Positions 1 to 64,000 of a DNA stretch of 64,000 nt are shown piece by piece. The DNA is taken from positions 1-64,000 of the forward strand of contig CAJOKD010000011.1 of assembly GCA_905235085.1 (NCBI GenBank). Reading direction: 5' to 3'. Position numbers and translations under genes: made by a program. The notes below the pieces were generated by a model, which saw nothing but the letters and a program-made list of their open reading frames with translations, was not told where the DNA came from and did not search any database. The stretch's first letter is position 1; every line of letters begins with the position of its first letter. This DNA is from an uncultured Bacteroidales bacterium. Lineage in GTDB: Bacteria > Bacteroidota > Bacteroidia > Bacteroidales > UBA932.

Positions 1-2673
1 TTTCAGGGAACCTGAGGAGCCGTCCGGAACGATTATCCCTTCAGTGACCGTGATGCATTCGAGGGATACGGTCCCGGTGCTGTCCTTCCTCATCAGGAAT
101 GGCCCCCTGTAAAGGACATAGGAACTGTCACCAGGATTGAGTACTGATATCTTCGTGCCGTCGGAGAGGTAATCATACCTTGCCATGGAAGTATTGCCAC
201 TCACTCGGGCAACTTTTCCGATGACATTCATCCCCATTGTACGTCCGCTCCTTCCGTCCGAGGTTACATTCCCTGCTTTATCGTGGGTGTATGAGTACGA
301 AGTCCCTGCAATCGAATCTGACACCGAAGAGAGGAGGTTTCCGGTGTATGAGAGGGAGAGTGCCTTGCTGGCACCGGTTTCTTCGTTCCTCCTAATCGAC
401 AGGACGTTCCCTGTAGCATCATAGGTAAATCTTTCCGAGGAACTGCCAGATACGTCAACCCTCGTGAGCCTTCCCAGTGGGTCATAGGAATATCCTTCCG
501 TACGCGTCCATCCGAGTCCCCGTCCTAGGTCCTTGGAAGATACCATTCCCCCGTACCGTGGAGAAGCCCCGCTTCCCTGGGAAGGGTTCCAGTACCGGAG
601 CGTCTCCCCGAAGATTGGCTGCGAACCGTTCGCCGCCGTAGTGAGCGACACCTGAGATGAGGAGTTCCATCCCTGGACTGTGTGGGTAAAAGCTGTGCTG
701 ACTAAAGGGCTTCCCGAAGAGGACGGCTGTGAGGAAACGGAGCTCCCAGTAAGCCTTCCTATCCCGTCATAGGAGTATGATGCCGATATGAGAGCCTGTC
801 CTCCGTAAGAGGATGGAGTCCCAGTTCCCGCCCTTCGTGATGTCGATGTGACGTTCCCGAAGTCGTCGTAGGAGAAGGACGACCATATCCAGTTGTTGTC
901 GTAGGCGGATCCCGTGCCGTCCGCGTCGAACTCCTCGACGCTGTCAAGGATATTGCCCCTCAGGTCCCTTCTGAAGGTGCTCCTTGAAAGGCCTCCGTCC
1001 GGCTAGAGGGTTACCTGTTGTACGACTCTGCCGAGGTCATCATAGTAATTGACGGTTGATGCGGCATCCGTTGATACCGGATCGATGTTGAACTGTGCCG
1101 GGGCTGCCCTAAGTGTAATCGGATCAACATTCTTCAGTGCAATGAAGACGGCGTCTATGACGTTATTCCTGGTGGAAATGACGTCACCCGCCACGTCATT
1201 GGAATAGGAAGTGATTATTCCTGAAGAAGAACTGAATGCATGAGATGCCTGCACATCGGAATAGGGGTTGGATACCGCCTGCCCGTATGATGTCCCTGCC
1301 AGGTCCCATATTCCCTCAAGCTGCTGGACGGGCCCAATTGCATTGACGGTACTCGCTTGAAGGGAGTATGTCACCACAGGCTGGATGACGTCAACCCTTG
1401 AACTGTCCACGAGGAAGGAGAAAGTCGGTCTCCCCAGGGCATCATAGTTCTGGAATCGGTGGAAATATGTCCCGTCCATGAGCGGAGATTCGTCCCTTAC
1501 CGGAAGATGCCTTAAGTCATAAGTCACGGCGTGGACGTTTGCCCCCGGTACTTTTGCGGACTGCGGGTCTCCCTTAGGGTCGAATGAGGTGATGAAGACA
1601 TACTTGCGTACATCATCCCCGGAAGGGTAATATGACGGGGTGAGACCCTGCCTTGCGGTGGCCGTGACCTGATTTGCCATAACCGGTGATATGGTCCACA
1701 CAAACCTTCCCTGCCTGTCAGGGACGAAGTAGGTGTCATTCTCTGTTCCTCCTTCCCCGAACCGTCGCTCAAGGATGGTTATGCCCCGTGCGTCCGTGAA
1801 CACGCGCGTAGAGTCCCCGTCGGGGGTTACGGTGGTGGTCCTCCTGAGCGTTCCGGCCGGCATCAAACCAAGCACCGACACGTTTCCCGTCGACTCGTCG
1901 TACCGGAGTGAAGCCACTTCGCCGGTGGCGTTCGAGGACACTGTCTCCCTCGCGGCGTGCGTCCCGTCGGCTAATGCGGAGCCCGGGGAAACAGTCCAGG
2001 TGCTCCTCGGCGAGAGGGAGTTGTCATATCCGTGGCGGACGGACGCATATTGTCCCTCCCCGGATCCCGCATAGGTGTCCCACCAAGAGGACTGAGCGGA
2101 TACCGGCGAAGTAAGGCCGACCGTCGAAGATGATATCCTGTAAGGCAGGTATTCGCTGGCCTTCCTCCCGCATGCATCGTACCCGGTAATGGTAACTATC
2201 CTTCCGGCTAATGATCCGCTGCCGGATGCCGGCCCCTCGGCAGTTATCCACTCCCTCCCAAGTCCGTCATAGATGACCCTTGAGACTAGGTCTCCGGACG
2301 GAAGTCCCAATCCCGACCCAGTCCCGTTGCCTGTAGCAGTTCCTCCGTGGGTTGTCTTCTGGATGTATTTGAGGTATGTGTTTCCCCTCTGCTGGGTGTC
2401 ATAAATGTATGATGTTATTGTCTGCCCAGCCAAGGAGATTGATGAAAGGCGACCGTACTGGTCATATGAGTATGTGGAGACCCTTCCAGAAGGGCTGACG
2501 CAGCGCGATGCCCCAACGGATGGGATGTAGTCCCTAACGGTCACCTCGGATCCGGAGAGGGTGGGATTCGTGGTGGATGTCTGTGATAAGCCTTGCAAAG
2601 GAAATAGAATCATGCCCATCAGAAAAACTAATGCCTGAACCGAGTGCTTGTGGTACGAATGGGATGATTTCAT
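1..2673 (-). pseudogene. RHS/YD-repeat secreted protein, interrupted by an in-frame TAG at 1003-1005 and truncated by the window edge
   Basis: ORF 1003..2673 has a signal-like N-terminus and YD motifs (YSYDQYGRLSS, YYDDLGRVVQQ). Manual translation continues in the same frame from 1002 to 1 with no further stop and more YD motifs (YSYDGIGRLTG, YSYDPLGRLTRV, YDATGNVLSI, HDKAGNVTSDG). Confidence 0.8.
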
Positions 2674-2735
2674 AGTGCTAATTGATTTGATTTCAGCGAA
2701 ATGTAAGAATAAATATTCAAAAAAAGCAATTACTA

Positions 2736-2769
2736 TAAAAAATCCACCCCGTCAGCAAAGACGAGATGG
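2736..2769 (-). terminator. Rho-independent terminator downstream of the 2819..3472 gene
   Basis: Minus strand CCATCTCGTC-TTTGCT-GACGGGGTGG (10-bp stem with two G-T wobbles) followed by ATTTTTTA. Confidence 0.7.
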
Positions 2770-2818
2770 ACATCATATCTCCTCCTCCAGCAAGCTGGAA
2801 GGGTGTCAGGGAAGGGCT

Positions 2819-3472
2819 CTAGTTTACATTGAGCTGTTCGGCCTCCTGAATCTTCTTCCGGGCTTCCTCGTTCTTCTGCTCAAGTTTCTCCTGAGCCTTC
2901 TTGGCTTTCTCCTCAGCCTTCTTCACGTCCTTCCTGGCTTTCTTCTCAGCCTTCTTGGCGTCCTTCCTGGCCTTTTCGGCAGCAGCCTTGGCTTCCTTCT
3001 TCGCATTCTCCGCCTGGGTAGCGGCGATGGTAGCTGCTGTTCCCTCGGATGCTGCTACATTGGCCCTGTTGGACCTGGCGATCTCCACGCCTTCTCCCCT
3101 CACGAGTGAATGACAGACCACTTCATAGTTCTTCTTGCTCTTGCGATACACGAAGAACTGGTCCACTACATCTGCTTCGTTGACATTGCCAAGAGCGTTC
3201 TGGCGTGCCTGAGCCTTCGCTTCGTTCAAGTCGGCAGCGGTTGCCTTGCCCACTACCTCAACGCAGCTCTTGTCGTTGTACTTCGCAGTCAGGTAATCCT
3301 GGACGTCATCTTCCAACTTGATGTTGTCCAGAGCCTTGAAACCTTTGTCCTTCAATGCCTGGAGTTCCAGCTTGGCGTCAGCCTTCGCCTGCTTGACGAT
3401 CTTCTTGCTCTGCGCTCCCACAGGGGCGACAGCTAGCAAACCCATCAGGGCTATGAGTATGATTCTCTTCAT
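2819..3472 (-). CDS. Secreted protein with a C-terminal Lys/Ala/Glu-rich 11-residue repeat tail
   Basis: Signal peptide MKRIILIALMGLLAVAPVGAQ; C-terminal repeats AEKARKDAKKA/EKKARKDVKKA/EEKAKKAQEKL. Confidence 0.75.
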   Translation of the reverse strand: MKRIILIALMGLLAVAPVGAQSKKIVKQAKADAKLELQALKDKGFKALDNIKLEDDVQDYLTAKYNDKSCVEVVGKATAADLNEAKAQARQNALGNVNEADVVDQFFVYRKSKKNYEVVCHSLVRGEGVEIARSNRANVAASEGTAATIAATQAENAKKEAKAAAEKARKDAKKAEKKARKDVKKAEEKAKKAQEKLEQKNEEARKKIQEAEQLNVN

Positions 3473-3502
3473 ATGCTTGAATATCTAATGGTTAATGATA
3501 AG

Positions 3503-5218
3503 TCATTCGTCAACGGCACGGAAAGCAGGAAGGGCCTCCTTGTCGAAATTCATTATGTATGAACTCTTTCCGGCAACGGTTTCGCATGCCATCTGGCAAT
3601 AGACCTTTGCGGACTTGAGGAACATGTCAGGGGCTACCGTGGCATCACGCAGGAGCAGCAGGGACATCACGATTTCTCCGGTCATGTCGTAGAGCCTGCG
3701 GGCGAGGAAGTCCTGAAGTTCCGCATCACCGGCTTCGCGTACCTTGGCAATGCAGCCGGACAGGGTCTCGACGCAGGATGCTATCTTAGCCTTGAGCGGC
3801 TCGAGTTCCGGAAGAACTACTTCCTGGAGCATCTCGTTCATGATTCCCAAATAGGTACCGTTGGTGATGTAGCGGATCGCTGCGACTACCTGGAGCTGGG
3901 TGGTACCCTCATAAATTGAGAATATCCTGGCGTCACGGTAGAGCCTCTGGCTCTTGTATTCCATGATGAAACCTGAACCTCCGTGGACGGAGATGGCATC
4001 ATAGGCATTCTGGTTCGCATATTCGGAAGACATTCCCTTGCAAAGAGGGGTGAAGGCATCGGCCAGGCGACTGTAGGTCTTCATCTCGGCCCTCTCTTCC
4101 GGTTCGAGCTTGCGCTCACGCTGGATGTCCTCAAGTGCTTTGTAGACATCGACATACCTGGAAGTCTGATAGAGCAGCGAACGACTGGCATCGAGCTTTG
4201 CCTTCATGCGGCTGAGCATGTCATAGACTCCCGGGAAGCGGTTGATTTTCTGTCCGAACTGGGCCCGCTCGGCTGCATATGCGACAGCCTCGTTATAAGC
4301 CTCCTGGCTGAGACCGACACTCTGAGCACCGATGCCCAGACGGGCACCGTTCATGAGGGCCATGACATACTTGATTAGTCCCAGGCGCCTTTCTCCGCAG
4401 AGTTCCGCGCGGGCATCCTTGTAGGTCAGCTCGCAGGTAGGAGATCCGTGGATACCGAGCTTATGCTCGATGTGGCGTACGTTCACACCACCCTGCCTCT
4501 TGTCATAGATGAACATCGAGAGGCCACGGCCATCGCGGGTTCCTTCTTCGGAACGCGCAAGGACGAGATGGATGTCGGAATCTCCGTTGGTGATAAACCT
4601 CTTGACACCGTTAAGGAGCCAACAGCCCTGTTCCTCGCTCCAGGTGGCCTTGAGCATCACGCTCTGAAGGTCAGATCCCGCATCAGGTTCGGTAAGGTCC
4701 ATCGACATGGTCTCACCGGCGCAGATGCGAGGAATGAATTTCTGCCTCTGTTCCTCGCTACCGAACTCGTAGAGAGTCTCTGCACAGCTCTGAAGGCTCC
4801 AGATGTTCTGGAAACTGGAATCGGCAGCGGAGATGATCTCGCTGGCCATGCTGAACACCGTCTCGGGAGCGTTGAGCCCGCCGTAGCGGCGAGGCATCGT
4901 GACGCCCCAAAGTCCGGCAAGGCGGACAGCCTCCATGTTCTCGACGGTCTTGGAAGCATATTTCATCCTTCCGTTCTCGAGATGCGGACCTTCGAGATCG
5001 ACATCCTCGGAATTGGGTGCCAGTGTGTTGGCAGCGATGTCTCCTGCTATCTCCAACAAGCGACGGTAGTTCTCGATGCAATCGTCGTAATCTACCGGTG
5101 CCTCCTCATATTTCTCCTTCTCGGAATAGCCACGCTCCTTGAGCTCAGCCACCCTGCGCATCAGGGGATGATTCAGGTGGAATTCAATTTCCGGATGGTC
5201 TGTATAGTAGTTTGCCAT
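3503..5218 (-). CDS. Acyl-CoA dehydrogenase
   Basis: Acyl-CoA dehydrogenase motifs (MDLTEPDAGSDLQ, HGGSGFIMEY, RLYRDARIFSIYEGTTQLQ); start placed at MANYYTDHPEIEF rather than the longer ORF start at 5284. Confidence 0.95.
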   Translation of the reverse strand: MANYYTDHPEIEFHLNHPLMRRVAELKERGYSEKEKYEEAPVDYDDCIENYRRLLEIAGDIAANTLAPNSEDVDLEGPHLENGRMKYASKTVENMEAVRLAGLWGVTMPRRYGGLNAPETVFSMASEIISAADSSFQNIWSLQSCAETLYEFGSEEQRQKFIPRICAGETMSMDLTEPDAGSDLQSVMLKATWSEEQGCWLLNGVKRFITNGDSDIHLVLARSEEGTRDGRGLSMFIYDKRQGGVNVRHIEHKLGIHGSPTCELTYKDARAELCGERRLGLIKYVMALMNGARLGIGAQSVGLSQEAYNEAVAYAAERAQFGQKINRFPGVYDMLSRMKAKLDASRSLLYQTSRYVDVYKALEDIQRERKLEPEERAEMKTYSRLADAFTPLCKGMSSEYANQNAYDAISVHGGSGFIMEYKSQRLYRDARIFSIYEGTTQLQVVAAIRYITNGTYLGIMNEMLQEVVLPELEPLKAKIASCVETLSGCIAKVREAGDAELQDFLARRLYDMTGEIVMSLLLLRDATVAPDMFLKSAKVYCQMACETVAGKSSYIMNFDKEALPAFRAVDE

Positions 5219-5231
5219 ATGCTTTTCCTCC

Positions 5232-6254
5232 TTATTTGCTGTTCTGCTTGTAGTACTTGATGAGCTTAGGGACCACTTCCTCAACGGAACCGGTGATCAC
5301 ATAGTCGGCTATCTTGTTGATAGGGGCGTCGGGATCGGTATTGATGCTGATTATGATACCGCTGTCCTGCATTCCCGCTATGTGCTGGATCTGGCCGCTG
5401 ATTCCGCAGGCGATATAGACCTTAGGATGCACCGTGACGCCGGTCTGACCGATTTGGCGGTCATGGTCGCAGAATCCTGCATCCACTGCTGCACGGCTGG
5501 CGCCCACCTCTGCGTGAAGCACCTTCGCAAGTTCGAAGAGCATGTCGAAGCCTTCCTTGCTGCCCATTCCGTATCCACCGGAAACGACGATTGATGCACC
5601 CTTGAGATTGTGCTTAGCCTTCTCCACATGATGGTCGATGACCTGGACTACATAAGCCTCAGGAGAGACATACTTGGAGACTTCAGGATACACCACCTCT
5701 CCGGCTGCCTCTCCCTCATAGACGGCCTTCTTCATGACGCCTGAACGGACGGTAGCCATCTGAGGACGGTGGTCAGGATTGACGATCGTAGCCACGATGT
5801 TTCCGCCGAAAGCAGGACGGATCTGGTACAGAAGGTTGTCGTAAGTCTTCCCGCTGCGGGCATCGGTGTAAGGCCCGATCTCAAGCTGGGTGCAGTCGGC
5901 GGTAAGTCCGCTGGTAAGGGAAGAAGAAACCCTAGGGCCAAGGTCACGGCCGATGACGGTCGCACCCATCAGGCATATCTGAGGCTTCTCCTCCTTGAAA
6001 AGTCCGACGAGGATGTCGGTGTGAGGGGCTGAGGTGTAAGGGAAGAGGCCTTCGCCGTCAAAGACGAAGAGCTTGTCCACTCCGTAAGGAAGGATCTGGT
6101 CCTCAACCTTTCCCTTGATACCGGTTCCGGCCACGACAGCGTGAAGCTGCACACCGAGTTCATCGGCCAGCTTGCGGCCCTTTGTAAGCAATTCCTGGGA
6201 GACCTCTGCTACGGTCGTTCCCTCTATCTCGCAATATACAAATACGTTGTTCAT
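5232..6254 (-). CDS. etfA: Electron transfer flavoprotein alpha subunit
   Basis: ETF-alpha FAD-binding region (VVSGGYGMGSKEGF, GQTGVTVHPKVYIACGISGQIQHIAGM, INTDPDAPI); start at MNNVFVYCE. Confidence 0.95.
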   Translation of the reverse strand: MNNVFVYCEIEGTTVAEVSQELLTKGRKLADELGVQLHAVVAGTGIKGKVEDQILPYGVDKLFVFDGEGLFPYTSAPHTDILVGLFKEEKPQICLMGATVIGRDLGPRVSSSLTSGLTADCTQLEIGPYTDARSGKTYDNLLYQIRPAFGGNIVATIVNPDHRPQMATVRSGVMKKAVYEGEAAGEVVYPEVSKYVSPEAYVVQVIDHHVEKAKHNLKGASIVVSGGYGMGSKEGFDMLFELAKVLHAEVGASRAAVDAGFCDHDRQIGQTGVTVHPKVYIACGISGQIQHIAGMQDSGIIISINTDPDAPINKIADYVITGSVEEVVPKLIKYYKQNSK

Positions 6255-6258
6255 GGCT

Positions 6259-7125
6259 CTATCCGATAATCTTTTCATCCAATAATTCCTTCACCATGCC
6301 CTCGATGTCGGCATCAGCCGCTGTGAGGTGCTTGCATTCCTTGGCCTGGAAAACGATGTTCTGGACACTCTTGACCTTGGTAGGCGAACCGGCAAGTCCA
6401 CACTGCTGAGGATCACCGTCCACATCAGCTACACTCCACTGGTTGAGAGTCAGGTAAGGACGCTCTTCGTAAAGTTCAGCATAAGGGACTTCGGCAGGGC
6501 GCTCCATAGGGCAGCTGGCTCTCTTGTACTTCATCACCAGCTTGGCATTCTGAGGGCGGCAAGGAGCTGCACTTCCGTTCACGGTAATCAGGGCCGGAAG
6601 CGGAACCTTCACGGTCTCGGCACCGCCGTCGATATGACGGCGCACTGTGGCGACTCCTTCTTCTATCTTGATATCCTCGGCATACGTAACCTGGTTCAGA
6701 CCGAGCTTCTGTGCAACCTGAGGTCCTACCTGGGCAGTGTCCCCATCGATAGCCTGGCGTCCTCCGATCACAAGGTCGACTCCACCGATCTTCTTGATGG
6801 CAGTCGCAAGTGCATACGAAGTAGCAAGGGTGTCAGCTCCGGCAAAGAGTCTGTCTGTCAGGAGCCAGCCTGTGTCAGCTCCGCGATACAATCCTTCGCG
6901 GATGATTTCTCCCGCACGTGGAGGACCCATTGTTAGTATTCCTACTGTAGATCCGGGATTCTGCTCCTTAAGTCGGAGAGCCTGCTCGAGAGCGAGGAGG
7001 TCATCCGGATTGAAGATAGCGGGCAAGGCGGCTCGGTTGACCGTCCCTTCTGCTGTCATCGCATCTTTGCCCACATTCCTGGTGTCTGGCACCTGCTTGG
7101 CCAGAACAACTATTTTCAATTTCAT
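6259..7125 (-). CDS. etfB: Electron transfer flavoprotein beta subunit
   Basis: MKLKIVVLAKQVPDT start, GGRQAIDGDTAQVGPQVA and ETF-beta signature; directly upstream of etfA. Confidence 0.95.
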   Translation of the reverse strand: MKLKIVVLAKQVPDTRNVGKDAMTAEGTVNRAALPAIFNPDDLLALEQALRLKEQNPGSTVGILTMGPPRAGEIIREGLYRGADTGWLLTDRLFAGADTLATSYALATAIKKIGGVDLVIGGRQAIDGDTAQVGPQVAQKLGLNQVTYAEDIKIEEGVATVRRHIDGGAETVKVPLPALITVNGSAAPCRPQNAKLVMKYKRASCPMERPAEVPYAELYEERPYLTLNQWSVADVDGDPQQCGLAGSPTKVKSVQNIVFQAKECKHLTAADADIEGMVKELLDEKIIG

Positions 7126-7157
7126 ATCATATCAATTTATGCTTTTGCATAAACGAA

Positions 7158-7188
7158 CAAATTTACACATTTTTCGCCAACTGGCCAA
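7158..7188 (-). promoter_or_regulatory. Bacteroidota-type promoter for etfB operon
   Basis: Minus strand TTG (7188-7186), 20-nt spacer, TAAATTTG (7165-7158), matching the -33/-7 TAnnTTTG consensus. Confidence 0.5.
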
Positions 7189-7199
7189 GAAATGGGGCG

Positions 7200-8285
7200 T
7201 CAAAGAACCTCTGTTCCGGACACATAATCCTGCACCCAGGCCGATGGAGTCTTGCCTGTGTTGATTTTGAAAGCCATATTGAATGAAACCGAAGAACTGA
7301 AGCCGGAGAACTCCGCCACTTCGGCCACTTTCAGCCTTGGATCGCTCTTGAACAGGCCGATCGCGTACTGGATCCTGTGGTAATTGACGAACTGCCTGAA
7401 GTTGCGCCCAGAAAGGATATTGATAGTCTTCGACAGGTAGAACTTGTTGGTGTACATCTTCTCGGCGAGAGCCGGCATGTTGAAGGACGGGTCGAGATAA
7501 GGCTTGCTCTCTGTCATATAAGCCATTATCCTCTTGTAGAGGTTGTTCATCTTTTTGTCTTCCTCAGTCTTCTCGATGTAGGAAGTGCGGAGGTTGCCCT
7601 TGATCATATCCTTTATCTTGTCCTCGGACGCCCTGCTCATCGCGAAAGTCCTTCCTGAGGCCGCCCTGAGATACAGTACCGGATACAAAGCGAGCAGCAA
7701 TGCAAGCACCACGGAGGCGACCACAAGGCCTGCATCCCCGGGAATGCAGGCGGCGATGAAGCCGAAGGATGAAATGCATAGGAATACCAGGGAATAGACT
7801 GAACGGGAATAATCTTCCAATCCGTGCCAGACCGCATTGTTCCGGAAGAGGGCCCTTACAGATGACAGTTTCCTGATTGCCGAGGCTATTGAAAAGGTCA
7901 TCAGCACCACGAGTCCTGCACTTCCGGCCACGACCAGGCGCTCCAGCCTGAATGCCGCAGCACGGGGGAGAAGGCCGAAGAAAAGGATTGAAGCAATACA
8001 GGAAACGGCAAGCAAGAGTGCAGCCCTGAGCGCCAAATCCGGCTTCTCGAATGAGCAGGGATAAATGATCAGTACAGCCGCGGCGAACGCCACGTCGGTC
8101 ACCAGACCGTAGAGTGGACAAGGAAACACGAATATGTTTTCCAATGATACGCACAGCATTCCGGAGAAGGATGAGATGATCCGGATCCAGAACCTTTTGG
8201 AATGGTCGCCCTTGCTGATCCGAAAGTCATAACACAGGAAGAATACGAATTCGATCAGTACCAATGAAGTTAGAATTATGGTCAT
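7200..8285 (-). CDS. Membrane-anchored AraC-family transcriptional regulator
   Basis: N-terminal half with several predicted hydrophobic helices; C-terminal AraC HTH (NMPALAEKMYTNKFYLSKTINILSGRNFRQFVNYHRI...VAEVAEFSGFSSSVSFNMAFKINTGKTPSAW). Confidence 0.85.
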   Translation of the reverse strand: MTIILTSLVLIEFVFFLCYDFRISKGDHSKRFWIRIISSFSGMLCVSLENIFVFPCPLYGLVTDVAFAAAVLIIYPCSFEKPDLALRAALLLAVSCIASILFFGLLPRAAAFRLERLVVAGSAGLVVLMTFSIASAIRKLSSVRALFRNNAVWHGLEDYSRSVYSLVFLCISSFGFIAACIPGDAGLVVASVVLALLLALYPVLYLRAASGRTFAMSRASEDKIKDMIKGNLRTSYIEKTEEDKKMNNLYKRIMAYMTESKPYLDPSFNMPALAEKMYTNKFYLSKTINILSGRNFRQFVNYHRIQYAIGLFKSDPRLKVAEVAEFSGFSSSVSFNMAFKINTGKTPSAWVQDYVSGTEVL

Positions 8286-8327
8286 ACGGTTTGATAAGGT
8301 ATTAGTTCTGCCCCGAATTTATGAAAT

Positions 8328-8356
8328 AAAAAAACCCGGCACCTAGATGCCGGGGG
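8328..8356 (-). terminator. Rho-independent terminator downstream of the YitT genes
   Basis: Minus strand TGCCGGG... form: perfect 7-bp stem CCCGGCA(8335-8341)/TGCCGGG(8348-8354) followed on the minus strand by TTTTTTT. Confidence 0.85.
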
Positions 8357-8391
8357 AAATACTATGAATTATTGCTGTTTTTTATACGGAA

Positions 8392-9327
8392 TCAGCTTTT
8401 CTTATTCAGTTTGAGAGTATCGAAACCGCGCCCGTACACTCCTGCGACCGAAGAAATTGTAAGGAATGAATCAGGATCCACGCGCTTTATCGCGCGGAGC
8501 ATCATATTGACATCCGTCTTCCGGGTCAGGACCATAAGGACGGACAGGCTCTGCTTGGTGTACCATCCCTCTCCATCGAGCACGGTGACTCCCCTGTGGA
8601 AATCGCTTACTATCATATCAGCGATCTCCTCATATTTCTTCGAGAGGATGAATATCTGGACGCTCTGCTTCGAACCTGCAAGATAGATGTCGCAGACATT
8701 GCCGCAGACTGTGACTATAATCATACCGTACACCACAGTGGTGAACTTCTCCACGAACGGAAGCGCCTGTCCGTTCGCATCGAAGGAAGGCACAAGCAGG
8801 GAGGACGCGATGATGAATACATCCATCAGGAGTATGACCTTTCCCGGCGAGACGTTATGGTACTTGGTATAGATCAACGCCACTATGTCCGTTCCTCCGG
8901 TGCTGCCGCCCTGCGATATGGACATACCAATTCCGAATCCGGCCATCGCACCGCCGATAAGGGAGCAGAGGAACTTTCCGTTGGAGAAAGCCAGGTTCTC
9001 GATGATCTCCTTGGGAAGATATGTCTGGAACATATTGAGGCAGATGGAAGCCAGGATGATGGCATAAATCGTCTTGGCCCCGAACTTCGGGCCTATGATA
9101 AACACCGATATGATCAGGAGTATGACATTGATTACCAGATAGGTGAAACCCATCTTGATACCCGTGGCATACTGGATGATGGCACTGATACCGGAGACTC
9201 CCCCTCCCACCAGGTTGTTAGGAGTAAGGAATATCGACCACCCGGCTGTGTATATAAGGATCCCGAGCGTTATGAGGACCCACTCCTTAATCGTTGTCAA
9301 TACGCTCTGTCTGCTCAACTGCTTCAT
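8392..9327 (-). CDS. YitT family membrane protein (DUF161/DUF2179)
   Basis: Hydrophobic helices plus QGGSTGGTDIVALI and C-terminal DUF2179-like domain; start at MKQLSRQ favoured over 9357. Confidence 0.9.
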   Translation of the reverse strand: MKQLSRQSVLTTIKEWVLITLGILIYTAGWSIFLTPNNLVGGGVSGISAIIQYATGIKMGFTYLVINVILLIISVFIIGPKFGAKTIYAIILASICLNMFQTYLPKEIIENLAFSNGKFLCSLIGGAMAGFGIGMSISQGGSTGGTDIVALIYTKYHNVSPGKVILLMDVFIIASSLLVPSFDANGQALPFVEKFTTVVYGMIIVTVCGNVCDIYLAGSKQSVQIFILSKKYEEIADMIVSDFHRGVTVLDGEGWYTKQSLSVLMVLTRKTDVNMMLRAIKRVDPDSFLTISSVAGVYGRGFDTLKLNKKS

Positions 9328-10234
9328 TTTCTTTCTTCTTTTTGCGGATGTTGACACCTGTCTTTATCTCGTCGAAACCTTCACCGTAAACCGTGCTCGC
9401 TTCAGAGACAGACACGAAAGCCTTCGGATCCATCGCCTTGACCATCTTGGTCAGGTCGTGCAGCTCACGTTTGCGGACGATGATCAGGAGGACTTTCTTG
9501 TCATTGCCGGTATACCAGCCGACAGAATTCAAGGCAGTCACTCCCCTGTTCATATTGTGGATTATATAGTCGGCTATCTTCTGGTATTCTTCGGAGAAAA
9601 CCATCACCTGCCAGGTGGATTTCCGTCCGAGCAACACCCAGTCGACCATCACCGAGAACAAGAACATCGCCACGTAACCGTAGACCATATCTTCGATGGT
9701 CTTACCCGGAACCAGGAGGATGGAGGCGATGATGAACAGGTCGGTAGCCAGATACACCCTGCCTATGGTCACAGTCCAGAACTTGTTGATAATCAGCGCA
9801 ATGATATCCGTTCCTCCGGTACTGCCGCCGACCTCCAGGATCAAGGCGATACCGATCGATTCGATGAGCGTAGCTACCAGCACCAGAAGGAGGCGGCTCT
9901 CGAAGAACAGGTACCAGGCCTCCATACTTGCATAGAAGTCCAGGAATATGGTGGATATCGCGATGGCGTAGATCGTCTTCAACCCGAACGACTTGCCCAG
10001 GATGAGGAATCCCAGGAGAAGGAGTATCACATTTATGACGATATAGGAGATGTAGACCGGAATGCCGGTTGCGAAGTTGATGATGGTCGAAGCTCCGGTC
10101 ACTCCTCCGCTCGCTATTCCGTTAGGAATGAACATACAGGACCACGCGAAGGTGTAAAGGGCCGAGCCGAGGGTTATCACAAAGTAATCCCAGGCCAGGC
10201 TGGCAAACTTGTTTTTCTTTAGGTCAAATGCCAT
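9287..10234 (-). CDS. YitT family membrane protein (DUF161/DUF2179)
   Basis: Paralogue of the neighbouring gene (EVGGSTGGTDIIALIINK, MNRGVTALNSVGWYTGND). Confidence 0.9.
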   Translation of the reverse strand: MAFDLKKNKFASLAWDYFVITLGSALYTFAWSCMFIPNGIASGGVTGASTIINFATGIPVYISYIVINVILLLLGFLILGKSFGLKTIYAIAISTIFLDFYASMEAWYLFFESRLLLVLVATLIESIGIALILEVGGSTGGTDIIALIINKFWTVTIGRVYLATDLFIIASILLVPGKTIEDMVYGYVAMFLFSVMVDWVLLGRKSTWQVMVFSEEYQKIADYIIHNMNRGVTALNSVGWYTGNDKKVLLIIVRKRELHDLTKMVKAMDPKAFVSVSEASTVYGEGFDEIKTGVNIRKKKKENEAVEQTERIDND

Positions 10235-10240
10235 AAGTAC

Positions 10241-13006
10241 CTATCTGATTACGAAATTGACTATCTTCCCAGGGACCACGATGACCTTTACAACGGTCTT
10301 CCCTTCAAGGTAACGGGCTGTCTGTTCCATTCCGCGGATACTGTCCTCCACCTCCTTTGGACTGAAGGATTTAGGCAGGTCGGCAGTGAAGCGCATCTTG
10401 CCGTTGAAGGACACCGGATACGTCACGTTATCCTCAGCTGCGAGGGCGGGGTCGAATACAGGGAAGCTGGCGTAGGTAATACTCTCGCCGTGCCCCAGCA
10501 GGGACCAAAGTTCCTCGGCGATGTGAGGTGCGAACGGGGAAAGCAATATGGTCATTGGCTCCAGGATCTCCCTCTTGCGGCATTTCAGCGCACTGAGGTC
10601 GTTAAGGGCGATCATAAACGAACTGACAGTAGTGTTGAAGGAGAAATGTTCGATGTCATCCTGCTCCTTGCCGATCAGCTTGTGAAGTACCTTGAGCTCT
10701 TCAGGAGTGGCTTTCTCTTCAGATACGGCAAAGCCGTCTCCATCAAAGAACAGCCTCCAGAATCTCTTGAGGAAACGGTTTACGCCGTCGATTCCCTTGG
10801 TATCCCAAGGCTTCGACTGCTCTAGAGGTCCGAGGAACATCTCATAGAGCCGGAGGGTATCGGCGCCGTATTCATCACAGATATTGTCCGGATTGACGAC
10901 ATTGAACATCGACTTGCTCATCTTCTCAACGGCCCATCCGCAGATGTATTCTCCGTTCTCCAGGATGAATTCCGCATCGGCGAACTCCGGTCTCCAGGTC
11001 TTGAAGGCCTCGAGGTCGAGCTTGTCGTTGCGGACTATGTTGATGTCCACGTGGATCTCGGTCGTATCGTATCCGTCCTTAAGGCCGTACGAGACGAAAG
11101 TGTTGGTCCCGACTATCCTATAGACGAAGTTGGAACGTCCCTGGATCATTCCCTGGTTGATCAGCTTGCAGAAAGGTTCGTCCTCGCAAACATATCCCAG
11201 GTCGAAGAGGAACTTGTTCCAGAAACGGGAATAGATAAGGTGACCTGTGGCGTGTTCAGTGCCGCCGATGTACAGGTCGACGTCACGCCAGTATTCATCC
11301 ACGGCCTTGTCCACCAGAGCCTCGCCGTTGTGAGGATCCATATAGCGGAGGTAGTAGGCACTGGAACCTGCGAATCCCGGCATCGTGCTGGTTTCCAGAG
11401 GATAACCGTCGTAAGTCCAGTCCTTCGCACGTGCGAGAGGAGGTTCTCCGGATTCTGTAGGCTTGAACTGGTCGATCTCAGGGAGCTTCAGAGGCAGTGC
11501 TTCGTAAGGCAGAGGAGTCGCTATCCCGTCCTTGAAATAGATCGGGAACGGTTCTCCCCAGTATCTCTGGCGCGAGAATATGGCATCGCGTAGCCTGTAG
11601 TTGACTTTCCTGTGGCCGATTCCGTGCTTCTCCACATATTCGATGGCCGCAGGGATCGCGTCCTTTACATCCATCCCATCCAGGAAACCTGAATTCATCA
11701 TCTTGCCTTCCTTGGCATCGAAGCTAGATTCGCTGACGTCGCAGCCCTCGATGAGAGGGATTATAGGGAGGTTGAACTTGCGGGCGAACGCAGAGTCGCG
11801 GCTGTCGTGGGCAGGCACCGCCATTATGGCTCCGGTGCCATATCCGGCGAGCACATAGTCCGAAATCCAGATCGGTACCCGCTCCCCAGTCAGAGGATTG
11901 ACTCCGTAGGATCCGCTGAATACTCCCGTCACCGTCTTCGTCTCAGCGATCCTTTCCCTCTCGGTCTTCTTCTTCACGGATTCGAGGTATTCATCTACTG
12001 CTTCCTGCTGCTCCGGCGAAGTCAGGACCTTCACCAGGTCGCTCTCCGGGGCGAGCACCATAAAGGTGACTCCGAACATCGTATCGGCGCGGGTAGTGAA
12101 TATGGTCACGTCGTATTCCTTGTCGCCGTTGTAGCACTTGAAGACCGCTTCGCAACCGTTGGACTTGCCGATCCAGTTGCGCTGCATCTCCTTGAGAGAG
12201 TCGGTCCAGTCTATCCTTTCGAGCCCTTCGAGAAGCCTTCCGGCATATGCGGAAACCCTTAGCTGCCACTGCTTCATCTTCTTCTGTTCGACCGGGAAAC
12301 CGCCGCGTACGGACAGACCGTCCTTGACCTCGTCGTTAGCCAGTACCGTGCCGAGACCTGCGCACCAGTTGACTGCCGTCTCGCCCTGATATGCAATCCT
12401 GTAGTTCATCAGGATATCGGCCTTCTCCTTTTCGGAGAATGCGTTCCACTCCTCCGCGGAGAAAGAATCGTGCTCCGAACAGGCGGCGTCGACAGCCTTG
12501 CTGCCACCCTTGCTGAAGGCTTCGGTCAGCTCCTCGATCGGCTTTGCCTTGCCGGCCGCGTTGTCGAACCAGCTTCCGAACATCTTCAAGAACGCCCATT
12601 GGGTCCATTTGTAATACTCCGGATCACAAGTCCTCACTTCGCGGTCCCAGTCATACGAAAAGCCGATGCGGTCCATCTGCTTGCGGTACCTGGCTATGTT
12701 GTTCTCTGTAGTAACCTCAGGATGCTGACCGGTCTGGATGGCATACTGCTCGGCAGGAAGGCCGAAGGAATCGTATCCCATCGGATGGAGGACATTGAAC
12801 CCCTTCAGTCTCTTGTAGCGGGAATATATGTCGCTGGCAATGTAACCCAGGGGATGTCCTACGTGCAAGCCTGCCCCTGAAGGATACGGGAACATATCGA
12901 GGACATAGAACTTAGGCTTGGAAGGGTCTTCCTTGGTCTTGAAAGTACCTTTCTCGGCCCAGTAGGTTTGCCATTTCTTCTCAATGGCTCTGAAATCGTA
13001 ATCCAT
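10241..13006 (-). CDS. leuS: Leucyl-tRNA synthetase
   Basis: HVGH and KMSKS motifs, [17 protein letters not shown], class I editing domain; start [13 protein letters not shown]. Confidence 0.98.
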
Positions 13007-13023
13007 AAGTATCAAATGTTTTC

Positions 13024-14391
13024 CTAATTCTCGTGTTTCTTTAAGCCGAAACTGCCGCTTCCTTTCTTCTCCAGGTGGAATTCCACGTAGAGGGACACTT
13101 CGGCCTTCACCTTTCTGCCGCGGAGCCTTCCCGGCTTCCAGTCAGGGGATCCGCTGATTATCCTGACCGCCTCTTCATCGAGCAGCGGATCGGCTCCCTT
13201 CAGCACTTTGACATCCTGGACCTTCCCGTTCTCATTGATGATGAAATCCACGAGCACGCGTCCCTGGATGCCGTTCCTGACGGCCTCTTCCGGGTATTTC
13301 ATATACGTATAGACCCATTTCTGAAGGAAGACCTTCGGGTCGGTGCTTCCGAGGAATGAAGGGCGGACGTCGCAGTCATAATAAGGCACGACTCCTTCGC
13401 CGGGAGAAGACTTCTTCACGACCTCTCCTGGATTGAATATCGGCTTCGGGCCGTTGACCAGCGCGACAGAATAGTTGTAGACGTATTCCAGCTCCCGCTC
13501 CATCGTCTCGTAATCGATGATGGACTGGGTATCACGGTCGGTGCCGTATTCAGGATACTGTCCGGTGGAGAAAAGTATGGATGGGATCCCGGAATTGTAG
13601 AACGCGCGGTGGTCGGAAGGATACGGTTCCTGGCCGGTCAGTTCCGGCTTGATCGGCTGAAGCTCATTGGCCAGGGCTTCGACTATGGCGTTCATATCAG
13701 CGTTCGAGGAGGTATATGCATAGAAACCCTTGCCTCCCGTTCCGACAATGTCAAGGTTGATCATCGCATCTATGTCGGCCGCATCGGAGAATGCCCTGTT
13801 GAGGAAATACCACGCCCCGGCGTATGTCTGCGCCGAAGCTCCGAAACCTATGAGCAGCACCGAGCGCCGGAGCAGCAGCCGGTTGGTCTGCAGCATCCGT
13901 CCCAGTTCGAGCATCATAGCAAGGCCGGAAGCGTTCCCGTTGGCTCCATAGAATATCCTTTCCACATTCCTGCCGTCCACCTTGGTCTGCATCGTGCCCA
14001 GGTTATCCAGCCTGGCCCCGATGACTATATATTTGTTTCTCAAGGTCTTGTCGCTTCCTTGAATGAATCCGACCACATTGCGGGAGGTCAGCGTGTCCCC
14101 GTCGGCCTGAAGGATGCCGAAGGGATCCCCGTCCTTGCCGGACAGGATATCCACTCCATAAGACTTCAGTACTCCGGTCACGTATTCTGCCGTCAAGGCC
14201 TCTCCTTCCGAGCCGGCCTTGCGTCCCTCCATTATAGAAGCGGAAATCGTGGAGATGTGTTCCTTGAAGGCGCTTACCGTCTCGCTGTCGTCGAGTCCGG
14301 CATAAGCCCCTTTCATAAACTGGGCTGAAGCGGGAATGGAACCCGCCAGGATCGCGGATAGTACCGCTATGGCTGCAAATCTTAGTCTCAT
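13024..14391 (-). CDS. M28 family metallopeptidase fused to a TonB C-terminal domain
   Basis: Signal peptide; M28-like core ([49 protein letters not shown]); C-terminal TonB-C motif ([47 protein letters not shown]...[11 protein letters not shown]). Confidence 0.85.
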
Positions 14392-14906
14392 TGTCCTTTC
14401 CTGTCAATTATCCAGACTCCCTGAGGACAAAAATCCTGCCTTCTTATTTCATCGAAGGATTGCTTGACCGCAGCCTCATCGTCAGTTCCGCAGACAGCCA
14501 CCACTTGATATCCCCCGCGCCTCAGGATCGTGGCGGGGTAACCTTTAGCCTCCAGTGAAGATGCATAATTCCGCGCGTTGGCCACTTTTCCGAACGATGC
14601 CATAACGATGTAGAACCGCTTCAGGTCATCTGACTGAGCCGCCGGAGCCGGAGTGACGGCAACCTGCGGTGCAACTGCTGCAGGAACCTCCTGTGGTTCA
14701 GCAGCAGCCTGGGCGGGGATGGTATCCGCCAGTGCTTTCCTGAGGGAATCGGCGATACGGGCACTCTCTTCGAGCCTTATGGCCTCGGCCATAGCGGCTA
14801 TCTGTGCGGAAGTGGGCCTCCCGGCCAACATTCTGAAGAAATCGCATCCTGTTGCAGCCAGGGCAACGGGAAGCAGTATGAGGACTGTCTGGATTAACTT
14901 TTTCAT
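14388..14906 (-). CDS. SPOR-domain lipoprotein-like protein
   Basis: N-terminal lipobox-like LAATGCDFF; C-terminal SPOR-like FYIVMASFGKVANARNYASSLEAKGYPATILRRGGYQVV. Confidence 0.75.
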   Translation of the reverse strand: MKKLIQTVLILLPVALAATGCDFFRMLAGRPTSAQIAAMAEAIRLEESARIADSLRKALADTIPAQAAAEPQEVPAAVAPQVAVTPAPAAQSDDLKRFYIVMASFGKVANARNYASSLEAKGYPATILRRGGYQVVAVCGTDDEAAVKQSFDEIRRQDFCPQGVWIIDRKGQ

Positions 14907-14912
14907 AATTTA

Positions 14913-14942
14913 CAAAGTTAATCAAAACTGTCGGTATTCCAA
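14913..14942 (-). promoter_or_regulatory. Bacteroidota-type promoter for the SPOR/M28/leuS/yitT operon
   Basis: Minus strand TTG (14942-14940), 19-nt spacer, TAACTTTG (14920-14913). Confidence 0.6.
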
Positions 14943-14957
14943 TTTGGCCCCTTAAAA

Positions 14958-15263
14958 TTATTGAGTCCGGAACATCGGAAGGGGAAGGCCGTAATCGGTT
15001 ACAACGTTCGCTCCCTCAGGCCAATTATGGAATGCATACCGTGCGGCGACAGGGTTGGAAACCTCCGGTGAACTTACCAGGATGTCATTGGTACTCCATT
15101 CTATCTCAGCAGTTGCCGGATACCAGACTTTATCCTGACCGGCAATTTCGAAGCCTCCCAGAACCAGTTTCCGGTGCGCTCCGTGGATACGGAAGCCATC
15201 TCCTGCCGAAGGCCCGGTTTCGAAGCTGAGCCGTATGCAGGAACCCTCCGTCTGATTTATCAA
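14958..15263 (-). pseudogene. C-terminal remnant of a sialate O-acetylesterase (SASA family)
   Basis: Encoded sequence LGGFEIAGQDKVWYPATAEIEWSTNDILVSSPEVSNPVAARYAFHNWPEGANVVTDYGLPLPMFRTQ resembles the extreme C-terminus of SASA esterases; catalytic SGNH domain is absent and a TAA lies immediately upstream in frame. Confidence 0.7.
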
Positions 15264-15312
15264 TTAATTGCATTAGACGGCTAAAAGATTGTATTATTTT
15301 GAAATGGCAAGT

Positions 15313-15342
15313 TTGATTTTTCTGATAATACTTTTATCTTTG
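15313..15342 (+). promoter_or_regulatory. Bacteroidota-type promoter for AraC regulator
   Basis: TTG at 15313-15315, about 19-nt spacer, TATCTTTG at 15335-15342. Confidence 0.6.
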
Positions 15343-15360
15343 CCAAAACCACATTTGAAT

Positions 15361-16224
15361 ATGAATGAGATACAGCAGGAAATCGTTCCCATTTCAGCAG
15401 AAGACCTGTTCATTATTCTGAATCATCCCAATGCCTCTTTCGACTATTCGGTCCACTGTCATCCCGAATATGAAATCAACTTGGTGACCGGTTGCTCCGG
15501 AACGAGGATCGTCGGCGATTCCGAAGAAGCGTTTTCCGGAACCGACCTTGTGATGATCGGACCGCTGCTCCCCCACGCCTGGAAATCCGACGCGGTCAGC
15601 AACCACGTCATCACCATCCAGTTCTCAAGGGAGATGCTGGATTTCCCTATCCTGGGCAAAAGGCTGTTCAACCCGATAAAGCAGCTTCTTATGGATTCTT
15701 CCCGCGGGCTTTCCTTCGACGGGGCAGAACGGCAGGCTCTGGTCGGACAGATCGTGTTACTTACCAAGATGCAGGGATTCCAGTCAGCGACAACCTTCCT
15801 CGGAATACTGAATATGATGGCCAATTCCAGCAGGAAGAAGCTGGTGAGCAATATGTTCGAACAGAAAGAGATCGTTCGGTCCTCGAAATCGAGGCGGATA
15901 GCCAAGGTCTGCGAATATATGGAAAGGAATCACCGTGAAGACATAAGGCTGGCAGATGTGGCCGCCCTGGTGAATATGTCCGAATCGGCATTCTCGCATT
16001 TCTTCAAGAAGAGGACCGGTATCTCGTACATCACTTACCTCAACAACCTGAGGGTCACCCAAGCCTGCAACCTGCTTGAAAGCACGACTCTCAGTGCCTC
16101 GGAAATCTGCTATGAATGCGGCTTCAACAACAAGTCCAATTTCATCCGGATATTCACCAGGAAAAAGGGGATGACGCCTATCCAATACAGGAAATTTATA
16201 ACCCAGATGCTGATAAAGTACTGA
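15361..16224 (+). CDS. AraC-family transcriptional regulator (cupin + HTH)
   Basis: N-terminal sensor (VHCHPEYEINLVTG), C-terminal AraC HTH (LADVAALVNMSESAFSHFFKKRTGISYITYLNNLRVTQACNLLESTTLSASEICYECGFNNKSNFIRIFTRKKGMTPIQYR). Confidence 0.9.
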   Translation: MNEIQQEIVPISAEDLFIILNHPNASFDYSVHCHPEYEINLVTGCSGTRIVGDSEEAFSGTDLVMIGPLLPHAWKSDAVSNHVITIQFSREMLDFPILGKRLFNPIKQLLMDSSRGLSFDGAERQALVGQIVLLTKMQGFQSATTFLGILNMMANSSRKKLVSNMFEQKEIVRSSKSRRIAKVCEYMERNHREDIRLADVAALVNMSESAFSHFFKKRTGISYITYLNNLRVTQACNLLESTTLSASEICYECGFNNKSNFIRIFTRKKGMTPIQYRKFITQMLIKY

Positions 16225-16264
16225 TGGTTTTGATTATCTTTGTGTGATAAATCGATATTGAATA

Positions 16265-18067
16265 ATGGCAAGAGAAATAAAGTTCTCCCTGGTGTACAGG
16301 GATATGTGGCAGTCTTCGGGCAAATATGTCCCGCGCGTTGACCAGCTCGTGGAAGTAGCCCCTGCAATCATCGATATGGGCTGTTTCGACAGGGTGGAGA
16401 CAAACGGCGGCGCATTCGAGCAGGTCAACCTGCTGTTCGGTGAGAATCCGAACGTGGCCGTCCGCAAATGGACTGCCCCATTCCACAAGGCAGGAATCCA
16501 GACACATATGCTTGAAAGGGGTCTGAACGCCCTCAGGATGAATCCTGTTCCGGCTGACGTCAGGGAGCTTATGTTCAAGGTCAAGAAGAAGCAGGGCACC
16601 GACATTGCCCGTTCTTTTTGCGGGCTGAACGACCACAGGAACCTCAGGCGCAGCGTGGAGTTCGCCAAGAAAGGCGGAATGATCTCCCAGGTCGCCCTTT
16701 CCATTACCAATTCTCCGGTGCATACGGTAGAATATTACCTGGACATAGTGGAGAAGGTGGTATCATACGGTGCGGACGAAATTTGCCTCAAGGATATGGC
16801 CGGTATCGGGCGCCCTACTTTCCTGGGGCAGCTGGTAGCCGGCATCAAGAAGAAGTTCCCTCACATTGCCGTCCAGTATCACGGGCACACGGGGCCGGGA
16901 TTCTCCCCTGCCTCTATGCTTGAAGTGGCACGTGCCGGAGCGGATTACCTGGATGTAGCCGTTGAGCCTCTGTCCTGGGGCAAGGTCCATCCGGATGTGA
17001 TAACCATAAGGGAGATGATGAAGGCCGACGGTTTCCTGGTCAAGGACCTGGATATGGATGCCTATATGGAAGTCCGTCGCTTGACCCAGAAGTTCATGGA
17101 CGATTTCCTCGGTTACTGGATCAATCCTTCAAACGCCAGGATGAGTTCCCTGCTTGTCGGCTGCGGCCTGCCTGGAGGTATGATGGGCTCGATGATGGCC
17201 GACCTGAAGGGATTCCAGGGCGCCATCAATGCTGCGGAAAGGGCGCACAGACGTCCTGAGATCAGCCTTGACACATTGATGGTCAAGTTGTTCCAGGAGG
17301 TTGAATACGTTTGGCCGCGCCTCGGATACCCGCCTCTTGTCACCCCATTCAGCCAGTATGTCAAGAATACTGCCCTGATGAATCTGCTCAACACCCTCAA
17401 CGGCAAGCCTCGCTGGACCACGATCGACAAGGACACGTGGGGTATGATCCTCGGAAAGATGGGCAAGCTCCCTGGGGAACTCGCTCCGGAAATCATCGCT
17501 CTTGCAAAGGAAAAAGGCCTGGAATTCTATACCGGAGACCCTCAGGACCCGTATCCGGACGAGCTTCCACAATTCCGCAAGATGATGGAAGAGGAAGGCT
17601 GGGACTTCGGAGAAGACGATGAGGAACTCTTCGAGATGGCTATGCACGAACGTCAGTACAGGGACTACAAGAGCGGCGTGGCCAAGCAGCGTTTCAACGC
17701 TGAACTCGCCGACCTGAAAGCCAAGGCGAATGCTCCGATCGAGGTCAAGAGACCTGTCGTGGAGATGCCTAAATTCGACGTGGAAGAATATGCCAGGCGC
17801 TATCCTCACGCAGTTCCTGTACAGGCTCCTGTCAAGGGGCAGCTCCTGTGGCAGGTCGACGTGGATGATGCCGGTGCAGCTCCGGTTGCCGGCACTCCTG
17901 TGAAGGCAGGAGAAGGGATGGGATTCGTCCAGACATATTACGGGATGGAAGAACTCATTCCTGCTGTCGGAGGAAGGATTGTGGCTGTACTCGGCAAGCA
18001 GGGCGAGAAGGTCGATAAGGGCGAGATAGTCGCCTTCGTAGAAGCCTCTCCTGAAAATGCCGACTGA
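16265..18067 (+). CDS. Biotin-type carboxyltransferase (pyruvate carboxylase subunit B / oxaloacetate decarboxylase alpha-like) with a C-terminal biotinyl-like domain
   Basis: Carboxyltransferase core (YRDMWQSSGKYVPRVDQLVEVAPAIIDMGCFDRVETNGGAFEQ, ALSITNSPVHTVEYYLDIVEKVVSYGADEICLKDMAGIGRP, YHGHTGPGFS); C-terminal swinging-domain-like fold. Confidence 0.85.
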   Translation: MAREIKFSLVYRDMWQSSGKYVPRVDQLVEVAPAIIDMGCFDRVETNGGAFEQVNLLFGENPNVAVRKWTAPFHKAGIQTHMLERGLNALRMNPVPADVRELMFKVKKKQGTDIARSFCGLNDHRNLRRSVEFAKKGGMISQVALSITNSPVHTVEYYLDIVEKVVSYGADEICLKDMAGIGRPTFLGQLVAGIKKKFPHIAVQYHGHTGPGFSPASMLEVARAGADYLDVAVEPLSWGKVHPDVITIREMMKADGFLVKDLDMDAYMEVRRLTQKFMDDFLGYWINPSNARMSSLLVGCGLPGGMMGSMMADLKGFQGAINAAERAHRRPEISLDTLMVKLFQEVEYVWPRLGYPPLVTPFSQYVKNTALMNLLNTLNGKPRWTTIDKDTWGMILGKMGKLPGELAPEIIALAKEKGLEFYTGDPQDPYPDELPQFRKMMEEEGWDFGEDDEELFEMAMHERQYRDYKSGVAKQRFNAELADLKAKANAPIEVKRPVVEMPKFDVEEYARRYPHAVPVQAPVKGQLLWQVDVDDAGAAPVAGTPVKAGEGMGFVQTYYGMEELIPAVGGRIVAVLGKQGEKVDKGEIVAFVEASPENAD

Positions 18068-18641
18068 GCGTCATCCATTCGAACCTTTCCTCCCGGCAAA
18101 TGCCAAAGTGCTGATGCTGGGGAGTTTTCCTCCTCAGGAGAAGAGATGGAGCATCAAGTTCTACTACCCGAACTTCATCAATGATATGTGGCGTATATTC
18201 GGTCTTGTCTTCTTCGGAGACAAAGACCTGTTCACCGATACCGCCGCCAAGAAGTTCAAGCTGGAAGACATAGTCGGTTTCTGTTCCTCAAAAGGCATCG
18301 CATTGTACGACACCGCCTGTGAGGTGCGCAGGCTCAAGGACAACGCTTCCGACAAGTTCCTGGAAGTGGTGACTCCGACCGACGTGGCCGCCCTCCTTCG
18401 CAGGATTCCCGGATGCAGGGCTATAGTAACGACCGGAGAGAAAGCTACGGCTACTATATGCGAGACATTCGGAACCGTTCCTCCCGCGGTGGGGGGATAT
18501 TCCCAAGTAATGATCGACGGACGCGACCTGCGCCTGTACAGGATGCCATCCTCATCCCGTGCATACCCGATGCCGTTAAACGGAAAAGCCGCCGTGTACC
18601 GGCGGCTTTTCGAAGAAATCGGGATGCTTCCTACTCCTTGA
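18057..18641 (+). CDS. Uracil-DNA glycosylase superfamily protein
   Basis: LMLGSFPPQEKRWSIKFYYPNFINDMWRIFG and C-terminal LYRMPSSSRAYPMPLNGKAAVYRRLF, typical of the mismatch-specific UDG-like family. Confidence 0.75.
   Translation: MPTERHPFEPFLPANAKVLMLGSFPPQEKRWSIKFYYPNFINDMWRIFGLVFFGDKDLFTDTAAKKFKLEDIVGFCSSKGIALYDTACEVRRLKDNASDKFLEVVTPTDVAALLRRIPGCRAIVTTGEKATATICETFGTVPPAVGGYSQVMIDGRDLRLYRMPSSSRAYPMPLNGKAAVYRRLFEEIGMLPTP
18585..18611 (-). terminator. Perfect 11-bp hairpin with T-tails, likely terminator of the FISUMP gene, located in the 3' coding end of the UDG gene
   Basis: AAAAGCCGCCG-TGTAC-CGGCGGCTTTT. Confidence 0.6.
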
Positions 18642-21330
18642 CGCACCTGAGGGACGAACCGTTGGCCCTTCCCAAACTCATATCGGTACGGGAATCTCCG
18701 TTGTAGAAGTAGAGGCAGAATGCACTTACTCCGTTAGGTGCGGAAGACCAGTAGTAACCGCGCTCGTTGCGGTACATCTCTACACCTGTGTCGCAGAGAC
18801 GTTCTCCTCCGGCAGGAAGGAAGATGGCAGACACCGAAGAGGAGAACGGCTTGTCGCCGCTGAACCACATTCCAGACACTCCGGATCCCAAGGTGACAAG
18901 CGATGAGTGGTTGCCGCTTCCCAGGGCTGAAAGTTCTTTCCAAGTAGGAACCCTCCACCCTTCCGGGCAAGGATCATTGGCGGTCTTGTCCGGTTCGATG
19001 TCACTCTCCCTGTTCCAAAGGTTGTCCTGCTTTACCAGAGACCAGTCGTTAGGCGAAACGGGGTTCGTGAAGAATACATTGGCACTGGCAGGGTTACGGC
19101 TGTTCTCCACTCCGACAGGACCAGCTGAGATCTCTGGGACGGTAGAATCATAATCAGTAGTGTAGCCCTGGCCGTAGCGCCTTCCCCACTGGTAGAGTTT
19201 GCCGTAAGGGAATCCCTTTTCATCGTCGGTAGCAGCCTCATAGCCGCAGTTGACAGGAGCCCAGATGGCGCCGGCGACGTAAATTCCCTCACCGAAGTTC
19301 ACACCGTTCTCGATGTAGTAAACCGGATTGACGGTAACGAAGCAGGTTGCAGGGAAATTGCCGTCGACCGAAGTGGCGGTGATGGTAGCTGTACCGGCCT
19401 TGATAGCGGTGATCTTGCCGTTTTCGACGACGGCGATGGACTCATCGCTGGAAGACCACGTGATCAGCTTGTTGGCAGCATCATCAGGCTCGACCTTGGC
19501 GGTGATGGTCTCGCTCTGTCCGACATAGAGAGCCAGGCTCGGCCGGCTTACGGTAATGCCGGTAACGGCAGCCTGTCCGTCCCTGACGCAGCGCACCGTA
19601 TATCCGTTGGCCCTTGGGTTCGAGGACACTCCGGTACCTGTCGCGTGGACGAAGAAGAACTTGGACTTTGCTCCGTCCGTAGTGGATGTCCAGTAGAAAC
19701 CGATATTGTCCCTCTGGGCGTACCTGCCGTCGGTGCAGTCATTGTAACCGGCGCGAGGAAGGAACTCCTTGTCACCCAAAATACTCTGGACCTCGATTTC
19801 GGTAGGCAGCCTCCAGCCGACCGGGCACGGATCGTACTCGGACTTCACAGGAACCTCGACGGTACCGATGTTCCAAAGCGTAGGATCAGGAGCGATGTTC
19901 CAGTCGTACGGTTCCTCTACCTGGGCGTAGAACTTACCCTTGTTGCCTTCCAACTGTCCCTGTGATGTGGTTACGCGCCCTGTTACCACCTCTGGAACGG
20001 TTTGGTCGAACTCAGCATCGGAACCCTGTCCGTAGATCCTTCCCCACTGGTAGAACTTGCCGTAAGGATATCCACGAGTCGTATCGGTTGCAGGCTCGAA
20101 TCCGCAGTTGACAGGAGCCCAGATGACACCGTTCTTCACTATACCCTCGCCGAAGCATATTCCGTTCTCGATGTAGGAATTTGCATCGAAAACATAGCTG
20201 ATCGAGGTGTAGTTGGACTGGATCTCGTTGGCGTAAGTGTCGGTGACAAGCAGGGAAACTGCCACAGCCTGCTCGGCTGCTACGCCGGAGACGACGGCGG
20301 TGACGAGGATCGAGCCTGGCTCAGGGCAAGTCACGGACTTGATGGTGATAGCAGGATTGGCAGCCCTGGTAGCCACCGACCTGAGCACGAATGAAGCGGA
20401 CGCCTTCTCCTCCGCGATGGCCTGGGCGAGGGAAGCGGCAAGAGCGGCCGGCCTGATGTCGTACTTCATCTCGACTGTCTCAGGAATGACCTTGATCTTG
20501 ATCTGGCCGTCGGAATAGTCAGGGACATAGACCACGGAGTTGATCTTGTTCATAAGCGCTTCCATCTGGGTCTTGATGACTCCGAGTGCTGTTTCGAGGG
20601 CAGTGACCCTGGTGGTAAGGTTCTCAACCTGTCCCTGGAGTATCAGAACGTCGGTACCAAGTCCGATGACAAGTGTATCAAGCTTGGCGACTTTCGGCCC
20701 GAGTTCGTCGAGTTCGGTGCGCATATCCTGCTGAGCCTTGGTCACTTCGGCCTTGAAGGCGTTAAGTTCCTCTTCGCTTACGCCTCCCTGGAGATCTGCG
20801 ATCTTCTTGTTGATGTCCACTAGAGCGCTGTCATAGACAGCCTTGAGAGCATCGAAGTCATTCTTGGCTACCTTGCCGTTGACAATCGTGAGGAGAGCAT
20901 TCATATCCCCGTTGTACTTGGATGTGAACGCTAAGTACTCTTCCCTGGACACAAGACCGGCAAGCTGAGTGAGGATCTCGGCCACGGCAGCGTCATTGCT
21001 GGTCTTGTAGGCGTTGAACTCTTCTTGGGTAAGAAGCAGACCGATCTTGGACTGAAGATCCTCCAGGGTCGTCTTGATGGCAGCCATTTCGGTGGCACAA
21101 TCACATTCCTTGATGCCTTCCACCTTGGTCTGGACAGCCTCGAGGGAACTGCCGAAGGCAGCGATCTGGGACTTGATGTTCACGATTTCTGAACTCTCAA
21201 GCGCATCCAGCCTTGCCTTCAACTCGTCGTAGTCGCCGCACACGCCGGGTTCATCGATGCAGGATACACTCATCAGTGCTCCTGCGACGAGTGCCGCGGA
21301 AAGACACAAAACTGATAATAAACGTTTCAT
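18631..21330 (-). CDS. Cell-surface lipoprotein: N-terminal coiled coil, two FISUMP (fibrobacter succinogenes major paralogous) domains separated by a Big2 domain
   Basis: Lipobox-like MSVSC; repeated block YIENGxxFGEGIxxxGxIWAPVNCGxExATDxxxGxPYGKxYQWGRxYGQG twice; Big2 motif VTGITVSRPSLALYVGQSETITAKVEPDDAANKLITWSSSDESIAVVENGKITAIKAGTATITATS. Confidence 0.85.
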   Translation of the reverse strand: MKRLLSVLCLSAALVAGALMSVSCIDEPGVCGDYDELKARLDALESSEIVNIKSQIAAFGSSLEAVQTKVEGIKECDCATEMAAIKTTLEDLQSKIGLLLTQEEFNAYKTSNDAAVAEILTQLAGLVSREEYLAFTSKYNGDMNALLTIVNGKVAKNDFDALKAVYDSALVDINKKIADLQGGVSEEELNAFKAEVTKAQQDMRTELDELGPKVAKLDTLVIGLGTDVLILQGQVENLTTRVTALETALGVIKTQMEALMNKINSVVYVPDYSDGQIKIKVIPETVEMKYDIRPAALAASLAQAIAEEKASASFVLRSVATRAANPAITIKSVTCPEPGSILVTAVVSGVAAEQAVAVSLLVTDTYANEIQSNYTSISYVFDANSYIENGICFGEGIVKNGVIWAPVNCGFEPATDTTRGYPYGKFYQWGRIYGQGSDAEFDQTVPEVVTGRVTTSQGQLEGNKGKFYAQVEEPYDWNIAPDPTLWNIGTVEVPVKSEYDPCPVGWRLPTEIEVQSILGDKEFLPRAGYNDCTDGRYAQRDNIGFYWTSTTDGAKSKFFFVHATGTGVSSNPRANGYTVRCVRDGQAAVTGITVSRPSLALYVGQSETITAKVEPDDAANKLITWSSSDESIAVVENGKITAIKAGTATITATSVDGNFPATCFVTVNPVYYIENGVNFGEGIYVAGAIWAPVNCGYEAATDDEKGFPYGKLYQWGRRYGQGYTTDYDSTVPEISAGPVGVENSRNPASANVFFTNPVSPNDWSLVKQDNLWNRESDIEPDKTANDPCPEGWRVPTWKELSALGSGNHSSLVTLGSGVSGMWFSGDKPFSSSVSAIFLPAGGERLCDTGVEMYRNERGYYWSSAPNGVSAFCLYFYNGDSRTDMSLGRANGSSLRCVKE

Positions 21331-21363
21331 AAAAATAAAGATTAGATGATTATTTCCAAGAAC

Positions 21364-22773
21364 CTATTCCTTCTGGGTGGCCTCGAACTCAGCCTTGACC
21401 TGTTCGATGATAGGCTCCACCTTGGCATAGCCGTTGGCAGGAGCGTTCCACACGGTAGCGAAGAGGATGATTCCGATTATGCCAATGACGATCGCCACCT
21501 CGAACACTGAATTCCATCCGAGTTTGTCAGCTATCGCACCGAAAGCAAGACCGGAAACGGCCGTACTGGCATATCCGAGAATGCCTGCCAATCCGTTGGC
21601 GGAAGCAGCCACTCTCTTTGTAGCCTGGTTGGAGAGAGAAATGCCCACAAGGGCCTGCGGCATATATATGAAGAAACTTGCCATTATGATCCATACCACG
21701 GCAAGTCCGTTGAGACTGTGAGGGGTGAGCCAGAAGAGGAAGAAGCAAAGGGTTGCGCCTGCGAGTCCGATCAGGCAGGTCCGGTGTGCCTTGCTCTTGA
21801 AGAACTTGTCTGTCGCCCAACCGGCCAGCAAGGTTCCCACTATGCCTCCTACAAGCTCTGAAGCTGCCACCACCGTGGAGGCGGTGCTGATATTCAGTCC
21901 CCTGTCCTGGGTAAGGAACGTAGCCCCCCAGTCCAGGATGGTGAATCTCAGGACATATACGAAGAAGTTGGCAATCGCGACAATCCAGATGATCTTGTTC
22001 TTGAATACCATCTCCTTGACGAGCTTGTTGTAGCACATTATCGTGAACTTCGGGTCCTCGACCACTACTTCCTTCTCGGGAGCATTTTCGTCAATCGTTT
22101 CCGGATCAGGCAGGCCGACCGACGCAGGGGTATCCTTCAGTCCGAAGAACAGCATCGCGGCTCCGGCGATGGAAAGGATAGCCGGAACGAAGAAACACCA
22201 CTGCCAGGCCTCATATCCGAAAGGCTTGAGGATAAGGGAGCCGCAGATTATCGCCACGAGGCCGGCTCCGATGGAATGGGAACTGTTCCAGATGGACTGC
22301 TTGAATGCAAGTTCTGACGGCTTGATCCAATGGGCCATCAGGCTCCCGCAAGGCGGATAACCCATACCCTGAGTGTAACCGTTTATCATCCAAAGACTTC
22401 CGATGAATATTATCATTCCTGCAGTAGCCTTTCCGGATCCGTCGAGGAAATGGAACAGTCCGTTCATCTCAGGGCTGAGGCCGATCAGGATGTTCACCAC
22501 CGCGGAAAGCAGGAGTCCGAGAGCCATCATCTTCTTGCGGGAAACCCTGTCCGCAAGGAAGCCGTTGATGAACCGTGAAACTCCGTAGATGATTCCGTTA
22601 AGGGTCAGGAAGAGACCTAGCTTGGTCTTGCTGACCCCCAGTTCGGACTCAAGAGCCGGCATCGTAATGCTGAAGTTCTTCCTTACGAAATAGAACAGCA
22701 TATACCCTATCATCAACAGGATGAGGGTCCTCCACTGCCAGTAGTTGTATTTCTTCTGGGTTGCTTGATCCAT
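21364..22773 (-). CDS. MFS transporter, organophosphate:phosphate antiporter (GlpT/UhpT-like) family
   Basis: YMLFYFVRKNFSITMPALESELGVSKTKLG, NGYTQGMGYPPCGSLMAHWI, 12-TM hydrophobic profile. Confidence 0.85.
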   Translation of the reverse strand: MDQATQKKYNYWQWRTLILLMIGYMLFYFVRKNFSITMPALESELGVSKTKLGLFLTLNGIIYGVSRFINGFLADRVSRKKMMALGLLLSAVVNILIGLSPEMNGLFHFLDGSGKATAGMIIFIGSLWMINGYTQGMGYPPCGSLMAHWIKPSELAFKQSIWNSSHSIGAGLVAIICGSLILKPFGYEAWQWCFFVPAILSIAGAAMLFFGLKDTPASVGLPDPETIDENAPEKEVVVEDPKFTIMCYNKLVKEMVFKNKIIWIVAIANFFVYVLRFTILDWGATFLTQDRGLNISTASTVVAASELVGGIVGTLLAGWATDKFFKSKAHRTCLIGLAGATLCFFLFWLTPHSLNGLAVVWIIMASFFIYMPQALVGISLSNQATKRVAASANGLAGILGYASTAVSGLAFGAIADKLGWNSVFEVAIVIGIIGIILFATVWNAPANGYAKVEPIIEQVKAEFEATQKE

Positions 22774-22797
22774 TTTAATTTTGCGTTTGATAATAAC

Positions 22798-24390
22798 TTA
22801 TTTCAGGATAGGTATGTCGAAATCCGGATCCGCCGGGGTCGAATGGGCTTCGCGTATCACATCCCACATCTTTTCAACTATCTCGGGATGCAGCGCTGCC
22901 TGGTCGTTTTCCCTGTTCTCCACGGTCTTTCCCGGGACGGAGACATCATAGAGCTCCATCGTCCGGTTGCCCTTCTTCACTCCCCTTATGATGCCTTTCC
23001 AGTTGCCTATGCGGACCGCTACGAGACCTTTTCCGAAAGGAGCCTCCCAGTAGAGATACTCGTGTTCCTTCTGCTTGCGGCTCTTGCCTTTTATGGTCGG
23101 AAGGATGGATATTCCGTCGTTGGAAGGAGCAGGGACTCCCGTCAGCTCCGCAAGGGTCGGCATTATGTCAACGAAGGATCCCAGGTGGTTGCTTACACGC
23201 CCCTTCCTGACGACTTCAGGCCACGAAACGATGAAAGGCATCCGCACTCCGCCTTCCTGGACGGTGGTCTTTGCCCAACCCTTGCCGCAACGCCACGGGA
23301 ACGCGCTGTCGAACCACTCGGTAGGAGAGGAGGCGTTGTTCGCCGGACCGTTGTCAGAAGTGAAAATGATCAGGGTATCATCGTATAGCCCCCTGTCCTT
23401 GAGCTCCTGCACCAGCAGGCCGACCTGATGGTCGAAATAGCTGATCATCGCGGCATAGGTGGCGTGAGGATAACGGCAAGGGAAGTAGTTGTGAGGCCAC
23501 GAGTCGAGGTGATATTCCCCGTTGTATGGAGCCTCGTCCCCGAACTTTGCAACATAGTAGTCCACCCATTCCTTAGGCGCCTGGAGAGGCGAGTGCGGAA
23601 GCGGGGTCGTCCACATCAGGAAGAACGGCCTGTCGGAGTTCCCGTCGATGAAATCCACCACGCTGTCGAACATCACGTCGGGACCGTAGATACCGTCAGC
23701 CCTGTATTTGTCATAGCTGTGCTCATCCAGAGGATCGGCACCTTCGTCGAGGGCAGTTCCCGGAACTGGAGCGTCCGGATTGATGTAGACCTTCCTTTCG
23801 TTTTCCCAATAATACTGAGGATAGTGGTTGTGAGCCACCCTCTGGCAGATGCAGCCGTAGTAATAATCGAATCCCATCTTCCACGGGACGCTTTCCGAGA
23901 CCGGACCGCCGAGGCCCCACTTGCCGACCATACCGGTCACATAACCCGCCTGCTGCATCATAGTACCAAGGGTAGGAGTCCCTGCCGCCAGGCCTGCCTG
24001 GCCTTCCAGGGCAGGATCCAGGTCTACCGCCCGGTAGTCCCAGATATTCGCGGAATCCGGAGCACCGGCACCTTCCTTGTTGTTCCTGATCTGAGCGTGT
24101 CCGGTGTGCTGGCCGGTGAGCAGGCAGCAGCGGGACGGCGCTGAGAGAGCGCAGGCCGTGCACATATCCGTGAAAAGAATTCCGTTGCTGGCGAGGGCGT
24201 CTATGTTGGGAGTTTCGATCTTCGTCTGCCCGTAGCATCCAAAGTCGCCGTGTCCGGCATCGTCCATCAAAATGAATATTACATTCGGCCGCCGGCCGGA
24301 CGCACGTCTTGACTCGGTGGCGCGAAGGGCCACTGAGGAGCTGGCAACCAGGGCCGCCATCAGGAAATACTTGTTACTCTGCACGACCAT
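22798..24390 (-). CDS. Sulfatase (Ser-type S1 family)
   Basis: RPNVIFILMDDAGHGDFGCYG, sulfatase motif S-A-P-S-R-CCLLTGQHTGH, GKWGLGG. Confidence 0.93.
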   Translation of the reverse strand: MVVQSNKYFLMAALVASSSVALRATESRRASGRRPNVIFILMDDAGHGDFGCYGQTKIETPNIDALASNGILFTDMCTACALSAPSRCCLLTGQHTGHAQIRNNKEGAGAPDSANIWDYRAVDLDPALEGQAGLAAGTPTLGTMMQQAGYVTGMVGKWGLGGPVSESVPWKMGFDYYYGCICQRVAHNHYPQYYWENERKVYINPDAPVPGTALDEGADPLDEHSYDKYRADGIYGPDVMFDSVVDFIDGNSDRPFFLMWTTPLPHSPLQAPKEWVDYYVAKFGDEAPYNGEYHLDSWPHNYFPCRYPHATYAAMISYFDHQVGLLVQELKDRGLYDDTLIIFTSDNGPANNASSPTEWFDSAFPWRCGKGWAKTTVQEGGVRMPFIVSWPEVVRKGRVSNHLGSFVDIMPTLAELTGVPAPSNDGISILPTIKGKSRKQKEHEYLYWEAPFGKGLVAVRIGNWKGIIRGVKKGNRTMELYDVSVPGKTVENRENDQAALHPEIVEKMWDVIREAHSTPADPDFDIPILK

Positions 24391-24519
24391 ACAATACGGG
24401 TTATTTACAAAATTAACAAATATATCAAGTCCTTTTATCGCAATAATTCTTTATTTATCAACAATGGATTGTTCAGAAACTGCTTCCTTATATCGGAGAT
24501 AATTGCTATTTTTGTATTT

Positions 24520-25380
24520 ATGAACAAGAAAGACGACTACAACAAGACACTTTCTGCCGAACAGAAGGCGAAACTGCGCAGGATCAGGCATTTAGCGCTG
24601 GATTTGGACGGAACCATCTATATGGAGAACAATATATTCCCGTTCACCATCCCCACACTGGACACCCTCAAAGCCAACGGTGTGGACCATTCGTTCCTGA
24701 CAAACAACCCTACCAAATCAGTAGGAGACTATATATCAAAGCTGGCCAGGATGGGCATCGACTGCCCGGTAGCGAATATGTACACCACTCCCATAGCTAC
24801 CATCGATTACATCAAGAAGGCTTATCCTGAGGTCAGGAGACTGTTTATGCTGGGAACTCCGAGTATGCAGGAGCAGTTCGTCGCCGCCGGTTTCGAAGCC
24901 TGCGCCGATGACCCCGACGACGTGCCGGATATGCTCATCGTCGCCTTCGACACGACGCTGGTATATCCACGGCTATGCCGCGCCGCCTGGTGGGCGAAGC
25001 AGGGCATCCCTTACATAGCCACCAATCCGGACTGGGTGTGCCCGACCGATGCCAGGACCATCCTGGTGGACTGCGGCTCGCTCCAGAAATGCATCGAAGC
25101 GGCTACGGGGCGCAAGCCAGACAAGGTGATGGGCAAGCCTGACCCTACTATGCTGGACGGAATACGCGACCGGAACGGACTCCAGCCGGACGAGATAGCA
25201 ATGGTCGGAGACAGAATCTACACCGACATAGAGATGGGACGGAGGGCAGGTGCCGTCAGCGTCCTAGTCCTTTCAGGCGAGACAACCCTCGAGAAGGCCC
25301 TGGAGGTCGGCACGGCCGACTTCATATGCCGTGACCTGGAAGAACTCGGCGACCTTATCCTGGAAAGCCGTAAAGACTGA
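24520..25380 (+). CDS. HAD-IIA family hydrolase (NagD-like)
   Basis: LDLDGTIYMENNIFPFT, FLTNNPTKS, KPDPTMLDGI, MVGDRIYTDIEMGRRAG. Confidence 0.9.
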   Translation: MNKKDDYNKTLSAEQKAKLRRIRHLALDLDGTIYMENNIFPFTIPTLDTLKANGVDHSFLTNNPTKSVGDYISKLARMGIDCPVANMYTTPIATIDYIKKAYPEVRRLFMLGTPSMQEQFVAAGFEACADDPDDVPDMLIVAFDTTLVYPRLCRAAWWAKQGIPYIATNPDWVCPTDARTILVDCGSLQKCIEAATGRKPDKVMGKPDPTMLDGIRDRNGLQPDEIAMVGDRIYTDIEMGRRAGAVSVLVLSGETTLEKALEVGTADFICRDLEELGDLILESRKD

Positions 25381-25382
25381 AT

Positions 25383-25970
25383 ATGAAAATCCTGTTCATC
25401 CACGGACTGGCCTCTTCCGGAGCCTACAAGATGGCTTCTACCCTCAGGATACTGATCAAGGGCAGCGAAGTCATCGCCCCCGACGTGCCGATCGACCCGG
25501 ACAGAGCCCTGACTCTCCTGGAAGGCATCTGCAGGGATGAGGATCCAGACCTTGTCGTCGGACTTTCACTCGGAGCTTTCTGGGCCCAGAAACTGCGCGG
25601 CCGGCGCAAGGTGCTCATCAATCCGGATTTCCACATATCCGTACTGCTCGGGAAGATGGAAGGGGAAGTCGAATATCTGTCCCCAAGGGCTGACGGAGCG
25701 AAGAGTTTCCTGGTCACCGAGGATATATGCGAAGGTTACCGGAAGCTGGAAAGGGACCAGTTCAAGGATATAGGTCCCGAAGAGATAACCCTTACCTGCG
25801 GAATATTCGCCGACAATGACGAACTGGTCGACTGCCGTCCGGAATTCGAGCTGCACTATCCAGGAAGAAGCCACGTCTATCCCGGCACTCACCTGCCGGA
25901 CTATCCACTAACCAAACGATATTTACTGCCAATCATCCTCGATGAAATTCTTGACCAACATATCCACTGA
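25383..25970 (+). CDS. YqiA/YcfP-like alpha/beta-fold esterase
   Basis: ILFIHGLASSGAYKMA, VVGLSLGAFWAQKLRG nucleophile elbow. Confidence 0.75.
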   Translation: MKILFIHGLASSGAYKMASTLRILIKGSEVIAPDVPIDPDRALTLLEGICRDEDPDLVVGLSLGAFWAQKLRGRRKVLINPDFHISVLLGKMEGEVEYLSPRADGAKSFLVTEDICEGYRKLERDQFKDIGPEEITLTCGIFADNDELVDCRPEFELHYPGRSHVYPGTHLPDYPLTKRYLLPIILDEILDQHIH

Positions 25971-26901
25971 TCCTTATTTCAACCTGGCTTTCGACGAATA
26001 TTGCCTGGAGAACGTCAGGGAGGAGGAACCGTATTTCTTCCTTTGGAGGAACCGTCCTTCCGTCATAGTAGGATTGAACCAGAACGTATTCTCGGAGGTG
26101 AACCTCGGCTATCTGGAAGAGCACGGGATAACCTTGGCGAGAAGGGTTACGGGTGGAGGCGCCGTATACCACGACCTCCAGAACCTGAATTATACTATAA
26201 TAGGCAAGGAGCCCTCTCCGGAGCCTATCGCCGAAGCGCTCAGGGCCCTCGGTGCCGATGTGGTGATGAGCGGCAGGAACGATATGTTCGTGGATGGAAA
26301 GAAGTGTTCAGGCTATGCCAGGAGGGTTTCGCACGGCAGGGAGATCATCCACGGGACCCTTATGTACGATGTAGACCTGGAGACTCTCACGCACGTGCTG
26401 GACGTTCCGGGATCGAAAATGCAGGCCAAAGGAATCGCTTCGGTCAAGAGCAGGGTCTGCAATCTGAAGGATTATCTGCCCGGATACGGCTCACTGGACG
26501 AATTGCAGGCGGAGCTGCAGGGAATACTCTCCGACGGAGCCGGGGAGATGGAACTGACTCCGGAAGACACAGGACATATAAGGCTGCTGGCCGAGACCAA
26601 ATTCGCGACCTGGGATTTCATTTACGGACACTCCCGAGAGGCTGATTTCATGAGGAAGGCAAAACTGCCCTGCGGAACGGTGGAGGCAACATTCAAACTT
26701 GATCGTGGCAGAATCTGCAGCCTGGCGTTTTATGGAGACTATCTCTTCGACTTACCCTCCGACGAACTCGCACGCAGACTTGAAGGGAAACGTTTCGAAG
26801 CTTCGGAGATCCTCAAAGTCCTGGAGGGAGCGGATGTTCCTTCATATTTCAAAGGAACTTCCGCTGAGGATCTTGTATCAGTCCTTTTCGGGCTTTCCTG
26901 A
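25942..26901 (+). CDS. lplA: Lipoate-protein ligase A
   Basis: FFLWRNRPSVIVGLNQNVFSEVN, ARRVTGGGAVYHDLQNLNYTII, DMFVDGKKCSGYARR. Confidence 0.93.
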   Translation: MKFLTNISTDPYFNLAFDEYCLENVREEEPYFFLWRNRPSVIVGLNQNVFSEVNLGYLEEHGITLARRVTGGGAVYHDLQNLNYTIIGKEPSPEPIAEALRALGADVVMSGRNDMFVDGKKCSGYARRVSHGREIIHGTLMYDVDLETLTHVLDVPGSKMQAKGIASVKSRVCNLKDYLPGYGSLDELQAELQGILSDGAGEMELTPEDTGHIRLLAETKFATWDFIYGHSREADFMRKAKLPCGTVEATFKLDRGRICSLAFYGDYLFDLPSDELARRLEGKRFEASEILKVLEGADVPSYFKGTSAEDLVSVLFGLS

Positions 26902-27247
26902 CATACAAACCAACGTGCTTATCACTCCACCGATAGGACACCACCAAGTCCACGCTATGTAAGCATTTCCGAACAGTTCCTTCTGGAACATAAGGCTGTT
27001 AGCCCTCTTCGCAGTCTCTCCGAAACGGTCCCCTATGTATCCATAGATTGTAATCGTCTTGGCATTATATAGCTTAGGAATGATCAGTGCAGCAACCAGA
27101 GTACCACCGAAGACTGCCCCGATCAGATTCATGACATACGTCAGGTTAGTGTTGAAACCAAGTTCCGGGGATCCTACGAAAGTCCCGGCACTGATCGCAG
27201 TACCGGTTGCGGAGATAGCCACCAGCCATCCCGGCATGGATCGGCCT
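26878..27247 (-). pseudogene. Sodium:solute symporter (SSS family) remnant: N-terminal segment joined to a C-terminal tail
   Basis: PGWLVAISATGTAISAGTFVGSPELGFNTNLTYVMNLIGAVFGGTLVAALIIPKLYNAKTITIYGYIGDRFGETAKR is the SSS N-terminal region; it ends after ~30 more residues resembling an SSS C-terminal TM segment. Confidence 0.75.
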
Positions 27248-27559
27248 GGTAAGGTCCTGCTCGCGGAGCAGAAGGTCTCCGAGAATCCTGTGGCTTTCGC
27301 GTTTCCCTGAAACGTGGTATACCCACACCAGATGGGTACATTCCCAGTCTTCCTTATTGGCGAGGCGGTTCTTGCAATAAGAGAAAGTACTGTAGGCCAC
27401 GTACATTCCATAGTCCCTGATCTTCTCGGCATCTGCGATCTGATCATCGTTCATTCCGACTTCCCAGCACCAGTTGGCACGATGGACAGGCTCGACAGTC
27501 CAGTCTCCCAGATCGTCGAACCTCGTAGCCAGGACCATCAAGGAATCGTTCCTGTCCAC
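27247..27559 (-). pseudogene. FAD-dependent oxidoreductase fragment
   Basis: GDWTVEPVHRANWCWEVGMNDDQIADAEKIRDYGMYVAYSTFSYCKNRLANKEDWECTHLVWVYHVSGKRESHRILGDLLLREQDL in a different frame, abutting the symporter fragment; N- and C-terminal parts absent. Confidence 0.7.
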
Positions 27560-27562
27560 CTA

Positions 27563-28840
27563 TCAGAGCAGTTGGTCGGAGTGGGAGAGCAGGTATTCTT
27601 CGGCTTCTACGTTCCAAAGCCCGTTGTGAGCCTTGCAGATACGGTCGAGTTCGGCATATACAGGATTCGTCTTTCCTTTCTCGGCGAAATCTGCAATGGC
27701 CGTCAGAGGCATCTCTACGTGAGTATAGATAAGCTTCTTTCCACCCTTGATCTCAGGGAGATGGATAGTCGTCTCAGGGACCACGTTCAATCCGCCGATA
27801 TGGGTCACGAGTCCTGCAGGATCGAGTCCTTCGCTCATCATCTTGAGCCCTTCCTTCATATCGTCGGTATTGCCTCCGCTAGTTCCGACCACGTGGGTCA
27901 GGGCATAGTGGACGTTGTAGAAGTTGAAAGGAGCCTTGAAGTCGGAGCGTCCCGGGCCGGAGAAGAAGTTGAGGCAGCCATCGAATCCAAGGATATCGTC
28001 GGCCTGCTCGACTACCGCCGGTACCGGAGCCATTACCACCACTTCATCATATCCGGTTCCACCGGAAATCTCCTTGAGGGTGGCTACAGGGTCTTCCAGA
28101 TTCCCGGTATTGATGTACCTGAGGTCTATCCCCCTGGATGCTGCGAATTCAACCGGATAGAGGTCGGCGGCGCGGTCCAGGCGGGCCTGGTCGATGTCAG
28201 TCACGACGAAGAGGGACGGATGACGGTCCTCGCGATGGAGGACGTAATTGATCATAGCCAGTCCCATCGGGCCCACTCCGGCGAGAAGGGCCATCTTGCC
28301 GTTCTCCCGGATATCCATCTGGTGAACGTATGATCCTTGCTTGACGTGATAGCAGGCGTGGATGGCACCGATCACACAGGAAAGAGGCTCGCTGAGGGAG
28401 GCAGGATAGAATCCCGGACCGTTGTAAGGCAGGAGGCAGCCCATCTCCATCACTTCCCGAGGGATGATGATATAAGTGGCGTCGCCGCCGGCATAACGGT
28501 ATGAATAACCCGGAGCAGAAAGCAACCCTACAGGTCCGTCGGGATGGTTCATCGCAGGCTGTATGGAGAACTTGTCTCCCTCCTTGAACTGATCCTTCCA
28601 CTTCTCGCCGACCTTGATGATCCTGCCGGCGAACTCGTGACCCATTATGGTCGGGTTCTCAGCCACATTGTCAGGAATCCTCTTGTGGGCTGCACCTTGG
28701 TGGGCCACCTTCCAAGTGGACATACACAGGCTGTCGCTTATGACCTCCGCCAGGATTTCGTCATCCTTCATTTCAGGAAGCTCGAACTCCTCCAGCCTGA
28801 GGTCCTCGACACCATATAAACGTACTGCTTTTGTTTTCAT
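27563..28840 (-). CDS. Zinc-type MDR alcohol dehydrogenase, L-sorbose-1-phosphate reductase-like
   Basis: TIMGHEFAGRIIKVGEKW, SEPLSCVIGAIHACYH, LAGVGPMGLAMINY. Confidence 0.85.
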   Translation of the reverse strand: MKTKAVRLYGVEDLRLEEFELPEMKDDEILAEVISDSLCMSTWKVAHQGAAHKRIPDNVAENPTIMGHEFAGRIIKVGEKWKDQFKEGDKFSIQPAMNHPDGPVGLLSAPGYSYRYAGGDATYIIIPREVMEMGCLLPYNGPGFYPASLSEPLSCVIGAIHACYHVKQGSYVHQMDIRENGKMALLAGVGPMGLAMINYVLHREDRHPSLFVVTDIDQARLDRAADLYPVEFAASRGIDLRYINTGNLEDPVATLKEISGGTGYDEVVVMAPVPAVVEQADDILGFDGCLNFFSGPGRSDFKAPFNFYNVHYALTHVVGTSGGNTDDMKEGLKMMSEGLDPAGLVTHIGGLNVVPETTIHLPEIKGGKKLIYTHVEMPLTAIADFAEKGKTNPVYAELDRICKAHNGLWNVEAEEYLLSHSDQLL

Positions 28841-28862
28841 TGCTTCGGATTTTTATTCATTA

Positions 28863-31346
28863 CTACACTCCCCTGCCGGCACGGATGATCTGCTGTGCAG
28901 TCGTCTGGTTGCTTGAAGGGACATAATCCTTGAGCGGGACGATCTTCTCGTTGATCGCATCCAGGAACCAGGATGGCTGAGGGAAGAAGGACTCCTCAAG
29001 TTCGTGGCAAGGGGTGATCCAGTTGCGGGAACCCAGTACCACAGGGGCGGCATCCAGGTCGTCGAAGGCCATTTCAGTGATGTTGGCCGCAAGGTCGTTG
29101 AGGTACGATCCGCGGGCGCAGGCATCTCCGGCAATGATGATACGGCCTGTCTTCTTGACCGACTCGAGCACCTTTCCGTAATTGAAAGGAACCAGGGAAC
29201 GGGCGTCGATGACCTCGGCTTCCATTCCGTACTTCTCCTTCAGCAGGTCGGCTGCCTCGAGGGCACGGTACAATGTGGCACCGATGGAGAGGAAGGTGAT
29301 ATCCTTGCCTTCCCTCTTGATGTCCGGCTCACCGATAGGAATCTCGTAATATCCCTCAGGTACTCCACCCTGATGGAACATTTCGCCCTTGTCGTATATC
29401 CTCTGGCTCTCGAAGAAGATGACCGGGTCGGTACCCTGGAGTGCGGAGTTCATGAGACCCTTGGCATCGTACGGGGTTGCAGGGAAGCAGACCTTGAGGC
29501 CTGGTATATGCGTGCACAGCGATGTCCAGTCCTGAGAGTGCTGGGCGCCGTATTTGGATCCTACGGAAACCCTGACGACCACCGGCATCTTTAGGATATT
29601 GCCGGACATCGCCTGCCACTTCGGGAGCTGGTTGAATATCTCGTCTCCGCAGCAACCGAGGAAATCGCAGTACATAATCTCAGGGATAACCCTTCCTCCG
29701 CACATCGCATATCCGATAGCCGTGCCGATGATGGCGGCCTCGGCGATAGGAGAGTTGAACAGGCGGTGATACGGCAGGGCTTCGGTAAGGCCGCGGTATA
29801 CGGCGAAAGCACCACCCCACTCACGGTTCTCCTCACCGTATGCGATGAGGGAAGCATCCTTGTAGAAACGGTCCACGATAGCCTCGAAAAGACCGTCCTT
29901 GATGTTGTATACCTTCATCTTGCTGACCGGTTTCCCGTCCTTGTCGAGATAGAATCTCTCCTTGCCGGCGATTTGCTTGACGCGAGGATTCTCCTCGAGC
30001 GGCATCAGCACGTCAGGCTTGGCATCGCTCAGGGAATCGATGCTCTGGTTGGAGAACATCATATCACCCAGAAGCTCGTCCTTGTCCTTGAGGTCCATCC
30101 TCGGAGAAAGGTCGAAATCGATAGCCAGTTTGTAGCACTCGAATATATTGGCGTTGACATCGTTGCGGATGGCGTCGAGGTCGGCCTGGCTCACGAGTCC
30201 TGCCTCCTTGAGTTTCTCTCCGAAGGCTACGATGCAGTCTTCCTTCTCCCAGGCTGCGATCTCCTCCTTTGTACGGTAAGAGCTCTGGTCGCTTGGGGAG
30301 TGTCCTGAATAGCGGTAGGTCACGACATCCAGAAGAGCCGGACCCTTCTTGTCGAGAAGGTATGCCTTCTTGCGCTCGAAAGCATCGATGACAGCGAGAG
30401 GATTGTATCCATCCACCCTTTCCGCGTTCATCGCATCTGCCTTGAAGCCCGAGCCCAGACGTGCAGGGAACGTATATCCCATCGTCTCGCCCTTGGTCTG
30501 GCCACCCATCGCATACTGGTTGTCCATCACGTTGAAGAGGACTGGCAGGCCACCCTTCATATCACCTTCCCAGAGCGTGTTGAACTGGTCCATCGAAGCG
30601 AAAGTCATACCTTCGAGGACAGGTCCGCGGGCCATTGCGCCATCTCCGAGATTTGCCACGACTATACCCTTCTTGCGGTTGACCTTCTTGAACAGGGCGG
30701 CACCCACTGCGATAGAACCTGAACCACCGACTATGGCATTGTTCGGATAGATGCCGAAAGGAGTGAAGAACGTGTGCATCGAACCTCCGAGGCCCTTGTT
30801 GAAGCCGGTAGTGCGCGCGAATATCTCGGCCATCGCACCATAGAGGAGGAAGCGGATTCCGAGTTCCTTGACATCCTTGCCGGAATATGCTTTCTTGGCT
30901 ACGTCCAGGGTCGCTCCGTCCCAGAAATCCTCCATTACTTTCTGAAGCTCGGCATCAGGCAGTATCTGGATGGACCTGAGTCCCTTGGCAAGGATCTCTC
31001 CGTGCGAACGGTGGCTTCCGAATATGAAATCGTCGGTGTCGAGCGCATAGGCCATACCGACAGCGGCGGCTTCCTGTCCTGCCGAAAGATGGGCCGGTCC
31101 AGGATTGTTGTAAGCTACATCGTGATATCCACCCATGGTCTTGACCGAATTGAGCATAGTCTCGAATTCGCGGATATATGACATATCGCGATAGATGCGG
31201 AGGAGGTCCTCCTTGGTATAATGTCCTCCTTCGATTTCTTCCTTCACCGTCTTTTTGTACTGCATCACCGGAATCTCAGGGAGCTTCAGAACGTGCTCCT
31301 CAGGACGCAGTGTCTCGTTGGGATCGATGTAAAGTGCTTTTGGCAT
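28863..31346 (-). CDS. 2-oxoacid dehydrogenase E1 component, fused alpha and beta subunits
   Basis: ThDP motif GDGAMARGPVLEGMTFASMDQFNTL...NVMDNQYAMGG in the N-terminal half; beta-type YGEENREWGGAFAVYRGL, SPIAEAAIIGTAIGYA in the C-terminal half. Confidence 0.9.
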   Translation of the reverse strand: MPKALYIDPNETLRPEEHVLKLPEIPVMQYKKTVKEEIEGGHYTKEDLLRIYRDMSYIREFETMLNSVKTMGGYHDVAYNNPGPAHLSAGQEAAAVGMAYALDTDDFIFGSHRSHGEILAKGLRSIQILPDAELQKVMEDFWDGATLDVAKKAYSGKDVKELGIRFLLYGAMAEIFARTTGFNKGLGGSMHTFFTPFGIYPNNAIVGGSGSIAVGAALFKKVNRKKGIVVANLGDGAMARGPVLEGMTFASMDQFNTLWEGDMKGGLPVLFNVMDNQYAMGGQTKGETMGYTFPARLGSGFKADAMNAERVDGYNPLAVIDAFERKKAYLLDKKGPALLDVVTYRYSGHSPSDQSSYRTKEEIAAWEKEDCIVAFGEKLKEAGLVSQADLDAIRNDVNANIFECYKLAIDFDLSPRMDLKDKDELLGDMMFSNQSIDSLSDAKPDVLMPLEENPRVKQIAGKERFYLDKDGKPVSKMKVYNIKDGLFEAIVDRFYKDASLIAYGEENREWGGAFAVYRGLTEALPYHRLFNSPIAEAAIIGTAIGYAMCGGRVIPEIMYCDFLGCCGDEIFNQLPKWQAMSGNILKMPVVVRVSVGSKYGAQHSQDWTSLCTHIPGLKVCFPATPYDAKGLMNSALQGTDPVIFFESQRIYDKGEMFHQGGVPEGYYEIPIGEPDIKREGKDITFLSIGATLYRALEAADLLKEKYGMEAEVIDARSLVPFNYGKVLESVKKTGRIIIAGDACARGSYLNDLAANITEMAFDDLDAAPVVLGSRNWITPCHELEESFFPQPSWFLDAINEKIVPLKDYVPSSNQTTAQQIIRAGRGV

Positions 31347-31367
31347 ATCGTTGTTGTTTATTTGGTT

Positions 31368-32753
31368 TTACTTGATTGAAAAAGCGACCTCCTTGATGAT
31401 CTCGGAAACGGTCGGATGAGGGAAGACTATCTCCCTGAGCTGTTCAAGAGTCATTTCAGTCTCTATGGCGATGCATCCGCTCTGGATGATTTCGGAACAA
31501 GGATTGCCGAGCATATGCATTCCGAGGACCTCGTGATGCTTCTTTCCTACGATGATCTTGCATATCCCTTCGCCTCCTTCATTCTCAGCCACGAACCGGC
31601 CTGAGAAAGCCATCGGAAGCTTGACCACTGAATATTCCTTGCCGGAAGCAGCCGCCTGTTCCTCGGTAAGTCCGACTCCGGCGACCTCAGGGTTGGTATA
31701 AACGATTCCAGGGATGGCATCGTAACGCATATGGTCTTCCTTCCCGAGTATGTTGTTGACTGCTACCTCACCCTCGCGGCTCGCGGTATGGGCGAGCATC
31801 GAGAAACCGGTGACATCTCCGGCCGCATAGATGCCAGGGATATTGGTGCGCATCCTGTCATCCACCTTGATGCCGACCGGCTTTCCGGCCTTGTTCTCGA
31901 GGAATGCCACGCCGATATTCTCCAGGCCGAAGCCCTGAAGGTTGGCCCTGCGGCCTACGGAAACCAGGATCTTGTCGCCGGACACTCTCTGTACGTTGCC
32001 GTCCGGATCCTCATATACCACCGTATTCCCTTCAATGCCGGTTACCTTGCTCCTGAGGCAGAAAGTGACGCCCTTCTTGGCGTATATCTTCTGAAGCAGG
32101 GAACTGATCTCGTCGTCAAGCGGGCCAAGGATCTTGGGGAGCATCTCGATCACGGTAACCTTCGTGCCGAGGGTGCTGTAGAATGCGGCGAACTCCATTC
32201 CGATGACTCCGCCTCCGATGACTACCAGTTCCTCCGGCCTTTCCTCGAGAGAAAGGATCTCACGGTTGGTAACTATGACGTCGCCTGCTTCCTTGAGGCC
32301 GGGGAAAGGAGGGACTGCAGCTTCGGAACCGGTGCAGACCAGGAGGTTGCGGCCGACATATTCCTGTCCGGCGGCCTCCACGTGGATGCCCTCGGAATCT
32401 CGTCTGAGGATATTCGCGCTTTCAGCGACGACTTCCACGCCGTTGCCTCTCATCGCAGCCTTCACTCCACCTACGAGCTTCTTGACTACCTTGTTCTTGC
32501 GGGCTACGATTTCGCCGTACTTGAACTCTGGCTCCGCTGAATAGACACCGTAATGGTCGCCCGTCTTGGCGTAGTTGTATACCTTGGCGCTATACAGAAG
32601 GGTCTTGGTCGGGATGCAGCCTTCGTTGAGGCATACACCTCCCAGGGACTTCCTTTCGAAAAGAACCACTTTCAAGCCAGCCGCGCCGGCCCTTTCGGCA
32701 GCCACGTATCCGCCGGGGCCGCCGCCGATAATCATAAGATCGTACATTGCCAT
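31368..32753 (-). CDS. lpdA: Dihydrolipoyl dehydrogenase (E3)
   Basis: IIGGGPGGYVAAERAGAAGLKVVLFE, GGVCLNEGCIPTKTLL, HPTVSEIIKEVA. Confidence 0.95.
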   Translation of the reverse strand: MAMYDLMIIGGGPGGYVAAERAGAAGLKVVLFERKSLGGVCLNEGCIPTKTLLYSAKVYNYAKTGDHYGVYSAEPEFKYGEIVARKNKVVKKLVGGVKAAMRGNGVEVVAESANILRRDSEGIHVEAAGQEYVGRNLLVCTGSEAAVPPFPGLKEAGDVIVTNREILSLEERPEELVVIGGGVIGMEFAAFYSTLGTKVTVIEMLPKILGPLDDEISSLLQKIYAKKGVTFCLRSKVTGIEGNTVVYEDPDGNVQRVSGDKILVSVGRRANLQGFGLENIGVAFLENKAGKPVGIKVDDRMRTNIPGIYAAGDVTGFSMLAHTASREGEVAVNNILGKEDHMRYDAIPGIVYTNPEVAGVGLTEEQAAASGKEYSVVKLPMAFSGRFVAENEGGEGICKIIVGKKHHEVLGMHMLGNPCSEIIQSGCIAIETEMTLEQLREIVFPHPTVSEIIKEVAFSIK

Positions 32754-32771
32754 ATCGTTTTATTTTCAGAT

Positions 32772-34103
32772 TCAGAATTCAACATCGAGAGTCTCTATCT
32801 CGACGGCCACCTGCTTGAGGAAGCGAGTGGCTTCTCCGCCGTCGAGTGCCCTGTGGTCATAGGTCAGCGACAGGCCGAGATAAGGCACGAAGGCGATCAC
32901 TCCGCCGCCGATATCCTTCGGACGAGGGACTATCGTACCGACTCCGAGTATACCGCTCTGCGGGATGTTGATGACCGGAGTGAACCACTCCACTCCGAAA
33001 CCTCCGAGATTGGACACCGTGAACGATGCCGCCTCCGATGAAAGCAGGTCAGGATTGATGCTTCCCTTCTTGCAGTCGTCGGCAACCTTCTTGAGCGCCT
33101 TGCTCAGAGCGATGATGTCCAGTTTCTCGGCGTGAGGGATGCAAGGAACCATAAGCCCCCTTTCGGTATCGACGGCGCAACCGAGGTTGACGGTATTGAA
33201 TATCCTCATGGAATCCCCTAGACAGTGGGAATTGACCTTCGGGAATTTCTGCAGGGCCTTGATGACGGCGTAGCACACGAAGTCGTTGATGGTGATGTTC
33301 GCATCGATCTTTCCCTCTTCCAGGGCCCTCTTGGCTTTCTTGCGGAGAGCCTGGATGGTCCTTGCATCAGCGCCGAGCATATGGGTGAGCTGGGCGGAGT
33401 TCTGCAGGGAATTGAACATCGATTTCGCGATGAGCTTGCGCATATTGGACATCTTCTCCACCGTGAAGTCTCCGTCCGTGGTCTGTGCAGGAGTCCATTC
33501 CTTGAGGTCGGATCCCTTGACCATCCCACCGGGGCCGGATCCGCGGAGAGGAGCCTGCCATCCACCTGCGCCGGCTATCGACTTGGCAAGGCCGGACAGA
33601 GGTGCGCCCTGGGCTGCTTCGATGTCACGTGCGATTACCCTGCCGCCAGGACCGGATCCTGCCACCAGTTCCGGATCGATTCCTTTCTCGCGGGCAAGTT
33701 TCCTTGCTCTTGGCGAGACCGGAGCTCCGGGTACGGCTGCAGCAGCACCGAACTCAGGCTCGGCAGCATCCACCTGCGCTTCTTCCACGGCCTGTGCCGG
33801 TTCTGTCCCGGAAGGAGACGGAGCCGCTGATTCGGATGAAGGGGCGAACTCCTCGAAAGACTCGCCGGGCTCACCGATGACCATAACGTTGGAAAGGCAA
33901 GGAATCTCATCGTTCTCGCTATAGAAGCAAGCCAGGACGGTACCCTCTACCTTTGACTCTTCATCGAAAGACGCCTTGTCTGTCTCATAACTGAACAAGA
34001 CGTCGCCCACTGCCACCTTGTCACCTACCTTCTTCTTGAATTCCGTAACTATGCAGCTCTCAACAGACTGTCCCTGACGGGGCATTATAACAACTTGTGC
34101 CAT
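32772..34103 (-). CDS. Dihydrolipoamide acyltransferase (E2)
   Basis: Lipoyl domain (YETDKASFDEES), PSBD (VSPRARKLAREKGIDPELVAGSGPGGRVIARDIE), catalytic DHRALDG. Confidence 0.93.
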   Translation of the reverse strand: MAQVVIMPRQGQSVESCIVTEFKKKVGDKVAVGDVLFSYETDKASFDEESKVEGTVLACFYSENDEIPCLSNVMVIGEPGESFEEFAPSSESAAPSPSGTEPAQAVEEAQVDAAEPEFGAAAAVPGAPVSPRARKLAREKGIDPELVAGSGPGGRVIARDIEAAQGAPLSGLAKSIAGAGGWQAPLRGSGPGGMVKGSDLKEWTPAQTTDGDFTVEKMSNMRKLIAKSMFNSLQNSAQLTHMLGADARTIQALRKKAKRALEEGKIDANITINDFVCYAVIKALQKFPKVNSHCLGDSMRIFNTVNLGCAVDTERGLMVPCIPHAEKLDIIALSKALKKVADDCKKGSINPDLLSSEAASFTVSNLGGFGVEWFTPVINIPQSGILGVGTIVPRPKDIGGGVIAFVPYLGLSLTYDHRALDGGEATRFLKQVAVEIETLDVEF

Positions 34104-34124
34104 TTATAAAAGATTTAATCATTA

Positions 34125-34132
34125 CAAAGTTA
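34125..34132 (-). promoter_or_regulatory. Bacteroidota -7 element (TAACTTTG) upstream of E2 gene
   Basis: CAAAGTTA on the plus strand ~22 bp upstream of the E2 start; no clear -33 element seen. Confidence 0.4.
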
Positions 34133-34159
34133 AAATTTCTATCTGAGATAAAAAAGGCT

Positions 34160-34167
34160 TATATTTG
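34160..34167 (+). promoter_or_regulatory. Bacteroidota -7 element (TATATTTG) upstream of transketolase
   Basis: TATATTTG ~52 bp upstream of the start codon. Confidence 0.4.
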
Positions 34168-34218
34168 TACGAATGATGAGAAAAAGCATAAATCAAATTC
34201 AAAATATCAAATAAAGAA

Positions 34219-35064
34219 ATGCAATCGAAAGAAGATCTGAAAAAGATTGCCTCGCAGATCAGGAGAGACATCATCAGGATGGTCGTCGAGGCTAAGTCCG
34301 GACACCCCGGAGGGTCGATGAGCAGCACCGATTTCATGACGGCGCTTTACTTCAACGTTATGGAGCAGGACCCTGCCGTTTGGACACGTGACGGAAAGGG
34401 ACAGGATATGTTCTACCTGTCCGCCGGACATCTTACCCCGATGTACTATTCAATCCTTGCAAGGGCCGGTTATTTCCCTATATCCGAGCTCGGCAGTTTC
34501 AGGAAGTTCGGCAGCCGCCTCCAGGGACATCCGTCCATCAGGAAGGGCCTTCCGGGAGTAACCCAGACTGCAGGTTCCCTGGGACAGGGCCTGTCCGTGG
34601 CGGTAGGTTCCGCCCTCGCCAAGAGAGCCGACAAGGATCCACATACCGTATATTGCCTCTGCGGTGACGGAGAGAGCGAGGAAGGAGAAATCTGGGAAGC
34701 CGCTTTGTTCGCCGCCCACCACAAGGTAGACAACCTGATCGCTATGACCGACCGCAACTTCCAGCAGATCGACGGCAACACCGAAGATGTCGGCGGACTG
34801 GGAGACCTGGAAGCCAAATGGAAAGCCTTCGGATGGGAAACCATAGTGGCTGACGGACACGACTTCGACGCAATTCTGGACGCTTTCGCCAAGGCCAAGG
34901 CAGCCAGGGGCAAAGGCAAACCTGTGATGATACTCTTCATCACCGAGATGGGACACGGAGTCGACTTTATGGCCGGCACCCACAAATGGCACGGCAGCGT
35001 ACCAAACGAAGAGCAGTGCAAGAACGCCCTGAGCCAGCTTGAAGAGACATTGGGAGACTTTTAA
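34219..35064 (+). CDS. Transketolase, N-terminal (ThDP-binding) subunit
   Basis: AKSGHPGGSMSSTDFMTALYF, HPSIRKGLPGVTQTAGSLGQGLSVAVGSAL, CGDGESEEGEIWEAALFA. Confidence 0.93.
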   Translation: MQSKEDLKKIASQIRRDIIRMVVEAKSGHPGGSMSSTDFMTALYFNVMEQDPAVWTRDGKGQDMFYLSAGHLTPMYYSILARAGYFPISELGSFRKFGSRLQGHPSIRKGLPGVTQTAGSLGQGLSVAVGSALAKRADKDPHTVYCLCGDGESEEGEIWEAALFAAHHKVDNLIAMTDRNFQQIDGNTEDVGGLGDLEAKWKAFGWETIVADGHDFDAILDAFAKAKAARGKGKPVMILFITEMGHGVDFMAGTHKWHGSVPNEEQCKNALSQLEETLGDF

Positions 35065-35078
35065 AATCGGACAACATT

Positions 35079-36029
35079 ATGAAAAAATACACTGACAAAG
35101 GAAAGAAAGACACCCGAAGCGGTTTCGGACAGGGGCTCCTGGAAGCCGGGAAAATCAACCCGAAGGTAGTGGCTCTCACCGCAGACCTGAAAGGCTCCGT
35201 CAAGATGGATGCCTTCGCTGCCGAATTCCCTGACAGATATTACGAGTGCGGCATCGCCGAAGCGAATATGGTAGGTGTAGCTGCCGGTATGGCCATTTCC
35301 GGCAAGGTACCGTTCATCGGTTCCTTCGCAGAATTCGTGACCGGAAGGGTATATGACCAGCTCAGGATGGAAGTCTGCTATGGCAAGGCCAATGTCAAGA
35401 TCGCATCTTCCCACGCCGGTATCACCCTCGGCGAGGACGGGGCCACACACCAGACGATGGAAGACATCGCCCTGATGAGGGCTCTTCCGGGAATGGTGGT
35501 CATCAATCCTTGCGACTGGACCCAGACCAAGAACGCTACCATCGCTGCGGCAGGATACGACGGACCGGTCTACCTCCGTTTCGGAAGACCGAAAGTCGCC
35601 GACTTTATGCCTGACGAGCCGTTCGAGATCGGAAAGGTATATGTCCTGAACGAGGGCAAGGATGTCACGATCGTAGCCACTGGACATATGGTATGGGAAG
35701 CCCTCAAGGCTGCCGAAGTACTGGAAGCTGAAGGCATCTGCGCAGACGTCCTGGACGTCGCCACCATCAAGCCTCTGGACACCCACGCAATCATCGCTTC
35801 CGCGATAAAGACCGGTGCTGTGGTAGTGGCTGAAGAGCATAATATGGCAGGAGGTCTCGGCGAACTTATCGCCGGAGTTCTCGCCGCCAGCTCCCCTAAG
35901 CCTATCGAATATGTGAACGGCAAGGATGAGTTCGGCCAGAGCGGTACTCCTGCTGAATTGCTCGCCGCCTACGGCATCGACGCCGACCACATAGTCGAAG
36001 CTGCAAGGAAAGTCATCGAAAGGAAATAG
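35079..36029 (+). CDS. Transketolase, C-terminal subunit
   Basis: ECGIAEANMVGVAAGMAISGKVPFIGSFAEFVTGRVYDQLRMEVCY, HAGITLGEDGATHQTMEDIALMR. Confidence 0.93.
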   Translation: MKKYTDKGKKDTRSGFGQGLLEAGKINPKVVALTADLKGSVKMDAFAAEFPDRYYECGIAEANMVGVAAGMAISGKVPFIGSFAEFVTGRVYDQLRMEVCYGKANVKIASSHAGITLGEDGATHQTMEDIALMRALPGMVVINPCDWTQTKNATIAAAGYDGPVYLRFGRPKVADFMPDEPFEIGKVYVLNEGKDVTIVATGHMVWEALKAAEVLEAEGICADVLDVATIKPLDTHAIIASAIKTGAVVVAEEHNMAGGLGELIAGVLAASSPKPIEYVNGKDEFGQSGTPAELLAAYGIDADHIVEAARKVIERK

Positions 36030-36066
36030 CCGGACATAAGGAACGGCAAAATCCATAAAAAAAGCA

Positions 36067-36103
36067 AAAGACCCGGAAGGATTCACCCTCTTTCCGGGTC
36101 TTT
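36067..36103 (+). terminator. Rho-independent terminator downstream of transketolase
   Basis: Perfect 12-bp stem AAAGACCCGGAA/TTCCGGGTCTTT with 13-nt loop. Confidence 0.8.
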
Positions 36104-36153
36104 GTATCTATCTTGCCACCGGTCGTCCGACTGGACGGACGCCTCAACTGACT

Positions 36154-36852
36154 ATGAGAATCAAGGAACTGTGTGAAAAGGAAAGACCACGCGAGAAACT
36201 GCTCGCAGAAGGTGCCGGAAGGATGAGCAACGCAGAATTGCTGGCCATCCTGATCGGGTCCGGCACAAGGAACGAAAATGTATTGGAAGTCGCCAACCGG
36301 CTGCTTTCCCTGGGTGAGGGCAAACTATCTGTGATAGCCGGAATGGACCAGGCCGGAATGAAGACCCTGAGCGGGATCGGAGACAACAGGTATGCTGCTA
36401 TAGCTGCCGCCTTCGAACTCGGGAAAAGATGCTGTCTTGAAGACCCGGGTATTGAGAAGACCCCCGTCAGGGGCCCTTCATCCATATACAGGATGATGCT
36501 GCCCCATATGAAAGGATTGGACCACGAAGAATTCTGGGTAATCTTCCTCAATAGGGCCAACTACGTGATATGCAAGGAGATGATCAGCCTGGGAGGGATA
36601 GGCGCCACCGTAGCGGAACCAAGGCAGATAGTGAAGAGAGCCTTGGACAAGCACGCGACCGGACTGATCCTGGTCCACAACCATCCTTCGGGGAATCCGG
36701 AGCCTGGAGAAGCGGACAGGAGCCGGACGAGCGCCATGAAAAAGGCTGCGAACACCTTCGACATAGCCCTGCTGGACCACGTCATCATTACGGATGGAAG
36801 CTATTTCAGCTTTGCCGAAGGACGGACCGAGGATTGCAGCCCCGGCGCCTGA
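36154..36852 (+). CDS. radC: RadC/JAB-domain DNA repair-like protein
   Basis: ERPREKLLAEGAGRMSNAELLAILIGSGTRNENV, VHNHPSGNPEPGEADR. Confidence 0.93.
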   Translation: MRIKELCEKERPREKLLAEGAGRMSNAELLAILIGSGTRNENVLEVANRLLSLGEGKLSVIAGMDQAGMKTLSGIGDNRYAAIAAAFELGKRCCLEDPGIEKTPVRGPSSIYRMMLPHMKGLDHEEFWVIFLNRANYVICKEMISLGGIGATVAEPRQIVKRALDKHATGLILVHNHPSGNPEPGEADRSRTSAMKKAANTFDIALLDHVIITDGSYFSFAEGRTEDCSPGA

Positions 36853-36857
36853 AAGGA

Positions 36858-37511
36858 TCAGAGTTTGTCGCCGAATGCGAGGTCGCCCGCATCACCGAGG
36901 CCAGGAACTATGTAAGAATGGCTCGTGAGTTCCTCATCCACGGCAGCGGTCCACAGGCAAGTGTTGTCCGGCATCCTCTTCTGGAGATATTCAATGGCAT
37001 AGATGCTGGCGATCGGGCATATGAAATGGGTGAACGCAGGGTCACCGTTTTCATCTATTATCCTGTTGTAGGCTATCTCGATGGAGGCTCCCGTGGCGAG
37101 CATAGTATCCGCGAGAATCAGGGTCTTGCCGGTCAGGGACGGACAGGTGCAGTATTCGATGTTGATATGGAAATCATCTCCCTTGTCATACTTCCTGTAG
37201 GCAGCCACGAAAGCACTTTCGGCAGAGTCGAAGACATCCAGCAACCCACGGTGGAGAGGAAGTCCGGCACGCAGGATAGTAGCTATCACAAGCTTGGTGT
37301 CATAGGTGTTGACAGTGGCAGTGGCAAGCGGTGTGTCGATATCCTTCGGACTGTATTCCAAGGACTTGCTCAGTTCGTATGCGAATATGTGGCCCAATCT
37401 TTCAAGATTGAAGCGGAAACGCATACGGTCTTTCTGGACCGTCTTGTCGCGTAGCTGCGCGATGATGTTGTTGAGAACCGAATCGGTCTCACCGATGTTG
37501 ATGACTTTCAT
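36858..37511 (-). CDS. upp: Uracil phosphoribosyltransferase
   Basis: ATILRAGLPLHRGLLDVF, LILADTMLATGASIEIAYNRI. Confidence 0.9.
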   Translation of the reverse strand: MKVINIGETDSVLNNIIAQLRDKTVQKDRMRFRFNLERLGHIFAYELSKSLEYSPKDIDTPLATATVNTYDTKLVIATILRAGLPLHRGLLDVFDSAESAFVAAYRKYDKGDDFHINIEYCTCPSLTGKTLILADTMLATGASIEIAYNRIIDENGDPAFTHFICPIASIYAIEYLQKRMPDNTCLWTAAVDEELTSHSYIVPGLGDAGDLAFGDKL

Positions 37512-37522
37512 ATTCAGGGGTT

Positions 37523-38935
37523 TTATAGTTCTTTCCTCAGCCTGGCCTTAGGGATGTCCAGCTGGTCGCGGTATTTCGCTATGGTACGGCGCGCTACCTT
37601 GTACCCACGCTTGCTCATCTCTGAAACGAGCTGGTCGTCGGTAAGCGGCTTCCGTTTGTCCTCCGAATCCACACATTCGCGGAGAGCCTTCTTCAGCTCC
37701 CTCGTCGAAACTTCCTCACCTTCCTGGTTCTCAAGACCTTCCGAGAAGAAATACTTGAGAGGGTATATTCCGAAATGAGTCTCTATGTACTTGCTGTTCA
37801 CCACCCTGGAAATGGTCGAAATATCGAATCCGGTCTTCTCGGCAATGTCCTTGAGGACCATCGGCCGGAGGTTGGACTCGTCTCCGTCCATAAAATAATC
37901 GTGCTGATATTCCAGGATAGCCTTCATAGTGCTCTCCAGGGTATTGTGACGCTGCTTGAGCGCCTCCACGAACCATTTCGCGGAATCCAGTTTCTGCTTG
38001 ACGAATGCTGCGGCTTCCTTCTGCTGACGCTCAGAGGATCCCTGGGCATCCGCAAGGAGTTCCGCATATTTCTTGTTGACACGGATCTCCGGAATGGAGA
38101 AACGCGGCATACTGAGCTTCAGTTCCCCGTCCACCAGGTCCAGCACGAAATCGGGAACGATCTGCTGAGCCTGGTCGTTGTAAGAATCATCGATCTGGCC
38201 GCCCGGCGCAGGATTGAGCTTGACTATCCTGGCCATCGCAGACTTCATCTCCTCCTCGCTCAGTCCAAGCTTGGAAATGATCTTCTGGAAATGCCTGTTG
38301 GAAAACTCGGTGAAATAGTCCCTGATTATGGTCTCGGCCAGCTGCACATCCTTGGCCTGCTTGAGCGACTTGAGCTGCAGCAGGAGGCATTCCCTCAGAT
38401 CCCTTGCTCCTACGCCGACCGGTTCGAATTCCTGTATGACCTTTATCATCCTCAGGACTTCTTCCGGATTAGAATGTATGTTGGCTCGGAATGCAAGGTC
38501 GTCGACTATGCTGTCGATATCCCTACGTAGATATCCGTCCTCGTCCAGGCTTCCGATGATGAAAGCGGCCACATCGCGATCGTGCTTGGAAAGGTTCCGG
38601 TACCCGAGCTGTTCCATAAGGCTCTGGGTGAAACTCTCCTTGACCGAAAAAGTGTTGTACTGGGGACGTTCGTCCTTGCCGTAATTGTTGACCCTCAGCT
38701 TGTAAGCCGGAATATCATCGCTGTCATCGATCTCGTCGATGGAAACGTCCTTCGGCTCGTCGTTGTCGTCTTCCTTCTCGGGAGCCGGCGAATCGTCCAG
38801 CACAGGATTCTCCTCAAGCTCAGTCTTCACGCGCTGCTCCAGCTCCTGGATCGGGAGCTCTATCAGTTTGATAGTCTGGATCTGGAGAGGAGAAAGCTTC
38901 TGCTGCTGCTTGAGTTCGAGTCCTTGCTTGAGCAT
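37523..38935 (-). CDS. rpoN: RNA polymerase sigma-54 factor
   Basis: LKQGLELKQQQKLSPLQIQTIKLIELPIQELEQRVKTELEENP; RpoN box ARRTIAKYRDQL. Confidence 0.97.
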   Translation of the reverse strand: MLKQGLELKQQQKLSPLQIQTIKLIELPIQELEQRVKTELEENPVLDDSPAPEKEDDNDEPKDVSIDEIDDSDDIPAYKLRVNNYGKDERPQYNTFSVKESFTQSLMEQLGYRNLSKHDRDVAAFIIGSLDEDGYLRRDIDSIVDDLAFRANIHSNPEEVLRMIKVIQEFEPVGVGARDLRECLLLQLKSLKQAKDVQLAETIIRDYFTEFSNRHFQKIISKLGLSEEEMKSAMARIVKLNPAPGGQIDDSYNDQAQQIVPDFVLDLVDGELKLSMPRFSIPEIRVNKKYAELLADAQGSSERQQKEAAAFVKQKLDSAKWFVEALKQRHNTLESTMKAILEYQHDYFMDGDESNLRPMVLKDIAEKTGFDISTISRVVNSKYIETHFGIYPLKYFFSEGLENQEGEEVSTRELKKALRECVDSEDKRKPLTDDQLVSEMSKRGYKVARRTIAKYRDQLDIPKARLRKEL

Positions 38936-38936
38936 A

Positions 38937-39467
38937 TCAGTTCCTGTTAGAGGTTTCTGCGGCCGAGGTGTAACGCGAGTTGACTTCGGAAGCGAGGGCC
39001 GTCTCCTTCACTACGAAAGCCGTAGGGAATGACCCCCTCAGCTGCTGGAGCAGCCTGTCCGCTTCAGGCCTGGAGCGGAAGTCCCCCACCGTGACCTTGA
39101 AGAAAGGATTGACATAAGACCTGTAAGCCGAAATACCCGGATACATAGCCTTGAAGCGGCTCATCGCAGATTCGGATGCCGCCCTGGCGTTCTGCTTGTT
39201 GTCGTTGTATATCCTTATCCGGTACACGACCACTCTCTTGCTGGCGTTCGCAGCGACCTGACGGTTGAACGCTTCCCTGATTTCCTGGGACTGATGTACG
39301 GTAACCGTTGCCTTGCTGCCTTTCTCCCTGGAAGGAAGAAGATTGAATATGCTCCTTCCAACGAGGGTCGAATCCACGCTCGAAGAAGAGCCCTGGCCGG
39401 CTGCCTGGAAAGACAGCACGAAGAGCACTGCCAACACGGCGAATATATGTTTTCCTGTCATCATCAT
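38937..39467 (-). CDS. SPOR-domain protein
   Basis: Start placed at MMMTGKHIFAVLAVLF (ORF begins earlier at 39641); C-terminal YRSYVNPFFKVTVGDFRSRPEADRLLQQLRGSFPTAFVVKE. Confidence 0.75.
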   Translation of the reverse strand: MMMTGKHIFAVLAVLFVLSFQAAGQGSSSSVDSTLVGRSIFNLLPSREKGSKATVTVHQSQEIREAFNRQVAANASKRVVVYRIRIYNDNKQNARAASESAMSRFKAMYPGISAYRSYVNPFFKVTVGDFRSRPEADRLLQQLRGSFPTAFVVKETALASEVNSRYTSAAETSNRN

Positions 39468-39949
39468 TATTTCTCTGCCATTTTCTGGAGATCCAGGTCC
39501 TTGAACTTCAGTTTGGTTCCTGCCCCGTTCTTCAGCTTTACCTTGGCCTCGATGTCCGTGGTGAGCCCCTCCAGGTTCCCCTGGCGGACAATCTGCATCA
39601 CCTGCATCAGAGTGACGCCCTCCCCGAGTATCGCGGTGCAAGGCACGTCATACACCTTGACACACTGCCTGTCCACGGAAACCGTGTCCGCAGTATAGAC
39701 CGCAACCTCCTCGCCCTTGTACTTGAGCACTCCGTCGAGCCTCGTGACGGTGAAAGCGAATGTCGGATTGTCTATCCCGACGGCCAGCACGGCATCAGCC
39801 GACCTCAACCCCTTGAGGGAATATGATTCCAGAGCCACCGAAGTAACCTTGATGTCCTGGACTTTCCGGAGGCTTCCGCATCCTGCCAGGAAGGACACCA
39901 TCGCTACTGCAGCGATTATGCCAAAGATTGATCTGCCTTTAACTCCCAT
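39467..39949 (-). CDS. LEA14-like lipoprotein
   Basis: Lipobox LAGCGSLRKVQDIKVTSVALESYSLKGLRSADAVLAVGIDNPTFAFTVTRLDGVLKYKGEEVA. Confidence 0.7.
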   Translation of the reverse strand: MGVKGRSIFGIIAAVAMVSFLAGCGSLRKVQDIKVTSVALESYSLKGLRSADAVLAVGIDNPTFAFTVTRLDGVLKYKGEEVAVYTADTVSVDRQCVKVYDVPCTAILGEGVTLMQVMQIVRQGNLEGLTTDIEAKVKLKNGAGTKLKFKDLDLQKMAEK

Positions 39950-39970
39950 ATCCTCAACTTAGATATTGTA

Positions 39971-39978
39971 CAAATATA
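39971..39978 (-). promoter_or_regulatory. Bacteroidota -7 element (TATATTTG) upstream of LEA14-like gene
   Basis: CAAATATA on the plus strand ~22 bp upstream of the start. Confidence 0.4.
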
Positions 39979-40008
39979 TGAAAAAATACTTATTCGCTGA
40001 AAAATCCA

Positions 40009-40016
40009 TATCTTTG
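40009..40016 (+). promoter_or_regulatory. Bacteroidota -7 element (TATCTTTG) upstream of miaB
   Basis: TATCTTTG 22 bp upstream of the ATG at 40038. Confidence 0.45.
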
Positions 40017-40037
40017 TAATTGAGAGAAACCACCCTG

Positions 40038-41357
40038 ATGAACAAGAAAATCTACATAGAGACCTACGGTTGCCAGATGAATGTCAGCGACTCGGAGGTC
40101 ATATTCTCCATCCTCGGCAAGGAGGGATATGAAAGGACCCTGGAGATGGAAGAAGCGGACCTGATCCTTGCGAATACCTGCTCGGTAAGGGACAATGCGG
40201 AACAGAGGATATGGGGCAGGATAGAACAGTTCCACAAGATGAAGGAGAGCCGCCCGGACGTGATCGTGGGGATAGTGGGATGTATGGCTGAGCGCCTGAA
40301 GGACAAGCTCATAGAAACCGGCAAGGTGGACCTTGTCGCCGGACCTGACGCCTACCGTTCCCTGCCCGGACTGCTCCGGGACATATCTCCTGACAATCCC
40401 AGGATAAACGTGATGCTCTCCCACGAAGAGACTTACGCCGACATAGTCCCGGTGCGCACGGACCGCAACGGAGTCTCCGCCTTCATTTCCATAATGAGGG
40501 GATGCAACAACGTGTGCTCATACTGCGTGGTCCCCTACACCCGCGGGGCGGAACGGAGCAGGGATCCGGAAACCATCGTCAACGAAGCCAGGGATGTGTT
40601 CGGAAAAGGATACAAGGAAGTCACCCTGCTGGGGCAGAACGTGGATTCGTACCTGTGGAAGTCGGAAGGCCGGACTGTTTCCTTCCCTGAACTCCTGGAA
40701 ATGGTAGCCAGGATCAGCCCGGACCTGAGGGTCCGCTTCGCCACCAACCACCCGAAGGACATCAGCGACGAGCTTATAGAGACGATGGCAGCCTACGATA
40801 ACATATGCAACCACATCCACCTGCCGGTCCAGTCCGGCAGCAACAGGCTCCTGGAGAAGATGCGCCGCCGCTACACCCGCGAATGGTACCTTGAAAGGGT
40901 AGCGAAGATCCGCGAAGTCCTCCCTGGCTGCGGAATCACAACCGACGTCATCGCCGGCTTCTGCTCCGAAACGGAAGAAGACCACCAGGACACGCTTTCC
41001 CTTTTCCGGGAAGTGGGATTCGACTATGCCTATATGTTCTACTACTCCGAGCGTCCTGGGACCCTAGCCGCCCGCAACTATCCCGACGATGTGCCTCTGG
41101 AAGTCAAGACAAGGCGGCTGAACGAGATCATCGCCCTCCAGACTGAACTCAGCCTGGAAAGCAACCGGAAGGATGTCGGGAAGACTTTCAGGGTGCTCGT
41201 GGAAGGACCTTCGAAGAAGAATCCGGAAGAATTGTGCGGCCGCGCCGGGAACGACAAGATGTGCGTATTCCCGGGAAAAGGCCTCAAGGCTGGAGACTAC
41301 GCTGATGTACGGATCGCTTCCTGCACTTCCGCCACCCTTATCGGAGAAATAGTCTGA
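40038..41357 (+). CDS. miaB: tRNA-2-methylthio-N6-dimethylallyladenosine synthase
   Basis: ETYGCQMNVSDSE, radical SAM IMRGCNNVCSYCVVPYTRG, C-terminal TRAM domain. Confidence 0.96.
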   Translation: MNKKIYIETYGCQMNVSDSEVIFSILGKEGYERTLEMEEADLILANTCSVRDNAEQRIWGRIEQFHKMKESRPDVIVGIVGCMAERLKDKLIETGKVDLVAGPDAYRSLPGLLRDISPDNPRINVMLSHEETYADIVPVRTDRNGVSAFISIMRGCNNVCSYCVVPYTRGAERSRDPETIVNEARDVFGKGYKEVTLLGQNVDSYLWKSEGRTVSFPELLEMVARISPDLRVRFATNHPKDISDELIETMAAYDNICNHIHLPVQSGSNRLLEKMRRRYTREWYLERVAKIREVLPGCGITTDVIAGFCSETEEDHQDTLSLFREVGFDYAYMFYYSERPGTLAARNYPDDVPLEVKTRRLNEIIALQTELSLESNRKDVGKTFRVLVEGPSKKNPEELCGRAGNDKMCVFPGKGLKAGDYADVRIASCTSATLIGEIV

Positions 41358-41382
41358 CACTTGTATTTCAATAACATAGGAT

Positions 41383-42870
41383 ATGGACAAATACATTCTC
41401 GCCCTGGATCAGGGCACTAGCAGCTCCAGAGCGATAATATTCGACCACTCGGGCAACGCACTCGCCGTTGCCCAGAAAGAATTCACCCAGCACTTCCCTC
41501 AGCCGGGCTGGGTCGAGCACGATCCGAAGGAGATATGGTCGTCCCAGAGCAGCGTGGTCACGGAAGCCATCGCCAGCCTAGGGATCGGATTCCAGGATCT
41601 GGCAGCGATAGGCATTACCAACCAGCGGGAAACCACCATAGTATGGGACGCTCTTACTGGCGAGCCGATATGCAACGCCATCGTCTGGCAGGACAGGAGG
41701 ACTTCCGAATATTGCGACAGCCTGAAAGAAAAAGGGCTCACCGGAATTATCAGGAGCAAGACCGGCTTGATCATCGACGCTTATTTCAGCGGCACCAAGA
41801 TCCGGTGGATCCTGGAAAACGTACCGGGTGCGCGCGAGAAGGCAGAAAAGGGAGAACTCCGTTTCGGCACGGTCGATTCCTGGCTCGTCTGGAACCTGAC
41901 CAACGGTGAGAAGCACGTCACCGACGTAAGCAACGCCTCACGCACGATGCTGTTCAACATCCACACCCTCGAATGGGACAAGGAACTGCTCGAGCTCCTC
42001 GACATTCCTGTTTCGATGATGCCTGAAGTCCGGTCTTCCAGCGAGATCTACGGATATACCAACACAGACATTTTCGCGGGAAAGGTTCCGGTCGCAGGAA
42101 TAGCCGGAGACCAGCAGGCCGCCCTCTTCGGCCAGATGTGCACTGAGAAAGGCAGCGTCAAGAATACATACGGCACCGGCTGCTTCCTTCTTATGAATAC
42201 AGGGACAGAGCCGATCACCAGCCGGAACAACCTGCTGACGACGATCGCCTGGAAGATCGGGGATACCGTAAACTATGCCCTCGAGGGAAGCATATTCGTG
42301 GGAGGATCCGTGATCCAGTGGCTGAGAGACGGACTTGGAATAATCAAGAGTTCCTCGGAAGTCGAAGCCCTCGCTCGTACCGTTCCCGACAATGGCGGAG
42401 TGTACTTCGTGCCTGCCCTCACCGGTATGGGTGCACCATACTGGGACCAGTACGCCAAAGGCGGTATCCACGGCATCACCAGGGGCACGACGGCCGGCCA
42501 TATAGCACGGGCCGCGCTTGAAGGCATCGCCTTCCAGACTATGGACATCGTCAGCGCGATGGAACGCGATGCCCACGTGAAACTGGCCGAGCTGAAGGTG
42601 GACGGCGGCGCCTCGCGCAACAATCTCCTGATGCAGTTCCAGGCTGATATCCTCGGCTCGAACGTCATCCGTCCCATGGTGACGGAAACGACGGCCAAGG
42701 GTGCCTGCTACTTGGCAGGACTCGCCGTGGGATTCTGGGACAGCATCGACCAGATCAAGAGCCAGTGGCTTGCGGAAAGGACATTCGTCCCGGAGGCCTC
42801 CGGCGAAGACGTCAGCGCTCTCAAGGAAGGATGGGCGGACGCTATCGGAAGGACAATCAACAATATATGA
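41383..42870 (+). CDS. glpK: Glycerol kinase
   Basis: [58 protein letters not shown]. Confidence 0.97.
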
Positions 42871-43613
42871 TCGATATGGAAATAACACTTTGGACCAAAT
42901 GCATTTTCGAGTTCATCGGAACTCTGATCCTCGTACTGATGGGAGACGGCGTCTGCGCCGGATGCACCCTTGAGAAATCGAAAGCCAAAGGTGGCGGATG
43001 GGTGGTCATAACCCTTGCGTGGGGTTTCGCAGTAATGTGCGGAGTCTTCGTAGCCGGGCCATATTCCGGAGCCCATCTGAATCCTGCCGTCACGCTTGGA
43101 CTCGCAATCGCGGGGAGTTTCCCTTGGAGCGATGTCCTGCCTTACTGCGCCTCACAGATGCTCGGAGGCTTCTGCGGAGCCGGCCTGGTCTGGCTGTTCT
43201 ATATCGACCACTACAAAGCTTCCGCAAGCAATACCGACGGAGTGCTCGGCACATTCTGCACGATGCCGGCCATAGAACACAAGGCAGTGAACCTGTTCAG
43301 CGAAATCCTGGCCACCTGCGTGCTCGTATTCCTCATCCTGATGCTTGCCACCAAGGGGAACAGCCCTACCGTCGGTCTCGGCAGCATCGGGGCCTTCCCT
43401 GTGACTGCCATCATAATGGCTCTTGGAATGTCCCTCGGAGGTACCACCGGATATGCGATGAATCCTGCCAGGGACCTCGGGCCACGTTGCATCCACGCCC
43501 TCATACCGCTGAATGAGAAAAGGGACAGCGGCTGGTCATACAGCTGGGTTCCGGTAGCAGGACCTCTCACGGGAGGCGCCCTCGCGGCAGCCATATTTCT
43601 GCTTCTCTTCTGA
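42867..43613 (+). CDS. glpF: MIP family glycerol facilitator (aquaglyceroporin)
   Basis: NPA motifs [13 protein letters not shown] and [17 protein letters not shown] overlap with glpK stop. Confidence 0.93.
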
Positions 43614-43631
43614 ATCTAAGCAGGGCGGCCG

Positions 43632-45134
43632 ATGTTCCAGACCATCCTGACCCTGCTTTATATCCTCCTCGTTCTCACCGTAGTCATCGTCATCCTTGTC
43701 GATACTGGTGATTCGGGGAGGAAATTCGCCTGGCTGCTCATCATCGCCGTCCTCCCCCTTGTCGGAATCATCCTTTATTTTATGTTCGGCATCAACTACC
43801 GGCATCACTGGATATTCAACAGGAGGCACCAGAGATACAAGGATGTTTTCGAGAAACAGACCACTCCAGGGCTGAACACCCTCCTGTTCGGGCACTCCGA
43901 GGAAGAAAAGGTCCGGGAAGATTTCCGCCCTCTTGCGAAGCTGATGGCCAGGGAGAATTATCCTACGGTCACTTCCGGAAACGACTTCGAGATAATCACG
44001 ACCGGAGAACGGAAGTTCGAGCTGCTATGCAGGGATATCCAGGAGGCCCGGGAGTCGATCCATATCGAATATTTCCATTTCGGGAACGACGAGAGTAGCA
44101 GGATGGTCAAGGGCCTCCTTATGCAGAAGGCCCTGGAAGGCGTAAAAGTCCGGTTCCTCTACGAGAATGTCGCGAACTTTCCCATCAATTCGAGATACTA
44201 TGCGGATATGAAGAAGGCCGGGGTCGAGATCGTCAAGTTCACCAACCCCAGGATGCATATACTCGATTTCGTCAATACTGTCAACTACCGCAACCACAGG
44301 AAGGTAGTGGTGATAGACGGGAAGATCGGCTATACCGGAGGAATGAACATAAACGACCACTATTTCAAGAAGTGGAGGGATACCCACCTGAGGATCACCG
44401 GCAAGGCCGTAGCGTCATTGCAATACGCCTTCCTGGATTCCTGGCTTACCGGAAAAGGCAGGATAGACCGGAATATGGCGGAATACTACCCTATGGTACA
44501 GGGTATTACGGCAGGCGCCGGCCAGGCTGTCCTTTGCCCGGATGACCGAGCCGTCGATTACCGTAACATCCAGGATACGCTCAAGGACAAACTGGTCCAG
44601 ATCGTTCCCGACGAACCCGACCTCCCCTATCCCATCCTCCAGTACAGCTATGAATGGGCGATCCATCACGCCCGCAGATACATCTATTTCCAGACTCCAT
44701 ACTTCGTTCCTCCGGAACCCGTCCTGAATGCTCTCAAGTCGGCCGCGATGTGCGGCGTAGACGTGCGTCTGATGCTCCCGGAGGTTGCCGACAACATACT
44801 GATGCGCCCGGCCAACAGAGCATATTACGAAGAAGTCCTCAGTGCAGGAGTAAGGATATTCCTGAGACAGGGAGAGTTCATCCACTCTAAAACTTTCGTG
44901 AGCGACGACTACCTGTCCAGCATCGGCTCAGCGAATATGGATGCCCGAAGTTTCGACCTGAACTACGAAATCAATTCCTACATCTACGATGAGGAAACCG
45001 CCGTCCTTAACCGCCGGATATTCCTGTCCGACCTGGCTGAATGCAGGGAACTTACTCTTGAGGAGTGGTCGCGCAGGCCGTGGTATTCAAGGATCATCCA
45101 ATCCGTAATCCGCCTCTTCGCCCCTCTCCTCTGA
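43632..45134 (+). CDS. cls: Cardiolipin synthase (PLD superfamily)
   Basis: Two HKD motifs (NHRKVVVIDGKIGYTGGMN and HSKTFVSDDYLSSIGSANMDARSF). Confidence 0.92.
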   Translation: MFQTILTLLYILLVLTVVIVILVDTGDSGRKFAWLLIIAVLPLVGIILYFMFGINYRHHWIFNRRHQRYKDVFEKQTTPGLNTLLFGHSEEEKVREDFRPLAKLMARENYPTVTSGNDFEIITTGERKFELLCRDIQEARESIHIEYFHFGNDESSRMVKGLLMQKALEGVKVRFLYENVANFPINSRYYADMKKAGVEIVKFTNPRMHILDFVNTVNYRNHRKVVVIDGKIGYTGGMNINDHYFKKWRDTHLRITGKAVASLQYAFLDSWLTGKGRIDRNMAEYYPMVQGITAGAGQAVLCPDDRAVDYRNIQDTLKDKLVQIVPDEPDLPYPILQYSYEWAIHHARRYIYFQTPYFVPPEPVLNALKSAAMCGVDVRLMLPEVADNILMRPANRAYYEEVLSAGVRIFLRQGEFIHSKTFVSDDYLSSIGSANMDARSFDLNYEINSYIYDEETAVLNRRIFLSDLAECRELTLEEWSRRPWYSRIIQSVIRLFAPLL

Positions 45135-45168
45135 CTCGTTCGCCGTCTCGAAATATATCGCCTCGGAA

Positions 45169-46794
45169 TCAGTCATCCAGAAGGTCCTTCAGTTTGACGG
45201 CCTGGAACACAATCTGGGCAGTGCTGCCCTCGTAAAGGATTCCGACGGTCTGCTCGTCGATCATCGCCATACAGGAATATCCCCATCCTTGTTCTTCGTC
45301 CAGGAGCAGGGAATGCGGCCAGGTATTCCCGAGATCCTCGCTGCACTTGACAGTTATCATATTCCTTTGAGTACGGGAATCCGGATTGCAGAAAAGCAGC
45401 AGGTTCCCGGCTTTGAGAAGACTCGCCTGGCAGACAGGTTCCTGAAGCAGGTTGTTGGAGACGTGCTCTGTCCAGGTTTTGCCAAGGTCCTCTGTCACAA
45501 AGACTTTCCTGCAACGGTCATCGGTGCCGTGATTCCTCAGGTTGAGCATCAGGACGCCCGGTCTGATTTCAGCCACCTGGTCCTCGCATACGTGGTCCAC
45601 GGCCATATTGGAAACCGTCCAGGTCTCCCCTCCGTCCTTGCTGTACATTATGCCACCTGAAGGGACCTTGTCCTTGTCCCAGAGCTGTACAGGTACCACG
45701 AGAGTCCCGTCAAGCATCGTTATGCCCCTGCCGGGACCGCTGAAGAAGACCGCGGAAGCAGGATCTTTGAGCTGCGGAGTGAGGTTGACCGGACGCGACC
45801 AGGTCTTTCCGCCGTCACGGCTCCGGACAACCATCATCTGCCCTACGTCTATCGGGTCCAGTCCGTCCTTCGAGTTGATGATTATGGTCCTGCCATCGAA
45901 GCCGTGCCCCCAGATAGCGAATATGAATATGTCGCCTGTCCTTTCATCTACCAATATGCACGGGTCTCCGCAACCGTTCTGGTCTTTAGGCAGTCCTCCA
46001 TATTCACCCATATCCATCGCCACCTTCATCTTGCTCCAGGTCCTGCCCCCATCCCTGCTGACCTGGCTGCCGATGTCTATGTCCGACTGAAGGTCGAAAA
46101 AGCTGGTCCAGCGAATGTCGTATGCGGCAATGAGATCGCCGGATACAGTCCTGGAGAGTGCCGGGATGCGGTAAGAATCCGATCCGTCGTCACCATGCTT
46201 CCGCAGGGCGATCGCATACCGCCGCCCATCCGAAGGACCGTGTTCCTCGATCCCGCAATTGACGCCGCCGACCGACACCGAACCGACCTTGCAGGAGAAG
46301 GTATCGGCGAGACCCACCTTGGACGAGGCTACGCTCAAGCTTATGCAGAAATGATTCTCTCCCTTGACCAGTTCCCGGTCGAAACGCAGGACGGCATTCC
46401 CGGATGCAGGCTTGACCTTGCAGACCGTCATCGCAGACCTGGAAGCATACCAGGGAAATGCTCCGGCTCCCCACGACTTGGTGCTTTCCTTGAAGACATT
46501 GGACTTGGTCCTGGACCTTATCGGGGACACGGTCCCGGTATATACCAGACGCAGGTCCTTGACAGCCTTGAGAGGAATGCCTTCGAGTGAAACCTGCACT
46601 TCCCCGGACACCTTGCCCGAGACCTGGCGAGGAATCACTATCTCAGAAACTACATTGTACTCCCTGTCAAGGACAACCGGAATCCTGGGGTTATAGACAT
46701 CAACCGCCAAGGTTGCCAGGATGGACGTAAAGATGGTGGCAAGCATAATCAGATCATTATTTCTGCAATTTAAAAAATACCTCTCTTCCATCAA
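45169..46794 (-). CDS. Exo-alpha-sialidase (GH33-like, BNR repeats)
   Basis: YRIPAL (FRIP-like) motif and Asp boxes SRDGGRTWS, SRDGGKTWS, SKDGGETWT; actual start may be 46746 (MLATIFTSILATLAV). Confidence 0.92.
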   Translation of the reverse strand: MMEERYFLNCRNNDLIMLATIFTSILATLAVDVYNPRIPVVLDREYNVVSEIVIPRQVSGKVSGEVQVSLEGIPLKAVKDLRLVYTGTVSPIRSRTKSNVFKESTKSWGAGAFPWYASRSAMTVCKVKPASGNAVLRFDRELVKGENHFCISLSVASSKVGLADTFSCKVGSVSVGGVNCGIEEHGPSDGRRYAIALRKHGDDGSDSYRIPALSRTVSGDLIAAYDIRWTSFFDLQSDIDIGSQVSRDGGRTWSKMKVAMDMGEYGGLPKDQNGCGDPCILVDERTGDIFIFAIWGHGFDGRTIIINSKDGLDPIDVGQMMVVRSRDGGKTWSRPVNLTPQLKDPASAVFFSGPGRGITMLDGTLVVPVQLWDKDKVPSGGIMYSKDGGETWTVSNMAVDHVCEDQVAEIRPGVLMLNLRNHGTDDRCRKVFVTEDLGKTWTEHVSNNLLQEPVCQASLLKAGNLLLFCNPDSRTQRNMITVKCSEDLGNTWPHSLLLDEEQGWGYSCMAMIDEQTVGILYEGSTAQIVFQAVKLKDLLDD

Positions 46795-46851
46795 AGGTTT
46801 TTTTCTCTTTTGTCGGTTTATCGGTCGCTCCCGGAGCTCTGCAGGAACCTG

Positions 46852-46898
46852 TGGAAAAAACTGTGGAAAAATTTGGAAAGTAGTGGAAGAAAATGGAA
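46852..46898 (+). promoter_or_regulatory. Candidate MraZ operator: five TGGAA repeats phased at ~10 bp
   Basis: TGGAA at 46852, 46864, 46874, 46884 and 46894 immediately upstream of mraZ. Confidence 0.65.
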
Positions 46899-46907
46899 AA
46901 TAATTCC

Positions 46908-46915
46908 TACCTTTG
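46908..46915 (+). promoter_or_regulatory. Bacteroidota -7 element (TACCTTTG) for the dcw cluster
   Basis: TACCTTTG 26 bp upstream of the mraZ ATG. Confidence 0.55.
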
Positions 46916-46940
46916 TAGTCAGCGTGAAAGACGAAATGAG

Positions 46941-47393
46941 ATGATCACATTCATAGGTGAATATTCAGCGAAGATAGACGACAAGGGGAGGGTTGTTTTC
47001 CCCTCGCCGTTCAAGTCGCTGGTCCCGGCCGAAGGTGATTCAAGGTTCGTAGTCAAGAAGGATATCTTCGAAGACTGCCTTGAGATGTACACCTACGAGG
47101 AATGGGAGCGCCAGTCTGAAGAGGTCAAATCGAAACTGAATTTCTTTAATCGTGCTCACGCCGCTTTCTGGAGAGAGTATATGCGCAACCGCGCGGTCGT
47201 CGAACCCGACGCCAAGCTCGGCCGCATCTCTATTCCCAAGAAGCTTCTGGAGTCAATTGGTGTAACGAAAGAGGTAGTCTTCTCGGGCAACGATTACAAG
47301 ATAGAGATCTGGGCTAAGGAACGGTACGAGGCCTCCGAGATCTCGAACGAGGAATTCTTGAACATCGCCGGACAGCTATCTCAGCAGAGGTAG
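46941..47393 (+). CDS. mraZ: Transcriptional regulator MraZ
   Basis: ITFIGEYSAKIDDKGRVVFPSPFKSLV; start of dcw cluster. Confidence 0.93.
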   Translation: MITFIGEYSAKIDDKGRVVFPSPFKSLVPAEGDSRFVVKKDIFEDCLEMYTYEEWERQSEEVKSKLNFFNRAHAAFWREYMRNRAVVEPDAKLGRISIPKKLLESIGVTKEVVFSGNDYKIEIWAKERYEASEISNEEFLNIAGQLSQQR

Positions 47394-47404
47394 GAGGAAG
47401 GCCG

Positions 47405-48337
47405 ATGTCTGAATACCATACTCCAGTACTGCTCGAGGAGAGCATTTCCGCATTGATATCAGACCCGTCAGGGATATACGCCGACGTCACATTCGGAGGC
47501 GGTGGTCACACCGCCGGAATCCTTTCACGCTTAAATGAAGACGGTCACGTCATCGCCTTCGATCGTGACGGAGACGCTATCCGCAACAAAATCGAAGACA
47601 GCCGCCTTACGATGGTAAGGGCGGACTTCCGATTCATCCGCAATTTCGTCCTCTACGAGGGACGAAAGCTGGTAAAGGAAGGGCAGGATATCCTGCTGGA
47701 CGGCATCCTGGCCGACCTGGGTGTTTCCTCCCACCAGTTCGACACCGCGGACAGGGGCTTCTCCTTCCGCTATGATGCGCCGTTGGATATGCGGATGAAC
47801 CAGGAAGGAGGAATCACAGCCGCAGACGTGGTGAACGGATATTCCCGGGAAGACCTGGAAAGGATACTCCGCCTCTACGGAGAAGTGGACAAAGCCCGCA
47901 AGATTTCCCAGCTCATCGTTGCGGCCCGGATGGGATCGGCCATAACCACCACCGGGGAACTGGACAAGGCCATCGAATCTGCGCTCCCGAAATTCGCGGA
48001 GCACAAGTTCCTCGCGAAGGTCTACCAGGCCCTGCGCATCGAAGTCAACCACGAGATGCTCTCCCTGGCGAAGTTCCTCGAAGGAGCCGCGGATTCCCTG
48101 AAGCCCGGAGGAAGGCTGGTGGTCATAACCTACCATTCCCTCGAAGACAGGATGGTCAAGAATTTCATCAAGACCGGGAATACCGAGGGGAAGGAAGAAA
48201 AGGATATGTACGGGGTGGTACATTCCCCGTTCAAGGCAGTGAACCGCAAACCGGCATTGCCGACGGAAAGTGAAATATCGTCAAACACGAGGGCTCGCAG
48301 CGCAAAGCTGAGGGTCGCCGAAAGAACAGCAGAATAA
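47405..48337 (+). CDS. rsmH: 16S rRNA (cytosine1402-N4)-methyltransferase
   Basis: YHTPVLLEESISAL, DVTFGGGGHTAGIL, DLGVSSHQFDTADRGFSFRYDAPLDMRMN. Confidence 0.97.
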   Translation: MSEYHTPVLLEESISALISDPSGIYADVTFGGGGHTAGILSRLNEDGHVIAFDRDGDAIRNKIEDSRLTMVRADFRFIRNFVLYEGRKLVKEGQDILLDGILADLGVSSHQFDTADRGFSFRYDAPLDMRMNQEGGITAADVVNGYSREDLERILRLYGEVDKARKISQLIVAARMGSAITTTGELDKAIESALPKFAEHKFLAKVYQALRIEVNHEMLSLAKFLEGAADSLKPGGRLVVITYHSLEDRMVKNFIKTGNTEGKEEKDMYGVVHSPFKAVNRKPALPTESEISSNTRARSAKLRVAERTAE

Positions 48338-48338
48338 G

Positions 48339-48701
48339 ATGCTTGGAGAGAAGGAACAGAGGAAATGGAGATTCTCCGACGTAGGAGAATGGCTCAAGAA
48401 CGCCTTCCTTGCGACAATCAAGGGAGAGTTCCTGCTCAGGCTCCACGTGAGCAAGTACTTCATCCACATCATATACACATTCTTCCTCTTCTTCGCGAGC
48501 ATCTGGCTGAGCCTCAAGATCGAAAAGACGCTCACCAAGGTCGAGGACAACAGGAAGGCGCTGGAGGATATGGAGATATACCACGCCCAGAAGACGGTGG
48601 AACTGGTCAGTCTGGGCAGGATGACGAAGGTACAGGAAATGCTCGGCAAGACAGGGTCCGAAGTCGGAATGCCTGAAGAGCCGGCGAGCAGGATAAAGTA
48701 A
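48339..48701 (+). CDS. FtsL-like cell division protein
   Basis: Small single-TM protein between rsmH and ftsI. Confidence 0.75.
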   Translation: MLGEKEQRKWRFSDVGEWLKNAFLATIKGEFLLRLHVSKYFIHIIYTFFLFFASIWLSLKIEKTLTKVEDNRKALEDMEIYHAQKTVELVSLGRMTKVQEMLGKTGSEVGMPEEPASRIK

Positions 48702-48712
48702 AAGGGAAAAGG

Positions 48713-50824
48713 ATGGCCGTACAGTCTCAGAACGCTACCAAGAAGGAGAGGGACAGGATCGCGATGATCCTGTACTACCTCTATGCCTTCTTCCTTATCC
48801 TGGCCTTGATCCTGGTCGGGCGCATAATCTATATCCAGTGTTTCTGGAAACTGGACAAGGACGTCGCCAAGTACTTCATCCCCAAGAGCACGAAGAGCGT
48901 CATCGAGCCGAACCGAGGAGCCATCATCGGCTGCGACGGGAAACTGCTCGCCCTCTCTACCCCTATGTACCAGCTTTATATGGACTGCACGGTGAGGAAG
49001 GATTATTTCTCATCCAAGGGCTCGAAGGGCAAGGATATGGAAAAGGAATGGCTTGACAATGCCAACGGTTTCGCGAAGACGTTCTCATCCCTTACCGGCG
49101 ACAGGACCGACTGGTACAGGCTCATCGTAAAGGGACGCAAGGACGGCAACAAGTACCTGAAGCTCGGACCTGCGATCGACAGGGAGACTCTTGTCAAGCT
49201 CCAGGAGAGCACGATGATGGGAGACGGCAGGAACAAGAGCGGAATCATCATCGAGAAGAAGGACTCCCGCCAGTACCCGTACGGTACCCTCGCAAGGAGG
49301 ACCATCGGCTACGTCAAGGACAACAGCAATTCCAACGGCAACAACCATATCGGACTGGAGGGGAAATACGATTACATCCTTCACGGGAAAGAAGGTGAAA
49401 TCTGGCTCAGGCCTACCGACAACAGGGAAAGGATACAGAACTACGACAGTACCTACGTCAAACCGGAGGACGGGATGGATGTCAGGACCACCCTCGACAT
49501 TACGATGCAGGACATAGTGGACAGGGCCCTCAGGAGGCAGATCGAGGAGAACAAGTCCATAGAAATGGGCTGCGCGATCCTTATGGACGTGAAGACGGGA
49601 GCCATCCGTTCGATGGTCAACCTAGTCAGGGATTCCACCGACTGGAGTCTGGCCGAGACGTACAATATGGCCATAGGACTGGGTTCGGAACCGGGTTCGG
49701 TATTCAAGGCCACCACGCTCACCACCGCCCTTGAAGACGGTTACATCAAATCCCTTGACGAGACCATCCCTACCAACAACGGTTTCGTGCCGGGACATCC
49801 CAACTATCCACAGGACGACCACGTAATCAAGATGAAGGAGATATCCTACCTGCACGGATTCGAGATCTCCTCCAACTATGTATTCCGCTACATCGCGGTC
49901 ATGAACTACGAGGACGATCCGAAGAGATTCCTCGACAAGCTGTACCTGTACAAGCTGGGACAGGCTTTCGACTTCGACCTGGAAGGCCTCAGGCAGCCTG
50001 TCATCCCTTCACCGGACAGTCCGCTCTGGTCCAATACCGCCCTGGGTTCGATTGCGATGGGATACACCGTCCAGGTCACTCCGCTCCATATCCTTACCTT
50101 CTACAACGCCATAGCGAACAAGGGCAAGATGATGAAGCCATACCTGGTGGAAGATATCGAGCAGCACGGGGTGGTCAAGAAAAAGCTGGGGCCGAGCGTT
50201 CTGAACGCATCCATCTGCTCAAAGGCTACGGCGGACACTATGCTCAGGGCGATGAAGGCCGTGACCTCCGAAGGTACGGCCACGAGGCTCAAGGATGCCA
50301 AGGCCCAGGTAGCAGGCAAGACGGGAACTTCAAGGCAGGTACTCTCGAAAGAGGAAAGGCAGAGATTCGGGATGTCGAACCCGTATGTCACGAAAGACGG
50401 CAGCTATCATAACCTGGCCACCTTCGTGGGATTCTTCCCTGCCGACGATCCAAAATACAGCGCCATAATATGCCTTAAGTCATATCTCATCAGAGGCAGC
50501 GTCTACGGAGGAGTCCTCCCTGCCGCAGCTATGCGGGAGATAGTCGACGCCCTGTATTCCCTCGACCCTGAATGGGGCCGCGAAGTACGCTCCGAAGGGC
50601 AGGTGAAGCAGATGACCTTGGACCGCCAGGTCCCTGAAAAGGACGGTTCCAAGGAGACCCTCGTCCCTGACGTGGGCAACCTGGGACTGAAAGATGCGAT
50701 GTTCATCATCGAAAACAGCGGACTGAAGTGCAAGTATACCGGCACCGGGCACGTGGCAGGACAGACTCCGGCCGCGGGCCAGAAAGCCGGAAAGGGTTCA
50801 ACCGTAACCATAACGTTGAAATGA
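48713..50824 (+). CDS. ftsI: Penicillin-binding protein 2/3 (FtsI) with C-terminal PASTA domain
   Basis: Transpeptidase motifs SVFK, AGKTGTS; C-terminal VPDVGNLGLKDAMFIIENSGLKCKYTGTGHVAGQTPAAGQKAGKGSTVTITL. Confidence 0.95.
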   Translation: MAVQSQNATKKERDRIAMILYYLYAFFLILALILVGRIIYIQCFWKLDKDVAKYFIPKSTKSVIEPNRGAIIGCDGKLLALSTPMYQLYMDCTVRKDYFSSKGSKGKDMEKEWLDNANGFAKTFSSLTGDRTDWYRLIVKGRKDGNKYLKLGPAIDRETLVKLQESTMMGDGRNKSGIIIEKKDSRQYPYGTLARRTIGYVKDNSNSNGNNHIGLEGKYDYILHGKEGEIWLRPTDNRERIQNYDSTYVKPEDGMDVRTTLDITMQDIVDRALRRQIEENKSIEMGCAILMDVKTGAIRSMVNLVRDSTDWSLAETYNMAIGLGSEPGSVFKATTLTTALEDGYIKSLDETIPTNNGFVPGHPNYPQDDHVIKMKEISYLHGFEISSNYVFRYIAVMNYEDDPKRFLDKLYLYKLGQAFDFDLEGLRQPVIPSPDSPLWSNTALGSIAMGYTVQVTPLHILTFYNAIANKGKMMKPYLVEDIEQHGVVKKKLGPSVLNASICSKATADTMLRAMKAVTSEGTATRLKDAKAQVAGKTGTSRQVLSKEERQRFGMSNPYVTKDGSYHNLATFVGFFPADDPKYSAIICLKSYLIRGSVYGGVLPAAAMREIVDALYSLDPEWGREVRSEGQVKQMTLDRQVPEKDGSKETLVPDVGNLGLKDAMFIIENSGLKCKYTGTGHVAGQTPAAGQKAGKGSTVTITLK

Positions 50825-52287
50825 GGCTGGAGAATATCATAAAAGGATGTGAAGTCACCGGAATCCGGGGAAGCCTGGACGTCGGGATAACCGCGATATG
50901 CAACGACTCCAGGAAGGTGGTTCCAGGATCGCTGTTCATCGCCGTAAAAGGCCACGGGAGCGATGGGCACGACTATATCGGCAAGGCCATCGAAGCCGGA
51001 GCCGCAGCCATCGTCTATGAGACCGAAGGCAGCTTCACCGGAAACGCCGGAGTGACCTTCGTGAAGGTTGCTCATTCCCGGCTGGCAGTCGCCTTGATGG
51101 CGGACAACTTCTACGACCATCCTTCAGGGAAACTGAACCTCATCGGGATCACCGGCACCAACGGGAAGACCACCACGGTCACCCTGCTGTACCACCTGTT
51201 TATGGCTCAGGGATATGAGTGCGGCCTGCTTTCCACCATAGCCAACTACGTAGGCACCCGCAGGACCGAGACTTCGAACACTACTTCGGACCCGGTCACC
51301 ATCAATTCGCTTCTGAGCGAGATGGCGGACGCCGGCTGTGAATACTGCTTTATGGAAGTGAGCTCCATCGGAGTCGAGCAGGACAGGGTCGCCGGACTCG
51401 AGTTCAAGGAAGGAATTTTCTCGAACCTCACCCACGACCACCTGGACTACCACGGCACATTCGCGGAATACCTGCGCTGCAAGAAACTGTTCTTCGACAA
51501 CCTTCCGTCCACCGCAAAGGCTATCACCAACATCGACGACAGGAACGGAAGCGTGATGGTCCAGAACACCAAGGCCAAGGTGGTGACATATTCCAGCAGG
51601 ACGATAGCCGACCATACCTGCCGGATCATCGAGCAGAGTTTCGAAGGGATGCTCCTGAGGATAGACGGACGGGAAGCCTGGACCAGGCTCATCGGTGAGC
51701 ACAACGCTTACAACATCCTGGCAATCTACAGCGCAGCCGTCGAGGCCGGCGCCGACCCTGAAGAAACTCTCGTGGCGATAAGCAAACTCGAATCCGCACC
51801 CGGACGCCTGGAAGTCCTGCACGGGCCGCGGAACCTGTCTGTCATAATCGATTACGCCCATACTCCGGACGCCCTGGAGAACGTTCTCAAGACCCTCAAG
51901 GGAATCGACGCGGGAAAACACCTGACCTGTGTGTTCGGATGCGGCGGAGACCGCGACAAGACCAAGAGGCCTGAAATGGCCAAGGTCGCGGAGGACTATT
52001 CAGAAAGGATAGTCGTGACCTCGGACAATTCCAGGTCGGAACGTACCGAAGATATCCTGGACGACATCAGGAAAGGATTCACCCAGAAAGGACTGGCAAA
52101 AGCGATATTCATAGCCGACAGGAAGGAAGCTATCCGGACTGCTGTGATGCTGGCTCCTGCGGGATCCATCATCCTGCTGGCCGGGAAGGGACACGAGACT
52201 TACCAGATCATAGGGAACGAACACAGGCACTTCGACGAGAGGGAGATAACCTCGGAAGTGTTTGCAGATATTGAAACAACTGAATAA
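50821..52287 (+). CDS. murE: UDP-N-acetylmuramyl-tripeptide synthetase
   Basis: ITGTNGKTTTVTLLYHL; start MRLENIIKG overlaps ftsI stop. Confidence 0.96.
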   Translation: MRLENIIKGCEVTGIRGSLDVGITAICNDSRKVVPGSLFIAVKGHGSDGHDYIGKAIEAGAAAIVYETEGSFTGNAGVTFVKVAHSRLAVALMADNFYDHPSGKLNLIGITGTNGKTTTVTLLYHLFMAQGYECGLLSTIANYVGTRRTETSNTTSDPVTINSLLSEMADAGCEYCFMEVSSIGVEQDRVAGLEFKEGIFSNLTHDHLDYHGTFAEYLRCKKLFFDNLPSTAKAITNIDDRNGSVMVQNTKAKVVTYSSRTIADHTCRIIEQSFEGMLLRIDGREAWTRLIGEHNAYNILAIYSAAVEAGADPEETLVAISKLESAPGRLEVLHGPRNLSVIIDYAHTPDALENVLKTLKGIDAGKHLTCVFGCGGDRDKTKRPEMAKVAEDYSERIVVTSDNSRSERTEDILDDIRKGFTQKGLAKAIFIADRKEAIRTAVMLAPAGSIILLAGKGHETYQIIGNEHRHFDEREITSEVFADIETTE

Positions 52288-52299
52288 CGGACATTTACG

Positions 52300-53610
52300 A
52301 TGATATACCACCTCTTCCAATTCCTTGAGAAATACGACATTCCCGGACAGCACCTGTTCACCTACCTGTCCTTCAGGGCAATGCTCACCAGCATCGCAGC
52401 GATGCTCATCTCCTTCTTCATCGGAAGGAAGATAATCAAGTGGCTGCAGAAGAAGCAGATCGGAGAATCGATCCGCGACCTCGGCCTGGAAGGGCAGCTG
52501 CAGAAGAAGGGCACCCCGACGATGGGCGGAATCATCATAATCATTTCCATCGTGGTCCCGGTACTGCTGTTCTGCGACCTCACCAACATCTACACGCTGC
52601 TCCTGCTCTTTACGACTTTGTGGTGCGGAGCTCTCGGATTTTCGGACGACTACATCAAGGTGTTCAAGCACAACAAGGAAGGCCTTCATCCGAAAGCCAA
52701 GCTTGCTGCCCAGCTGATCCTCGGTCTGGTGGTCGGAATGACTGTCTGGCTCAGCAACGACATCGTAGTCAGGGAGAAAGTCAAGGTCACCCCGGGCATT
52801 GCCAATGTGGTGGAAAAGGGTAGCAGCGCTTCTCTGAACGTAGATTCGGAGACCCTGGTGGCGGAAACGGACGGATGGAAGATGGAGAATGTGGTTAAGA
52901 GTACGAAGACCACGATACCGTTCGTGAAGGACCACGAGTTCGACTACAAATGGCTCTCACCTTTCAAAGGAAAATGGGGATGGTACTGCAAATGGGGCAT
53001 ATACGTCCTTATGATCGTTGTCGTGATAATGGCCTGCTCGAACGGAACCAACCTCACGGACGGAATGGACGGACTGGCGGCCGGTACCAGTGCGATAGTA
53101 GGAGTGGTACTGGGCATACTGGCCTGGCTGGGAGGTAACCTCGTCAGTTCCAATTACTTGAATATAATGTACATACCCGGAAGCGGAGAGATAGCCGTCT
53201 TCATATCCGCCTTCGTGGGTGCGCTGATGGGATTCCTGTGGTTCAACTCCTACCCGGCACAGGTATTTATGGGAGACACCGGAAGCCTGACCATCGGCGG
53301 CATCATCGGAGTGAGCGCGGTCCTTATGAGGAAGGAACTCCTGCTCCCGATCCTGTGCGGGATATTCCTCGTCGAGGCGCTTTCGGTCATAATGCAAAGG
53401 ACATATTTCAAATACACGAAGAAGAAATACGGTGAAGGCAGGAGGGTCTTCAAGATGACCCCGCTGCACCACCATTACCAGAAGGAAGGCATACCGGCCT
53501 TGTTCACCAAGCCGGTCCACGCCATTCCGGAGGCAAAGATAGTTACCAGGTTCTGGCTGATCGGGGTGATCCTCGCGGTGTCGACCCTGGCGTTGCTTAA
53601 AATCAGATAG
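52300..53610 (+). CDS. mraY: Phospho-N-acetylmuramoyl-pentapeptide transferase
   Basis: KKGTPTMGGIIII, NGTNLTDGMDGLAAG, TPLHHHYQKEG. Confidence 0.97.
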   Translation: MIYHLFQFLEKYDIPGQHLFTYLSFRAMLTSIAAMLISFFIGRKIIKWLQKKQIGESIRDLGLEGQLQKKGTPTMGGIIIIISIVVPVLLFCDLTNIYTLLLLFTTLWCGALGFSDDYIKVFKHNKEGLHPKAKLAAQLILGLVVGMTVWLSNDIVVREKVKVTPGIANVVEKGSSASLNVDSETLVAETDGWKMENVVKSTKTTIPFVKDHEFDYKWLSPFKGKWGWYCKWGIYVLMIVVVIMACSNGTNLTDGMDGLAAGTSAIVGVVLGILAWLGGNLVSSNYLNIMYIPGSGEIAVFISAFVGALMGFLWFNSYPAQVFMGDTGSLTIGGIIGVSAVLMRKELLLPILCGIFLVEALSVIMQRTYFKYTKKKYGEGRRVFKMTPLHHHYQKEGIPALFTKPVHAIPEAKIVTRFWLIGVILAVSTLALLKIR

Positions 53611-53625
53611 TCACTTAGTCAAGAT

Positions 53626-54960
53626 ATGAGCAGAATAGTTGTTTTGGGCGGTGGAGAGAGCGGTGTCGGAGCCGCTGTGCTCGCAAAAGTAAAGGGATTC
53701 GACGTATTCCTTTCTGACAACGGAACGATCGAAGGGCACTTCGCGGACGATCTGCGCAAGTGGGAAATCCCCTTCGAGCAGGGTGGACACTCGGAGGAAC
53801 TGATCCTCAACGCGGACGAAGTAATAAAGAGTCCGGGCATTCCGAGCACCGTACCGATGGTCAGGAAACTCGAGGCACAGGGTACGCCCATCCTGTCCGA
53901 GATAGAATTCGCGGGAAGATACGATTCCGCCAAGAAGATATGCATAACGGGAAGCAACGGCAAGACCACGACCACTTCCCTAATATACTATCTCCTGAAG
54001 AACGCAGGCCTGAACGTGGGCCTCGGCGGCAATATAGGCAAGAGCTACGCCTACCAGGTGGCTACGGAGCACTATGATTACTATGTACTGGAAATCAGCA
54101 GTTTCCAGTTGGACAACTGCTATGAGTTCCACCCTGACATAGCCATCATCACGAACATCTCTCCGGACCACCTCGACCGCTACGACTACCAGCTCGAGAA
54201 CTATGTCAAGTCCAAGTTCCGCATCACCCAGAACCTGAACCCTGAAGACTGCTTCATCTTCGACTCCGACGACTCGATCACCATCGACCACCTCAACAAG
54301 ATAATCATCTCCGCCAAGAAGCTTCCTTTCACCCAGAAGGAACCTTACCTGGAGCAGGGAGCCTTCCTCAAGGACGACAAGATCGTGGTCAGGGTGGACA
54401 ACGAAGAGTGCAACGTCTATCTCAAGGAACTCGCCCTGGGCGGCAAGCACAACATCTACAACTCGATGGCGGCAGCCCTCGCTTCAGGAATAGACAACCA
54501 GGTCATCCGGGAGTCCCTGGCCACCTTCCAGCCTATCGAGCACAGGCTGGAACCGGTGCTCAGCATCAAGGATGTCCTGTACATCAACGATTCCAAGGCC
54601 ACCAACGTGGATGCAGCCTGGTATGCACTGGAGTGCCAGACGAGGCCGGTAGTATGGATAGTCGGAGGCAAGGACAAGGGCAACGACTACGAGGTCCTGA
54701 AACCTCTGGTCAAGGACAAGGTCCGCGCCATCGTGTGCCTCGGAGTGGACAACAGCAAGATACGCGAGGCGTTCGAGGACCTGGTCGGAAAGGACAACTT
54801 CGTGGAGACCCGCTCGGCAGAGGATGCCGTCCTGGAATCCAGCAAGTTCGCTCAGAGCGGGGACGTCGTGCTCCTCAGTCCTTGCTGTGCTAGTTTCGAC
54901 CTCTTCCACAATATGGAAGAGCGCGGTGAGAAATTCAAGGAAGCTGTCAGGAGGCTGTAA
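53626..54960 (+). CDS. murD: UDP-N-acetylmuramoylalanine--D-glutamate ligase
   Basis: VVLGGGESGVGAA, ITGSNGKTTTTSLIYYLL, NDSKATN. Confidence 0.97.
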   Translation: MSRIVVLGGGESGVGAAVLAKVKGFDVFLSDNGTIEGHFADDLRKWEIPFEQGGHSEELILNADEVIKSPGIPSTVPMVRKLEAQGTPILSEIEFAGRYDSAKKICITGSNGKTTTTSLIYYLLKNAGLNVGLGGNIGKSYAYQVATEHYDYYVLEISSFQLDNCYEFHPDIAIITNISPDHLDRYDYQLENYVKSKFRITQNLNPEDCFIFDSDDSITIDHLNKIIISAKKLPFTQKEPYLEQGAFLKDDKIVVRVDNEECNVYLKELALGGKHNIYNSMAAALASGIDNQVIRESLATFQPIEHRLEPVLSIKDVLYINDSKATNVDAAWYALECQTRPVVWIVGGKDKGNDYEVLKPLVKDKVRAIVCLGVDNSKIREAFEDLVGKDNFVETRSAEDAVLESSKFAQSGDVVLLSPCCASFDLFHNMEERGEKFKEAVRRL

Positions 54961-54974
54961 GGATACAGGACACT

Positions 54975-56396
54975 ATGGCACAGGACAAGGAGAAGAGAAA
55001 GAATACGTTGTGGAACTTCGTGGACAACCTCGAAGGAGACAAGGTGGTATGGATGATCGTACTGCTGCTGATGCTCATATCCATAGTCGCCATATTCTCT
55101 TCCACCTCCCAGCTCGCCCTCCAGAAGAGCACCTCCAGGATGAAGATAATCAGCGAGCAGATGCTCATTACCCTCGGAGGCCTGGTCATCATCACGTTCT
55201 GCTACAACATAAGGAGGATCGGCGTCTTCCGTGTATTATCGCAGCTCGGGTACCTTTTCTCCATCTTCCTGCTGGCCGTCCTTGCGTCCCACAAGCAGGT
55301 GGGTCCTATCAAGCCGGTATTCATCAACGAGGCTTACCGCATTGTCTCCGTGGGAGGCATCCAGATACACGTCTTCGAGGTGGTCAAAGTAGCAATGGTG
55401 ATGTATCTCGCCTGGGCGGTAAACGCCTACAGGAACGACAAGTTCGCCATAGCGAACCTTCTAGGGCGGAAGTATCCGTTCTGGAACAAACCTATGGTCA
55501 AGAAGGTGGTTTACATCTACTTGCCGATATTCACGGTATGCCTCGGAATAATGGTAGGAAGCCTTTCCAGCACCATATTCATCGGCGCAATAATGTTCAT
55601 CACCATCCTGATCGGCGGAATCAGCGTGAAGGAGCTGGTCCTCCCTGGCGTCATAGCCGTCGGGATACTCTTCGCCTGCATAGGTATCAACGCCGCTTCT
55701 TCAAAGCCGGTCGACCAGAAACCGTTCCCGCACCTTCAATCCGCGATGAACCGCATCAGGGGCACCGAGAATACTGAAACCCGTCTGGAAACGATACGCA
55801 CCAAATCTCCGGGAGACCCTCAGTTCCAGAAGGCACTCGACAAGATAAAGCAGCCCGTCAGCGCCAAGATCGCCATCAAGGAAGGCGGGATAATCGGAAA
55901 GGGTCCTGGAAGGAGCACCCAGAGATACGTAGTCCCGATAATGTTCGAGGACTATATGTTCAGCTTCATAGTAGAGGAGTACGGAATACTCGGAGGAATA
56001 TTCGTGATAATACTCTATATCAGCCTCCTCGCAAGGGGATCCCTGATCGTGCGCAACTGCGACAATCACTTCGCCAAGACCGCCGTGGCGGGACTCGTGA
56101 TCCTGATCACCGGCCAGGCGATGATGCATATATTCATCAACTGCGATATGGGACCGCTGACAGGCCAGACCCTGCCACTCATCAGCCACGGAAACTCTTC
56201 CTACCTGATGTTCAGTCTCGCATTCGGAATCATACTGTCCATCAGCAAGATGGCCAGGAAGAAAATCGCACGGGAGGCGGCCCAGGCAGCACCTCTCGTC
56301 GAGCACGACGGAAAGGATGAGATGGAGAGCTCCCTCAACGACCTGGACGCTCTCGACAACCTGGAGAACCTGCCTGAAGAAGATATAAACATTTGA
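54975..56396 (+). CDS. ftsW: Lipid II polymerase FtsW
   Basis: SEDS family: GKGPGRSTQRYVVPIMFEDYMFSFIVEEYGILGG, MGPLTGQTLPLISHGNSSYLMFS. Confidence 0.95.
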   Translation: MAQDKEKRKNTLWNFVDNLEGDKVVWMIVLLLMLISIVAIFSSTSQLALQKSTSRMKIISEQMLITLGGLVIITFCYNIRRIGVFRVLSQLGYLFSIFLLAVLASHKQVGPIKPVFINEAYRIVSVGGIQIHVFEVVKVAMVMYLAWAVNAYRNDKFAIANLLGRKYPFWNKPMVKKVVYIYLPIFTVCLGIMVGSLSSTIFIGAIMFITILIGGISVKELVLPGVIAVGILFACIGINAASSKPVDQKPFPHLQSAMNRIRGTENTETRLETIRTKSPGDPQFQKALDKIKQPVSAKIAIKEGGIIGKGPGRSTQRYVVPIMFEDYMFSFIVEEYGILGGIFVIILYISLLARGSLIVRNCDNHFAKTAVAGLVILITGQAMMHIFINCDMGPLTGQTLPLISHGNSSYLMFSLAFGIILSISKMARKKIAREAAQAAPLVEHDGKDEMESSLNDLDALDNLENLPEEDINI

Positions 56397-56400
56397 TACG

Positions 56401-57543
56401 ATGGAATACAAAGCTTTGAAAGTCATAATCAGCGGCGGAGGCACCGGAGGACACATATTCCCCGCCATTTCGATCGCCAACAAGCTGAAGGAACTCAATC
56501 CGCGGACAGAGATCCTGTTCGTCGGCGCAGAAGGCAAGATGGAGATGGACAAGGTGCCGGCAGCTGGTTATCAGATAATCGGACTGCCGATAGTGGGACT
56601 TCAGCGCCAGCTGAACCTCAAGAATATAATCAACGACATCCAAGTCCCTTTCAAGGTACTCTCCAGCATCAGGAAGGCGAAGAGGATCATCAAGGACTTC
56701 AAGCCTGACGTGGCCGTGGGAGTGGGAGGCTATGCCAGCGCTCCCCTGCTCTACGCTGCGACCAAGCTCGGCATACCGTCGGTGATCCAGGAGCAGAACG
56801 GTTTCGCCGGACTCACCAACAAGAAGCTCGGAAGCAAAGTCCAGAGCATCTGCGTCGCCTACGAGGGTATGGAGCGGTTCTTCCCGAAAGAGAAGATAGT
56901 CATGACAGGCAACCCGATACGCGACGTCTTCGTGCCTTGCACCCAGCAGATGAAGGAAGAAGGAGTGCGCGAATACGGTCTCGACCCGTCTCGCAAGCAT
57001 ATCTTCATCGTGGGCGGCAGCCTCGGAAGTAGCCGCTTCAACCAGTGTATGAGGAAGTGGATTTCGGACGGCTGCCCGGGAGGCGAAGGAGTGGATGTAC
57101 TTTGGCAGTGCGGGAAATACTACAAAGCCGGAGTCGATGAGTTTATGAGAGAGAAGGAAGAGGCGGACCCGGAAGCAGTCAGGAACATACACCATTCCGA
57201 TTTCATCGGCAGGATGAATCTCGCCTACGCGGCAGCGGACGTGGTGGTTTCACGTTCGGGAGCAAGTTCGGTTTCAGAACTCTGCGCAGCCCATAAGGCA
57301 ACCGTATTCGTACCGTCTCCGAACGTGGCCGAAGACCACCAGACCCACAACGCGATGGCTCTCGTCAACAAGCACGCCGCTATGATAGTCAAGGATGCCG
57401 AGGCTATGGAGAAGATGATTCCGACAGCACTGGAACTGCTGAAGGACCCGGAGGAGATCGCACTGCTCGAGGAGAACGCCGGTAAACTTGCGCTCCCGGA
57501 CGCTGCACAGAAGATTGCGGATGAAGTTTACAAGCTTGTATAG
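56401..57543 (+). CDS. murG: UDP-GlcNAc--MurNAc-(pentapeptide) pyrophosphoryl-undecaprenol GlcNAc transferase
   Basis: ISGGGTGGHIFPAISIA, GVGGYASAPLLYAA, RSGASSVSELCA. Confidence 0.97.
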   Translation: MEYKALKVIISGGGTGGHIFPAISIANKLKELNPRTEILFVGAEGKMEMDKVPAAGYQIIGLPIVGLQRQLNLKNIINDIQVPFKVLSSIRKAKRIIKDFKPDVAVGVGGYASAPLLYAATKLGIPSVIQEQNGFAGLTNKKLGSKVQSICVAYEGMERFFPKEKIVMTGNPIRDVFVPCTQQMKEEGVREYGLDPSRKHIFIVGGSLGSSRFNQCMRKWISDGCPGGEGVDVLWQCGKYYKAGVDEFMREKEEADPEAVRNIHHSDFIGRMNLAYAAADVVVSRSGASSVSELCAAHKATVFVPSPNVAEDHQTHNAMALVNKHAAMIVKDAEAMEKMIPTALELLKDPEEIALLEENAGKLALPDAAQKIADEVYKLV

Positions 57544-57551
57544 AAGGCTAT

Positions 57552-58919
57552 ATGGCAAAATATTCGAAAATATACTTCATAGGAATCGGTGGCATCGGTA
57601 TGAGTGCCATCGCAAGGTATTACAAGTTCAAGGGATACCCTGTGGCAGGCTATGACAAGACCCCGTCAGACCTGACCCACGCCCTCGAGAAAGAAGGCAT
57701 CGACGTACATTACACGGACGACGTTGACTATATCCCGAAGGATGTGGCTTCCACCCTGGTGGTCTACACTCCTGCAATACCGGAAGACCTGAAGGAGCTT
57801 ATGTACGTAAGGGAGCACGGCTACACCGTGATCAAGAGGTCCAGGATGCTTGGTGAGCTCGCCGAAGGCCAGACCTGCCTGGCCGTTGCGGGCACCCACG
57901 GGAAGACCACTACCAGTACGCTCGTCGCCCATATCCTTACGGAGAGCAAGGATGGCTGCTCTGCCTTCCTGGGGGGAATCTCGAACAACTACGGAACCAA
58001 CCTCCTGATGAGCCATTCCCAGACAATCGTGGCTGAAGCCGACGAGTTCGACCGCTCGTTCCTCCAGCTCCGTCCGGCGATAGCCGCCATCACTGCGATG
58101 GACGCCGACCATCTGGACATCTACGGAACCCACGAGGAATATTGCAAGGCTTTCAAGAAGTTCGCTTCACAGGTCTCCAGGTTCGTGATCCTGAAGCGAG
58201 GGCTGGACATCACTCCGGAGGACACCAAGGCAAGGATACTTACTTACAGCTACGACGACCCCGAGGCTGACTTCCACGCAAGGAACGCCCACCCGGACGA
58301 GCTCGGGCACTATATCTTCGACCTTGTCCATCCGGACGGAGTCATCGAAGGCATCAGGGTCGGTATCCCGGGATGGGTCAACGTGGAGAACAGCGTAGCT
58401 GCTGCTGCGATTTGCCTGAAACACAGGGTCGATCCGCTGGCCATAAAAGGAGCGATCGGCTCGTTCAGGGGGGTGAAGCGGAGGCTGGAAGCCCACGTAA
58501 ACGTTCCCGGACTGACTTACATCGACGATTATGCGCATCATCCCCAGGAACTCCGCTCGGCGATCTCATCGCTCAGGGGAATGTTCCCGGGCAGGAAGAT
58601 CACGGCTGTATTCCAGCCGCACCTGTTCACCCGCACCAGGGATTTCGCCGAGGAATTCGCAGAGGCTCTGAGCGAGGTCGACAAACTGATACTTCTGGAT
58701 ATCTACCCGGCAAGGGAAGAGCCCATCCCGGGTGTAACGTCGGAAATCATATTCTCGAAGGTCACCGCTCTTGAAAAAGTCTTGCTCAGGAAGGAGGAAC
58801 TACTGGATTACCTCCTGGACGAACCGGTCGATGTGCTCGCCACATTCGGCGCAGGGAACATCGACAGGCTGGTGGAGCCTGTCGCCGAAATGCTCAGGAA
58901 GAGATTGAATGATGAATAA
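57552..58919 (+). CDS. murC: UDP-N-acetylmuramate--L-alanine ligase
   Basis: IGIGGIGMSAIARYY, AGTHGKTTTSTLVAHIL, YIDDYAHHPQELRSAI. Confidence 0.97.
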   Translation: MAKYSKIYFIGIGGIGMSAIARYYKFKGYPVAGYDKTPSDLTHALEKEGIDVHYTDDVDYIPKDVASTLVVYTPAIPEDLKELMYVREHGYTVIKRSRMLGELAEGQTCLAVAGTHGKTTTSTLVAHILTESKDGCSAFLGGISNNYGTNLLMSHSQTIVAEADEFDRSFLQLRPAIAAITAMDADHLDIYGTHEEYCKAFKKFASQVSRFVILKRGLDITPEDTKARILTYSYDDPEADFHARNAHPDELGHYIFDLVHPDGVIEGIRVGIPGWVNVENSVAAAAICLKHRVDPLAIKGAIGSFRGVKRRLEAHVNVPGLTYIDDYAHHPQELRSAISSLRGMFPGRKITAVFQPHLFTRTRDFAEEFAEALSEVDKLILLDIYPAREEPIPGVTSEIIFSKVTALEKVLLRKEELLDYLLDEPVDVLATFGAGNIDRLVEPVAEMLRKRLNDE

Positions 58920-59688
58920 AGGATTGAAGATAGCCCTTGTAACCGCGCTGTTCTGCGCTCTCGGACTCGTTTGTTACGCGATAAGCAAGATGAACGTCGA
59001 AAGGAGGCATCAGGTGACGTGCGCCGGGGTCAAGGTCGAATTCGCCGACGGTTTCAACTTCGTCACGGCCGAAGACATAGAGGGCTACCTCAAGAAGGAA
59101 TATGGGACCTATGTAGGCCAAAGGCTTGACAGCCTGGACCTTATGAAGGTCGAAAAGATCCTCGCCGGGAAGGGGGCCATACTCAAGACGGATGCATACA
59201 CGACTCCGGACGGCTACCTGAACGTGAAGGTGTACCAGAGGGAACCCGTGGTACGTTTCCAGAAAGGGAGCACAGGGTTCTACGCTGACGAGAAGGGTTT
59301 CATCTTCCCGCTCCAGAACAACTACACCTCGAGGGTGCCTATAGTGGACGGCGCCGTTCCGCTGAACGTTACGGCGGATTACAAAGGCGAGGCGAAGACT
59401 CCTCAGGAGAAGTTGTGGCTTTCCAGGGTCATCGCTATGGTCGCCTATATGGACGGCTCGAAAGTCTGGGCGGAGAATATCAGCCAGATTACGGTGGAAC
59501 CGGACGGAGACCTGGTGATGGTGCCCCGTGAAGGCAAGGAAGTGTTCATATTCGGACAGCCTACGGATATTGCCGCCAAGTTCGAAAAGATGGGGAAATA
59601 CTACACGGCCATCGTGCCGGACAAGGGAGAAGGGCATTACTCGACCGTGAACGTGAAATACAAGGACCAGATAGTCTGCAGGAAATAG
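58909..59688 (+). CDS. ftsQ: Cell division protein FtsQ
   Basis: Single-TM protein with POTRA/FtsQ-like region (VEFADGFNFVTAEDIEGYL...) between murC and ftsA. Confidence 0.85.
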   Translation: MMNKGLKIALVTALFCALGLVCYAISKMNVERRHQVTCAGVKVEFADGFNFVTAEDIEGYLKKEYGTYVGQRLDSLDLMKVEKILAGKGAILKTDAYTTPDGYLNVKVYQREPVVRFQKGSTGFYADEKGFIFPLQNNYTSRVPIVDGAVPLNVTADYKGEAKTPQEKLWLSRVIAMVAYMDGSKVWAENISQITVEPDGDLVMVPREGKEVFIFGQPTDIAAKFEKMGKYYTAIVPDKGEGHYSTVNVKYKDQIVCRK

Positions 59689-59701
59689 GATAAAAACATA
59701 T

Positions 59702-61276
59702 ATGGAAGAAAGGTACATAGCATCAGTTGACCTTGGTACGTCCAAGTTCGCCGTCTGCGTCGCCAGGGTACAGGGCGAGGATATACAGGTGGTCTATTAC
59801 AAGGAGTCCCCTTCCCAGGGAATCCGGTACAGCTACGTCTTCAGCCCGCTGAAAGTGGAGCAGGGACTGCGGAAGGCGCTGACCGAGGCCCAGCAGGAGC
59901 TTAAGATCAAGATCCAGAAAGTGATAGTAGGCCTGCCGCGGTATTATGTGCGCCAGGAAACCGCATCCGCCGGAACTGTCAGGCAGGATCCGGAATCCTG
60001 GATAAGGGAGGAGGAAATCAAGTCTATCAAGTCAATAGCCCTGGAGTCCTATCCACTGGGTGATTCCAAGACCGAGGTCATCTACGGTGCGGTAGCCCAG
60101 TCGTTCTCGACGGAAGACAGCTTCAACGAACTGGAAAGCGACATAGTCGGAATGACTGCCGAGAAACTGGAAGGAAACTTCAAGGTGTTCATCGGGAACC
60201 GGAAATATTCCAGGAATATCGACAGCGTATTCTCTGGTATGGGAATCAGCATCGCGAAGAAATATTTCACTCCCGGCATCACGGCCAGGGCGGTGCTCAA
60301 GGAAGAGGAGATGGAGAACGGAGTAGCCTTGATAGACATCGGCGCCGGAGTCAGCTCCGTCACTATATTCAAGGACAAGATAATGCGGTTCTACGCTGCC
60401 ATACCTTTCGGAGGGAACAGCATTACCAGGGACATCAAGACGGAGTGTAACATCTCGTTCGACCTGGCCGAGAACATAAAGAAGGCCTACGGGGCCTGTA
60501 TGCCGAACAATCTGTCCACCCTGGGCGAGAAAGCGATCAAGATCATCGACGAGAACGACTTGCCTACAGTGCAGGTTCCGGTCAAGTACATCTCTGAGAT
60601 CATCACGGCAAGGATGAAGGAAATAATCGAGGCCCTTCTGTATGAGATCCAGGTGAGCGGCTATGCTTCCGAGGAAAAGCTGAGGGCAGGAGTGGTCGTC
60701 ACCGGAGGTGGAGCGGACCTGGTCAACTGCCTGAACCTGATCAAGGCTATGTCGGGATATTCAGTGAATATAGCCTACCCGAAGAGATTCTTCTCCGGAG
60801 AAGGCTGCCCGGAAGTGACATCTACGAGCGCCTCGACGACTATAGGTATGATCCTGGCTGCACGCAACGACAAGAGTCTGAACTGCGTCAGCGAGGTGCC
60901 TGTACGCAGGGTGAAGCCTGTCTCGAAGCCGGTGGTCCCGAAACCAGGACCGAGGCCGGAACCAAAGCCGGAGCCCCAGCCGGAACCGGAACCTGAGCAG
61001 AAATATGAGGTTCCTGAAGTGACCGTAAGGCCGCCGGAACCGGAGCCGGATTATTCTTCACCTATAGAAGAAACGGTAGCCGAGGCCCAGGAAGAGGCGA
61101 TGGACGTATTCAGCAACTACAGTCCTGAAGAAATCCGGAACTACAGGAAGAAGGAAAAGGAAAAGAGGAAGGAAGAGCGTACCAAGCGCCAGTTCACTTG
61201 GATCAAGCATATCAGGAAGAGCATCTCGGACGGGATGGAAGGCCTGTTTGACGGAATGGAAAACGAAGAAGTATAA
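59702..61276 (+). CDS. ftsA: Cell division protein FtsA
   Basis: IASVDLGTSKFAVCVARV, LIDIGAGVSSVTIFKD, VVVTGGGADLVN; Pro/Glu-rich C-terminal linker. Confidence 0.95.
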   Translation: MEERYIASVDLGTSKFAVCVARVQGEDIQVVYYKESPSQGIRYSYVFSPLKVEQGLRKALTEAQQELKIKIQKVIVGLPRYYVRQETASAGTVRQDPESWIREEEIKSIKSIALESYPLGDSKTEVIYGAVAQSFSTEDSFNELESDIVGMTAEKLEGNFKVFIGNRKYSRNIDSVFSGMGISIAKKYFTPGITARAVLKEEEMENGVALIDIGAGVSSVTIFKDKIMRFYAAIPFGGNSITRDIKTECNISFDLAENIKKAYGACMPNNLSTLGEKAIKIIDENDLPTVQVPVKYISEIITARMKEIIEALLYEIQVSGYASEEKLRAGVVVTGGGADLVNCLNLIKAMSGYSVNIAYPKRFFSGEGCPEVTSTSASTTIGMILAARNDKSLNCVSEVPVRRVKPVSKPVVPKPGPRPEPKPEPQPEPEPEQKYEVPEVTVRPPEPEPDYSSPIEETVAEAQEEAMDVFSNYSPEEIRNYRKKEKEKRKEERTKRQFTWIKHIRKSISDGMEGLFDGMENEEV

Positions 61277-62566
61277 ATGACAGGAGCAATGGGAGACATT
61301 ACTGACAATCTGAACTTGGAAAGCATAGAGCCCACCGACTGGACGCCTATCCAGTCGATGATCAAGGTCATCGGTATCGGTGGCGGTGGATGCAACGCCG
61401 TCAATTATATGTACCGCCAGAAGGTGCAGGGTTGCAGTTTCATAGTCTGCAACACCGACCGTCAGGCCCTAGACGAGAGCCCGGTCCCTGTCAAGGTGCA
61501 CATCGGCAGGAACGCCCTCGGAGCCGGGACTGACCCGGTCAAGGGACGCAATGCGGCCATCGAGGCTGAGGAATTGATCAAGAAAGTGGTCCTTGGAGAA
61601 GGAACCCAGATGCTGTTCATAACCGCCGGTATGGGCGGCGGCACCGGTACCGGCGCCGCCCCGCAGATCGCCAAATACGCGAAAGACAAAGGCATACTTA
61701 CAGTTGCCGTCGTGACTATCCCGTTCGAGAACGAAGGGTCGATGGCGATGTCCAGGGCGATCGACGGAATACACGAACTCGTCAAGAACGTAGACAGCCT
61801 GCTCATCATCAACAACGAGAAGCTCTACGACTTCTTCGGCGACCACCTCATCCAGGATGCATTCCCGAAAGCCGACGAAGTCCTTGCCACCGCCGTCCAG
61901 GGCATCACGGAAATAATTTCCAAGCCCGGATATATCAACGTTGATTTCGAAGATATCAAGTCGATGATGGCCAACAGCGGAATGGCGCTGATGGGATGCG
62001 GTACCGGAACTGGAGAAAACAGGATCGAGGATGCGGTGGTCGGAGCCTTGCAGTCCCCTCTTCTGAACGATTTCGACCTCAAGACGGCCAAGAGCCTCCT
62101 GGTCAACATAACCTGCGGGAAGAACGAACAGGGCCTGACTATGGACGACCTTGCCGCGATAAATGCAAAGATCGACGAATACACCGGAAAGGTCAACAAG
62201 TTCAAGACCGGACTGGTCTGGGAAACGGATCCTTCAGTAGGAGACCAGGTCAAGATCACGGCCATTGCCACAGGCTTCAGGGTGAACGACCTCTCGAGGA
62301 TTACCAAGAACGACCTGGGCAACATAATAATGATCGGAAAGGACTTCAAATACGTCAAGACTCCGGACTACAACAAAGAAGACCGCGGCTCCGGACTGGA
62401 CCAGAGACTCAATACGATAGGATTCAACGCAGCCGACAATGTCAAGCGCTACCACTTCGACCAGGACAAGAAGCCTGTGCTCGTGGTAGAACCAGGACAG
62501 TCGGTCAGTGAACTGGAAAGCGTTCCGGCCATCAAACGCGCGGTACGTCAGGAAAAGGAACAATAA
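61277..62566 (+). CDS. ftsZ: Cell division protein FtsZ
   Basis: IGIGGGGCNAVNYMYRQ, TAGMGGGTGTGAAPQIAKYAKD tubulin signature. Confidence 0.98.
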   Translation: MTGAMGDITDNLNLESIEPTDWTPIQSMIKVIGIGGGGCNAVNYMYRQKVQGCSFIVCNTDRQALDESPVPVKVHIGRNALGAGTDPVKGRNAAIEAEELIKKVVLGEGTQMLFITAGMGGGTGTGAAPQIAKYAKDKGILTVAVVTIPFENEGSMAMSRAIDGIHELVKNVDSLLIINNEKLYDFFGDHLIQDAFPKADEVLATAVQGITEIISKPGYINVDFEDIKSMMANSGMALMGCGTGTGENRIEDAVVGALQSPLLNDFDLKTAKSLLVNITCGKNEQGLTMDDLAAINAKIDEYTGKVNKFKTGLVWETDPSVGDQVKITAIATGFRVNDLSRITKNDLGNIIMIGKDFKYVKTPDYNKEDRGSGLDQRLNTIGFNAADNVKRYHFDQDKKPVLVVEPGQSVSELESVPAIKRAVRQEKEQ

Positions 62567-62578
62567 GGAACAGGATAA

Positions 62579-64000
62579 ATGGAAAGAAGGACAAGAGTTA
62601 GGTTCGCCCCGTCGCCAACCGGCCCACTGCATATGGGAGGAGTACGTACGGCATTATACAACTATCTGTATGCCAAGCAGAAAGGAGGAGATTTCATAAT
62701 CAGGATCGAAGATACCGACTCCAACAGGTTCGTACCTGGTGCTGAAGAATACATAATCGAATCTCTCAAATGGTGCGGAATCATCCCTGACGAAGGAGTA
62801 GACTCCGAAGGGAAAGTAGTCGAAGTGGCCAGCGAAAGGCACCCTCACGCCCCGTACCGACAGAGCCAGAGACGCGGAATCTACCGGAAATATGCTGAAC
62901 AGCTCATAGCCAACGGCTATGCCTACTACGCCTTCGATTCGTCGGAAGCTCTGGAGAAAGCCCGCGCAGAAGCCGAAGCATCCGGAAGCACTTTCATCTA
63001 CAACCAGACCACCAGGATGCATCTCCGCAATTCCCTGACCCTTCCTTCAGAGGAGGTCGCAAGGCTGCTGGAGGAGACTTCGGACTGGACTATCCGATTC
63101 AAGATGCCTGAAGATACCGTGGTGGCGATGGACGACCTGATCCGGGGCCATATCGAAGTCAACACGGACACGCTGGATGACAAAGTCCTTTGGAAGAGGG
63201 CTGACGAACTGCCCACGTACCACCTGGCCAACATCGTGGACGACCATCTGATGGAGATCAGCGAGGTCATACGCGGAGAAGAATGGCTCCCTTCCCTGCC
63301 TCTGCATTATATGCTGTACAAGGCTTTCGGGTGGGAGGATTCCCGTCCTCGTTTCGCCCACCTTCCGCTGCTCCTCAAACCGGTCGGCAACGGAAAGCTC
63401 AGCAAGCGCGACGGCGACAAGATGGGATTCCCTGTATTCCCTCTCGAATGGAAGAGCCCTGCTGGTGAGACATCCCACGGCTACCGCGAAGACGGGTACT
63501 TCCCTGAAGCCTTCGTCAACCTCCTGGCGATGCTGGGCTGGAATCCGGGAACCGAGCAGGAGATATTCTCGATGGAAGAGCTGATCGCTGCGTTCTCCCT
63601 GGACAAGGTCGGTAAATCAGGTTCGAAGTTCAATCCGGAGAAGGCCAAATGGTTCAACAAGGAATATCTCAGGATGAAGTCAGATGAGGAACTGACGGAA
63701 CTCCTCGTCCCGGTCCTGGAAGGCCACGGCATAAACGTCATCGAGTGCCCTAAGTGCGCCCTTACCATCGGTGCGGTATTCAACACCGCCGGAGGTGACC
63801 TGACGAAGCATATATTCACGAAGGACTATGTCCGCAGCGTGGTGGCCTTCACCAAGGAGAGGGCGACCTTCGTAAAGGATTTCTGGACAATCGCTTCATA
63901 TCTGTTCGTAGCTCCTAAGGACTTCGAAGCCTTCGGCATCAAGGCGGGAGCTGCAGTGGAACAACAGGCATCGAACAGACCTGTGGACCCTCGTGCGAAG
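62579..64000 (+). CDS. gltX: Glutamyl-tRNA synthetase, truncated by window end
   Basis: [42 protein letters not shown]; open to position 64000. Confidence 0.95.

Follow-up and report, generated by a model that had tools for sequence, protein, structure and literature searches.

A predicted four-unit MraZ operator and an adjoining DnaA-like box at the dcw promoter of an uncultured Bacteroidales bacterium

Genes and repeats at the start of the dcw cluster

The window, which is the whole stretch of 64,000 nucleotides analysed here, contains mraZ followed by rsmH and an FtsI-type gene, which is the usual start of the dcw cluster. A repeat array lies immediately 5' of mraZ-rsmH-ftsI, and a sialidase-like gene is encoded divergently on the other side. 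The features of the region are the following:

45169-46794, minus strand: divergent sialidase-like gene, its likeness judged by eye from the translation
46850..46858, minus strand: DnaA-box-like element, TTTTCCACA (plus strand TGTGGAAAA), which fits TTWTYMACA and includes the TGGAA at 46852
46860..46869, plus strand: predicted MraZ operator unit 1, ACTGTGGAAA, from a periodic model fitted on 24 genus loci
46870..46879, plus strand: predicted MraZ operator unit 2, AATTTGGAAA, from the periodic model on the 24 genus loci
46880..46889, plus strand: predicted MraZ operator unit 3, GTAGTGGAAG, from the periodic model; it covers the expected -33 region
46890..46899, plus strand: predicted MraZ operator unit 4, AAAATGGAAA; TGGAA in 24/24 genus loci
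46908..46915, plus strand: Bacteroidota-type -7 promoter element, TACCTTTG
46941..47393, plus strand: mraZ, with the ATG at 46941 picked by homology and two PF02381 domains above the cut-off
47405..48337, plus strand: rsmH/mraW (TIGR00006, 294 bits, above the cut-off), the next dcw gene after mraZ
48713..50824, plus strand: FtsI-type penicillin-binding protein; the top matches are penicillin-binding families, under their cut-offs, and the position is that of the dcw cluster

The top NCBIfam matches of the mraZ product are MraZ equivalogs, under their strict cut-offs. Both DxxxR motifs are conserved and the protein matches solved MraZ chains (PDB relatives). The mraZ frame is open back to an ATG at 46893, within operator unit 4, and homology puts the true start at 46941.

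Positions 46850-46915 read TGTGGAAAAAAC TGTGGAAAAATTTGGAAAGTAGTGGAAGAAAATGGAAAATAATTCC TACCTTTG. As the initial annotation had reported, five TGGAA start at 46852, 46864, 46874, 46884 and 46894, in steps of 12, 10, 10 and 10 bp, and the -7 element begins 9 bases after the last of them, which is 8 bp from the last 10-mer unit. The spaced pair TGGAA(N5)TGGAA (TGGAANNNNNTGGAA) is found three times in the 64-kb window, every copy at the array, while shuffled sequences gave a mean of 0.15 and a maximum of 2. Furthermore, exact three-unit TGGAA(N5) matches are found only at the array across the 2.35-Mb genome. In the window and in the fitted model, the array consists of four direct repeats that have an exact 10-bp period and a TG[G/T] core, as in an MraZ operator. 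A second TTTTCCACA match, at 46862-46870, overlaps unit 1.

The array and the upstream box among relatives

The comparison set contained 86 mraZ upstream regions, 24 from members of the genus and 62 from other loci of the order and class, and a contiguous 10-bp unit model was fitted separately to the genus set and to the order/class set. The genus set gave the unit AAA[A/G]TG[G/T]AA, and the order/class set gave AAAGTGG[T/G]AA. This comparison, which the initial annotation had proposed as a check, found the array conserved: four TG[G/T] units at exact 10-bp steps are present in 22/24 genus loci and at least three in 53/62 of the other order/class loci, and runs of at least three units were found in 75/86 mraZ loci overall. 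In dinucleotide shuffles, runs of at least three units were found in a mean of 0.2 loci (genus) and 0.7 loci (class). The exact 10-bp register is kept across about 40 families, and some class members show five in-register units. The distance from the last unit to the -7 element is also conserved: it is 8-9 bp in 24/24 genus loci, and among class loci with a recognisable -7 element it is 7-9 bp in 40/41.

Within the genus, unit 1 is TGGAA in 22/24 loci and the G/T alternation is mostly found in units 2 and 3: unit 2 is TGTAA in 14/24 and TGGAA in 9/24, and unit 3 is TGGAA in 15/24 and TGTAA in 6/24. The cores are TGGAA/TGTAA in the genus and mostly TGGTA/TGGGA in the rest of the class. TGGAA had initially been described as a probable lineage-specific variant of the MraZ repeat; it is typical of the genus together with TGTAA, but judged from these alignments the general unit is TG[G/T], of which TGGAA is a local form.

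The motif TTWTYMACA has only four matches in the 64 kb, the box at 46850-46858 among them. At the same slot, genus-mates show TGTTGATAAC (L028), TGTTAATAAC (L029), TGTGGATAAC (L020), TGTTGAAAA (L023 and L036) and TGTTAAAAAC (L037); a TGG core is missing from most of these slot sequences, and their spacing is in most cases 12 bp. Most of the class shows an opposite-strand box at the slot, GTTWTYAACA (GTTATCAACAAAGTGG or GTTTTCAACAAAGTGG), immediately next to unit 1. TTWTYMACA on either strand, starting 3-22 bp 5' of the array, was found in 42/58 class loci, 23 of them sharing exactly one offset, and in 13/24 genus loci, with a background of 5% (class) and 2% (genus) in equally long windows farther upstream; the motif was chosen after the alignments had been viewed, and these box figures describe a pattern, not the test of a prior prediction. 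Counted by family, the box is present in 28/40, a number safer than the locus statistics given shared ancestry. The strict match is missing in 11/24 genus loci, several of which have near matches.

Order and class genomes without detectable mraZ were searched for rsmH, and these loci, as well as those of the sister classes, were examined after the motif choice. Eight mraZ-less loci were readable upstream of rsmH. They represent fewer than eight independent and certain losses of mraZ, since a single genus contributes three of them and one genome has a completeness of only 61%. No three-unit array was found upstream of rsmH in any of these loci (8/8), which ties the array to MraZ itself and not to the dcw promoter generally. 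Three mraZ-less genomes of the same order show TGTTGATAAC or TGTTGAAAAC before rsmH without any array, which indicates that the box does not depend on MraZ; in the remaining five loci there is no such box near rsmH.

In the sister classes of the phylum (24 loci), the array is shorter, with two to four units, and there is no box just upstream of it; therefore, the combination of box and array seems specific to class Bacteroidia. In several sister-class loci (within L180-L206), the array seems to be placed in the leader, 3' of the promoter, and not over the -33 region, with promoters judged by eye.

Identity of the box and number of operator units

The minus strand of 46850-46858 (TTTTCCACA) matches the DnaA-box nonamer TTWTNCACA, in which position 6 is A and not C in many relatives. 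The slot variants are TTATTAACA, TTTTCAACA, TTATCAACA, TTTTCCACA and TTATCCACA, the last being the canonical DnaA box. We take a DnaA box to be the most likely identity of the element, with some reserve. It is a tenable, though less favoured, alternative that the slot is the conserved site of a regulator other than DnaA, since a sequence alone does not name its binding protein, the commonest form in the class (TTATTAACA) deviates from the E. coli consensus (TTATCCACA), and the dnaA upstream regions examined contain few boxes (7 seen vs 2.1 expected, a weak enrichment). However, TTATCCACA and TTTTCCACA are both found at the same slot, and the whole spectrum of variants recurs elsewhere, namely between the divergent mfd and ruvB, between ftsA and ftsZ (G078) and before a dnaE-like gene (G033).

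Five members of the genus, among them the genome from which the window comes, have 3-6 boxes in a 400-bp stretch of the mfd-ruvB gap; the cluster of DnaA-like boxes lies at L145 1501-1690 (G000:C10:81096-81290) and is also seen in L141, L142, L143 and L144. Over the 600 kb sampled in G016, the one member whose skew was followed at contig scale, this box cluster is the densest; the minimum of the cumulative GC skew is about 10 kb away from it, the skew being weak. Box clustering and this weak skew make it a candidate oriC, and origins in class Bacteroidia need not adjoin dnaA. Paired boxes are found about once per genome in 14/32 genomes. The ftsA-ftsZ gap of G078 holds a triplet of DnaA-like boxes (L148 1501-1547), an inverted pair is located just upstream of the dnaE-like gene of G033, which shows a PHP-domain start (L138 1501-1608), and close to a contig end the window's own genome has TTATCCACA and TTATCAACA at a distance of 12 bp (L041 356-376, G000:C33). 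The DnaA of the lineage has Q at what we take to be the position of E. coli R399, so DnaA specificity may differ in this lineage.

The initial annotation had placed all five TGGAA on the same helix face. Since 46852 and 46864 are 12 bp apart, the first TGGAA is out of phase with the 10-bp steps, and in relatives its slot holds a different element. That all five are nevertheless MraZ units, the 12-bp step being tolerated through bending or a flexible ring, is unlikely. In its favour, the sequences at 46850 and 46862 are identical (TGTGGAAAA), an MraZ ring has more than four subunits, and five units in register are found in some class members. Against this, many genus-mates have TGTTGATAAC, TGTTAATAAC or TGTTGAAAA at the slot, without a TGG core and with similar spacing to the array, the box elsewhere in the class lies on the opposite strand, and it persists without an array in mraZ-less genomes. 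Five equal MraZ units are therefore less likely than four and a separate box, and we count four array units because the first TGGAA sits in a separate, probably DnaA-like, box. This box also resembles an MraZ unit, and weak use of it by MraZ could occur.

It is very improbable that the element serves the divergent sialidase-like minus-strand gene (45169-46794) instead of mraZ: the open frame of that gene begins about 56 bp from the upstream box, but the spacing from the array to the mraZ promoter is fixed across the class. Although the region is A-rich, a chance or low-complexity origin of functionless repeats was rejected as practically negligible on account of conservation in exact register over about 40 families against the 0.2-0.7 loci in shuffles, the uniqueness of the three-unit match in the genome, the fixed promoter spacing and the loss of the array together with mraZ.

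Predicted control of the dcw promoter

Positions 46860-46899 are best explained as an MraZ operator of four units in 10-bp phase that overlaps the dcw -33 region, with a separate DnaA-like box upstream, and on sequence evidence we hold this combined assignment to be probable. The operator reading follows from the conservation, the register, the fixed spacing to the -7 element, the loss together with mraZ and the fit to the published MraZ site. The initial proposal of an MraZ operator overlapping the dcw promoter and its -33 region is upheld by the same evidence, except that its five units become four and a box.

In the predicted arrangement, the TG[G/T] units would be held on one helix face, each by a different subunit of a single MraZ ring, and MraZ bound to the four units would cover the -33 region and block sigma binding. 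MraZ would then regulate its own operon, most likely by repression. Activation is also possible: in Neisseria elongata, dcw expression falls when mraZ is deleted (PMC9395523), although MraZ is a repressor in M. genitalium (PMC8475190). DnaA, if it binds at 46850-46858, may modulate the same promoter, and at this adjoining box it could compete with MraZ or assist it. Since unit 1 also matches TTTTCCACA (46862-46870), MraZ and DnaA might compete for unit 1 itself.

An MraZ operator is a known kind of element. The E. coli MraZ operator reportedly consists of TGGG repeats; by this account, the array in the window shares its TGG core, 10-bp period and autoregulatory position, and differs in its larger number of units, in the A (not G) that follows TGG, and in its Bacteroidota promoter. 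The Mollicutes MraZ site is (AAAGTGKN3)3, where K is G or T, and is supported by EMSA (Fisunov 2016, as quoted in PMC5282649 and PMC8475190). As far as that quoted description goes, both lie at the dcw promoter, 5' of mraZ, and both are built of direct repeats in 10-bp steps around a TG[G/T] core. The array units fit (AAAGTGKN3)n including the G/T position, at which the genus shows its alternation (PMC5282649). Compared with the site as quoted, the array described here has four units and TGGAA/TGTAA cores, lies over a Bacteroidota -33 region and has a DnaA-like box adjoining it.

The ftsL operon of B. subtilis starts with a mraZ homologue. DnaA binds the ftsL promoter of this species (Goranov 2005, as cited in PMC8203912), and the two cases are alike, to the extent of that citation, in having DnaA, here predicted, at a dcw-cluster promoter that drives division genes. 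In contrast to the ftsL promoter as cited there, the putative box described here adjoins an MraZ array, in a near-fixed geometry conserved across one class.

A literature search, which reached only a minority of subscription papers, found no earlier description of the conserved combination of box and array. We give roughly even chances to the broader proposal that the dcw promoter of class Bacteroidia is a conserved composite in which a DnaA box abuts an MraZ array, and through which DnaA and MraZ would jointly control the division genes and couple replication to division. Regulation of dcw appears little studied in the phylum Bacteroidota, and the DnaA-like box beside the MraZ operator, present in 28/40 families and kept in three mraZ-less genomes, is a directly testable candidate.
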